Assembly: GCA_027604665.1 (NCBI GenBank)
Contig: JADGIZ010000004.1
Coordinates: 1,722 to 65,721 of the forward strand
DNA: 64,000 bases
Source of the DNA: Polyrhizophydium stewartii
Taxonomy: Eukaryota > Chytridiomycota > Chytridiomycetes > Rhizophydiales
Reading direction: 5' to 3'
The notes beneath the pieces were generated by a model. The model saw only the letters and a list, made by a program, of their open reading frames with translations. It was not told the DNA's origin and searched no databases. The translations under genes were made by a program, and so were the position numbers. The stretch's first letter is position 1. Each line of letters opens with the position of its first letter. Below are positions 1 through 64,000 of the stretch, piece after piece.

Positions 1-84
1 GCGACGTCGCCTCAGAAGCTCTTCTGAGGCCCGGATCTGAAGGATCCGGGGGAGCCTTTACAAGGCTCCAGTCGCTTCAATTAG
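1..84. repeat. GC-rich multi-hairpin element, copy 1
   Basis: The element is a run of separate palindromes. It opens with the 10-bp palindrome GCGACGTCGC, followed by hairpin arms CCTCAGAAG/CTTCTGAGG, CCGGATC/GATCCGG and GGAGCC/GGCTCC. Nearly the same string recurs at 1024-1143 and 2052-2138, and in inverted orientation at 2562-2696 and 3012-3131. The modular stem-loop design resembles the mobile double-hairpin elements described in chytrid mitochondrial DNA (family knowledge); that it moves is inferred from the copies. The window edge may truncate it. Confidence 0.8.
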
Positions 85-1023
85 GTCTTAAGCAACCGTA
101 GGTTGCTAGGACGAGGGTCTGACTACATATAAGAGAAGTACTTAGAATTTTTTTGAGGAGCTATCCACTCAAGTAGGTATAGGAAAGCTATGAATGTAAT
201 GGTGATCGACCATAGGTCGATTTGAATAATTATCTATAGCCATGCGGGGCTTGAGCTTACTTATTATACAATTAGAGTCGATCAGAACTGATCGAGAGAG
301 TATAAAGGATTAGTAAATAAGTAATTACGGGTATTGGTTAGAATCTTATTAATGATAGTTATTACCAACATGTTATATATAGCTCGATTAATAGAGCTCA
401 GTCAGATAATTAACAATCTCAAGATTGTGCCCCAACATCCTTGCGTGGGACGGGTACAAATAAACTTTGAGCACTGTCTGGTGCTTTAGTATATCTAAGA
501 GAATACCTCAACCTCATTTACTACGACTTTGAGTTAAATTTAGAGCTCATAGGTAGAGATATTCAATCGATCATAGATCGATGGGAATGATTGGTAATTA
601 AAATACCTCTTGCCTATTATATTCAGAGTATAATCCTAACAACAATCAGACCAAATACTTTGAGTAACTTAGATTTAGGTAGATAAAAGAGAACCCCTGG
701 AGGGGCTGGCCGACGCCGCAATTTATCAACTCCCCTATTTTTACCATCTAATAGCCTAAGGCTGAATTGGAGGCGCCCCGTCGCAAATTAGGATTCCTTT
801 TAATTTATCTAAGGAGCTCTATTGAGCTTGGAGGGCCTCCGGCCCAGCTGTCTCACTTACGGTGTTTGTAGTAGTCGATCTTCTAGATCGATTAAGGTTA
901 GTATTCATGATCTTTAGAGAATTCGGGCTGCCAAGGTAGAAGTAATTGTCATTCATGTTCTAGAAGATAATCGCGGAGCCGCTCGAGAATCTAATAATGG
1001 AAGAAGAGCTAAAATATTCATCG

Positions 1024-1143
1024 CTAGCGACGTCGCCTCAGAAGCTCTTCTGAGGCCCGGATCTGAAGGATCCGGGGGGGCCCCCCTAAGGGGGGCCCCG
1101 GTCGCGGAGTGGCCGGCCTTCGCCTACGCCACACCAGCCGCTT
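1024..1143. repeat. GC-rich multi-hairpin element, copy 2 (long form)
   Basis: It shares its first about 50 bases with the copy at 1-84, then carries a GGGGCCCCCC-type palindrome and a tail with palindromic GGCCGGCC-like cores ending in CCAGCCGCTT. A near-complete inverted copy lies at 3012-3131, so the two arms could form a hairpin enclosing about 1.9 kb. Confidence 0.8.
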
Positions 1144-1489
1144 AGTTATGGGAAAATAACACCTACCGCAAAAAGGAAAAGCAGATTACAAGATCAAATA
1201 TGCATGTCAGAAAGTCAAAGATGAGGAGTCGCGGCGGAGCCGCTCCCATTTTGATTTATGATGAAACAATTAAATTGTTTTCCTGTTATATCATCGATCA
1301 ATAGATCGACTCTCAACCAATGTTATTGGTGGCTCTAAATTACCTTAGAGTTGAGATTCAGGTTTTGTGAGTGTAATTTCATCTTTCCCTAGCTTTGGAG
1401 CGACTCCGTCGCGGTTTGTTTTTCTTTTTGGTTGATTATTTGATGTTTTGATTATTGTTTAATTTTTATTTATGTACCCAACCTTAATA

Positions 1490-1615
1490 AGGCCCGAGCG
1501 GCCTAAGCGGGATGCGAGCGGAAGCCAACGCGACGGTGTCCCGACTGAAAGGAGTGGAGAGGAGCTAGGTGGAGCGACACCTCTGCTATCAACTCTTGGT
1601 TAGGTCAATTACCGG
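1490..1615. other. Purine- and GC-rich RNA-like fold
   Basis: This segment differs from its AT-rich surroundings. It has GCGA/GAAA-type loops and complementary tracts (GGTGTCCC near 1534 and a second GACACC near 1585). A shorter segment of similar character lies at about 36488-36540. I cannot assign it to a known RNA. Confidence 0.3.
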
Positions 1616-2051
1616 AGCCCCTTTGGGGCCCTCAAATGCTCCTATTGATGAGCCTAGCCACCTTAAGGTATGCACACACGCCTGGAAATAAAAAGACCAT
1701 TCGGATCTTCGGGCTAACTACAATTTGGCAGCGTCTTGGTTTATTATCCATCATAAATTTTCATTAAACTTTACAAAGTAATCAGGCTGCTCGATATATA
1801 TGAAAAAGGAGTGGCGACCTTTAGATCGCTGAATTAAGTAATTATTTTACTGATCATTTGTGGTTTTGTCTAATTTGAAGGTTCAGCTGTAGGAGTTCCC
1901 TGTTTCCTATTAAAAAAGATCATATAAAGGGCAATTCTGGGCGCGGATGCGCGGCTGACGCGGAATTGCTTGAATCTCCTTAATTAGATTTATAAGATAG
2001 TTAGCAGTCAAAGATAGATATATAATCTTATCTGTTAATTTATAAGGAATC

Positions 2052-2138
2052 GCTAGCGACGTCGCCTCAGAAGCTCTTCTGAGGCCCGGATCTGAAGGAT
2101 CCGGGGGAGCCTTTACAAGGCTCCGGTCGCTTCAATTT
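2052..2138. repeat. GC-rich multi-hairpin element, copy 3
   Basis: Almost identical to the copy at 1-84, including the CGCTTCAATT right border, and preceded by CGCTAGC. The two copies differ at one position in the last stem-loop. The shared left border GCTAGCGACG and right border CGCTTCAAT outline the unit. Confidence 0.8.
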
Positions 2139-2561
2139 CAAAAGAGTCGTATCTTGATACGACCTAAAAGTTAATGCATAGTGATAAACGAGGAACCCTA
2201 ATCAACTTTAGAAGTTACAATAGCTTAGAGTGTGGAGATCCTACTCCAAATAAGGTAACAATGTGTGTTGGGGTTTCAACGAGTTATGGATTTCAGTGGT
2301 ACAGATGAGGGATTTGTTCTGTTCAAATGTGTGTTGTGTTTGTTCTCATCCTATTTCTGAGACAGACAAATCGGAAGGCGTTACTTAATAGTGATATAGT
2401 AAAACAACCCTCACTATCCGTTAAATTTTGTAATCATGCATGTTCTAATGTAGACATAACTGAGAATAGGAAGAATAGGTGACAATACTGAGCGTCCGAG
2501 CGTTGAAGACGTTATGGAACTTTAAGAGTCTTCCATTGGGAAAACTAAGTTCCCGTTGAAT

Positions 2562-2696
2562 CGCAGCGGAGCGGTCGTGACGTAGGGGCCTTTACAAGGC
2601 TCCGGTCACTCCGCGACCGGCCCCCCATCGAAGATGGGGGGGCCGCCGGTGCTTCAAGCACCGGGCCTCAGAAGAGCTTCTGAGGCGACGTCGCGG
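2562..2696. repeat. GC-rich multi-hairpin element, inverted copy
   Basis: Reverse-orientation member of the same family. It ends with the CCTCAGAAG/CTTCTGAGG stem and the GACGTC palindrome, and carries different internal modules (CCCCCCATC/GATGGGGGG and CCGGTGCTT/AAGCACCGG). Stems are swapped as units between copies, which suggests that hairpins are exchanged as modules. Confidence 0.75.
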
Positions 2697-3011
2697 CTCA
2701 GTAAACAGTGATAAGTTACCTTGAACCACAAATCGGGATGTACCATTAGTTTGTACAGAACCGTTGAGCGTCTGCAGTATATTGTGTAATTACAAACATA
2801 AGCTCTCCTCGTGTACTAATAAACTACCGTCGCCCTCTGTAAACCCAATTAATCACTCAAGTGTTGGTAGAGGTTTAAGGTCTCCAAATCGTTTAACGAA
2901 AGCCTGATTTAAGGCAGTAAAGGACTCGCGAGTAGAGGTCTCATTAGTAATCAGCATTGCGCTATTACCTTTAATTTAGTCGCACATAGTGCGATTTATT
3001 TAGACAAGTTG

Positions 3012-3131
3012 AAGCGGCGGGTGTGGCGTAGGCGAAGGCCGGCCACTCCGCGACCGGGGCCCCCCTAAGGGGGGCCCCCCCGGATCCTTCAGATCCGGGC
3101 CTCAGAAGAGCTTCTGAGGCGACGTCGCGGC
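3012..3131. repeat. GC-rich multi-hairpin element, inverted partner of 1024-1143
   Basis: It reads as the reverse complement of the element at 1024-1143 over nearly its whole length, with a few base differences in the terminal module (GCGGGTGTGG here against CCACACCAGC there). Long inverted repeats of this kind are expected to promote rearrangement. Confidence 0.8.
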
Positions 3132-4080
3132 CGCGATTAGCCACCAGTCGATCCTATGGATCGATTAGATTCACTTATTAGCGTTTTACTTAATCTATTT
3201 TTGGTATATCTAATAAGTAGATCACGTAACCACAAATGCGTACGCACTTTTGAACGGCTAGACCATTTCAGGTTTGACTTTTATTTATCCTGAGTCTTCC
3301 ATTATTGAGTTGATGGTTGTATAACTATCCCTGATCCAGCTGAGCTTATATTTAGAATTAGTGACTACTTTGGAGCTAATTATAAAGGGAGCAATCTTAG
3401 ATTGCTTTCATAAACTAATTATCGAGCCTTTAGCTTGTTACATTTAATTGCTCAGCTTACCTGTATCCAGTGAAGCTTAGAATTGAACTTGACATCTTAA
3501 ATCGCGACGCCCCCGAAGGGGGCCCGCTCCCTTGAGGAGCGGTGCTTGACAGTTCTAAGTTGAGGAGCCCATCTGGGATCTGGTAAAATAATTTGTAATG
3601 GTGGCTTTTCTTTGACCTTCCATCTTAATTATTAGGTTTACGCTTCATCGACTTTAGTCGATTAACAATTAAAGCATGCTGATAAGTGAAAGCGGCTAGC
3701 TAGGCGCGAGCTGACGCTAGCGATTTTATGTAAGGTTCAATAATACTAAACAATTGGTTATGATTCCAACTAGAGTTGACTAAGTCAACTTCAATGAAGT
3801 TAGGGTCAATTCGGATAAACGAATTCCCGCCTCCGTCGCTAGGAGGCGGCAATTCTAAAATAGGTTAAAGCGGCTGGTGTGGCCGGCCTTCGCCTACGCC
3901 ACACCCGCCGCTAAAAGTAATTGATGGCACGTTATACTATCGCTAATAGGTAGGTGAAGATAATCGATCTAAGCCTTTAGCTCGATCCATTTATCATCCA
4001 TAGATTTGGGTAAACAAATCCCGCTGACGCGGTGATTTTAGAGATTCGTGAATAACAAGTCAAAAGTCCAAGTAGGTACT

Positions 4081-4127
4081 AATCACGCAGTCGCGGAGCG
4101 ACCGCCCTACGGGCTACGTCGCTCAAA
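4081..4127. repeat. 47-base GC element, intergenic copy
   Basis: The string from AATCACGCAG to GTCGCTCAAA is base-for-base identical, over 47 positions, to 23505-23551, where the same element sits inside a cox1 exon. It contains the hairpin arms GTCGCGGAGCGAC and GCCCTACGGGC. A third, truncated copy starts at about 38228 (AATCACGCAGTCGC). This copy lies in non-coding DNA and shows that the cox1 insert is a mobile unit and not divergent coding sequence. Confidence 0.85.
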
Positions 4128-4498
4128 CTCCTTGGAATAATTTGGTTGTGCGAAGCCAGTCAAACTGATCTACCAGACTCATGATTATACAGATTATTGA
4201 AATGAAAAGCCATCAATGATTTGGTGCAGCACCACTGGTCTACGGTTAATAGTTTAAAGTATAGATGATCCAGCTAAACTCTGTACCCTTTAAATAATAT
4301 ATCGATCATTGATCGAGTTCCTACGTAGCTTCATCTACTTGTAAGAGTTCATGAGCTATGTATGGGGGTAAATCTGCGCAATCAAAGAAGCTAAATAGAA
4401 AAGCCTCGACCACGTCTTTGAAGTAGCCTTTGCAGCCTTCGGGCTGGTAAAACCGGTTTGCAAACCTCCCGGTGGCTAGACCTGATTTCTAAGCTTCA

Positions 4499-4541
4499 TC
4501 GAGGTGGACGTGCCCGCCCCCGCGGTGCGTTCACCTCCACG
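4499..4541. repeat. Long GC hairpin (GTGGACGTGCCC family), copy 1
   Basis: An imperfect hairpin whose arms begin TCGAGGTGGACGTGCCC and end GCGTTCACCTCCACGA. Near-identical copies lie at 38098-38140 (same orientation) and 34390-34430 (opposite orientation), differing by one C in the loop. Confidence 0.8.
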
Positions 4542-6109
4542 ATTGATTTGAGAACTTCGTAAGGACGACCCCCCTCGAGGCCTTGAAAGGCCCCCGGATC
4601 TCTTAAGAGATCCGGGTGGAGGCTAGCCACGAACGCGCCGTCCGATGCAGGTTTTGAGCGAAGCAGGGATGCACTTATGGGGGAAATCGAAGGAATGGTT
4701 TATAGTCAGGAGATGATCATGAACTCTAGAAGCGCGTCAGCAAATTCAGCGCTGCGCTCAACGCCGCTGAAGCTTTACATAATTCAGTTTCTATTTAATT
4801 CATCATAGGTCTGATTTGTGCAAGATACACATACCCAGTAGTTTCCGAAGTTCCATTTGTTAAGGTCTTGTCTCTTTTACGTCTGCATTTAACTCTTTCA
4901 ACCTTCAGATGTCTTTCGCTCTACTCCTATTCTTCTGATAGGCAGCTCATGACTATCCAAATAATATGTATGAACAAACTAAGTTGGTGGCTGATTAGTC
5001 GATCATCGATAGCTAATTTTTAATCTCCACAATCAATTACGGTTTATAGAACTCGAGCGGCTACGCGATAGATATAACCTCTTCACTCCATAATCATCTG
5101 TACACTTAAATCTAGTCATCTATAATTAAATAATTCCTAAACGTATAAGACAGCTGTTACGAAGTTACTTGCTAATCAACAATAGTCTATGGTAGGTCTA
5201 TGTACAGATGACCCAGCTGTGCTGGTTTGTTTGAATCGAGCCTGTCCATTAGGGTTAGTCTTTTGAAGCCAAGCATCAGACAGTCAAAGACCTACAATAA
5301 CACCTGTCTGAAGGTAATTGTACCATATGTTGCCGCAGCGGAGCTGCTCCGAATAATAGTTAGAGTAACCGACTTTGCAGATTTGTCCAGAAAGGCACTA
5401 ATACTTTACAGAACTCATTTGAGTGTAGGTTAGCTCGTGGAAATAGTTTGTAAAGACTTTGAGTTACATCTCCGATAATAACGTTGGTCAATTGACGCTT
5501 GCTTAAGGCTAATTCTCGATCTTCGATCGATCTTTTTATTCCTGTAGGACATATGTGTTGCTTTCTTTAGGTCGTCTAGTTGTATAATTAGAGTCTCTAA
5601 TTGTGAAATCAAGTGATGTGTTCTACTATGTCGTAGTCCAGATGTTTGACGATTTAGTGCAATACAATCAATTCCCATACTGCGAATTATGCAGAGAGTG
5701 AGGGTAGCAATTCATTGAGGCTCCGTAGGAGCCGCAATTAGATAATTGCTCATCATCTACACTAAGTTTGAAGCGGCTTCGCGACTGTGATCCATCATAT
5801 CGTAGCCAGAAATTAGCTAAAAGAATTCCTTTAGAGCCTCCATAATAATTGCTTCATTTGCTATTCGAGTAAGTGTGAATGTGTGGTGCAGAGTAAGGTT
5901 GGTTGTTAGATGGGAAGTACTTAGTAGACAACTTAGCACTGAAGTAGGCCCATAGGGTACAATAACCCACCAAGGATGCAATTTTGTAAACATACGAGTG
6001 TATGCAGGCAGAGTTACAGGGACTAAGTTAGGGAAGTGTAGAAGTACTTGAAGGACCTCGATTCAGAGCAGCGTAGATCGCAACGGAGTTGCTCCGAAAA
6101 TAGGCTTTA

Positions 6110-6487
6110 AAACCAGGTAAGTTGTTAACCTGATTTCATCAAGTTGACCATTTTTACTGATTAGTGGGTATTGTGTGAAATGAGGCACGATAATTAGCAA
6201 GTTTAGTTACTCGATAAGTTGCTGTAGTGAAGATTAAACCTACACCTTGAATACTTGAAGCAGTGTATCAAGGCGATCCGCGTAGCTCGCCCCGCGACCG
6301 CTAGGTCGCGACGTAGGAGCCTAGTAAAGGCTCCGGTCGCTCCGCCGCTCCAGATCGCTAAGAACTTCGAAAGCAATGTTGACACCCCACTTACCGTTCG
6401 ATTGACGGAAATGAGTCGTAACTCCGAAACGTGCAGCTCGATCACAAAAACCTGTGACCCAGCTACGCTGGTTTGTATGAATATTAC
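6110..6487 (-). pseudogene. LAGLIDADG endonuclease remnant split by GC element
   Basis: Read on the minus strand, the right part (about 6370-6487) gives WVTGFCDRAARFGV followed by SNGKWGVNIAFEV. This resembles the start of a LAGLIDADG_1 repeat (consensus WLxGFxDAEGxFxV, then NGKW), but the catalytic acidic positions are gone. The left part (about 6110-6250) gives LLIIVPHFTQYPLIS, the usual end of such a domain (IIPHFDKYPL). Between them lies a GC-rich block of about 90 bases at 6275-6350 built from hairpins (GGAGCC/GGCTCC, GCGACC/GGTCGC). The frame also shifts in the left part. I read it as a dead homing-endonuclease gene into which a hairpin element inserted. Confidence 0.6.
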
Positions 6488-6754
6488 CTAATGTAGGAGA
6501 AAGGACAATTCATGGACTTAAGTTGATGAATTCACTTTAGTATCTGAAGCTAGTAGCTTGCTGGTTAGATAGAAAACTGCAAAGCAGTTGTGGTTTATTC
6601 AATGTCTTCCAGCATAGAGTGAATTAAGGGTGCGGCTACTAATCTACCGCAATAATCATTGTAGCAGCTGTGAAGTAGGTTCCCCGTAGACTGAAGCGGC
6701 TCCGCGATCATCATCTTTTGACTTACTAGCGTTTGATTGAAGATTTATCTCAGC

Positions 6755-7334
6755 TCAACCTTCAGGTATTAGATGGCTTTTAGCTAGTACTAACTCTCGT
6801 ACTTGACACCATTTGATGAAAGCATCAGCTTTGATAATACGGAGTGGGAATTGTGTGAAGTAGTTAACAATTGAGCCTAGTGCTACAGCATCGTAACAAT
6901 AGACTCCATTAGTCCCATTTCGTAAGCTTACTGAACCAGTGTTAAAGAGTATCATAACGATAGTTAGAACAGCCTCATTCTTCTGATCTAGAATGAAACG
7001 AATAAGTACTTGGTAACCTAATTTGTATGAGGCACGTGCCAATTGTAGTAAATGAACCTTATGCATCAGTGAAACCAGATAGCCATCCATTAGACAATGT
7101 CAATATTGCAGGAGTAGCACTGAATACAATATCAATACCCCGTGATGCTAGCACAGTCATCCAAGATGAGAACTGTGAAAACGATGCTGTAGAACTAGGT
7201 AAGGTGATTGATGTAATATCTTCTACAATATAGCGATAAGCGTTTACACCTTTGTCAAACCGGACATCACGAATGTGTAGTAAAATAGCCTGTTTGTACT
7301 GAGTAAGAAGTCATACGCCGTTTGGCTTATTCAT
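6755..7334 (-). pseudogene. LAGLIDADG homing endonuclease, interrupted
   Basis: An ATG at 7334 opens a frame with an N-terminal half-domain (AYRYIVEDITSI resembles the YRV.. segment that follows a first LAGLIDADG motif). The second motif follows as WLSGFTDA-[TAA]-GSF, where the stop replaces the acidic residue before GSF (7059-7061). After a frameshift near 7030 the rest reads well: ASYKLGYQVLIRFILDQKN, then GVYCYDAVALGSIVNYF and FPLRIIKADAF, the typical second half. It ends at TGA 6755-6757. The family cuts intronless alleles and spreads group I introns. With a stop at the active-site residue and a frameshift, this copy is probably non-functional. No flanking exon was recognised. Confidence 0.7.
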
Positions 7335-9765
7335 ATTGACACACTCTTAGGTTTTCCCTTTTATCGTCGTTCCTCCATTCCCGGTTGCTCTTGTCCTACC
7401 TACGTTCCACTGCGGTTTCCCAGAGAACTTCTTTATCTGGTTGGATTAAGGATTATTAGTAGCCAAAATTAAGTAGCTTAAACAATTTCCCTCCTTTGAG
7501 ACCCCGCCTCGCTAGTACTACGTAACTCGTTTATTGGGCAAACCCAGTATATAAGTTAGCTTATTCCTTATTTAAGGGGTGGACAATTCGCACTGATCCT
7601 GGATGCGCGCATTAAGTAACTTTGGAACTACTCTAGATTGCTTTCTGGTTATTTCATCAAACTTAGTCATTTCTCTAGGGAATAACCGCGTATTCGAAGA
7701 GCAACTAGAGTTGCTTCTTGTTACCCTATTTGTCTAAAGTGACCCAATCCGTAGGATTGGCAATGACCTGAATAGCTATCATGAATACCATAAGAAGATT
7801 CTCGACAATATCTACAACTAATAGAAACAAAGCGGTATACACCTCCATCAACCTGTACTCTAATTAAATCTCCTTTCCTCTAGGTTGTTCTACAGTATTA
7901 ACTATAATTCCTAGACACGACTAATTAAGATCCAGGTTGCTTTGCAACTCCCCTTTAAATGAGGGTCTAAAGTCATTGAGGTTAGATTTATTATAAGCAG
8001 TCTTAGTATTCAATCGTACCCAAATTTGATGTATTAGTTAATGAATAATTGGCCCTTTCCTGAGATCCCCATTATTTTCTTCCTAAACTAAATCACGCTC
8101 TCCAAATGACTTAGTCGTAGTCGTGGAGGTGGAGCGGCCGGCCCCTAGTAAGGGGCCTACGCCGCGACCGGGCTCGAAGAGCCGGGGACCGGAACCTCAA
8201 TAATGAAGAAGGAAGAAACGCATGGTCGTAGCAAGCAATTAATTGAATTACTGAAAAGAGCGCAGCGGAGCTGCTCCGATCTCAAGATCTCGAGTAATCA
8301 TCTGATGGCAAATGGAGGTGAGGTAATCCATGGCAAATTAATTGAATTGAGATAATCGGGCCGGAGGCCCTCCGAGTAAGTGGGCGTTAGCTAATTGATT
8401 TAAGGAAGGGGGTTAATCCGATTGTTAAATGGTGAGACGATTACCAGATTGCCGAACTTTTCTCGTGATTAGGAGTTTGATAATCAATCGGTCGCTTTAT
8501 ATGCCTGTCAATATCTATCTAAACCAAGTAGCATAGTGTGAGTTACCGTATAGGTTGCGGATATTGTAGAACTGTCAAGCTGGCCGTGACGTCGCCTCAG
8601 AAGCTCTTCTGAGGCCCGCCCCTTGAGGGGCGGTGATCGAAGATCGGTCACTCCGCGACGCCACTCTCTAGAGTGGCCGCGGATCCGAAGGATCCGGGCC
8701 TCCTTTTAGGAGGCGACGTCGCTAGCGATTTTTGGGAAACTTCCGCTCCAAGATTGCTGTGACCATCACTTTCAGTCGTGGTTAATCTATTAGGAACATT
8801 GAAGTATCCGAAGCCTAGGCTCTCTAACAAATTTTTAGTTTGTAAATACACGGTGAGCTCACTTCGTTCAAGTGGTTAAATTGGGGGAGTACCTGAGATG
8901 ATTTTGCTCGCCCTCCCCCTTAGACAGGTTATCCCTCACTACATGGTTGACAAATTGAGTTTAAGAATTCCAACTTTCTAGACTTTGTAAAGGCCATTCA
9001 ATTAACAATCTTCAATAGCCTTATAACGGTCAACACTAGACAATCCGACATAAGGGCTAGGCCATCACTGGTTAAACAGCAACTGAGAGCAACCGTCGGT
9101 TGCTTCTTCACGGTCGCGATTCAATAAATCTAACATCATAGTTAAATTGAGGGTAAAGCTCTAGCAATCAAAAGGAGGCGCTCATCGAGCGCCGCGACAA
9201 TTGTAGATCGTGAATCAAACGCCACCGAAGATGGTGGCGATCCAAGATTGCCTCTTGTGGGGTGCTGCGATCAAGCAACCTAGGTTGCCTCTAGACCCAC
9301 TAGCCTCTTTCAATTTAGCGACGTCATTGAAAACGATCCACCTCCCTCAAAGAGGGGAGGGCGATCGTCGGCTACCTTTATTTTTTGGGGTCGTGATCGA
9401 CTGGTCCAATGACGGGTGCCTGAAATGGTACTAAATGCACAGTCAGAATGTTCACTTCAACCTGTCTAGGTGGCTACGAAGGGGGTCGAGTCCTAGCACC
9501 CCTTTTAGCGGGGTGACTAGCGTGCTGACGCGACCTACACAAAAGAGCGAGATGTGCTTTGATCACTCCGAGAGCCACTTCATAGCGACTTCATTAGATA
9601 GTGGCTAAGGCCTACCCCACCTTCGGTGGGGCTGACGCGTCGCGATTGATAGTAATGCACAGGTAATAAAGAGAAAGCCAAGCAAAGCTACGCCGAACGA
9701 TCGTTTATCGTGGCGCCCTCTATGATCGCTGCATGAGACCCTATGGCGGGGCCGGCGCTTTAGCG
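7335..9765. other. Intergenic stretch with GC hairpin blocks
   Basis: No protein family is recognised. It contains GC-rich hairpin blocks at about 8127-8195 (GGCCGGCCCC, CCGGGCTC/GAGCCGGG) and 8585-8727, GGGAGGGCG/CGCCCTCC-type stems at 8880-8925, and GGCGCTTTAGCGCC (9754-9767) directly beside the first readable nad5 codons. Frames 8648-8851 and 9210-9434 run through palindromes and look non-coding. Confidence 0.5.
8585..8727. repeat. GC-rich multi-hairpin element, composite copy
   Basis: It begins like the 1-84 family (GACGTCGCCTCAG..CTGAGG) and then chains other stems: CCGCCCCTTGAGGGGCGG, CCACTCTCTAGAGTGG, GGATCCGAAGGATCC and GCCTCCTTTTAGGAGGC. It closes with GACGTCGCTAGCG, so GACGTC palindromes bound both ends. 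Confidence 0.8.
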
Positions 9766-11429
9766 CCTTATTTATCGTTATTAGCGTTAATTGCTTTCTT
9801 TGTCTTAATTAGACTTATTTGGTAGGTATAGTATCATATTTATTAATTAATTTCTGGTTTACTAGTATAATAAATAATGTTTCAGCTTTAAAAGCTGTAT
9901 TTATTAATAAAATAGGGGATTGGACATTAATATTAGGTATAGCATTAACTATTGCATTATTTTCAGATTTAAGTTTTTCGACCTTATTTTCATTAGGTTA
10001 TTTATTACATGGTGATTGTTTATATCTTTTAACATTATTTTTTTTCATAGCTTGTATATCTAAAAGCTCTCAATTTACTTTTCATACTTGGTTAATTAGT
10101 GCTATGATGGGTCCTACTCCTGTATCTGCTTTATTACACTCAAGTACTATGGTCATTTTAGGTGTATACTTTTTAATAAAATTAAGCCCTTTATTAGAAT
10201 GGGCTTCAGATATTTCCATGCTATGTGTTTTTTTTGGTAGTTTAAGTGCTTTATTAGGTGCTAGTTGTGGTTTAATTGAAAATGATATTAAAAAAATTAT
10301 TGCTTATTCTACAACTTCTCAATAGGGTTATATGATGGTTGCTTGTGGTTTAAGTCAATATAATATAGCTATATTTCATGTCGTCACTCATGCTTTTTTT
10401 AAATCTTTATTATTCTTATCTGCAGGTGCTATTATACATGCTTTAACTGATGGGCAAGATATAAGAAAAATGGGTAGTTTAATATTATTTTTACCACTAA
10501 CTTATCTTGTTTTTATTTTAGGTAGTTTATCTCTTATAGCTTTTCCATTTATGAGTGGGTTTTATTCTAAAGATTTTTAGTAGTCTCTTTTATTAATCCC
10601 TCATAATTTTACACATTCTTTTGCTTTCTTTTTTACTTATTTTGCTGCTATATTTACATCTATATATTCTATACGTTCTTTATTATTAACTTTTCTAGCT
10701 AGACCTCATTTCCCTCGTACTAATTTAGAGTTAGGTATTCATGATTCTAATTTCTTTATGTCTTTTCCACTTTTTATATTATCATTAGGTGCTATATTTA
10801 TTGGTTATTTAACTCAAGATCTCTTTTTAGGTTTTGGTAATGATGTTTTTCATAATTCTATTTTTGTTCATCCTAATAATTTACGTCTTTTAGATGGTTC
10901 TTTATCTTCAAGTAATCCACAACTTTCAATTGTTCTTCTTCTATTATTAGGTCTTTAGCTACTATTAGTCCCTATCTCATAGTCATCCAATTTATCTGGT
11001 GCAAATTCTTATACTTTTAGAGTCCAAAAATTCATTTCAACTTCCACAGCTCCATTAACCTCTTCTCCTTTTCATTTCTTTTCTTATCACTAGTTTATTT
11101 TAAATCATTTTAATATTTAGATTCATTGGATCATGGTTTATTCAGCAATAACATCAATTATTATTTATCGTTATTGGGATCGTGGTTTATTAGAATTATT
11201 TGGTCCATTAGGTATTATGCGTTTTATTCATTTTTTAAGTTTCAAAATTGAGTTATTAAGTTCTGGCTTTATTTTACACTATCTTTTCTTATTTTTATTC
11301 TTCTCGATTTTAAGTTTATTGATTTAGAGTTTAATCTTATTATCTGGATCTTTAAGCGGCTACGCGATGTTTTCAATTAGTTTCGCATTTGCTTTACTTT
11401 TATTTATATTTTTCAATTTCGTATTTTAA
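9766..11429 (+). CDS. nad5: NADH dehydrogenase subunit 5, 5'-truncated, TAG read as Leu
   Basis: Core membrane subunit of respiratory complex I and part of its proton-pumping arm. From 9819 the protein shows [46 protein letters not shown]-[TAG]-[25 protein letters not shown] and [10 protein letters not shown]. These are hallmark segments in the right order, including the His and Lys residues of the channel. TAG occurs at 10323, 10578, 10581, 10956, 10980, 11091, 11118 and 11325 and once more upstream of 9819, in places where leucine fits. The frame closes at TAA 11427-11429, giving about 535 codons. The N-terminal roughly 100 residues are absent. Upstream residues ([12 protein letters not shown], from 9766) sit one frame off, and about 10 expected residues before VGIVSYLL are missing. 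The 5' edge abuts a GC hairpin. Identity is very secure; whether the gene is functional is unclear. Confidence 0.9.
11352..11366 (+). repeat. Mini hairpin AGCGGCTACGCGAT inside nad5
   Basis: This short GC hairpin recurs in non-coding DNA at about 5052, and variants occur at about 5768, 6692, 12500, 16100 and 39207. Here it lies in frame near the 3' end of nad5 and would be translated as SGYAM after the otherwise hydrophobic C-terminus, lengthening the protein without breaking it. Confidence 0.6.
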
Positions 11430-14400
11430 TCCTATTAATTTCATTTTGTCTACCTCATACGATCGCGAAGCCGCTTACAATTGATGCAATTAATCGAAGT
11501 GGTTAAATAGTAAATAGAAACGAAGTGCAATTAGACTCGGGACAAGAGCAGAGGCTAATAAACGAAATGGTATCCTCCTTAGTTTTTATAAATTCATCGA
11601 TATACTAGATCGATTTACACACCATTGAAACAATATAAGACCCACTGATAGCATATTTTATTATTTGGGATTCGAAGCCATTTAAAGCTCCTTTAGTTAT
11701 GGATCCTTATGTATACGAGGTAATCGAGCTGTGTAACCTAATCAAATTCATCCAATTGTCACGATCTAATAATCACGAAGTATCCTAGAATTTTCTAGAC
11801 TAAAAGGAGCAACCAGTCAAAAACAACGTATGGTTTATGATTGCAAAATATCGAATTGCTTTAAATGGTACAAGTTTTTGCGACAGGTTCTATAATTGGG
11901 CTAAATTAGGGTTAAATGTATATCAGCTGATAATACCGCGGTACCTTGTAATAATCGCTAACATATAAACTATAATCGAACCAGAGGTTACTCCTGAGAT
12001 CAAAAGCAGGAGCATGGTGATTGCTTAACCGTAGACCAAACAATAACAAGAGATTAAACTAACTAGAAGTCCAAAATATTAATTAAAGCAATAAATTATT
12101 GGTAATAATAAGCAGTAGTACCTTTAATATTCTCATTGGTCAATTTCTGGTTAAACTATTAGTATTGGTGCTATAATAGATCTTATAAGTACATGAACAA
12201 TTAACAATCTTAAGATTGTCTATTAAGAGATGTCAATTCAGGTAATTAGCGCAAACCAGGTTATCCTGTGGATAAGAGGGTAAGCCAGCTAAACCAAGTA
12301 GTAATAAAAGGATTGATCTAGCTTACTGTATAGTTCAAGCGCCACTAAGACTCATTCTTGATTATTAAGTTGATTTGTCTACACTCCGTTGCCAACTAAG
12401 CATCTGTAATATCTGTGGAACCAGATCTGCAAAATGACTAGTCATTATATTGTTTCATTCTTAGAAGATATATGCAGTGTCTCAATTCAGATAATGGGGC
12501 GGCTACGCAATAATAAAAGGAATCAAAGATGTAATTCATCTAACGCAAGTATTACAAGTTCTGGTCTGACTCTTTATTTAAAACGGATACAGCACTAATT
12601 ACGTGATCAAACAATCTTAAGCAATTCTTCTTTTTAATTGATAAGTGTTTAGAAATGAGGTAAGTGGTATACTAGATACTGTGCAACTAAAGAGACCTTT
12701 CAATTGATCACCTTTTTCAATGGCCTATGTTCCCTCACTTATCTACATGAGTTAGGATCTTATGTGGCAATCTATGATTGCTGAGTTTCTAATAGACTTC
12801 CGAATTATAAAGCATCTAAAAGATTCGTACTAATACTCTGAATCAACTAGTGCTCCAGCTAGAACTTAGAACAAATGTTCATTTGTTTTAATCATATGTG
12901 GCATGAATAAATACTCTTACATCTATTAATAGGAGGATTAATTGATTCTGTTGTAGTTGGCGCCTCTCTAATCGGTTAAAATTGATTGTCTCTGGGATAC
13001 CCCCTTTATTAGGACTTCAGCTTTTACAGAAAAATGGTTAATCATTATACTACCTAATAATAAAGCGATCAGAGCCTTTAGCTCGCCTCACTTAAAACAT
13101 TTGAGCAATTTTGAAAATCCTATCAACTAATTTACACAAATCAGGGTGCTCAAGGCACCCGCTCCTTTGAGGAGCGTAGATTTGTTGAGTCTCCTAAAAG
13201 TACAAATAATTGAGACCACTAAATTCTAGCCTATATGGTAAGACCCATTTATCTCTAAACTTAACCTATTTGAGTGGTTTCATCTTAAATATGTATTATA
13301 AATTGAATACCTGTTAACTAACGAAGTTTATCCATGTAATCACATAACAACTTTTAGTTGTGAAATAACTTGTCAATTTTTCATAATAGACTAATACTGA
13401 TTTTATAAAAGTTTCCCTTATGATTATTAGGGGTGATATAGGCGTAGCTAAGATATATGTTCTATAAAGAATGCAATATCATAAGTGTAGTTAATGATTA
13501 ATAAGGACATTTTATGATAATCATGAAACAGTTAGTTAATCTATACCTACCAAGATTAGAAGCTTAGAGTATTAAAATATTTATGATCTACAATAAGGTA
13601 AACAGTTCTTTTAACTTCTGATCGATCAGAATTTGAGGTTTATTCCTTAACTAAGTTGATCTCTAGAATGAGGAGCTAAAAATAAACGATTATTAACTAT
13701 AAAAAATGCATGAGCGACGGATGCCGCTCCAAGAAATATAAAAATTGTCTGTTGCACCTTTTATTTAAATTATCATCACGAAGTATACCAAGATGAACTA
13801 TTATCAAAGTATAGCAACATACACAATCTAATAGCAAATTTGCTCTGATATTTAGGTTATTGGTGGATTGGCTTTACCTGATCAACGTAGTTGATTAGGT
13901 CTGAACATAGATATACTTCATAATATCCTTTGGTTGTCCCCTTAGCTAACCACATATTTCATTTGAGTAATGCTTTCTCCGCTACTACTGCTATTTAACA
14001 ATCTCTGAGGTATGTATTTAGAACTATAGATAGTTGCTAATAAGCTCAACTCGCAGTATTAAATTCTATGATTACCTACAATTAATAGACTAATTGAAAA
14101 CTTTTCTAATCAATCTTTTTATTTTCCTTGTTTTCTTTTATTTCTATTTATTCCCTTATTCTTCAGCTATTCTATAGTTTTATATCTTCCTCTATTCCTA
14201 TTGGACGGTGAGTAAGTTCGGCTCGGACTGGGAGCGTGGCGGAAGGACGTGAGAACGCGCGAGGCGGACCCTAACCGCCTCATCTACATGGGGTACCATC
14301 ACCTCAGAATATTTTATAAAGTCATCGTAGATTATGGTAATAAATAGTTAGGATAAATAGCTAAGGATCGCTCAGCCGCTTCAAACTGAAGGATGAAAGC

Positions 14401-16670
14401 AGTTTTTGAATACATCTCTATAGTGTCAAGCATAAGCGGCCATAGATAAATTGCCTCTTGATAAGCCCATCAAGACCGGCTATCTTTAGATCTCTAGGAG
14501 CCCCAATCCTACGGATTGGCTGATTCAAAGTAGTTTCTGGTACTCTCTTCAATTGTAAATACATATAAACTCCTATATTTTTACCTTATTCTGACTACTA
14601 GAATTAGAGGACTTATTATTAAGGCAGAGAGATCTTCAACTAATCTCTTTTAGATGTATTATATCAATTGAACCATTTAGGGGCCATTTATTATATAAGT
14701 TCGTAGAGGTAGCCTACCTAAGGTAAGCGACCGGTCCGTCAGTGGCCGAACCTAAGATCCTAAAAAGATGAATCCCGAGGGACCCCTGGACCCGAGGTCC
14801 ATGAGGATAAAATATCAGTATTATTAATGTAATCTTGATTATTACGAGGGCCAAGGAGAGAATCCATCTTCGAAACCATTGGGAATGAACCAATTTAATG
14901 GAAGCTATCTCTAATTTTATTTTGAGTAAATAACAATAACTCGATCATATAAGTAATAATAAGACAACGGGAGAATCCACTAGGAATATATAGATCCATG
15001 CAAAGCATGAAGAGTTAAATTGATTAGAGAATAGCCACAGCGGAGCTGTGAAGTGAAGGATAACCCCCCAGTAAGCTATCTTATTTATTGATAGTCTTTA
15101 ACAAGATAATGAAAGACAGATTAGATATTAAATAGGGAGAAATTGTATTAGGATATAACAAAGAAGATTATGTGTAGTTAAATATTAACCATCTAGTTAT
15201 CTATAATTTCTCATCTAATATTAGCTTATTCAATTCGCTGCGATGCAATTTTGTTATATAACAGTATACCTTCATTTATCTAATAGATGTATCTAAAATC
15301 TTGTTTTGAAATTTTAGTCCTCTATGTATTACTCTATATGCTATCTTATATTCATGAGTTTATTAACATATTTGGAGCATTAGGGGTGCATAACACTAAA
15401 ATTTATTAATGCTTACTTTACAATGCTTCGCATTCTTACTTACTTTATTACTTGAGGTCTTTTATAACTCTTTATTTATCCTTGCCTTTTATCTACCCTC
15501 TGTTTATTGTAGTCACCTTTATAAGTATTTATTAAGTTGTTTTAGAACTCTATCTTATTCCCTTATTGGTTACCACTCATAGATAGCTAATCAACAACTA
15601 ATAGTTAGTTAATACTCAAACGTTACTTATTCTTCGATGCTCACGCAATCATATATGGACCGCAAGACATTGATTGCTATAGCAATCCTAATGCATTTTA
15701 TCTTTGGTCTATTAATTGTTGCCCTCTGATATTAAAAGGGGTTATTTACAGGCCATATTAGTTTAATCTATGTATTATCTGGGCTTCGTAATACTTATTT
15801 ACAAATTGATCTTCAATTATATTCCGTAAACATAGAAGCTAATGTGTATCATTCACTAGGGGCTAGAGGGTCTAATTTGCGATCAAGTTATAATAGCTAT
15901 AGCTAATGACTTCTATTTAGGAAGCCTAAACAAATATTTATCAAAGCTTATGGAAGTCTATAACAGTAAATCCCAATAAAACAAGCGGTCAAATTGGTAA
16001 CCTATTCGTAAGGCGTGTATATATCATTCAATTAAGCTCATATCTACTCTAAAACAGTTTATGAGCCGGCCTCGATAATATAATATATAATATATATAAA
16101 GCGGCTTAGCAATAAACGTTTTATATAACACAAAAACAAGAAGCTAGTAGGTTTACTGTCGTGGATAAATTGGTAAAGCCAAGTCGCTCTTAATGGATTT
16201 TAAATAGATCCGTAAATACCCTATTAAAAACAGAACAGAACAGAAAACAGACAGGATATACCATTGAAGTAATCGATAGAATAGGATTTTATCTAATATA
16301 GCTCTAGCTAATCTATGATAAATACAAGCATAAAGGATACAGCAATTGAGATCATATTATTTATAGTAAATGGCTAAGAATATAGGCCCTGTCTGCCACA
16401 GGGAAAAGAGTAATAAGAATATATATAAGCGATAACGGTATCCTTATCTTAATATATATTATAAATAAGCCAAATTAAATTATATTCTTGTGTTATACAT
16501 ATCATAAATTAGTTGACTCTATGAATCTAAGTTCAATTAATAAGACCGGTTAGCTTACTTCGATAAATGTATAACTTATCCGAACGAACCGCTAATTCTA
16601 CATATGGATTTTAACTTATCTAGGATATTAAATCTCTGAACAATCTGCATATAGAGCAAGCTTTGGGGGG
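11430..16670. other. Long intergenic stretch
   Basis: I see no gene family on either strand. GC hairpins are sparse compared with 1-10 kb. An RNA-like GC-rich segment lies at about 14205-14310 and another, with CCCGAGGGACC-type palindromes, at 14710-14820. AT-rich sequence dominates from 15 kb. Divergent rRNA pieces could be hidden here, but I found none of the universal rRNA strings. Confidence 0.4.
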
Positions 16671-17142
16671 TTATCTATAGCTTAGGGGTTGTTGCTTATC
16701 AATCAATGAAGCTCGAAGCATATAATCAATTTTGAGGCATGGCTAATCAAAATGCCAATAATATATAGCAAAATCTATACCCTAGGCGTGTGTTGTTGTT
16801 ATTGAATCATTTTTTATTCTCTACATAGCTATTGTAAGCATTATTACACCTACCTATACATGCTAAAAATGTAAACCAGTCTACATATAAAATGTAGTAC
16901 CAAAAGCATTATCTGCTATTGTAAAACCACTGGTAATATATTCTGTATATTGTATAAATAAGAAAACCTAACCCTATAAAACGGATAATAGGAAACCTAA
17001 AATAGCATAAGCTTTATCACCAGAACGTAAAGCTTCATGACCTTCTGTTAAAATTCTATAAAATAGTGGTACCTAATAAAGGCTATCCCCAAGGATCTAT
17101 TGCTGCAATTCCTAATGGCTATATTGATAAGATAAACGAAGC
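16671..17142 (-). CDS. cox3: Cytochrome c oxidase subunit 3, 3' exon, C-terminus lost
   Basis: Minus-strand reading gives PLGIAAIDPWG, [TAG]-PLLGT, TEGHEALRSGDKAYAILG, then FIQYTEY, FTIADNAFGTTFYM-[TAG]-TGLHF-[TAG]-HV-[TAG]-VGVIMLTIAM and finally IYYWHF. This is the cox3 core in order, and at least seven in-frame TAG codons fall at Leu positions. Cox3 is a membrane subunit of complex IV. Two defects are visible. Near 17058 about 11 bases are missing where ILLSSGA is expected, which shifts the frame. After WHF the conserved VDVVWxFLY ending is absent; an unrelated tail of about 25 residues runs to TAA 16671-16673. The tail may be an undetected intron boundary or a truncation. The 5' exon is at 19656-19927. 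Confidence 0.85.
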
Positions 17143-17225
17143 TAAGATTCATTAAGGGCTTCCCGAGTTGCGAATAGTAGATGGTAATATTATTAAACTT
17201 AAGCAATAGTATAGTCTAAGCCCCT

Positions 17226-17489
17226 TTACCTTATAATGGCGGTGCATACGAAAATTACTATAATTATTACGACAAGTAAGCCAATACAAACAAGGCTAGC
17301 ATAAGCAATACAAGCCTTTTGGCTATGACTAAGCAATAACTCTAATTCGCATAACACAAAAATAGGCAAAAGCCAATACTATAGCTACGAGAAAATTATG
17401 TATTTCACATAGAGACCACCTAAGCTATGGAACTGCCTTATCCTCGATAATTTAGTTATGGGTTTGATTAGGTAGCAGGATGACGTCAT
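17226..17489 (-). CDS. Small hydrophobic ORF of unknown function in the cox3 intron
   Basis: With TAG as Leu, an 87-codon frame runs from ATG 17489 to TAA 17226-17228. The first about 30 residues are polar. The rest is strongly hydrophobic, with IIFSLLLYWLLPIFVL followed, after a short polar hinge, by SLVCIGLLVVIIIVIFV, suggesting two membrane helices. I recognise no family; it is not atp8, nad4L or nad6 by motif. It may be chance coding within an intron, since AT-rich DNA easily gives such residues. Confidence 0.25.
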
Positions 17490-18535
17490 GCCAAGGCTTA
17501 TCTTTTCAATTTTTATCTAATAATCTGGCCTTAATTGTTAAAGCGCTCAATAATAAATAGAATTGCTAAAGTAAGAAAGCCTATAATAAATAGTATTCTA
17601 ATAAGGATAAGAAGCCGTGTCGAATGGTTCTTCCAAACCATAATAGATAAGCAGGTTATCCGCTAACATATTATACATTCTACCCCTTATTGTCAACCCC
17701 ATAACCTTTAGGCCTACTAAGCATAAGCGGAATTTTAAGAATAATTATTTATTATTATCGGTTATATCTAAATTATAGACTTTAGCATAGGATAAATAAG
17801 CAAATATCTAAGAATAGCCTAATCCATATATGTGGAAAGTCGTTGAGGAGAATACAGTATAAGAAGTAAGACCTATCATACGCGATTAGACCGATAACCT
17901 GCTGATCCAAAGTTCCAGCATTTGATCATTTAATTTTATAGGCCCCCAAGAATTTCTTTTTATATGGCTTAAAATTTATTTTATTAAGATCCCTTAATGT
18001 CGACCTATGTGCATATCGGCTAAATATAATGAAGCCTTCCAATTTAAAATGTGGGCATGTCTATATATGTTAAAAAGTCTTATAATCACCACTCTCTACT
18101 CTTAAATAATTTGACGGCATGCTACAATACATAAAATCTTTTTTAGCTAAGCTCCCCGCTATTTATTAAGCCTATATAAGCTTTAGCACAAATTAATTTT
18201 TAATAATGAACACGTTTAATTATAAATTGACGGCTGTTAGAAGTAGTAACAAAAATATAATGATTGACGAGCATATGCGGCACCAGTACTTTCATAAATT
18301 GACACGTCGCAGTAAGATTAGTAAATTTATTCAAGACTTCCGATGGATTAGTCACAATAATAGTATAGAACGAGCTTCACCCGCTTTAGCACTTCCTATT
18401 GCCGCTAATTCAGCTGATGGCTAATTACGTCAATTTTTATTATATAAATGCGCCGCCCATTATTTTAATTTAACTACTATTTAGCTTTAACAACTTCAGA
18501 AACTAAAGGTGATATAGTCGATTTATTTAACAGCC

Positions 18536-19245
18536 TTAGTAATAAATACTAGCTAGAACAGTACCAGTATCCAAATATTTAGAAATAAGACCGATAGTAA
18601 CACCTAACGATTTTGATAGTTGTTTAAGACTTGGAAATTCAGCAACTAATTCGTTATTAGTGGTATATAAAGCAACAGGTGTAGCCACTTGATTTGTATT
18701 GTATAATGGTAAAGCAGGATAGAATTCTGGTGTATTATATAGTAAATATTGTGCTTTAAATAAACTTATACTGTTTATAAAACGACTAAATTTGCTAGCA
18801 TCGTGACCTAACCAGTTAGCGGCATCGAATAATGAATTAGCTTTATACTATAATTCACCAGCCTTATTCTAAATATATATCTAGCTATAGCTATTAGGAT
18901 CCTATGTAAAATAATTAGGATTATTCTTGATATTGTATCATGATTCATAATGTTGTAGCTTTAGCTATCTATATTTAATAAATCAGTTTAAGAAATAGCG
19001 TCAAAAGTTTCCAATATATAAAATGAATCATAAAATGATTAGAACCTCGGGCTATAATACTGGTGTTAATCAGAGAAACTAAATTATTTGTATTACGAAA
19101 ATGTTGACTTAATCTAGTCGCTAGATCCATTGATTGGCCAATATAATATTTTCCTTAATCATCCTAAATTAAATAATATCAGTTACGCCTATTATTAAAG
19201 CAAATGCTTCTAAATTACTAGGAACCGAAACTGGTGGAGAATAGC
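18536..19245 (-). pseudogene. GIY-YIG homing endonuclease in cox3 intron, frame-broken
   Basis: The minus strand reads YLILDD-x-GKYYIGQSMDLATRL (the GIY..YIG catalytic core with its Arg), then NHFMIHFIL, LETFDAIS, TDLLNID and YESWYNIKNNPNY, and a C-terminal NUMOD/IENR1-like repeat: FDAANWLGHDASKF, then VALYTTNNELVAEFPSLKQL and SLGVTIGLISKYLDTG. That is the family's normal domain order (nuclease, linker, DNA-binding repeat). It ends at TAA 18536-18538. Three one-base frameshifts (about 19170, 19015 and 18963) are each repaired by adding one T beside a TA. TAA codons also occur near 19157 and 18993. It would normally cut cox3 alleles lacking the intron. As DNA it is broken. Confidence 0.75.
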
Positions 19246-19655
19246 TATATATATATTACCCTTAAATTGGTAAAACCATTACAATTTGACGATTAGAGTT
19301 AGCTGTTGTGAATGACACGATCAGACATGATAATATTAAATGCTACCTAAAGCTATATACAACTAGCATACTATACTTATTCAAGTTCGATATTAAATAA
19401 ATTTGTAAGATTGAGGCCTAGTAGCTCCGATTTGGACTGCTGGACTTAATGATGAAGAAAAAAAGGCCCAAAAAACCTATAAAAAATTTGGCAAGCACAG
19501 ATCCGCTGTATAATAGGCAAAATAAGTAGACTATATTATAAAAATAGTCGTTGAGGAGTACCAATACATAATCCTGCTTATTTTTTATATTATTAATAAG
19601 CATATATTTTCTTTAATACCATATATATCTTAATAATAGCGAGGACAAGAGATTA

Positions 19656-19927
19656 TCCAAAGAATAACATAATTTCAGAGACAACAAATAATAAGAATCC
19701 TCTTTGTACATAATTTGTATGTAAACCTCCTTTACCTTCTATGATTAGATCTCTAAACCATTGAATTGCGATTAAAAACATCTAAACAAATGCTGATAAT
19801 TCTGTTGATAACCAGTAATCCAACTAACTATAGTTACAGCTACACCTAAAATAGATAAAGATATCTATAAAGGCCATGGAGAAACATCTACTAAATGATA
19901 TGGATTCACATAATTAGATTTTTTCAT
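19656..19927 (-). CDS. cox3: Cytochrome c oxidase subunit 3, 5' exon
   Basis: ATG at 19927 opens MKKSNYVNPYHLVDVSPWPL-[TAG]-ISLSILGVAVTIVSWITG, the cox3 N-terminus (HPYHLVDPSPWP) and first membrane helix. It continues as LSTELSAFVLMFLIAI, QWFRDLI, GLHTNYVQRGFLLFVVSEIM and LFFG. The exon ends about 19656, where the intron begins. One frameshift lies at 19808-19813: ACT GGT TAT should read ACT GGT TTA, so one T is missing. Everything else is in frame and well conserved, which makes old decay unlikely. The 3' exon follows at 17142-16671. Confidence 0.85.
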
Positions 19928-21831
19928 AATTAATAATAAAAGGATAGTTCCGGTTAATATAATCGGGAGCTAAATCCTAAATCTGCCTGAATCTTCTAGT
20001 TAGACCAAGGGATAAGAGTTTGATAAGGGTCTTAGCTTCCACTTGATCTTTATAAACATCGATAGTTCTAAATTCGCCGTAATTATTCTATTATATTTAA
20101 GGCTTGTTTACCTTTTACCCCCATCCAATGTGGACTTATTTATGACCATTTACTTAAATCTGGCTGCTAAGCGTATTTCCATCTACGCTAAATACGAATG
20201 TTAAGCCCCAAACTATGCTAAATGATTTAACATATTTGGCTATCTTATCATTACTTATGCTATTACAATTTGATGTGACGCGGTAGAATAAGATGTGACG
20301 CGGCTACTAAAATCATCGCAGCGTCACCGATATAAATAAATGTAAGTAAGATTAAGGCTAAAACATCGATTCGCTATTATGTTTAGAGTCGAAGTATAAG
20401 CCTTATCACAGAGCTATTTTAATAGATTAGTCGGATAAAATTGAGAACTATATTAAATTAGCCATTAAAAATATATCATGATGTAAGCACAGCCTTATCA
20501 TCCATTTACAAGTATTTGAATAGCGTCAATGACTATAGAGATAAATTCATGAGAGATAAGTCGCAAGATGCAAAGAAGGTTAGGCCTATAGCTTCTATCT
20601 AGCAAAACGGCATAGCAATATGATAAGAATAATAAATAGACCTCGCGACCATTTAGTGGGGGTGGAGCGGCTCGTGATCCAAGCAAGATATTTGCCCCCC
20701 CGATCCGGAATAATATAGGCTTCTTAAATAATAAAATTATATATTGCTGACCTTTAGTGATAGCTAATGATAAATCCCTTTTCAATATAATCTTATATAT
20801 ATTAACTTTAGTTAATATATAGTGAATTTATAGATATAAGCATTGACGTTTTAATATCTATAATATGATAATACCCTTGTGGCATAATCTATAATAAGTG
20901 ATGTGCTTACTTATCAATAATCTTAGTCGTATTTATCTTTAGTTAGCATAAACATGTCAAGTTATCCGAGAACCCGATATACCAGCGGTGTATTATTCGA
21001 TTTAGCTATAGCTAACGATTAATATAAAATAACTGTAACTATACAAGATCATAATATTGCTTTACTCAAGATATTATAAAATTAGCAAAGCGAAAAAAGG
21101 TAACCTTAATTATTGCTTAAGCCGGCTATATAAATAGCAGCCATTTGAATGCTAACAAGCTTTGTCTACGTCTACGTGCTTAAGCTATATGTTAAATAAG
21201 CATAAACTATGATAGATCAGCTATTCAAGCAATGCTAAATAGAATAAACAAGCATAAGCTGAGACCGGGCAAGGGGTGCTATTAACATAGCTAAAATCTC
21301 TCCCGATAAGCCTGTTATAACATCTGCTGATAATATTGTCTAGGGAAATAGCAATATAAACAATAGATAAATAGTAAACCTCTTGGCTCCTCGATACAGG
21401 CTACTGACAATGTGGATAATGATGAATAAAAAATAATGGATGTGACGTAGCAAATAGGTAGCCTTATAAATCGGGATTAGGAAATCTAAAATATGTATGA
21501 TGACGTTTATTTATTTGGTTATACCATACGCCTATTCGGGAAGCCGATAACTATCTCTAATAGCTTTGAATTAATTTTCATTAGTTGACGAGATTTGATA
21601 TTTACCGAGAAGGTTTAGATCTGTTTTTCATAGGGGTAATTATCGGCGGTTATAGCTAAGTGGTGGCTAAAATATTATCTACATTGATTAACTATAAACT
21701 GGCGCGCTAATCAATAATAAGGCTAATCGGGAAAGCTACTAACAACAATCCGGAATGCTTGGCTTATCTAATAGTAACCATATGATATTAGCGTAACTAA
21801 ACTATTTATATCGAATTAGTATTAGTTATTC
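19928..21831. other. Spacer between cox1 and cox3 (minus strand)
   Basis: I recognise no protein family on either strand. One GC-rich hairpin-like patch lies at about 20640-20700 (GCGACC, GGGGGTGGAGCGGC). The frame 20498-20785 runs across that patch and has no motif. Confidence 0.4.
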
Positions 21832-22002
21832 TTAATCGAGATTAGAATTATAGAAGGTAGCTCTTACTTGTGATTTCGTAGCAAGTGCTGTAAAGGCTAG
21901 AATATATAAGAATATTAATACAGATATAACGGTTAATATTGAACCTGCTGACATAATATTATTCCAATCAGCATAACCGTCTGGATAAGCTGGAATACGA
22001 CG
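21832..22002 (-). CDS. cox1: Cytochrome c oxidase subunit 1, last exon
   Basis: It reads RRIPAYPDGYADWNNIMS, then AGSILTVISVLIFLYIL and AFTALATKS, matching the universal cox1 ending (PRRIPDYPDAYxxWN, helix XII). The frame closes with TAA 21832-21834 after NLD, so TAA is a stop in this genome. The 5' splice edge is uncertain; the frame remains open upstream as EYLAYL. The preceding exon ends HFLGLA at about 23385, and the intron between them carries a GIY-YIG gene. Confidence 0.88.
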   Translation of the reverse strand, partial: RRIPAYPDGYADWNNIMSAGSILTVISVLIFLYILAFTALATKSQVRATFYNSNLD

Positions 22003-23384
22003 CTAATAAGCTAAGTATTCAATAGACTATGTCATATAATAAGTAAGCTTAGCTGCTAAATAACATATCATTAGCGCTTAATATTTTACCTTTATAGTCC
22101 TTAAGCTTTAGAACTAAAGAGTGTTGGCTAAAGCTGCTAAATAGATTAGGAATGATTAGATTTTAGCATAATAATAAATAAGGTTTTATTTTAAATGTCC
22201 CGATTAAGGCATACCGGCTAACAATATAAGAAAAATCTAGATTAAGCTTATTTAGTCTAATCTTCTGACCAACCAACGTCCCATAATAAGTTTACCAGTT
22301 TTTTAAACCGTAGCAACAGCGCCCGATCTAATATTTAAAAAGCGAGCAACCGCAGATAAACTATCGAATAAAGTAACTACGCCGGTCAAAGTGTCAGTAA
22401 CGGAATAAGAAATAGATCCCATTGCTGCGACAAACTATTTAGCACGACCAAACATAGGATTACCACTACCTTTGCGAGAGACACTTAATCGAGTTTTCAT
22501 TTTCTCATAATGAGTTCTATCGTAAAAAGGATTATTATAGCCTTAAAAAAGGGTATTGACATATCGGCTGACTAACGTCGGTCAAGGGCAGCGTTTTGCA
22601 TACGCTCAATAGACTCCGGAGTATGTTTAAATCCGGAGGGACCTGAATTAGCTCTAAAAATATTAAAAAGGAAAGGACAGCTAGCCTAATAAAAGTCCTC
22701 AGCCTCTCTCTAGTCGTCAGCTAGGACTTCTTTGGTTGAACCCTAAATATCCTAAATAATAAAAGCGAATTGGTCTAAATCATACTTATTCAATGAATTC
22801 TTAAAATGTGAATTGCAAATAACAGAAGGACGAATAGAAAGATTCACTGCTCTACCAACATACATAAGACCTGAAGCTAAGCAAATAAAATTATAAATAT
22901 CTGAAACGTTTTTAAGGTTAGACTTAGTAAAATCTAAATCCTTCTTAGCATTAGGAACAAAAAAACTAAGGATCTTTAGTAAGGTCAAAACGTTATTTAA
23001 TTGTATTCAAAGTAGGAATAAGAGGCTAGCAAGCGATATAAAAGTTCTAATTCTCTAAAAAAAAGAAAATAAGATCAAAATAGGACTAAAGATTAGGTCA
23101 TGCACTAAATAGATTAAATTAGCTAGCTTTTTCGATGGATTTGATCTTTGTACCACATCTGGGTTAATTTAATATAAAATCTCTAGGACTTATATAGCAT
23201 CGTCGAGGTAGGGTAAAAGACCTACTTAATTGTAAGATGGCCGATGTTGAGTAGAAATCAGCAAATTATAGTTTTGATGGCGGCGATAAATACAAATAAC
23301 TTCAAGATCGTTAGAGCAGAGCCTTGCGAAAACGCTCAGAAAATAGTCAAAATATTTTGCTTATAATTAAATTTGAAAAGGGCC
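22003..23384 (-). other. cox1 intron in the HFLGLA / RRIP region
   Basis: It separates exon codons for FFPMHFLGLA and RRIPAYPDG, a frequent group I insertion zone in cox1. It encodes the GIY-YIG protein at 22252-22988. A string reading LLAGMP at about 22205 looks like the missing cox1 GMP, but it is not contiguous with either exon. Confidence 0.65.
22252..22988 (-). CDS. GIY-YIG homing endonuclease in cox1 intron
   Basis: The start is ATG 22988. The N-terminal nuclease core includes DIYNFICLASGLMYVGRAVN followed by LSIRPS. The linker with NUMOD3-type motif reads SGPSGFKHTPESIERMQNAA, then YNNPFYDRTHYEKMKTRLS and RKGSGNPMFGRAK. The C-terminal NUMOD1/IENR1 repeat reads YSVTDTLTGVVTLFDSLSAV then ARFLNIRSGAVATV. 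TAG codons (for example DI-[TAG]-GSTKE and DD-[TAG]-REAEDFY) read as Leu. Stop TAA is at 22252-22254. There is one frameshift near 22540, where GCTATAAT should be GCTTATAAT, and one internal TAA at 22303-22305 where Leu or Ile is expected. Function: site-specific DNA cleavage that spreads the intron. It is nearly intact, more so than its cox3 counterpart. Confidence 0.78.
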
Positions 23385-23577
23385 TAGCTAAACCCTAGAA
23401 ATGCATTGGGAAGAATGTTACATTAATCGCTATAGTGAATAAAATAAAATGAATAACACCCCATTCTTCATTATATTGATAACCTGTAATTTGACCTACC
23501 CAATAATCACGCAGTCGCGGAGCGACCGCCCTACGGGCTACGTCGCTCAAATCCTGCGAATATTGCATAAACCGCCA
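23385..23577 (-). CDS. cox1: Cytochrome c oxidase subunit 1, exon interrupted by a GC hairpin
   Basis: The exon reads AVYAIFAGF, then the 43-base insert at 23506-23548, then YWVGQITGYQYNE, EWGVIHFILFTIAINV and TFFPMHF-[TAG]-GLA. Both sides match cox1 around helices XI-XII (GAVFAIFAGFYYW, KITG, FFPMHFLGLAGMP). The insert falls between GGA TTT and TAT TGG and is not a multiple of three, so the DNA is not colinear with a normal Cox1. Apart from that insert the exon is undamaged. The upstream exon is the small one at 24904-24930. Confidence 0.88.
23505..23551 (-). repeat. 47-base GC element inserted in a cox1 exon
   Basis: Identical to the intergenic copy at 4081-4127. Its hairpin arms GTCGCGGAGCGAC and GCCCTACGGGC would fold in the message. 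It lies between the Phe codon of FAGF and the Tyr-Trp codons of YYW. Reading straight through would add about 14 residues (ERRSP-[TAG]-GGRSATA) and leave the frame one base off. It might be excised from RNA, bypassed by the ribosome as the byp elements of Magnusiomyces mitochondria are, or be a disabling insertion. Confidence 0.88.
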
Positions 23578-24903
23578 AGATGTTTAGAAAATTAACAAAG
23601 AAGACAATTCTGATAAGCTAATTTTATAATAGGACTCTATATTTATGTTATCTATAATTAAGCCATTCCGGTATGCTAATATAGCTTTATAGATACTATT
23701 AATGATCAAATTAATTCTAATGGGGCTCCCTATATCTTGAGAGTGTGGATTGCCGGATATATCGTAATCGAATAGTCCATATAAGAGCGACTTAGCGTTT
23801 GATAAGAAAGGCTTCTCTTAGTACGATTAGACCTTATCCCGAGTTATAATATAGCCTAGCGTTAATCTTTAATAATCAAATCCGCTTTACGAGTTCTATA
23901 TGGGGAGGCAGGGCTGGTTAGGTAAATTCTAATATAAAAATCTAATCGCATAGCGTAGCTGCCAAGCCTTTAAAATCTAATCTGATATTTATGCTTTATA
24001 ATAAATAGCCTTAAACAGTCTTACCGTCATAAATAAATAAGTCCTGGGGGTTTGAGCAGCTAATAAGCCTGTTTGTTGGATAAGTGTTGCTAAGCTTTTA
24101 TCTAGGCATCAACTTAAGCCCAAGCCTTATAAGTGATCAAATAAGCCGGATTGATATCCCAGATTATCAACGGGACGTATAGCTACACCTGGCCTTCGAG
24201 GTTAGAGATGGACGCCCATAATAAATCGCTAAATAAATAATTTTTTATCATTTATGAGCTTAAGCTAGATTGATAGATCTATATATATTCTCAAGCAAGG
24301 CGGTCTAAATTCAACTCGCTTTAATTATATGCTAAGTATTGATAAGAAAGGCTTTATTAACAATTTGATTTCGACTTCTTAAATAACTAAAGTTATATAT
24401 AGGCCAACGGATATCATACCCCATTTATATAAATGTAAAAAACCAATTACTTGTGCTTGGCGTAGCTTAAAGACAAATAGGGTTGAGCTTAGATAAGAAA
24501 AGCCAAGGATAAGGTAAGCAAACTTTAACAATAAAATTGATCATTAAATTTGAGAGACTACCACTTGATCCGAAATCCAGCTGATCGGTGACTAATTTTA
24601 GGATATCGATTTATTATTAAGCTGGCCATTAAGAATATAATTATAGAAGAGTCTCTGAGGTATTGTTTATTTTGGATTAGCTAAGCTACTTATATTCTAA
24701 AATATATATAAAAAAATAGAATAGCATCAATACCTGCAAATATAAGCTTAGTCCAGCTATAAGAGCGACTTGGCTTACTATCTATCGGTTACAATAATAA
24801 CGCATTTATTAAATTTTGTAACTATAATATTATTCGCATATAGTAATACGATTTAAAATAGGCGCGCCTAATAATTTAAAATTATATATATAATTATTAC
24901 TGC
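23578..24903 (-). other. cox1 intron after SMG
   Basis: About 1.3 kb separate the exon ending YVLSMG (24904) from the exon beginning AVYAIFAGF (23577), splitting the SMGAV codons. A segment at about 24560-24590 resembles group I core pairing (GATCAGCTGGATTTC on the minus strand). No complete endonuclease frame was recognised. Confidence 0.55.
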
Positions 24904-24930
24904 ACCCATTGATAATACATAATGGAAGTC
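24904..24930 (-). CDS. cox1: Cytochrome c oxidase subunit 1, tiny exon
   Basis: The minus strand reads DFHYVLSMG, exactly the conserved AHFHYVLSMGAV segment whose two His residues ligate haem and Cu_B; the first His position reads Asp (GAC) here, perhaps because the splice edge lies within that codon. Residues before it (NVGMNWSY) do not match cox1 and are probably intron. That leaves an exon of only about 27 bases between two introns, joining in phase to AVYAIFAGF at 23577. Confidence 0.7.
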
Positions 24931-25139
24931 GTAGGATCAATTCATACCAACATTAATAGCTGATTGGCACACGAATTTAACAGGACTTTATCATATTAAA
25001 AGTCTCTAAGGACATTGTCCTACTGATCGTATAAACACATCAATAGCCGTAGCTAATATTTTCAGTATATTAAGGTAATATTTTTCTAGGTCAATAATTA
25101 ATCTACAGTTATTATCTTATTTATACCGCACAATACCTT

Positions 25140-25320
25140 TATCGATTTATTGACATTAGACGCTCAAAAAGAATTATAAGCAACTTTAAACCCACGATAA
25201 GGTAAGTCATATTTTATTGCATTAGTTAAAGTAGTTCTATTATAATTACGATCACTATCAACATAAAATTTTGTAGCTTCTATACTTTGCACTTTTTCGT
25301 TTAGGGTCACAAGGGATATA
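25140..25320 (-). CDS. C-terminal part of an intron-encoded protein
   Basis: The minus strand reads TLNEKVQSIEATKFYVDSD, then RTTLTNAIKYDLPYRGFKVA. This resembles the NUMOD1/IENR1 DNA-binding repeats that end GIY-YIG and HNH homing endonucleases (SIxEAAKxLxxxRxTIxxxL..). No catalytic domain was found upstream. It lies in the intron just before the small cox1 exon at 24904-24930. Confidence 0.45.
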
Positions 25321-25642
25321 ATATAAAAGGTAAATCGTTGTGGGTTAAATCAAATAAAAAACTAGAAAATTGACAAAAATGGCCTACAACATAATACAAA
25401 GGAATAATTACTAATAATGATTAAAATTAATCGTAGATGATCCCGATATTAATAATTATAATAGTCTTTATCATATCAAAAAATGATTCTAATTTAATAT
25501 TAATAGATTCTACAACTACTATATATAAGCTTATATGTAGTAAAGCGGAGCTAATAATAACTCAAAATTTGAACTATCAAATCTGTATTAGAATTCTAAT
25601 ACACCAAATATCATCAACAAAGGATTTTTTATTATTATAATA

Positions 25643-26330
25643 TTAAAGTAAAGCTTTCCAAGCTGCGTAAGATACCGCTTTTTCACTCATTAAATTAGCA
25701 GTTAAAGGGGAATCAAGAATATCAACTAAAGTGTATAAAGCTTTTTTATATCTCAATTAAATACTATGTTTTATAGGTGATGCTTGTATAGTATAATGTG
25801 GCACGTTTAATCTGTGTAATATTGTAAGAAGTAAATCATAATAAGTAGTTTGAGATATAGAAAAAGAGATTCTATCTGTTTGTCTAATAACAAAACTACC
25901 CTCAGCTTCAATAAAACCAACCAACCAATTATCAAAATAAGGTAAAGCTAATAAATCAAAATATTCACGAGATGGAAATATAAAAGGAGTCTATTCAGCA
26001 GGTTTACTTTTCTTTAAAATAGATATATACATTAAATTAAAACGATGATAAGCATTAGATGTCTATAAAGGACATTCAGTAATAATTTCGATGATTTTTA
26101 ATAAAGAAACTTGATTACCAAAAGCTAAAGAGATAGAAGGAGCACCAATACGTTTATCTATTTGATATAAAATCTTATTAGAAAGGCCTAGAAGTTAAGA
26201 GATATAAGTTAACATAGCTAAATTAGCAGATGTATTTTTCATATGTAAAGTAACTCTCGTCCCCAGCTTGGAAACTTCCATCACCATCTAATAATCCGGA
26301 TAAGAACCCTTTGAAGGTATAAGGTAATAT
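25643..26330 (-). pseudogene. LAGLIDADG endonuclease (first of a tandem pair)
   Basis: The first motif is GFLSGLLDGDGSFQA, then (one frame off) VTLHMKNTSANLAML, LGLSNKILYQIDKR, FGNQVSLLKIIEI and YHRFNLMYISIL. The second motif is LVGFIEAEGSFVIRQTDR, followed by SISQTTYYDLLLTIL, YKKALYTLVDILDSPLTANL and YAAWKAL, with TAA at 25643-25645. Both acidic catalytic positions (D of DGDG, E of EAEG) are present. TAG codons at CP-[TAG]-TS and AE-[TAG]-TP fit Leu. A frameshift follows the first motif, and two TAA codons (YIS-x-LLGL, HSI-x-LRY) interrupt it. Just upstream, at 26388-26400, is a group I P7 strand (AAAGAAATAGTCC). Confidence 0.78.
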
Positions 26331-26387
26331 TAAAGTTAATAAGTTTAACCCCTAAGAGTTGATGCTAATATAATTAATAGTTTAAAT

Positions 26388-26486
26388 GGACTATTTCTTT
26401 TTATTAAAAACTGTTAAATATACAAAAACAGATTATATAAGCTTATATAAAAACCGGAGATATCTTAATATAGTCTCTTAGATTAC
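26388..26486 (-). other. Group I intron core (R/S strands)
   Basis: The minus strand carries AAGAGACTATAT (R-like, about 26476-26486) and AAAGAAATAGTCC (S-like, 26388-26400), the paired P7 strands of group I introns. The LAGLIDADG gene at 25643-26330 follows. An almost identical arrangement lies 1.1 kb upstream at 27548-27775. Confidence 0.6.
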
Positions 26487-26721
26487 ATTATTATCTTAAT
26501 AAAAGCTAATCTGCTAAATTCATTAGTTAAATATCTAAAATGTATAAGCTTAGCTATCATTAAATGATAAATTTAGAATAATTTTATGTGCCTTTCGGCT
26601 TCTAATTAAAAAGCATATTAAAATAAATGTAGCTAAAGCTATATATAAATATTTAACCACGACAATAATATGACTGAGAATATAACAATGAGAATAAGTT
26701 TATCCAGTTACCTTAGATGAA

Positions 26722-27460
26722 TTAATTAGGATTGTTAGAAGTAAACGACCATAATAACCTGCAAGTCATTATGAACTAACCTGTTTTTAGACTTGTTTGG
26801 TTGGTTAATCAAAATAATGAAAGCCATCTGTTCAATTTGACTAGTTTTTCACCCATTAATTGAGCATTGTTTTTATAAGTAATAAAGTCTATTATTGACA
26901 TAAAAGCTTGTCTATTTTTTAATTGTAATGCTACCATATATAAAGTATTACCATATTTATTTTTTCTATTTTAATATTATCTAACTTTATAGCTTCTAAA
27001 AGCATTAGATCATTCATATAATTAATATTATATGCTAATACACCATATTTAAAAGCATAAAAGGAACCTTCAGCTTAAATCAACTTCTAAAAATATTTAT
27101 TATAAGGATAACAAATAGGTCTAGGGGTTTTGCTATAATTAATAGATGATTCCATTAAATTAAAACGGGTATAAGCGTAAGTTGTTAATAAAGGATAACT
27201 ATAAAATATATCGATAAGATATAAAAGAACAATACGGTTACCGCTAGCTAAATAAATAGACTTAGTGTTATTACGTGTGTCGATTTTATGCTAGATTTGA
27301 TTTTTAATACCCTAATGTTTTTTTATCCAACTTCTCAAACATTGCTAAGTTTGCGGGTGTATCTTCCATGTGTAAAGTAACTCTATCATATTGATGATTT
27401 TTCCCCCCAATAAGCTTGAAAACTTCCATCACCATCTAATAATCCGGATCAAAATCCATT
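26722..27460 (-). pseudogene. LAGLIDADG endonuclease (second of the tandem pair)
   Basis: The first motif is GF-[TGA]-SGLLDGDGSFQA, then YDRVTLHMEDTPANLAMFEK, KNQI-[TAG]-HKIDTRNNTKS, YLASGNRIVLLYLIDIFYSY and TRFNLMESSINYSK. The second motif reads LI-[TAA]-AEGSFYAFKYG, with a stop at the acidic position, then LYMVALQLKNRQAFMSIIDF. The frame closes at TAA 26722-26724. It is a paralogue of the neighbour at 25643-26330: the DNA around both first motifs is nearly the same (CCATCACCATCTAATAATCC on the plus strand). The neighbour has TTA where this copy has TGA. Frameshifts occur after the first motif and near KKTLG. Probably decayed. Confidence 0.72.
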
Positions 27461-27547
27461 CTAAGTCATCGGTATTAATACTGCTTTTATCTAAATGCTC
27501 TTATAGTTTTGGACCAGAATATTATTATGGTCCCTATTGTTACTAAA

Positions 27548-27775
27548 GGACTATTTCTTTATAATTTATCGCCTAGTCTCTGGGCTTATAACAGCATAAG
27601 CTTATCGTTAAATTTAGACCACAACAAGACGTAATAATTCTAATTACAGAGTCTAAATATTAAAAAATAAATGAATCTGTATGGACTAAATCACAAATTA
27701 GTAAGGGGGTCGCGCTAGCTAAATCTAAACCTCGATAAGCCCTCTAATCTAAAAATGCACAGTCTCTGAACAAAC
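27548..27775 (-). other. Group I intron core (R/S strands), upstream copy
   Basis: The minus strand carries GTTTGTTCAGAGACT (R element, 27761-27775) and AAAGAAATAGTCC (S element, 27548-27560). These P7-forming strings are diagnostic of group I introns and precede the LAGLIDADG gene at 26722-27460. Confidence 0.65.
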
Positions 27776-27856
27776 ATAAATTTAATAAAGCAAACAGTTA
27801 GAGAAGAAGTCGCGATGTTGTTATTGTTGGTTGCTAATAAAGCATATCATTATTAT

Positions 27857-28332
27857 TTACCATGACATATTAATAGACTAAATGATACCTCCTACTTGTA
27901 TAACCGCTATTAATGTTGTTAGGTTATGTAATGCATCATTATTTGTTTGATCGATATATATGTAGCTGTCGTGGAATGCTAAATCAATTGATGCTTGACT
28001 TAATATAAATTTACAAGAATAATATATAAAATATTTGTAATTATTTAAAGGGCGATCACTAAATAAAAAATTAATATAGGGTGTTCCAGAGCGTATTCCT
28101 TTTTAGCAGCAGTAATCCCGTTCAAAACATGTAATAAGATATTTTGTTTTTGCATCATAGATATAAATAGGAGATTTACTATGTGTAAGATGACGTATAG
28201 CCTCAATAAGAACAGCCCTTTCTATTGTACTGTTTATTCGATCCTCTGAATCGATTAAATTTGTTCTAAGAAGATAATTACCTCTAAATGTTTTATCATT
28301 ATCAAAATAAGAAGTAAGACTTAATATAGCTT
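27857..28332 (-). CDS. Unknown ORF, probably intron-encoded
   Basis: About 157 codons end at TAA 27857-27859, with one in-frame TAA after DYCC. Readable pieces are SYFDNDKTFRGNYLLRTNL, INSTIERAVLIEAIRHLTHS, SPIYIYDAKTKYLITCFERD and SGTPYINFLFSDRPL. The SPIYIYDAKTKYLITCF piece resembles the start of a NUMOD1 repeat (xPVYVYDxxTxxLIxxFxS), suggesting the C-terminal part of a homing endonuclease. I saw no GIY-YIG or LAGLIDADG motif. It lies upstream of the group I core at 27548-27775. Family assignment is tentative. Confidence 0.45.
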
Positions 28333-30880
28333 AGCTATATTTCTTTACTATCAAACTCGGCCGAAGGGCGAGTTCCCGCATCCGCGGCAACTCTAATAAT
28401 AAGCCTCTCGGTTGTCCGCACTATACACATATAAGGGGATTAACTAGCATTTCTAGCTGTTTTCAATTATTCACTAATTATCAATCGCTAGCCGCTTAAG
28501 ACTTAAATAAATATTAACAATCCATTGATCTAAGCTAATAATAGGATTCAGGGTCTAGACCATAATAAATCTAAGAAGAAGTAATGCCAATATTCAACCA
28601 ATTGGATTAGGGGGGATTCCATTTCTCTTTGATTAGGCAATTCATTGAATTGCTTTATATATTTAATCGCGTCGCGCCTAGCGACGCCGCTCAAATTAGA
28701 TTCAATTTCTAAATGTTCAGTGATACAATCTCCTCCTTTTAATGAAGGAAAATCAGGTAGTTCTACTTTAGATATTAAACAATAATACTAGGATTCTAAT
28801 TCAATGTATTTCTCAATAACAATGGTTCGGTGCTTCGCAATTCTGATCCTTTGGAATTAAATCTATTTAGTCCCACTGGACTTCAGGACTATTCCCATAT
28901 TAGCTTCTACTTAATTCTTATTTATCTTGTATAATCTTAACTAGTACTTAAACTATATCTTATTGGTAGGACAATTATTATCAATTCTAATTACTAGATC
29001 TATCTTACTTGACTAACTAATTATCTATTAGGCTAGCCATTTATTAGATAGACTAACTAATCTAAACTATAGATATCTTTGAATTAGAACTAATCTAAAC
29101 TATAGATGACTAATAATTTGCAAATAAATCTAACACTAGGGATTTAATATAATCGACTTACCACTTAAAGTTAGTCAGAGGTATGTAATCTTTAAGAGTC
29201 AGATAAGATATTAAGATAGGAGGTCTAGTCTAGAACAAAATTGGATAAAGGCAATAGGGATCACATCCTCGCAGCTCAGCCGCTTCAAACTTGGCAATAG
29301 CCCAACAGTCGTAGGTTTATAAGATTCCCGTGTGTACATAAAGCTAAGAGAGACACCTGACTAGCTTTTACTTAGGAAACATCAGTTAGTGTTGATGGAT
29401 AAGTTAATGGGTATATCGATCAGTCGTGTCGCGACGTCGCTGAAAGCGAGCTGACGCGACGCCACACCAACCGCTTCTGATCGACAATGATTTCTTGAAC
29501 TAAAGAACCTTTGCGTCAGCTGATTGGATTCATTTATCTTACATCATAGGTCAGAGCTCTAATAGAGCTTCTGGTCATAAACCATGGAATAGATCAACGG
29601 AGTTGATTAAGATCTAGACTCTTGGGTACATAAACTATTGCTCAATTACCTAAAATAGCAGGAACAACATTTCAAGAAACTCTTAATGATGACAGTAATT
29701 TTCTGTTTCAGCTTGAGTAATTTTGTCCAATTGCACCTAATAATACACTCCTAACCCTATTAGGTCACCCGGCTCTATTCTATATCTAATGAGAAAGGGG
29801 GGTGGATCATGGTTCAGGATTGGAGCGACTCCGTCGCGGTCGATTTTATACAAATTTAATGGGTTGAGATAACCACAAATAATCATATCCTACCTTTCTA
29901 ATTAAACTGAGAGAGAAGGGAAATTTAATAGAAAATCTAACTTAAAGAAGCCAAATTAGATATTTTTATATACCTAATTAAAGAGTTCTAAACTATAACT
30001 TCTCCCCAATAAAAGAGTTCTATCTTAAAGAAGCCAAATTAGATATGTTGATTTTTATATACCAAATTACTACTAAAGCAGATACATCTTATTATAGGTC
30101 CTAATTGGTTTTCTGGTATCCTTCTAATTATGTATATACCAACTTATTACATGAGATTAGATTTCTAATTAGATGGAAACAAAAGAATATACTTAAATTT
30201 ATCATAGGTCATCATTGACCGCTACCCATTACCTCCTATTCTTTCCCCCCCCCTTTTTTATAAATCCCCACTATGTTCCATCTATTCTAGATTCTATTAC
30301 CTCCTTTGAAGGGGGGCTCCGGCCCCCTGGGGGGCCTACGTCGCGATAAACACCATCTAATATAAATGAAGCAATATCGCATCAATGTAGGGCACCCGAT
30401 GTAGCCCCCTCCCCTTAAGATCATCTGTGGAGAACAGCCGCTAGGAGTCGCTCAAGATCTACGAGGTACTTATACTAGATAATCTGAAGTAATTGGAGCG
30501 ACTCCGTCGCGCAACTAATAATTTGGCTCAATCAGTAAAACTGATCACATCCCCTAAGGTAACACGTGTTCCCTCGCCCCCCGATCTCCGGGGGGCTTCA
30601 ACCCTCCGCCTCCCATAAGGGGGTTGCCCCCTATAAACCCCCCATTATTGTTGCTCGCTGCTACCCCCATTATTGAGGCTGCTATCCGCGATCTCCCGAG
30701 ATTTCCCATCTAATTGGGTATTACAAATTTGATCAAAGCTTTCGTAGCAGCTCCGCGGCGCGATCTCGATCGCGGTCGCCGGCTGATTATCAATAAACAG
30801 ACCCCTCTATAAACTCCATCTATTATACAAACCCTTACATAATCAACACTCAATCGGCGTTATGCCTCAATCAGATTAAT
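28333..30880. other. Intergenic stretch with GC hairpins
   Basis: No gene is recognised with confidence. GC hairpin pieces occur at 28660-28697 (GCGTCGCGCC..GCGACGCCGC), 29428-29474 and 30306-30345, and GGAGCGACTCCGTCGC repeats at 29821 and 30499. Minus-strand sequence at 28500-28620 and 29580-29760 is hydrophobic in places, but I could not match it to missing cox1 exons. Confidence 0.4.
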
Positions 30881-31007
30881 ACATACCTCCATTTCCACTG
30901 TACGTTAGCAGGTCTTTGACCTTAACTAGCAGTCCCCTCGGAAGCCTCACTATGCTACGTTTCCTCGGTGTAAATGTATGAGGATAACTTTTTACCACCA
31001 CCCCCAC
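30881..31007. ncRNA. Covarying structured RNA family, copy A
   Basis: An element of about 120 bases that recurs at 34215-34332 and 52085-52210. A long outer helix pairs 30890-30900 (CATTTCCACTG) with 30966-30976 (CGGTGTAAATG), one mismatch. The strings TACGKYAGCA just inside and GTATGAG just outside the helix are shared by the copies, followed by CACCACCCC. In the other copies the helix arms differ in sequence yet still pair, which argues for selection on RNA or DNA structure. Strand and function are unknown. Confidence 0.55.
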
Positions 31008-31574
31008 GTCATCTGATTCATTACATACCTCAGATTCCTACCCCCTCTCACTAGAGGGGTATACCGTATTTATCAAGGAGGTCAGGGTGATCAGAGCTAC
31101 AAAGTATCCAAGGCTTGGCTGTCGAAATTAAAAATAGGTCGAAATTAAAAATAGGAGCGCGAAGGGAAAAGCGATCGAGATTTTCCGGCCGCGACGGAGT
31201 CGCTCCAAATCGACAAAGGTTTTCACAAAATCAGGCCGCTAGGAGTCGCTCCAATTCGATTTCACCGGTTTTGCCTATCTTTTGTGCCCCGCACTATTTG
31301 GTATATAACAACAAGAGTCCAGCTTCAAGGGGGTGTATTCTTTCTTGATTCCATTAATACATCTAAGAATTACTCCGATTTTACCTATAAACACTATCTA
31401 ATCTATTAATAAACAGTGTTCATCTGACCTATTTGATTATTAGATTGAGAAGAAGATAAATAATGTTGGACAATCTACTATTTTGGATTAGATATAAAAT
31501 AAAGGGGGATGCTTAAATACGGGTGCTAAACAGCTAATCTAGAATGACAAAATAGAAATGTTGTATTTGTAATA

Positions 31575-31678
31575 GTCAGCCTAACTCCTCTCCAAAGATT
31601 TAGCCCGAGAAACGAGTTTAACGAGGCTTCGAGGGAACACCCGAACATAGTGAGTGGCTAAATCTGAGGAAGGCTGAC
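31575..31678. ncRNA. Three-step long hairpin, possible structured RNA
   Basis: Nested perfect helices close this segment: GTCAGCCT with AGGCTGAC at the ends, CCTC with GAGG inside, then GATTTAGCC with GGCTAAATC. About 45 bases rich in GAAA, CGAG and GGAA form the apical part. Such long complementarity is unlikely by chance. I recognise no RNA family. Confidence 0.4.
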
Positions 31679-33133
31679 TTATTTAGGTTTATTTATTATC
31701 TCATCTATATTCGTATCTTCACCTATTATAAACACCCTACCTATATATTCTCTTCTATATATCCTATATAATCAGAATCACCCCTAAAAGAGTGGCCTAA
31801 ATAATTAGGTATCGAAAATAATCTATTAAACCACAATCACTATAGCAATAACGTCAACAGTAATAATTGTATAAAATCAATTGCCATTATGACTCAATCT
31901 AATAGTACCGTCTAATTAATTAACAGTATTCTCCTATTTTTATTGATTATTTAGGTAAGCTTCGCGATTGTTGCTGTTAATTCCTTAGACTTTTATATAA
32001 TTATCATTTAACATTACATTCATCTATCATTCTTCAGATTCATTTCTTTATAGCTATTTATATCTACGTTCAATTGCCACTATGGCTTACTAATAAATTA
32101 TTAAATACTTTTATATAACGTTCATTCAGATCTAGTATAACTAATTTGATTATTATTTTACTATTAGATGGTGTAATCATAGGAAGCGACTGATTGTCGC
32201 CTCCGTACTAAGCTAATTAATTAGCTGGAATTGATGATCTACCCTCTAAACACCATCTAATCTAGACATTACCCGCCCATTTGTTATCAGAAGGGGCAAC
32301 CCCCTGAAACCAATTTGTAAACTATCCTCACCTCCAGATGAATAAGAATAACAAAATCTATGTATTTATAATCAATCAATGAGTCTAATAAGAGTTTGAG
32401 AGGTGACGATAACAATTGAGAAGCAGCTGTGGTGTAATGTAAATCCTAATACTGATAACCCGTGTTGTGTCGAGCTCCAGAAGAGCGGTAATAGGTTGTC
32501 TAGGTATTTAGAAGTTACTGAGCAGCGATGATTTGAGGGTAGAAGAACTCTAAAAATGGAACCAATCCGACTAGGGACTTGGAATCTGGTTAACACTATG
32601 CGTTAATGAACCTCTAGTGTTGTAAAATCTAAAAGAGTGCCTTGATGAGGGCGATGCGGCTGATGTGGTCTTCAACGAGCCTGTAAATAAAAGTAAGACT
32701 CTGTTTTGAATTTTGTCTGTTACAATCTTCCTTTATGAGATAGTAAAACTCTTAGGTCTAGACTCTTCCTCAATTGAGTCAAAATTGTATAGGTTATTAA
32801 TTGTGTTTGTATCCACCCGAGATTATCGGTACTGTAGGTGATATGGAAATCTAAAGGAAATAGAGGAACTCAAGTGGGTCTATGGAATTTGATGGAAATT
32901 GATGCAGCCCCCCTAATGGAGATGATCTAGTTATTGGACCCACGAGTTCCTCGAGTAATTAGTGATTCTCCTAGGGGGGCATACGCCATTCTGATTGAGC
33001 TTAGATGGCAAATAGAGGGGATAAATGAATAAAGGTGGACTGATGAGCACAACCCAAACTATTGACATCAATTAGTAGATTAGATGGGGTTTATAGGGGA
33101 GGATCCAACTAAAAGAGAACCAAGCATGTGATA

Positions 33134-33220
33134 GACACCGGGGTCTGTACGTCCCCCCCAGAGTGAGCCGAAAGAGCTTGACGAATGAGGCGATACGTAT
33201 TATAGTAAGACCCAGGTGTC
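33134..33220. ncRNA. Closed multi-stem fold, possible structured RNA
   Basis: The ends pair as GACACC..GGTC with GACC..GGTGTC, and an inner TACGT pairs with ACGTA. The interior has GAGCCGAAAGAGCTT, a stem closed by a GAAA tetraloop-like turn. It resembles in style the element at 54674-54748, which also has a GACACC outer stem and GAAAGCGA loops. Confidence 0.35.
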
Positions 33221-33880
33221 ACCTAGGATAGTCCTACAAGTGGTCAGATGATGAGTTGATCGATCCTATGGTAAGTACTCCGTCCAATTATCTAGATCTT
33301 CCTATACAACGTTCAACTACCTCATTACACATTCAGTTGTTTCACTTACTTAATTCTGTTACCATTCGTCGTTACCTTCATTCCAGTAGCTCTTGTCCTA
33401 CTTTCATTCAGTCTCTTTCATCTATCAATTTACCATTCCAGATCTTCGGCTTAATGCACCTTCAGATCTACCATTATCTACGCTCAATCGCCTCTGTGGC
33501 TTATCCTTCTTTAGTTATTGCTCTATCGTAATTCAATTATTCTAATTTCATTGATCTCACTAATAACTACAGTCATCTATCAGATAACTCGGTCTTCTAT
33601 TATAGCTACATCTTGTTTGTTGCACCTCGTTATCTTCCTTATGACGCGAACTAATTGCTCAGATCTAATTTCCCCCTTCGTGGTACATTGATCTTCCCTA
33701 ATTACTTCTTCACCGTTCGACTCGGTTAGCTTCGCGATTAGTCTCACTACTATACTCAAGCGCCGTTATGGCTAATTAGCCTTCAGCTTTATCTATTTAT
33801 ACTCGTCATAGTTATTTCATAACTTTCCTCTTATAAACAAGCCTAAGGCCCTCCCTCGCATAATGAAAAAATTAGTAACA

Positions 33881-33919
33881 AGTGAAACGACGGAGCGAAG
33901 CGAGGGAGGTTGTTTCACT
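33881..33919. repeat. AGTGAAAC hairpin with competing stem
   Basis: AGTGAAAC (33881-33888) pairs perfectly with GTTTCACT (33912-33919). The loop holds CGAGGGAG (33901-33908), which is also complementary to CTCCCTCG just upstream (33851-33858), so two alternative folds are possible. Confidence 0.45.
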
Positions 33920-34214
33920 CGCGGTCAACCTACCCCAATTATTTGAAATTGGGAGCGGTTGCCGCCCTCATTCATTCCTTGCAGTCATTCACTGCGGGCG
34001 TTACGCCAACAGCTTACGCTCGAGTATATCAGATCAAATCGATCTCTAGAGATCGATTAAGGTAGCCCCATAGAAGTCTTTTAATATTCCCGCTCAACCG
34101 CCGCTCGGGCTAGGCCTTCGGCGTATATCTAATTTTCACCTCTTTGACTGATCTATTGTATTTCACCCATTCATCTTTCTATCTTAGACTCGCTCAATCG
34201 GCGCTGTGCCTTAG

Positions 34215-34332
34215 ACATTCCTCCGCTTCCATCGTACGGCAGCACTCAGTGCCTTCGTTGCCTAGCGATTTCCTACGCCTCTCAGGTTCGGCTACGGTGG
34301 AAGCGTATGAGGATATCATCATCACCACCCCC
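34215..34332. ncRNA. Covarying structured RNA family, copy B
   Basis: Same family as 30881-31007. The outer helix is CGCTTCCATC (34224-34233) with GGTGGAAGCG (34296-34305): ten pairs, one of them G-T. Compared with copy A, several pairs change on both sides. TACGGCAGCA, GTATGAGG and the CACCACCCC tail are kept, and an inner stem GGCA/TGCC replaces GTTA/TAAC of copy A. Confidence 0.55.
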
Positions 34333-34389
34333 TCGCTTCACTCGACCCCTCCAGGGGTGTATTATTATGTAATTAGATGGTCTTCTGAT

Positions 34390-34450
34390 CGTGGAGGTGA
34401 ACGCACCGCGGGGCGGGCACGTCCACCTCGAGGGAGCGACACCGTCGCGG
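34390..34450. repeat. Long GC hairpin (GTGGACGTGCCC family), inverted copy
   Basis: Reverse-complement copy of 4499-4541 and 38098-38140, followed directly by a GGAGCGACACCGTCGC module. It lies inside two overlapping short frames (34144-34464 plus, 34373-34699 minus) that exist only because of the GC-rich repeat. Confidence 0.8.
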
Positions 34451-34699
34451 GAGATTTTTCGTAGGTCGATTTGGAGCAGCGACGTCGCCTCTTTTCAGAT
34501 TTGATGAGGCATTTTCTCTATCATTAGACCATCTATTATAATTGGAGATTTGGGTAGGTCGCAATCGAATTTGCAAATTCCTGTCATTGATTGTAACCTG
34601 GTCAGTTGTTTTCTGTCCTTTTCTTAAGTATCGCTTGAAACACCATCTAATCAATAAATCATCGATTGCAGCGGCGCGCGCGATCAAGGAAACCTGCAA

Positions 34700-37600
34700 A
34701 TTGCACTAAAAAACCTGCATAGGAATCACCAACTAATCCCAATATGCGGGTCAATCACCGCGTAAGATATGAAGGGGATTTGTTTACCCAAATCTAGATT
34801 AGATAACCTCCTATGAAGGGGGTAGGAGTGGAGGCTTAGCTGAAACTCCGGGGGTAGATAATTCTGATTCCTCATACGATTTAGTGTGAGTACTGGACTG
34901 AAAGGAAGCACGGAGCAGACCGAGAGTTAAGGTGGAACACCTGCTAACGAAGCGGATAAATCGGAGGAATGTACTAGATGGTTCATACGTAGGAACCGTG
35001 GGGGAGGTGGGATGAATTGACCAGAAATGATAGCATGTTGGTTTATTACTCTTATTAGGTGTTGGACTGGTATTAGATGGAATATATAGAGTAATTGAGA
35101 ATAGATGTACCGATTCATCTAAGTAAAATTAGATCCCGATTGGATAGTCGGCTTTACAGAAGGAGATGGTTGTTTTAGTGTTACTTTTTCGAAAAATTCA
35201 AGTCGAAAATATGGTAGGCGCATCCGCGGGAACCCTAAGAATATGAAATAACAGAAAATCAAATAATAGGCCGGAGGGGCGGGTTCCCGCATCTGCTTCA
35301 AATAAAGATGTGAAAGATAATCAAATTAGATGAAGGTTAATCCTCAGCGCGAATGCCTCTCAGGATAGTAAAATAATATAGAAGCGGTTGAGAGCCGAAA
35401 GGGTGAGCGATTCTGTTTGTAATGCGTCAGTAACTAATTTGACAATAGAAAAACCAATACTAAAACTTCAGATTAACAAGAGATGAACGCGGTCCTCCAG
35501 CGGCTTTGCCGCTTTCCTAAGGTCAGACCGCTAAGAATAAAAGAAAGAATTTTAATAAAACAATCAATTAGATTAAAGCGGACCCCGTCTCGATTTATCC
35601 TATTTACACCATCTAACTTAATTACTCTGATAGTTATTGCTTATTAGAATCTATCATGTTGATGGTCAAAGTCCAATAAAGGTAAGAAATCTATTCAACC
35701 TAAAGTGACTGTCTCCATATTGTAGATCTTTCAAGGAATGCTTAGTTTCCCTTATATCAATCATTATCTTTCTACCACTACGACCGTCATCATTTCTTGA
35801 CTATTCTAGTTACAACCTTAGATTTAGTTGCTTTTATATTATACACAAATGGCCCCTTACCATTTAACTCCGGATATTTCCTTTAGATTATTACTTTGTT
35901 CAATCTCCTGAGTTGCTGAATAAAATTAATTGGGGTGGTAGACCGCGAGTGAGACATACCCCATCCGGTACCTAATAACAAATGACCTTGTGCGTTAAGC
36001 CTGTGTCGAAAAGAGTTACATCCTCAAGATCTATTAGAAATCGGCCGAAGGGCGATTTCGCTCCTAGAGGAGCTTAAATCTAAAAGAAGCTAGACTCAAT
36101 AATAATCTTTAATGAATCACTGAATCATATCCCAGTTTTAGCTTTATCCTACCCTTAATTAATCGACTTAGTCGATGTAGGAAAATAATTGATTGATAAC
36201 TTATCGAGACCCTTTCTATGATACACAATATAAGACCTATCATTAGAACCAGTTTCTATATATATTTATAGAATGATAACTTACTTAATTAGAGCAAGAA
36301 TCAACGACTTAATCGTGCCACCAGCCGATATTGTGGATTTAGGTATTTCCCTTCCTTACTTAGATCCAAGGTATATGTAAGTAGTTTGGTGGCTGGTCTA
36401 TGGCGCGTGATAAACTAATAATGATAAAGGACAATTTCTAAAGATATTTCTCAATTGACTGGTCTTTATTAATTAATCCACTCATAAATGGGGCCTAGCG
36501 GCCTGAGCGAAATGCGAGTGAGGAGCACTGCGACCGATACGTCACTTTATAATGTTGCTTTGTAACCCTTATCATAATTCTATAACTCATTGGAAATCAT
36601 AACCATTGTTAATCTTCAATTTGGGATTTAGGTTTATGCGCAACTTATTATCATTTTAACAGGTCTTAATACTTGAATTATCTTTGTACTTTTATTGTTA
36701 TGGTTCAACTATCTACTAGAAACCAATCTAAAAGCTTATTAGGAACGTCTCTAAATAGTTCTCAAAATCATTTTAGCCCAACTAAATTGGGCCTATTAAA
36801 ACTAAAGGATAATTATAAGTTATTTAAAACTGAGCAATCTTAGATTGCCTAACATTTAATAAATCAGCATCTCGTATAATCGACAAAATATGTACTAACT
36901 AATTTTCGGTCGGAACTTTTCAAATATGGGCCGCTAGGAGTCGCTCAAATTGTATCAACTAATTGAATTTGACTACAATATAGAAACTGTCAAGCTGGTG
37001 GTGATTTATAAGTAAAGATCTTGGTAGCTTCGCGATTAGTGGTTTGTTGTTAGTGGTTTTAGTTTAGAGATGAGGATCCTGTTTTAGAATTGAACTGGTG
37101 GGTACCTATAGTTACTGAGCCGCGCTGATTTTCTTAATCTATGGAGGCCTCACCAAAGGTGGGGCATCGATCCAAGATCGAGATTAATCAGAAATTTTAA
37201 TAAGCTAAAATCCATAATAGTCTAAGTAGTAATCTGTCGATTGCTTGGATAACAAAACATGCTGCAGTCTTTCATTCTTTTAATTATTTAAGTAACAGGT
37301 TATACATGTATTAGGAAGTATAAACAAACATCAGTTTGTGGATTCTTCCTGGTGTATCACAGCCCTTCATGCGGAAGTGATCTAGGCTTTAAAGCTGCTA
37401 TCTATCTAATAAACCTTCACCTAACTGATCGATACAAAGCTATTACTTCTCTTCTCCATATTCTAAGTACTCTAGGCTCTGATTGCTGAAGATCTTTGTT
37501 ATGGTAATTACCTAACCATTATCTAAGTGTATAGGCTAATAAGACAAAAGGAACACTAATAATTAGTTATACAGCTCCGTAGGAGCCTATCTCGAAGGTT

Positions 37601-38097
37601 AAGGAAGCCACAGTAATTGGATCTAGTCACAATAAGTATTACGAGAAGCAGCCCATTTATGCTGATTTATTCTTATTTATAACTGATGGAGCAACTACAT
37701 AACTACCTTAAAGAAGCTAAAATCGGTTGCAAGTAATTTGAGCTTAGAATGTTAACCCACCTGAACATAGAACCACCACGAAGCGGGCCGCGACGTAGGA
37801 GCTAAGTCTAAAATAAACTTCAAATTGCACATCTTCTCCGTTCCACCAGCTCTTTCTGGATCTTGCGGACCGGAGGTCCTCCGAATCTAGCTAAATTCTT
37901 TTCATCTTGTTAACCATTTCATCCGCGACGGAGTCGCTCCCAATACATTAATAAAGCTCATATTCCTTAATCGGTCAATAATCAAGTTTGCTAAAACTAA
38001 TGAGACACTATACAGGTGATGGGCTTGATCTAGTGTCCAAATTCCAATTCTATACCTTGCCCCATTATTATGAACAAAATTGTCAATATAGTTTTTA
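34700..38097. other. Intergenic stretch
   Basis: No gene is recognised. The frames at 34726-34911, 34927-35118 and 35119-35301 (minus) have proline/arginine-rich or mixed sequence without motifs. The segment 36488-36540 is GC-rich and RNA-like (GCCTAGCGGCCTGAGCGAAATG). A GCGACGGAGTCGCTCC repeat lies at about 37925. Confidence 0.4.
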
Positions 38098-38180
38098 TCG
38101 AGGTGGACGTGCCCGCCCCGCGGTGCGTTCACCTCCACGATTGAATCGCTAGCGTCAGCTCGCGCCTAGCGACGCCGCTT
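38098..38180. repeat. Long GC hairpin copy 3 plus GCTAGCG module
   Basis: 38098-38140 matches 4499-4541 except for one loop base. It is followed at 38146-38180 by GCTAGCGTCAGCTCGCGCC..GACGCCGCTT, a module also seen inverted near 3698-3722 and in part at 28668. A truncated copy of the cox1-inserted element starts at about 38228. Confidence 0.75.
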
Positions 38181-39554
38181 CTGATCAAAAATACTGAATC
38201 ATTAATCGTGTTATACTAACCTGATGACTAATCACGCAGTCGCATCTATCAAAAGGGTATCTGATAGTTAAGCTAAAATAGATGAGCCACTCTTTATAAG
38301 CTTCGTAAGGGCCCCGACTAATTTAATTAATTGCCAAAGGTAACCATCTACCGGCCGCTCAATGAGCGGCCTCCTCCTAATAATGGTGGGATATTTAACA
38401 TGGTATTAATCAATTACCTATCATTAAATATAGAATCTATACTGTGCTATGATATACTATTAATATAGGTATCTATTTTTCATTTCCTAGTAGCCGTAGA
38501 TCCAATTTAAATCAATAAGTCTTATATTCATTATTTATGGTAAACTCATTAGTACCATTATGACATTAGAAGACTTTTACCTATAGCACCTCCTACTTAT
38601 AATTTTGCTATACTTTAGGGTGCCGTACATAATTAAATTAAGATTTAACGTAAATTATTGGAAAACCTTGGAGCGGCATCCGCCGCGGATTGCAAACCAA
38701 TTTATTGAACCTAATCTGTAATATATTAGGTTTTATAGAAGATCATCGATCCAAGATCGATGTTCAACTTAAGCTGGTTGGGGACCTACTTAGAAATTGC
38801 AATAGTTTTAATGAATAAAGTGCCATATGATTAGTAGGAGTATCTATATAAACTAGGAAATTAATATTTCTATGAGGGACTCTATCTATTGATCGAGCAG
38901 AGTTCGTACCTATTATTGCCCTATATATGAATCTTATGATAATACTAATAAGTAAAAGAAATTCTAGCTTATGAGTAGAACTTATAAACGATAGCCTAGT
39001 ATAACATCCTAAGGGGCCGATAATTAGAAATAAATTCCAATGATGATTCTAGTAGATTACCTGATGTGGATTCTTAACTTCATCACTGGATAAACCTAAA
39101 TCATATAACCCTACCATTAAGCACCTAAAGCTTATTTAATATTGTAATGGAACGTAATGATTTATCAAGAGGACTCTAAATATATCGACAGGTTTTAGCT
39201 ATAATTAAGCGGCTCCGCGATTAAGGTCTTTTTAGATGAGCTACTAAAATAATTGATCTATATGATTAAGTGCCTAGTCGCGTCACTTGTGTATTCCTAT
39301 GATCGACTTAAGTCGATTGAGTTATTGGCTCATCGATCTACGATCGATCAATTTAAGTGATACTAGCACTTACAAACTATTGAGGAATTTATCTACAGCT
39401 GTGAATAGTCTCCTTAAGTTAAATGAAGATGAATTAGGTGGATCTACTTTCAAACAATCAGCGGGCCAGAGTACATTCAAACGTCATTGGCCTCCTCAAA
39501 GGCCTCGACGGCTTTTAGTATTCAGCTTATTCATTAGATAATTGGAATTCGGAG

Positions 39555-39637
39555 CTGCGACGTAGCCTCCACCCGGATCTCTTAAGAGATCCGGGGGGGC
39601 CCCCTACGGGGGCCCCGTCGCTCCGCTCCGCTGCGTC
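39555..39637. repeat. GC-rich multi-hairpin element
   Basis: Chained stems: CCCGGATCTCTTAAGAGATCCGGG (an almost perfect palindrome also present at about 4592-4617) and GGGGCCCCCTACGGGGGCCCC, followed by a GTCGCTCCGCTCCGCTGC tail. The two stems belong to the same modular family as at 1-84. Confidence 0.75.
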
Positions 39638-40291
39638 ATTTTATAGAAAACGTCGAGGCTTCTTCGGCGCGGATGCGCGGCTGACGCGAGCCTTTAGCTC
39701 GATCTATTTTAGATGTTTTAGTTAATCTACCAATATATAATCGATTATAAATCGATCAAGAGGCTTTTACGTAATCCAGCTCGCTAGCGCGAGCTCCGCG
39801 GAACTCAAGCTTCGCGATCTGATTGGTAATCTTGTATGATATCTCAAGATAGTTGCTGATGACTTTCAAGTTATTATATTCCTTAGTTTTATTCTAAATA
39901 ATGGCTCCGCCCTTTTGGAGGATTACAAAGGAAAATCTATAATCATATTTAGTATTTCTGCTAGGGGGTTTAATCCTGTTTGTTAGGAGCGTACGTGTGG
40001 GCTCAGGAGTAACAAGATCAGCTATCAAAGACTAAGGAACTCATGGACCATTGGCTCTCTGCCAAAGTCTAGGGAGCAGAGGCCCGGTAGGGCCCACTAA
40101 CCCGGCGATGTGATATATGACGAGAAGCGTGTCACTATCTTTCTGCCCCCAATCCATTAAGAGCTGGCTCTGTAGAGGGATAGCCTCATAACCTGCTTGA
40201 CCTTTCAACAGAATCCTTTATAGAACAACTCAACCGAGTTCAGGCGTCTTCAATTTGGATAGTCTGATATTAGTCGTCACTCAAGTGCTTT

Positions 40292-40381
40292 GTGACCGGC
40301 CCCCCTTGGGGGGCCTACGTCGCACCTACGAGGCCTTGGCCTCGGGACCCCTTAAGGGTCCATCAGGAGGCGACGTCGCGA
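40292..40381. repeat. GC-rich multi-hairpin element
   Basis: Contains GGCCCCCCTTGGGGGGCC, GAGGCCTTGGCCTC and GGACCCCTTAAGGGTCC, and ends GGAGGCGACGTCGCG like the other family members. Each stem is a near-perfect palindrome, and the terminal GACGTC palindrome is shared. Confidence 0.75.
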
Positions 40382-43300
40382 CCAGAATAACGGTAAAGGT
40401 GTAGCTGGGTTTTTGTATAATTAGGCATAAATGGGGAATCTAAAGCGATCTACTCACTTTTATTAAAACCGCATTGCAAATTAGATTGTCAAAATTGAAG
40501 ATAGTACCATTTTAATATAAGCAGCAGCAACTATCATAGATAGTTTATTTGATTAACCGTAGATTATTACACCCGATGTTCTATCCGTCAAATTGTGGGC
40601 TACACCAATCTTGCGCGCTACCAAAGCGCGATAGTGGGTTGTTACACAACCTCCACAGGAGGGTAATGGCCGGGTCGCAATTGGCCGGTGACCAGAAGCT
40701 GGCAATTGCCACACGACCGTTGGGCAAAGCGCGTATCCCATGAGTCTGAATTACCCCGATCGCCCGCTCCCAATAGGGAGCGGGCTCCGGGTAGTCACTA
40801 AATCTTAACTTAAATCATTGCCCGGGGTAACCTTATACCGGGGGTCCAGATGGACCCCCTTCTTAATCGACTATAGTCGATCTTTATATAGGCGTAGGCC
40901 GTTGTAATTTAAATTAAATGTTCATTAATAAATAAATAGATATAACCAAATTGCTCTAAAAATAGTCTTTTATTCGGTTATTATTAGATAGTTCTAAATA
41001 GGTAATGCTATCTTTATGAGTATTTTGTAAAGGATCCACTAGTTATGATGTTAAAGGAACTTTTATATAAAATAAAACCGATTGCTCATTATGATTATAT
41101 TGATTCAAATTACCTGTGCCTTATTAAAGGTGCGCACCATAATTCTACACATGATGTGGAATAGTTTGGAGGGCCTCCGGCCCAGCTGTTTACGATGGCT
41201 AACTCACTGGTTTAGCATAAAGCATTGAACAAGTTTTCATAGTAATTATGTTACTTTTTATTGATTATACCAGGAAGATCTTCCATGGTTTGAGTAGTCT
41301 CATGTTACCCAAATAAGTTTTAATCTCTGGGACCCTCTAAATTATCTACTTTAATTATATGCTGCTCGATTTTCTAGGTATTAACGCCTTCGATATAATT
41401 GGTTGTTATCGTTAATACTAAGCTAATAGATCTTGTTTTCTCTTGGGTGGTTACAATATTAATGATTTACGTGTTGATAAAGGGTGATCTATGATTGCTT
41501 CTATTATAGCCAGGTAGTAGTACTAGAGGTTATGGGAGGCGCTACAAACTTCATCGGGCATTTATTGGTTTTTAGTCAAAAGACCCCACTCAGACGGTGG
41601 TTAGACTTCGTAGTTAGTATAAAATACACCATCATTTTACAGATTCAACAACCATTTTTAATAATAGGATCTAATCATAGTGAGAACGCATAATAAGAGA
41701 CTTCTCAACTCCTGAATTAGCAATTTTTACTGATGTCTACTAGAATTCGCCCGGAGGGGGAATTCGGGCCCTACAGGGCGAGTCATTGACTCCGCTACGC
41801 ACTGAATTCTGGTTTACGGTAATGTGGCTGATTGCGCATTTTTGATGGGCTTAGTCTTCTAGAAGGTCAGGTCGAGTTGTCATATGGGGGTAAGCTAATT
41901 ACAATTAGGTAATGGTACTTTTTATCATTGGTAAGACAAAGGGTTGATTGATCGACAATTTAAGATACACAAAAGATTTAAAGAGGAAATTCAAAGCATG
42001 ATAGGCTTCACGAATTATATTCGTTAGGACTCCATCCGATTCCTATTTTCTATAGCAAATCAGTGAGCAAGACATTACAAATAGCTATTATGGTGGCTCA
42101 TATAAATGAGCTGTAGGTTGAGGGGTTAGAAGAATAAAAAAGGGTCTAATGATAAACAACCAGAGGTGCTGGACTGCAAAAATCTTTATTATAGTAGATA
42201 GATGCTTATTTTTGGTTAGTCATTACAGCTTTTAGCAACTTCTCAGATTTCAGCAATTTTCCGCACCTTCGGTGCTAAATCAGCTAAGTTGGTGTTCTCT
42301 CATTTATTTGAAAGTTTCTATATTCTAGCATTTGCCCATTAACCTTTATGGTTCAACTGTTTGGATGCAAGTGAGACATCTCCTTTACTCAATTGAGCGG
42401 AGCTCTTACATAAGTCCAAATGTAGGATTTATAGGGTTGGTATTGTTGCAACACACTTAAAGTAGATTGACTGCGAAGGCAGGCAACCCGATCTCAGATC
42501 GGTTTGTTTTGATTAATTTCTAGTTACTTATTACATCTATTTATTTTTACTGATGATTACTTCCAATAAAATCCTTCCTATTACTAATAAAGGTTCTGTA
42601 GACCAGATCTACTAATAATTGATATATTTCTAAGCAATCAGGGATCTAATTATGATCTAGAACCCAGAGTAAAAATGATTTCCATATGATAATAGGGTGT
42701 CGATAAATTATTTATATAATTATTTGGTCAAATCTCTCATGAATTTATTTCTAATCATCCCTTATCAATTTACTAGAATTTGAGATAGAACCATTATTAT
42801 TAAATTCATATAATTAGTTGAACTGTCACATATTTTCAATCAACTATGTTAATTATTAATATTAGATAAAGCTAAGTTTATTTCGATGCATCGCAATTTC
42901 TAATCATATAGACTATTTAATATATATTTGATAATTCTGAGTGTATATGTAATAAATGCATAATATTCAGATTATTAATTAGAGTTAATTTAAAAGTATC
43001 AGTTATTAATTTTCTTTTATGATCATCCTGATCTGATTCAGTCTTTAAATTAATTTATATAGCTAATTGATCAGTAATCATATTTAGATAATTGTAGCGT
43101 TAGTTATTCAGATTATTCACTATTTCGATGCGTTGGGACATCGCAATAGTTATATTATATCTATCTAATTGATTATTTAACTATCGTCATAATTCCATAT
43201 AGGAGTTTAGGTAATTTAGTTTTATCATATTGGAATAGTTATCCTTATCTTTATTAGATCTAATATCTTTATTAATACCTGAGAGCTTAATACTAGTTTG

Positions 43301-44370
43301 AATAACTATCTATTAATAAAATACCTTCTATAATTAATCAAATATTGCCCCCTCTATTTATTTTATAGTTTATTATACTATTTTTATTCATATCATTTCT
43401 ATTTATTATATTTATATTCCTACCGAGGATTTTACCTTGACTATCAATAATCCCCTCTATTTTATTATATATTAGAGGTAGATTTTTATTTTATTTCACA
43501 GTTATCCTTGAATATTACTTAAAGTTATCATATAAGTGATAACCTATGTGCAGACCTCCTCATTATAATAGTTTAATTATTTATGTGATAGCTCCCTCTT
43601 TAACCATATTATTTTATTGATTATTCAGTAATCACTCTATTAATGATTATTATAGTATTTAATATATATATAGATAAGAATGATACTAATAAACTTCTCC
43701 TCCACTTCTTTATTATCAAATTACTACATTGTAATTGCCATATTCTTGATTTTATTATGTTGACAATATACTGGAATTTGTATGAGGGATTTTATCACTA
43801 CAAAAAGAAATAATACTTCAGTATTTCTAATATTTAGGTGTGTAATGTATTCTACTCCTTTAATATGGTTGCTATGCTGACCTTTGAGATCCGCAGTTTC
43901 ATTTCCTCTTTAATGGTACTAATTACAATATATGATAGAATATTCAGATGATATCTTTATTTAGATTATTACTTAATATAATTATTATTGTATCATTAAT
44001 TAGAAATAACTATTATCATAGAATTAATTGATATTTTTTAGATCTAATAAAAGTCTTAATATAAAATTAAAGATAAATTGGTTATAATAAGATATTATAC
44101 TTCATAATAATATTCCTACTGTTACAAACAATATAATCTCATCATTAATAATAAATAGTTAACCAATAATAATTTATCCTAATAAAATTGCTTCGCATCG
44201 ATTTAATTATAGATTACTATTGATAAATGTATATATCAGTTTCCGGATTTTGAGGGTTTCACGAACAAATCCGGTATTAAATTTTGAGGGAGTGAATTAT
44301 TAATTGATGTGGCACAATACTCAAGAGGATACATAACATTGAAGGAGCGGGGTAAATAAGTAAAAAATTG

Positions 44371-45981
<1,611 letters not shown>

Positions 45982-46071
45982 GCATTCCCAAGACTTAATA
46001 ATATCAGTTTTTGGTTGCTTCCACCTGCATTCTTGCTTTTGACTGCCGGGCTCTTTGCTGGCGGTGCTGGT
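45982..46071 (+). CDS. cox1: Cytochrome c oxidase subunit 1, exon 2
   Basis: [20 protein letters not shown] then [10 protein letters not shown] continues directly from GAPDM of exon 1; this is cox1 helix III. The normal next residues, TGWTVYPPL, do not follow. Instead the sequence runs into group I intron material, so the exon ends at GAG, another common intron site. The next cox1 exons that I recognise in the window are on the opposite strand at 24.9-21.8 kb and start far downstream in the protein. Confidence 0.9.
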
Positions 46072-46230
46072 CTTGTGCCAGAGAAGGTCTAAACCTTTTG
46101 TAGGACTTTACTATGTGCTGGAAAATCTTAAATATTGGATAATCAGCTGGAAACCTATTTAGGGATCCTCAGAGACTACACGTAAAGCAACTTATTTGAG
46201 TTGAAAATATAGTCCAAATAAAATAAACTT
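46072..46230 (+). other. Group I intron 2 of plus-strand cox1, no 3' exon found
   Basis: The core is compact: AATCAGCTGGAAACC (Q, 46141-46155), TCCTCAGAGACTACACG (R, 46166-46182) and AAATATAGTCC (S, 46205-46215). In such introns the 3' splice site normally lies shortly after the S strand or a P9 extension. No TGWTVYPPL-coding exon was found downstream as far as I could read. Confidence 0.75.
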
Positions 46231-49200
46231 TTATTTTTAAGACAAGTTTACGCTTGTCTATTCTAGAATCTAAATGCCTTAACCCTATGGTTCATGGTTA
46301 ATCAATAGTTAATTAAAGAGCATATTAATAGCAAAGTAAACCATTATCAATCTGTAAGTATAAATATCATTAGTATTAGAGTAATAATTAAGATATATAG
46401 TAATAAATGAATAAAACCAATTAGTCCCGATGGGCGCCCAGCCCAGAGGTCTGGTCAGATCTTTCCATGATAAACTATATATACTATTTTAATATATAAT
46501 AAAGATTAATAAATAAATGATAGTTCCGATGGGACCATGAGATGGTGAGGGTTCCTCCTGGACCATCAGGACAGGAGTCCCAATGGAAGTCACCATCCCT
46601 ACCCTGAGGTCCATGGGAATTATTCAATAGATTAGTAATGTTAACTATTGATACTTTATATTTATAATCCCGAGGTCCAGTCGGAACAATAAAGATCTGT
46701 GGTGAATTACCATACTATTACTACTTATCGTATGCTTTCCTTATTAGATCCTACATCTATTACTATAGATGGATGTTACAGATATTTTCTACTAAGATGA
46801 ATTAATATATATATGGTTATAAAGGTAAGTATGGTTCTTATTACTTTAGCATATCAATAACTAAATAAGTATTATCATTATAGATATATTAATAGGTAAG
46901 TTAATAAAGCCACTAGTAACATAAAGAGATGTACTTACTAATAATTTAACTGTGTGTAATAACAATAATTAAGGATCATCATCATGGAATAGTAAAGGAA
47001 AGTGTACCATTCTGCAATGTATTCAATACGATGCTAACGCAATCTTAATACTTAATAGATAATATCATATAAGATTAATAACTGTATAATATGGTATATT
47101 AGTATAAGTATGGGGTACTATGTACCCAGCTATGCTGAACAGTATTAACTATAACAATGATAATAATAGCTATTATCAATAATAAGATCCGAAGGCCAGA
47201 TTACTGATTACTTATAAACAGATTGTATCCTTACTACACTATCCAATGTATTAACTATTACTATCAATAAAGGCCCCCAAGGGGGGCCCCCCCATGGCCC
47301 GAGGTACATGAGGAACAAGATATATAATCAACAAGTACTTCATTATAAGGTATTAACTACCTGATAGGGGGGATATGTTTGAATTAGATGTAGTAAATGG
47401 ACATTATCAGAATTATAATGGTTAAGGTGGGTTGGTGAAAGCAATTATAGATAAAGTATTAATTCGTAGGTTTAAGCTGGTTAGGCAAAGTCTAAATAGT
47501 TAGTTATAAGGATAAGATATATTCTAATAGTTAGTAGTTCTAACCATAAGTCTATCATATTTTAATAGTGAGCTATAAGGATAAGGTATATTATATTGAG
47601 TTAGAATCATAAGTTCTATTTAATAATTAGTTCTAAATATAGGGTTTATTTAATAGTTAATTCAGCTATCTGGGAGTTAAATCATAGTTTAAGTTATTTA
47701 TTAGCTAATGAATTTCATAATAGTTTGAGTTCTAACATATTAGTTTAAGTCTAGTTAGATAAAGCTCATTATAAATCTTAATTTTAGTTAGAGTAGTAGT
47801 TATCTCTTAGTTAGAATCGAAGTAATGTGAAGGTTCAAGTTCAAATAATAGTCACAGTATAAGTTAATATCCAAGTAGAACATGAGTTCATCTTCATCTT
47901 TATAACCAGTTGTTCGAGTGGGTTAATAAATTAGATAGTTAATTATAAGTTGGCCAGAGTTAGATATAAGCTGCTGGTTATTGGTATAATATTTCTCACA
48001 TGAAACAGATTATTATTTACCCTCTAAGATTCATCTATTCTTATTATTAGTTACAGTAGTTACAGGAGTTTCAGTTAAATAATTAGTTAAAGTAATAAAT
48101 AGTTTAAATAGTTAAATCAGTTTAATTAGTTTCAATTTAAATCCGATTTATCACAATTTGGCTCTTCTATTTGACGCTAATTTATTCAATTATCTAGAAC
48201 TAAGATCTGTTTAGATTCTGCAATTATCTAGAACGAATATCTGCTCAGATTCTGCAAGTCTAATATAATCTCCATCTAATTCTAAGCTATTCATCTAATT
48301 TTGAGTCATGCTTCGCATTATAAGTTATTCTAATAACAGCTACTCAATAATTATTATTTTACCCGGATGATCATGTAAATTGCGAAGCACCGAGTAGAAG
48401 TAATCGGTATTAGTCGGATTCTGCCATGCCATTAACTAAATTAGATTATGATTACACATTAACTGAAATTGGGCATCAAAGATGCTATTTAACTAAATTC
48501 TATTCTAATCCTGCGATTAACTAATATTAATCTGATGATACCATTAAGTAATATTATCTTCTAATTATATCCTAACTAATATTATTCGGATTATAACTGC
48601 AATCGAGTTTAAAGTCTCCTTATAATTCTAAATATTATAATTTATACTGACTTTACATTTCGCCCCTCCGGGATAATTCTATATTAGAACTCATACTGAC
48701 TTTAGATTGCTATGATTAAGTATTAATATCTTCACCTACCTATATTATTATTTGCACATGTTGAATTAGGTCAAATTCCCCCGGCTAGCCGGTGTCTGAT
48801 CTCAGATCTCAAAAAAGGGCCCCAGGAAATGAATTTATTAAATATTTGTAATAATAAGTACTTATAGTTAACTAACATTAATAATATTATCATAATCTCT
48901 TTTAAATCATATGTGAGATTACGGATGGAATAAGAGTAAATAATAGATATGCTTACCTCTAATATAAGTTAAAATAGAGATTCAAGCGAAGCTTGGAGAG
49001 TATTAATTATAGATTATTGAAGCATAAAGCGTATACAATAAATAGAGTAAACAGTAGATATCGTATGGGTAAATAAGAGTAGGATATAATTAGATACTAT
49101 TTTTAAATTTGCTACCAATTTTTAGATTCCCTATCAATAATAGCCTTAAATTCTCATTGCGTCCCGTAGGTCCGGACCGATAGTAATAACTTCTAACTAA

Positions 49201-50080
49201 TAACATACTTCCTTACTAAAGTCTATATATCTCTTTAATAACATTAGGATTAATTAATCTTTCCTGTTTCTACTCTTTTTTTATTCACGGGGGTGCCCCT
49301 GGAACCGCCGGTCCCAAGGGAGACTATTATCTTTCATAATAATATATACAATAGTAAGATATAATATAAAGTATGAGTATATAATAAGCAATACTATATA
49401 TACATGCTACGCATGGGACTACCAATACCAATAATTAAGGAGTATTTTGACAGATTTTATCATTAGTAAAATAAACCCCTTATATAAGTATGAATGCCAA
49501 GTAACAGTAATTATCAGATACGATTGGAATAATAATAACAACTACCTGCTATAACAACTATCTAATATACATTAGTTTACTATAAATACATAATAATATA
49601 ACTATATGTCAATACATCTTCCATAACAATATGTATTAATTAACCTTACTAACTCTTTATAATAACATAGCCAGAATAGTTCAATTCATTCCATCTCAAT
49701 GTTACCAACATCGAACGTTCCGTCGATGCTACACAATACACTTCATCTGCAATACTCATGTATCCTCTACATTACCAGCGAAGCTGAACCTAAACAACCC
49801 TACATCTATATTAATAAATCACATAATTCTAGTACATATAACTATGCTATTCCTTCATTACATCTCTCATTGCGCAGCACCACACTAAATATACAATATC
49901 CTATTCAACATATATTAACTATAATAATAATCTAATAAGTGCGGTTTAAGTTAATCTAACCTTTAGCACAAATTTGATCTTGTTACATTCAATTGCCATT
50001 GTAGCTCTTTGACTATTATAACCTCTACCTTTTAGTAGTAATTTACCTAATAAATTGTATAAACACTTTCTAAAGTTGAG
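46231..50080. other. AT-rich intergenic stretch with short palindromes
   Basis: No gene is recognised. Small GC palindromes occur: a complex block at 46520-46622 (GGACC, GATGGTGAGGGT/ACCATCCCTACC), GATCCGAAGGCC near 47188, CGCCCCTCCGGGA near 48661 and TGCTTCGCA hairpins near 48308 and 48390. The frame 49699-49935 has no motif and biased AT-rich composition. Confidence 0.45.
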
Positions 50081-50149
50081 ATAAGTTATGGGGGGTGGAC
50101 GCAGTCCTCAGAGGATCGGACTGCTTAAAATAAAAAGGAAATTCAAATC

Positions 50150-50270
50150 AAATCGCGTAGCGACGGAGCCGCTCCTACATGAAATGCTGAAGGGTTGGGG
50201 ACCCCGGAGCTCCTCCTCGAATTTGGCAACGCCTCCTGGACGCGGGCCGCGTCCGCCCCTCTGGAGCTTT
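50150..50270. repeat. GC-rich hairpin block
   Basis: Contains GCGACGGAGCCGCTCC, GGGGACCCCGGAGCTCC and GGACGCGGGCCGCGTCC stems. It is the only strong GC block between 46 and 54 kb. The open frame 50088-50339 runs through it and is not a credible gene. Confidence 0.65.
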
Positions 50271-50344
50271 ATTGGAGTATTAATAGATGTTCAACCATTG
50301 ATAATCCTAATCTTGGTTAGTTTCGCGATCTTAACATGATAGGT

Positions 50345-52084
50345 AACACCTCATAATACATTTATGGTTAGCTCTCTTATTATTAGACCCACTTAGTAGT
50401 ACGAGCATTACCAACTTATCAGCTATCGAACTTAGATTCCGATTGATTGCCAGAGAGAAGCAATAGACAATGTTCTTATATATCTGAATTACTATACTCC
50501 TGAAATAGGTGGGTATCTCTGAGAGTACTCAAGAGTGTTCCAATAAGTAAGTCTAAAGGATTACGGAGTTATTGAATAAACTTTCTTAAGCATTCGTCGA
50601 ATGCTGGAATCTGTTGCGTGAATAAGTCAATCAAATCGACCCTTAGGGTCGACTTGTAGAATGCGAACACCATCATTAGCTTTACATAGGGTTTGATAAA
50701 TCATCCTCATTAGATTATGTTGACAATTGGATAAAAAGGGTTTGCTCAAATTATTTTGTAACTCTATAAGATGGATTAGAATTGATCGATCTTCGATCGA
50801 TCGATTGGTCATAGTTGTGTGACCCTCAATTTAGTTATTAGACCTCAATTTATGTAGATTACCATTCGTTCTAAAATAGCACCACCTTCTAGATTGTTTG
50901 GGCAACCATAGGTTGCTTAAAGATGGATTAAATGGAACAACTTTAGTGGCAGCTTCCCATACCCTTTTCCTGGATTACTGCTTATCTATTCAGAACCTTC
51001 AAAATTGTCCTAGGTATAATCCTTTAGCTTTTTATATGAGTAGTCGAGTACACAAGAAAAAGTATTAATAAGGTTAGTTCGCTTTACGGGTAAAATAATT
51101 TCGTAACCCTTCAATTGGTGCCTCTTCATATTAGGGTTTTACTAGCTTGGCTAATTTCCGAACATTCTCGAGACTTCTACTAATTAGTTATTCACCAGCC
51201 ACCGTAGGTTATTCATAATTCATCGACCTCAGGTCGATCTACTTGTTTCTATAATTAGTCTAAGAAGAAATGTTAATCGATGATTTACCTATCAATGATG
51301 AATACAATAGAACTATATAGCCATATTATCCTTACTTTACCTCCACATTACCTTATCAGAGAACAACTAGAAACCCACATGAAAGCCAGATCAAAGATCT
51401 TAATCAATGGTTGAAAATTATACTAGAAATCAAATTGAGCCAATTCTTCAAGTTGTAAATGAGTTTTAGTTTCAAGCTTTTCATTACTCAATTTCATTTT
51501 TAGGGTGTCTTTAGCTTTCTTCTTTTATTGTCACCTTAGCTGCTTAACCAATAATTTTACTACCATATCCTGTTGATTAATCAAGAAGTTCTAGATCAAA
51601 TCGCGAAGCTTAACAGATCTAGTAAGAAAATGGAGAACCAGCTATTAAATAATTGCCAATGTGACCACTTAAGTGGTGATGATTGGGATATCAACAATAG
51701 AGATAGTGGGTATTCAGTAATCAATGGTATTAAGTATATGAAGAGGGTCTACTCCCTCATAGTCTGGGGCTGGTTGACAGAATGTTTGCATCTAATGTCA
51801 AACCTATTTTGGGTACCATCGTGAATAACTTCTTAGCAAGAGTTGAGGAGGAATGATAGAACATTATGTGCAAAATTAAGACATTGATATAGATCCTAGT
51901 AAATTAGCTATAGGGACTGGAGGTAGGAAACCTACAATTACTTTAGCCTAACATAAGATAATGCAGTCCATCTCAAGGGCTTCATAAGAGAGATTAAGTC
52001 CGATTCCGCAATTCAAATCAAACAGTTAAACACCGAAGATTGGGAATCTCTTCTACAACTCAGAAAAAGATGATTAATAACCAG
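50345..52084. other. Intergenic stretch
   Basis: The frame 51573-51824 (plus, 83 codons) is polar and protein-like in places but matches no family I know, and the minus frame 50627-50812 likewise. GATCGATC and CGACCC/GGGTCG palindromes are scattered through it. Decayed intron ORF is possible. Confidence 0.35.
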
Positions 52085-52210
52085 ACATTCCTCCATTTGA
52101 TCTGTACGGTAGCACTTCGTTACCTAGCAGTACCTTCGAGATCCTTATCGCTACGCAGCTTACGTTCTCTCAGCTCAAATGTATGAGAGTAATTTTAGAG
52201 CACCACCCCT
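52085..52210. ncRNA. Covarying structured RNA family, copy C
   Basis: Third copy of the family at 30881-31007 and 34215-34332. The outer helix is CATTTGA (52094-52100) with TCAAATG (52175-52181), continued by CTG/CAG. The inner stem is GGTA/TACC. The strings TACGGTAGCA, GTATGAG and CACCACCCC are retained. Upstream and downstream flanks differ from copies A and B, which marks the limits of the unit. Confidence 0.55.
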
Positions 52211-53763
52211 TGTCAGTTAGTGAACTAACTTCCTTTCCCCCCAATCAATAGATGGGTGGGGCATATTTCATGCATGCTATTTTATGCTAAGTATTCATAT
52301 TAGAATTTCTTCTAAGCAGCTAAAGACTGCTTTAAAATACTAGGACTTTTTTTGGTTTTCGACAGATGATTTTCTAGATTCGATCTTGAGGAAATTATCA
52401 GTAGCTTGCTGATATTGTCATTACGATCATCACTATGTGATCATCTTCATTTACCACCATCCCATTCATATTCGGCTTATTCTCAGCCTCTATTCATTGA
52501 ATTACTACACAGATAAAATCTATGATTTCATCTTCGATTCACTTACGTTACTTATAGCAAATTCTTAATATCAATCATTTACTTATTAGTCTCGTTTCAT
52601 TCATTTCACTTAGTATTTACTATAGTCGTTCAATATTTCCAACTGAACTTACTATTATTTCTTAAATCTATAAGGGAAATATTCGCACCTTCGGTGCTAT
52701 TTAATATAGCTCAATCGCCGTAGGGCTCAATCAATTATAATTGATATCATTTACTGATGATTATCATTCCATTACGATCAATACTTTCTCTTCATTACCC
52801 TTTAGCTTTCCATCATTTCATTCGAAGTTTCTCTCTACCCTTTAGCTTTTACCTCAATAATTGAATTTATCAACATTACGCTCGACGCAACTCGCTTCAT
52901 TATTTGTAAGGTCGTTCACTACGATCAGCTCTTGTCCTGATCTCCGTATCACTTGTTGTTTATTTTCGATTTTTTGCCAAAATTGACCTTAACTCGATAG
53001 GATGAAAATTGATATTCTATCCTATAGTCAAATCATGTTAAAATCCAGTCTCTGTAAGCCTAGCACTAATTTATCAGATTTTGCCAAAATCGGCCCGTAG
53101 GGGCGATTTCCACTTCGTGGTAATTCTACCTCATCTATTATAAGTAGAGGTTCAACCTATTTACCATTAATAAACAGTACTAATTATTCAGGTTGAACCG
53201 TAGTAGTGAAGGATTTCTGAAGAATGAAATAAAGACTGAACGGAGTTCTTACGAACTAATAGATATCATAAAGCTTAACCTAATACATTAACTAAATAGG
53301 CCAATTTCAGCTAAAGTTTATACCCTATATTATCAACAGGGTTGACTAAAGCTCAAAATCGTTACTCTTAATACAATACGGATTTGGCAGATAAGATAGT
53401 TCACATAAAGTATTAGGGATAAACTATAATAATATACAACCAATAGCCAAATCCTATTAGGAACAACTAGTTGTGACGACTGTCTTACTCGTACGAGTGA
53501 AACGGGCCCACTGGGGGTTTAAGACCCATATATAGGGGTGGATTTGGTACTACGTTACAGATTTATTTAACTTAAACATCTACTAGATCATTAGTTATTG
53601 AATTTTCTAACTAGATAATAAATTATTAATATAAAGGGTGTAATAATATATAAGAATTACTACTCATAATAATAGTTCTAAATCTTTGCACTGGAAATTT
53701 GACATTTTCACCAAATGAGCCCCTCCAGGGCCATTTTTCGAACCTCTCCTCAAGAAGTCCCAC

Positions 53764-53936
53764 TACTTAATCTCTTCTATATGACTGATGTTCCACCATT
53801 AATTGGATTCTTCTCTAAACAGTTTGTTTTAGAAATTCAAAGTGGTTACTACTTTATGGCTGTAGTAGCAATAATAGTAAGTGCTTCTTACTACTAAAAA
53901 ATAATAAGAGTTCTTCACAGTGAAAGCTTAAAATAA
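53764..53936 (+). pseudogene. nad2: NADH dehydrogenase subunit 2, C-terminal fragment
   Basis: It reads [38 protein letters not shown]-[TAA]-KIIRVLHSES, matching the nad2 end ([15 protein letters not shown], then SxxYYLKIIRV). The TAA at 53895-53897 stands where Leu (TTA) is strongly expected, and a further TAA follows at 53934-53936. Residues before LLNLFY do not match nad2, so the 5' part is missing or lies across an intron. nad2 is a complex I membrane subunit. Either this is a decayed piece or an exon whose TAA must be handled post-transcriptionally. A candidate 5' piece lies at 60645-60782. Confidence 0.75.
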
Positions 53937-54223
53937 ACCGGAATAACAGAAAATAAAGAATTATTTAATGTACAAAATTGAGGAGCTGTTTACTTTTAAT
54001 GATAAGGTTCTGGTTCAATCACGCGCCTTGAAGATTTGGCCTTTAATTGGTTGTGTCTGGACATTAATAGATGAAGTAACAAACCAATTATTATTTAAGT
54101 GGTGACATTGCCCAACCTGAAGGATTGACTTTGATAAATACTAAGCTAATCAGAGGTTGTCATTTTAGTAATCTAACTAGATGTTCAGCCAACAATCTCA
54201 AATCTATAGTTCTTGTTTAGAAT

Positions 54224-54320
54224 CGCTAGCGACGTCGCCTACGGCCCGGTGCTTTAAGCGCCGGTGGCCAAAGGCCGGTCGCGGAGTGGCCGGCCTTCGC
54301 CTACGCCACACCAGCCGCTT
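54224..54320. repeat. GC-rich multi-hairpin element, distant copy
   Basis: It starts CGCTAGCGACGTCGCCT and ends CACACCAGCCGCTT exactly like the copy at 1024-1143, but its middle stems differ (CCGGTGCTTTAAGCGCCGG, GGCCAAAGGCC). The conserved ends with exchangeable middles define the family and link this region to 1-3 kb. Confidence 0.8.
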
Positions 54321-54673
54321 CAAGCATGTAGAGAAAGTCTATTTGTAGTACCACAACCTGGATCTGCCTATATAATTGGGACTAATCACCTTATTCGGTT
54401 AGCTGGAGTGGCTACGCCACGGCGCGATTAAAGGTCAACTAACCACCTACTAATAAACCACCGCTATGCCGTTCCCTTCTAGCTACGTTCAATTTAGGCT
54501 TAGATAGGATGAAATAAATGGTAGATCCCGAAGGTAAAGATGTAGTTCTATAACAATGAATAAGTAGTTAAACCTTTGACATACGATCCGGTAATTCTAG
54601 GGGGACCCCGCTGCGGTTAATATTTGATAGCTTATTTTACAATTTTGAGAAATTAGATAAGTTGAATAGAAAG

Positions 54674-54748
54674 ATCAGCCGGGGTGTCTCCCCCCGAAAG
54701 CGAGGGTCGGTATAGCAAGACCCGAAGCGTACTAAGACACCGGCTGAT
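54674..54748. ncRNA. Closed hairpin with inner stem, possible structured RNA
   Basis: ATCAGCCGG..TGTC at the left end pairs with GACACCGGCTGAT at the right end, about 13 pairs with a small bulge. Inside, GGGTC pairs with GACCC around GGTATAGCAA, flanked by GAAAGCGA and GAAGCG. The size and shape suggest a small RNA or mobile hairpin; no known family is recognised. Confidence 0.4.
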
Positions 54749-55704
54749 GAAGCAATAGAAAGCTATTTCTATGTAACTTTAATCAATGGCAAATAATTCC
54801 TTATATTGAGAGGGGACTATTAGTTAAGCTAAATAATTAGTAATATCACATTATATAAGTTAGAGGTCTAGATTTTATTGATTGGCAAATGACCTGTCTA
54901 CTATGTGTTTCCTCTTAATTTTTATAATTAATTAAAATAGTATTGATAAATCTGTGTTATTAAATATAGGGTTTAAATAAGATAGATAAGCTAATATTGG
55001 GGATAGGGATTAGAGTATTAAAGTAGAATTGTAGATTGATATAAACCCTTAAAAATTAAGTACCGTATTTGTGTATCCGACTGGACCGAAGGTCAAGGCG
55101 ACCTTCGGGGAAACCCTTTCAAATTAGAGGAATGTGCTCGGGTTTGTAAACCCTCTGTTCCAGCCGTATATATAATCATTGTTGTCATACTATTATTTAA
55201 ATTATATACTAGTAATTAAATACTATACCATATGCTATTTATCATAAGCCATTATATTACTAATACACATTTACCTAAGACGTAGTACATACTATATCTC
55301 CTACCATCACTACTAACTAGTATCACCTAAATACCACTAGTAACAATTACAGTTATATAATATACCATACCATACTGGTTACTATATAGTAGCCATACTA
55401 TTCACCCTATATCCTGTAACTAGTTATACCTAATTAACTATCATATACACCAGACTATTGATGACTACTACCACTCCCCTACTAGATTACTATAACACAT
55501 ACAGTACTCCGTACTTTTATTATCATTATAGGTCACATCTATATTAACAACATAGCTCTTATTAATACCTACACCTCTGGAGGATTAGCCTATTATATAG
55601 GCGTAGCCCATATTTTGACTATGGACCTGTACCATACATAGTATACCATTAACTAGTCCATAGATACACAAGATTGACTATCATATATAGTACCATCTTG
55701 ATTA

Positions 55705-57920
55705 CGATGCTTCGCAATTGTCACAGTATCCATATTTACTATTAGGTATATAACTATATATAAACTTACTACTCCGGATACTACTACTATTACAACACCT
55801 ATGATCCCGTCACTACTATTTAACCTACTCCTATTATAAACCTAGGCTTTCGTTACTACTAATAGGATAACTATACATATAAATTATTAAGCACAACAAT
55901 ACGGGGAATAGTATCGTAACTATACCATTGACTACTAACTATATAGCTACTTACCTAATCACATGTACCATAGTACCTAAAGATACTCCTCACTATACCA
56001 ATAGCTAGACTACTATTCATATTAACTAGGAAGGTACTTAAAACTACATAACCTTACTACCCCCCATTTACTAGTCACCTACAATATTCCTACCAAGATG
56101 AAGACCCTTATGCTCACTATATATATAACTAGTACGGATTATTATCTAACTAATAATTCTTACTACTACGGCTTAGTCTACTATACCACTATAATACCTA
56201 TTAATACTACCATCTAAGATCCGAAGGCCATACTTATACAACACAATATTAACTATAACTACTTACTACTTACAATTCACGTAGTGACCCATATAATTAC
56301 GCCCCTACGGGATAATCATCCCCACCTCCTATATTGGTATATAACAATCCATATCCTATACTACTTCTAGGTACAAATATTACTGCAACACCTATGTACT
56401 ATGTGTTACTCATACCGATGCGTTGTGAAACATCGCAATCATAGTTATCAGCCGGAGGGTGATCCCATACCAAATACATCGATGCGTTGTGAAACATCGC
56501 AATCATTATCCTATTACTCCTACACTATAAATACTATTATCGGACCCTATAGCCTTATTGTTCTACAATTAAGATTTGACTACCACCTATATATAATAGC
56601 AGCCCATAGTACTACATCTATTTATAACTCCTATTAATACATAGCCTACTTAGGCCCATAGTCCCTCCCAATATGTTAGTAGCATAAATATCACCATGTA
56701 TCCTATCATATTTAACTCCTATACCTACCTTAATACTATTACCTACAAGTTAATAGTAGTATAATAGGTATTACGCCCCTTTGGGATCCTATACCTCTAG
56801 AGTATTATAACCTGTACTACGGACTACTAGTATATAGTACCAACAGTATGCGGGAGAAGAGGGGTTTATAGACACCCGCGCATTCCGGATAAGAGTTTAT
56901 CTATAATACATACTAATGGTAATTGATCTATCGATTCGTAGTATCCTAATTACCTGTCTATTTCACTACTTATGTATTCTGATAATTGGTAGACTATCAA
57001 CATGTTCATATATATACACTACGCCTTGGACAATCTTAACAACGGGTACTCCTCTATTGTGTATACTAGTGACATATATATATGGTTATTATACTAATTA
57101 ACAACCTATTAACCATTCCATGCTCCGCATGTATACTAATAATGGTTTGACCCCTATGTAATATGCTGATGACTACAATATTCACTATATTATTTACTAC
57201 ATTGTCAATAACAACCTATATAGGTACTATGCTAATCACTAACCCATGCACTATACTAATTGACATATTATAGGTGTATTTATCTATAACGTAGATCCCA
57301 CCCATTTAAGCTATCTATCTATAAGTACTCTGCTAATCGCTATACTATCTTCTATCTTAAGCGGGAACTTCTAGATAATTATATCTACAACGCCCATACT
57401 AGTGACAACCTATCATCGTTACTACCCTATTTAGAATTCTACAAATCCCAATCCGCTGTATATACTATACTAGGCCTTTAATTACCTATATGTTGACTAT
57501 ATTAGTTCCTATAATGATTACGATTAAAATTACTAAATTCTCTGCCATATTGGCGACAAAATCTTATCTACAGGCACTATCCTAATCCTATGTTGATTAT
57601 ATAAATAATAACTGTGTTATTTACGGTGCTTCGCAATGTTAATGGGTATATTTAGACATATTCACCTACGTATCGCCACTAAGCACTATGCTAATCCTTA
57701 TGTTATCTACTACGTTATTTACGGTGCTTCGCAATGCTAATTACAATATTATAGATAAACTACCTATAACATCTATATTTATGGGTGCTACCTTAATTAC
57801 CATACTATTTAAATTAACAGATAGGGTTGGGGCCTAGGCCCCCCTATCTATACACCTACTAATGCTCGCTGTTTGTAGGCCCTATACTAATTGGCATCTT
57901 AATTACGGTGCTTCGCAATT
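55705..57920. repeat. GATGCTTCGCAAT mini-hairpin family (cluster)
   Basis: Copies lie at about 55708, 56416, 56478, 57632, 57720 and 57905. Single copies occur elsewhere (15420, 28830, 42884, 43127, 44193, 48308, 48390, 61105, 63660). The unit is a short TGC-TTC-GCA stem-loop, sometimes enlarged to GATGCGTTGTGAAACATCGC. It occurs on both strands and outside genes. Confidence 0.65.
56216..56230. repeat. GATCCGAAGGCC mini-repeat
   Basis: The string GATCCGAAGGCCA recurs at about 47188, 60984 and 62380, always in AT-rich non-coding DNA of the right third of the window. It seems absent from the 11-45 kb region. Confidence 0.55.
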
Positions 57921-60644
57921 CTAATTCCTAAGGTATTTACTACAATACAGATCTACTTCTCCCTATGTATTATGCTAATTAATATAACCTAGATAATCCA
58001 TCAACATGTACTATTCTATTTTAAGATACCTTTGACACTTATATCTAGACCCACCAGTTTAGTGACTATTCTACTTATAGACCTATCTGCAGGCACGGCC
58101 CAATTACTCCTATATAGATAATTTGATTAGTAGTATGGTGCCTATATATAAAAATAATTACTAGTAAAGGTTCTATAACCCGATTATAACACCCCTTTAA
58201 GTACCAATTAAGATTGAGCCCGACCTACGGATGTAGTTAATATCGTGATGATTAGTGTTGTAATTAGGATAGTGATTATATAAGCCTAGGCCGAATTACT
58301 ATACTCTGGCTGATTAGGGTGGGAGTTAATCTGGTGACTAGTTTAGTAGATATATAAATAGCTAATTTATTAATTATTATAAAAGTTGGTTCAACAACTC
58401 GGACAGTACCTCTAGATGAAACTACCTCTACAATAGTAATTAGGATCGTACCTCTAGTTAATTCCCTTTACAGTATACCAATTTGTTCAGCAATTGGTCT
58501 AGTACCAGAATAGCTAATATCTTGTTGTTTTATATAGGGACATTGGTAATTAGATTACTAGTATATATGTTATAGATACTTAGTATAGGACCTATCAACA
58601 AATCTATGCTAGTTCATATGTTAGAGATTAAATTCTCTGTAGTTTGGTAATTAGTATTGTAACCATATTTATCAAAGGTAGAGGGTCTATGGTAGCACTT
58701 ATTGATAGACTTACCTATAGTGTGTCAATCAAGATAGTCCATAACATTGCGTCAATAATTCAGTAACTAATATTGTGATTTGGATAGCAATATAGTATAG
58801 TAATTAGGATAGATACTTATCTATAATGTTGTGGATTGATTAGGTACTAATTATGACAGTACATATATACATTTAATAGAGGATAGCTTCGCAGATATTG
58901 ATACTATGGGTTTATAGAACCCGTAATCAGTCTAGCATATATAGGTATAATAGTTCAAAGTATAGGTACATAGTGATTAATTTATAGGTCCCGAGGGGCT
59001 GAGGTCTACCAGGATGAAATATTTAGGTATTAAGTATAGCAAATACTGTCATGTATGTAGATAAATCTATCTGTAACATAGAATCTAGAGGTCAATTAAT
59101 TCATTGACGAAGTCACCGAATACCAATTAGCACGGTACATAAGTATATAAGATATGGAACAACTAAGTTGTGAGTATAGTAGTTGGCTTAGTAGATCCGG
59201 AGGTCTATATATATTTAATTGTAGTATAGCAATTAGTCTAGTGGTTTGCCTAGTCATACTCGAGGTAATTAGGATAATATCTATCAATAACCTTGTCTAT
59301 AGTTTAGTAGTTAGTATAATCCTTAATGTAGCAGTTATTATAACAACTCGCTTAATTATAATTGAGTTAATTAGAATAGTGGAAATAGATAATTTTATTA
59401 AGAGGTACTAGGATAATTAGGAAGTTATACTAGTGACTAGTCTAACCTAGCAATATATATTGGCGATATATTTAGTATACATGACATTGTTAAACGAACT
59501 ACAGGACTACCTACCTCCAGTGTATCAATTAGTCTCGTCGATTCTCTAGTAAAGATGACAGGAGCTTAGCTCCTTTCATAGTCAGTTTATATGTTATTGA
59601 TAAAATTATCTTGGAGATAGTAATTAGGATAGGTCCGACCTTCGGATGGTTCTAAACATCCTTAATAGAGTTACTTGTACTTTGGTGTAGTAATTAGTCT
59701 AGTCTATATGAAATTATCACTACCACATATCCTAGAGGTATAATGGTTTACAGGTTAGTAATTATAATAGTGACTATAGATGATTATGTCACTAGTATCT
59801 ATACTATCCATGCTGATTGTTTAAAGTATGATGCCTATCGATAAGTTTAGCTATGGTCTAATATATTTAAATAAGTCCATCAAAAGGTAGTCCAATTATG
59901 GTGGTGGTGGTTAATAGCATGGTTGATATTGAGGGAATTAGGATGGTAACTATAGATGTGATCATTACTAGTCTGTCAACTTACGATAACTTCATATATA
60001 TGCTATACCCATGTACAATCCGTCTATTGATGCCTCATACTTAGGTAAATACTGTAGTAAATATTCTAGTAATTGTACACATAACTAACAGATCGATTAG
60101 TTCCCATCATATTCTACACATTAGTATAGTAATTAGATACCACTAATTATATATAATAGATCCCTAAATTCTATATACTAGTTACATTTTATTCTGGACC
60201 ATGTTGATAACTTTCTCTATATTGTCTACACCTTCTATTTAAACATAGATCATACGGATCCTAACTACTCCCCTAATCACCTATAATTTACTATATTAAT
60301 CAATCGCCCAATCTATATCCCCTAAATAGATTTAGCTGTGGGTCTTATCCTATCGATAAATTGGCCCATGGCCCTTAGACCCCGGGCGGGCAGGCTAGCG
60401 GCCCCAATTAAACCTATCTATAGTTACCATGTTAATCTATCTCCTAGTTACCCAAATAGATCCGATGTTAGTTACCAACCCAATTGGTATATCATAGGTG
60501 ATTTGATCGATGGCCTGTGCGTTAGGGATGGTTTATCTAAATAGACTATAATTACTATTTTAGCTACTATACTACTCACAATTAAAGCTAAAACATATCC
60601 ACTAATAATCTATTGGTCATACGGACCTTACAATAATTAATGAC

Positions 60645-60782
60645 ATGGTTGAAAAGTTTTGAGCAATAAGTTTCCAACCAGAACTTCAAGTATTATTAGC
60701 TATAGGACCAATCCTAATTTATATAAGCACGTCATACTCAATTATTGGGAGCAAGATAATGTGACAAGTCATATAGCAATAA
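60645..60782 (+). CDS. Short hydrophobic ORF, possible nad2 5' piece
   Basis: ATG 60645 to TAA 60780-60782, 45 codons, reading MVEKF-[TGA]-AISFQPELQVLL then AIGPILIYISTSYSIIGSK. The FxPELxxLLxIxxILIY pattern resembles the start of nad2, and the codon texture is less repetitive than its surroundings. It needs TGA as a sense codon or a defect. The match is weak, and it could be chance. Confidence 0.3.
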
Positions 60783-63700
60783 ATTAATAAGAGACTAATC
60801 GATCTATCATGTAGAAACCCCTGATTAGATGTAGTATGTCATATGGAGATTCTATTAGATATAGTCTAAATGTATTTAGTAATATGTATTATAAGAGGGC
60901 CCCCTTCGATCTATTTATTGGGTACCGATGCCGTGCATCGTTATCTATCGGTATTAAGTACTAGAAATATATTCTTAATATAAAGATCCGAAGGCCAGTA
61001 TATGATCTATGGTATAAGTATGTCTTGGGCATCTTTGATGCTTATTAATATGTTGTTCTATATAAGATGATATGTTACCAAGTATAATAGGTGTATAAGA
61101 TTGCGAAGCATCGTAAGTGTGGGGTAAGTGGATAGGTATATAGGATATGTCTTATAAGGTGTAGGATAGTATTAAAAAATAATCAATTAGAATATGTCCT
61201 ATACAGCCTTAAGCATAGTAACTAGATCTATATTTTCTTATAATTATTATATTGTGTTAGATTAATTTATGTAAATCTATCTTGTATTATTCCGATGGGA
61301 CAATGTCCCTGAGGTCCATTGGATGGATTATCTTATTATAATTATGCATAATAAGGAGCATATCATATGAATAGTTATTATTTTACTGATTTTGAGTTAT
61401 TATATAGAAGATTGTTGGTATTTACTTTATAATAAGGCATCCAACTACACGGATGTCTGGATCTTATTTAAGTGGAGAATCCTAGTATCCCAGAGTAAAA
61501 TTGGTCTATCCTTATATAAGTTAATAGCAATCCTTCACAGTTAGATATTTTATATAGCTAATGTTATACAATTGATAATCATGAGTTTATATCTCTTACT
61601 TCAATCTTTCGGCCCCCGGCCTTCTTTCTAAGTTTATTCGTCTTATTTTAGGTATATTAGCCTTCTTCCGCGGGAGCCTTATAATCTCTAATATTTATTC
61701 CACTTTATAACTTGTGACACTTATTGGTACTTTTAATATCCAAATAAAGTATTTAGAATCATCTTGATATATATAAGTGTAATAATCCTCTTCTTTATTA
61801 GTATAGGTTGGTATTCATTGCGTTACGTAGGGCCGGAGGATCGCACCTATTAGAATAGATACTCACTTGTTCCTATTTGATATTCGTATAATGCCAATTA
61901 GTTTCTATTGATAATTTATATTGCTGTGCATCGATATATTTGTTACTAGTAAATTGATTATAGACCCTCTTATATACAATCTTAGATTCTTCTACTCTTA
62001 TACAGCTTAATAAATACTTAAAGGGTACTTTAATTCTGTATGCCAATTTATTTGATGATCTAAATTAAGATATTCAGTACTAGATGGTAACTATTAATAT
62101 TATATATCCTCCTTATCCAATTGGTCTTAGTAATAGTCTATGGGCCTTCGGATTCTTATATTCTTCTTGGGCATCTATCTTATTTAATGATAATTATTCA
62201 TATTCAATACTGATAAAAGTGAATAGGATGTAAAGGTATACTATAGGGTAACATGTGTGGTGTGAGGAATAAGAAAGGAGAAGTAAGAGAAGAGAGTGTT
62301 GGATGAAATTATTATGGTACTAAATCATTTAGATATCCAATTCTAGTATAAAGGGGGAAGAATGATTGTAAGAATTAGAGATCCGAAGGCCAAAATAAAA
62401 GTTATTGTAAATAATCCTTTGATAATATCTAGGTTCTAATAATATAAAGGACATTAACCGAATATAGTGTAATATAATAAAATAAATCACTATTAAAGAT
62501 TGTCTAGGTAGGATCTGAAGTCCGATGGACCTCGGGCCAGCGTCCCCTCGTGATAATAAAAATCAATTAATCTAAAGAATAGTCTCTATAGTAAATAATT
62601 AGGTGCACCTGATAATGAATTTAGTTACAAAGTAATACTTGTAAGATATCCGGTATAAGATATGCAATGTTGGCTATAGTTTTATAGAGAATTCTTGTGA
62701 GAATAATATATAGCATAAGGGTGTAGTCGATATGTATCTTATATTTATGAGAGATGGTGGGGTTATATATATAAGTCAGGGTGTTATAGTTTATTCTTTT
62801 ATAATTTTAAGATTAAGTTGTAGATTGATTATTTAGTATTTTCCTGTTTTATTTAATTTATCTTTTGGTTTAATCATATTTATTGTTGGGATCCTCAACT
62901 GTCGATAAGGGTGGTTTAGATCTTATATTTAAGCCTATATGATTTGTCATCAACTTCTTGCTTAATTCATGATAATTATAAATAGACTTTAAGGGTGTGG
63001 ATCGAATAGAACTTGATCATTTTATATGTAAAAGCAATTAATAAGGAAATACCAGCTACGCTGGATATTAAGGGTTAAAAGAGTTGTAAAATTATTAGTT
63101 GGTTATATTTATCAATCTATTAATGCTAATAGGCCTGCAATTTGTTTAGTTTTATTTTGTAATATTCTTTATTGGTTCACTACGTGATCCTGAAGGGATA
63201 TATTAATCAACTCTATTTAGAAATCTATTTATTATTAATCTTTAGAGAATCTGTTATCATATTAAATTATTTAGTTATTATAAGTTTGCATAATTAGTCC
63301 GGGTTGGTTATTTATATTTAAATTAGGTTTAGAATCTTGCTATTATTTATTACCTTTCTCATAATAATCAAAACTTTGTTATAGTTTACCTATTGTTGCT
63401 ACTGCTTAATTAACTTTAACTTTATTTACTTGGCCCCCCCCCCTACTTAATATTCTAAATCTTATTGAATTCTAGGTATCTACCTTAAGGGTGATAACCA
63501 GTAACAGATTAATACCAACAATTAATAGAATATTGAACTAGATTATCTTCCTAACTTTATTAAAAGGAGTTAATTTAGAAATACGCTAACTTCAATTTAT
63601 TTAGAGATAAATAATAAACCCAGAATAAAGAAATCGAGGTCGGGACTTGTTTATTCCTCGATGCTCCGCAATTCTACTTATTATTACTATACCCCTAATA

Positions 63701-64000
63701 TCTAAAGTGGTATCATTAGAAATAAATTCCAATGATTATTGCTAGTTAGGCATTACAACTAGTATAGAGATCCTTACGTATTAGTAGCAAAGACATCAAC
63801 TAGTATTCTACCTATAAAAGTAGTCAGCAATGTCCTCAGGCTAATAATATTTTAAGTACTATATCGGGGAGCTCTAAAACCTCCAAATCAATAAAGAAGC
63901 GAAAGCTACGAGCTTAAAAAGTTAATAGTGTTTAATAAGCCCTCAGGGGCGGGTCTGGCTTCTTATCGGAATTTCCAAGAATGACCTGGTCTGGCTATTT
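60783..64000. other. AT-rich intergenic stretch to window end
   Basis: No gene is recognised. Short GC palindromes recur: CCGATGGGAC..GTCC near 61292, GATCCGAAGGCC near 60984 and 62380, TGCTCCGCA near 63660. The sequence continues beyond the window. Confidence 0.45.

Follow-up and report, generated by a model that had tools for sequence, protein, structure and literature searches.

The 43 bases that interrupt a cox1 exon in this chytrid-type mitochondrial DNA are probably a non-autonomous, GC-rich hairpin mobile element, composed of a 28-nt module nested in a shorter repeat and lodged in a defunct 3′ piece of a second cox1. The organelle most likely relies on an uninterrupted cox1 of the type found on two other contigs (C29 and C98), so that neither splicing nor ribosomal bypassing would be needed. 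The window, by which we mean the whole stretch of 64,000 nucleotides that was analyzed, comprises positions 1722-65721 of contig C4 in an assembly (G000) of 12.86 Mb and 690 contigs.

On the minus strand, VYAIFAGF (23572-23549) is followed by 43 nt (23548-23506) and then by YWVGQITG, the bases 23505-23386 being translated as YWVGQITGYQYNEEWGVIHFILFTIAINVTFFPMHFLGLA. The insert has a GC content of 70%, and its length, which is no multiple of three, breaks the frame between FAGF and YWVGQITG, as the preliminary description had stated. It is surrounded by cox1 residues 388-394 and 396-435, and one codon is absent beside it, since FYYW is the most frequent of the 12 commonest forms at this place among cox1 relatives. 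We rejected an intron as the identity of the insert by its size and by the Rfam group I result, with the only group I matches in the window at 45573-45924 and 46043-46234 and no catalytic core recognized at the insert; no hit to group II introns or other Rfam families reached the gathering score within the window. An assembly mis-join at the repeat is unlikely, because the flanks are neighboring parts of a single cox1 exon.

The insert belongs to a repeat that is slightly longer than first described: the identity to 4081-4127 is real and extends over 48 rather than 47 bases, and the partial copy placed at 38228 is present with an exact span of 38229-38243. The copies in the window are as follows.

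23504-23551, plus strand: full copy of the composite hairpin element, of which 23506-23548 are the 43 bases interrupting the cox1 exon
4080-4127, plus strand: second full copy, identical over 48 bases
38229-38243, plus strand: partial copy, first 15 bases only
23519-23546, plus strand: 28-nt hairpin module nested in the element, found at 13 places in the DNA examined

An 18-base core (up to 3 mismatches) occurs twice in the window versus not at all in 100 shuffles. Folded as RNA, 47 bases of the element are predicted to form two hairpins (-21.5 kcal/mol, z -2.4, equalled by 8 of 200 shuffles), and as DNA they reach -11.9 kcal/mol (z -2.7, equalled by 2 of 200). Dispersal is observed directly in the assembly, where a 14-mer from the left part of the element has 48 matches on 23 contigs and its reversed pattern none; a query of the 121 bases around the insert returned 17 matches, itself counted, and all 48 bases are identical in C4 (two copies), C467, C10, C42, and C98. 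A search of viral_contigs with a 20-base core of the element gave no matches.

Nesting is also a direct observation. Among 19 copies of a 12-mer of the host repeat in the DNA examined, 10 carry the 28-nt module, 1 carries a variant of it, 7 lack it, and 1 is truncated, and the 13 places of the module divide into 10 inside the host repeat and 3 elsewhere. Because the module is nested in a dispersed repeat that also exists module-free, the element is a composite. GTCGC flanks the module on both sides in all 10 copies within the host repeat and at one of its 3 other places (C61), but not at the remaining two; this pattern would fit insertion of the module at GTCGC without proving it. The outer ends of the element are variable and A/T-rich. 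We envisage that the composite element moved into the cox1 3′ fragment, and the earlier claim of a mobile GC hairpin lying out of frame within cox1 coding sequence is supported. The window also has long composite palindromes at 1027-1143, 2562-2700, 3012-3128, and 54275-54323, repeated in both direct and inverted orientation and up to 100% shared with other contigs. Neither the element nor the host genome was found in the literature searched, the accessible part of PMC6784888 included, which is no proof of their being unpublished.

We located the cox1 pieces on C4 by tblastn and with profiles built from 38 relatives, at a threshold of E < 0.02 that one reversed-sequence control also passed (1.9e-4), at a value near that of the weakest piece listed.

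44371-44655, plus strand: 5′ piece of cox1, residues 1-95
45979-46071, plus strand: cox1 piece, residues 95-125
27953-28006, minus strand: cox1 piece ILSQASIDLAFHDSY, residues 358-372
24886-24930, minus strand: cox1 piece DFHYVLSMGAV, residues about 378-389, without the His before FH
23549-23572, minus strand: cox1 piece VYAIFAGF, 5′ of the insert
23386-23505, minus strand: cox1 piece YWVGQITG...FLGLA, residues 396-435, 3′ of the insert
21844-22002, minus strand: last cox1 piece RRIPAYPDGY..., residues 439-491, without GMP ahead
6645-6680, minus strand: possible cox1 fragment TYFTAATMIIAV, placed out of order (residues 304-315; E 2.6e-5; reversed control 1.9e-4)

The minus-strand set thus spans 28006-21844 and residues 358-491 with gaps, and for residues 126-303 and 316-357 no match passed the threshold in a search covering 65,721 bases of C4 (total 65,766); a match of 10 residues near 9.2 kb, with an E of about 0.02, was left out of the count. 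Motifs were sought in 120 cox1 relatives (P0002-P0121), with the His pattern scored in 117 and GMP in 108. The His before FH, which we take to be the heme a3 ligand, is present in 117 of 117 relatives and missing from the window copy, which reads DFHY(VLS), and the GMP before RR, found in 84 of 108 relatives with like forms in the rest, is absent as well. These several defects are plainly visible, and the window cox1 piece is most likely dead and would not be used. The pieces are nevertheless stop-free under table 16 and up to 81% like their relatives, and two adjoining ones join exactly at the junction SMGAV / VYAIF; the window cox1 therefore either stopped working in the recent past or includes exons too small to be seen here.

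A second cox1 is present in the same assembly. C29 carries a 5′ exon (residues 4-131), and C98 carries residues 233-487 as four collinear exons on a single strand. The His, FYYW, and GFP are retained there and the insert is lacking, so that the C98 cox1 is an insert-free but divergent counterpart of the occupied site. Pieces covering residues 174-209 and 209-252 lie on C42 and C61 and, holding one TGA each, may be relics. Residues 132-173 of this other copy were not found in the assembly search, and no second copy of residues 209-357 was found in the assembly. The preliminary description had set its reading against an intact cox1 elsewhere: an uninterrupted exon over the insert place is indeed there on C98, but no complete cox1 was seen on a single contig. 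Judged from these sequences, the C29/C98 cox1 is more likely than the window copy to be the working gene, though incomplete as seen, and it would share one organelle with the window type.

The adjoining cox3 in the window is also damaged.

16752-19909, minus strand: second, damaged cox3 copy with frame changes, short losses, and about 120 nt inserted

An uninterrupted cox3 frame of 262 residues lies on C116. A nad5 copy at C42:12431-13466 (minus strand, L034) has many losses and frame changes, and in the frame read TAG accounts for 27 of its 60 leucine codons. Damaged mitochondrial gene duplicates are therefore not confined to the window cox1 and occur elsewhere in the assembly. The window itself holds a long open 3′ part of nad5 at 9822-11411 (plus strand), from about residue 141, with GC-rich sequence directly before it, and the N-terminal part of nad5 was not found in the window. 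An open nad2-like frame on C611 (L044:987-2351) includes a stretch rich in GC (as much as 73% over 30 nt), which is perhaps another element kept in frame. LAGLIDADG endonuclease frames over the Pfam cut-off lie at 6644-7144 (minus strand) and 44784-45443 (plus strand), and ARAGORN with the bacterial code found no tRNAs in the window.

We assign this DNA to a chytrid because the mitochondrial genes here read TAG as leucine and because of their protein relatives, the named ones high in the cox1, nad5, and cox3 lists being Synchytrium, Spizellomyces, Rhizophydium, and Blyttiomyces. TAG is also read as leucine in chytrid mitogenomes assembled in PMC6131824, in the accessible part of that paper. 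The GC content is 65-67% at three actin-family loci and 36-46% in 19 of 20 stretches around cox1 and the element, the remaining stretch, C42:1-10000, being mainly N. The 23 mitochondrial-like contigs with the 14-mer (C1, C3, C4, C10, and C98 among them) sum to at least about 0.69 Mb, counting full lengths for 9 contigs and the last match coordinate for the other 14; if all 23 belong to one mitochondrial genome, it would be large by fungal standards.

Within the window, GC clusters counted in 2-kb bins number 39 in 0-10 kb, 8 in 10-28 kb, 44 in 28-42 kb, and 23 in 42-64 kb. The trinucleotide distance outside clusters is 48 for 28.3-41.8 kb, which is typical (16 other stretches range from 52 to 94), and reaches 162 in 1-9.7 kb, 185 in 9.7-28.3 kb, 130 in 41.8-53 kb, and 246 in 53-64 kb. 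The parts at 9.7-28.3 and 41.8-64 kb are thus poor in GC clusters and atypical in trinucleotides within a cluster-rich contig. The simplest reading is a single pool of mitochondrial DNA whose segments differ in origin, with a resident hairpin having entered the cox1 relic of one of them; a chimeric contig is a possible alternative to the single pool. More tentatively, and with rather less than even confidence, we suggest a multi-contig chytrid mitochondrial genome of at least about 0.69 Mb containing mitochondrial DNA of more than one origin. Its alien pieces, which are poor in GC clusters and differ in codon usage and phylogenetic affinity, would be decaying relics that the resident nested hairpins invade, the cox1 insert being one such case.

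The atypical composition of parts of the window might instead reflect a mixed sample, with one chytrid contributing the C29/C98 cox1 and another contributing C4 or its atypical parts, in which case the interrupted cox1 could still matter to its owner. The cox1 of the window and that of C98 have 157 of 229 residues in common and lean, with weak support, to different chytrid groups in trees of 33 of the 120 relatives, and two conventional actin copies (C227 and C494) are 85% identical over 154 nt, being either paralogs or the genes of two organisms. Against this, GC clusters up to 139 nt long are 100% common to the window and other contigs, the element is identical in C4, C98, C42, and C10, and the damage to cox1 and cox3 in the window holds regardless of how many organisms were sampled, so that we regard a mixed sample as unlikely.

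The exact join at SMGAV / VYAIF, the nearby LAGLIDADG frames and group I introns, and the possible fragment at 6.7 kb would fit a scrambled, trans-spliced cox1, with tiny exons distributed over both strands and the larger ones alone visible. However, leucine codons differ between the strands, being TTG 11 and TTA 0 in the plus-strand pieces versus TTG 0 and TTA 6 in the minus-strand pieces (the 358-372 piece left out), and for this reason the two sets look to be of unlike origin and not parts of one gene, as judged by sequence. Third-position GC is 0.37 in 44371-46071 versus 0.19 in 21844-24930. With most of residues 126-357 missing and the adjoining cox3 damaged as well, trans-splicing is a highly doubtful explanation.

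A working cox1, from which the 43 bases are skipped by ribosomes in the manner of the Magnusiomyces byp elements or cut from the RNA, is very improbable: the coding sequence is conserved on either side of an insert that is no multiple of three and forms strong hairpins, but the exon on C98 is uninterrupted, the window copy has the further defects described above (His, GMP, and most of 126-357), and no matching take-off and landing codons can be assigned, since TTT precedes the insert and GAT is its last triplet. Such matching codons are also absent in several known byp cases (PMC5009743, in the part accessible). The element motif was not matched in 6,222 nt of coding DNA from six other genes or gene parts, which says little, because only about 0.5 matches were expected. 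Hence the proposal that an essential, working cox1 demands splicing or bypassing finds no support in a copy from which most of the protein's middle section and the His of 117 of 117 relatives are missing and which lies beside a damaged cox3, and, given the uninterrupted exon on C98 and the defective window copy, nor does that of a new class of interrupted mitochondrial gene.

Together these data remove a tempting case of ribosomal bypassing. They leave a family of modular hairpins whose nesting illustrates the merging and spreading of such elements, and they hint at either a transfer of mitochondrial DNA or its extreme expansion in a chytrid. Of more interest than the insert is the genome that houses it. 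By analogy, the element, which is GC-rich and hairpin-forming and has many near-identical dispersed copies, behaves as the GC clusters and double-hairpin elements of fungal mitochondrial DNA do. The double-hairpin elements of Allomyces, likened here by description from the accessible part of PMC2800124, are also short, dispersed, two-hairpin, mobile, and sometimes found in genes. Those within genes stay in transcripts according to that source; the element here differs in being built by the nesting of a 28-nt module and in sitting in a damaged gene copy. The Saccharomyces GC clusters, such as GC42, resemble it in being about 42-48 nt long, palindromic, GC-rich, and dispersed in AT-rich mitochondrial DNA, and their merging and shuffling have been described (PMC4478555, from the portion available). 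The target of GC42 is AG in that source, whereas no AG rule was seen here and the nested module is bounded on each side by GTCGC. The Magnusiomyces byp inserts are likewise short, frame-breaking, and located in mitochondrial genes, but, as far as the available text of PMC5009743 extends, they occupy 81 positions in 12 of 15 protein genes and are skipped in translation, whereas here a single insert was found, in one damaged copy of a gene whose exon is uninterrupted on C98.
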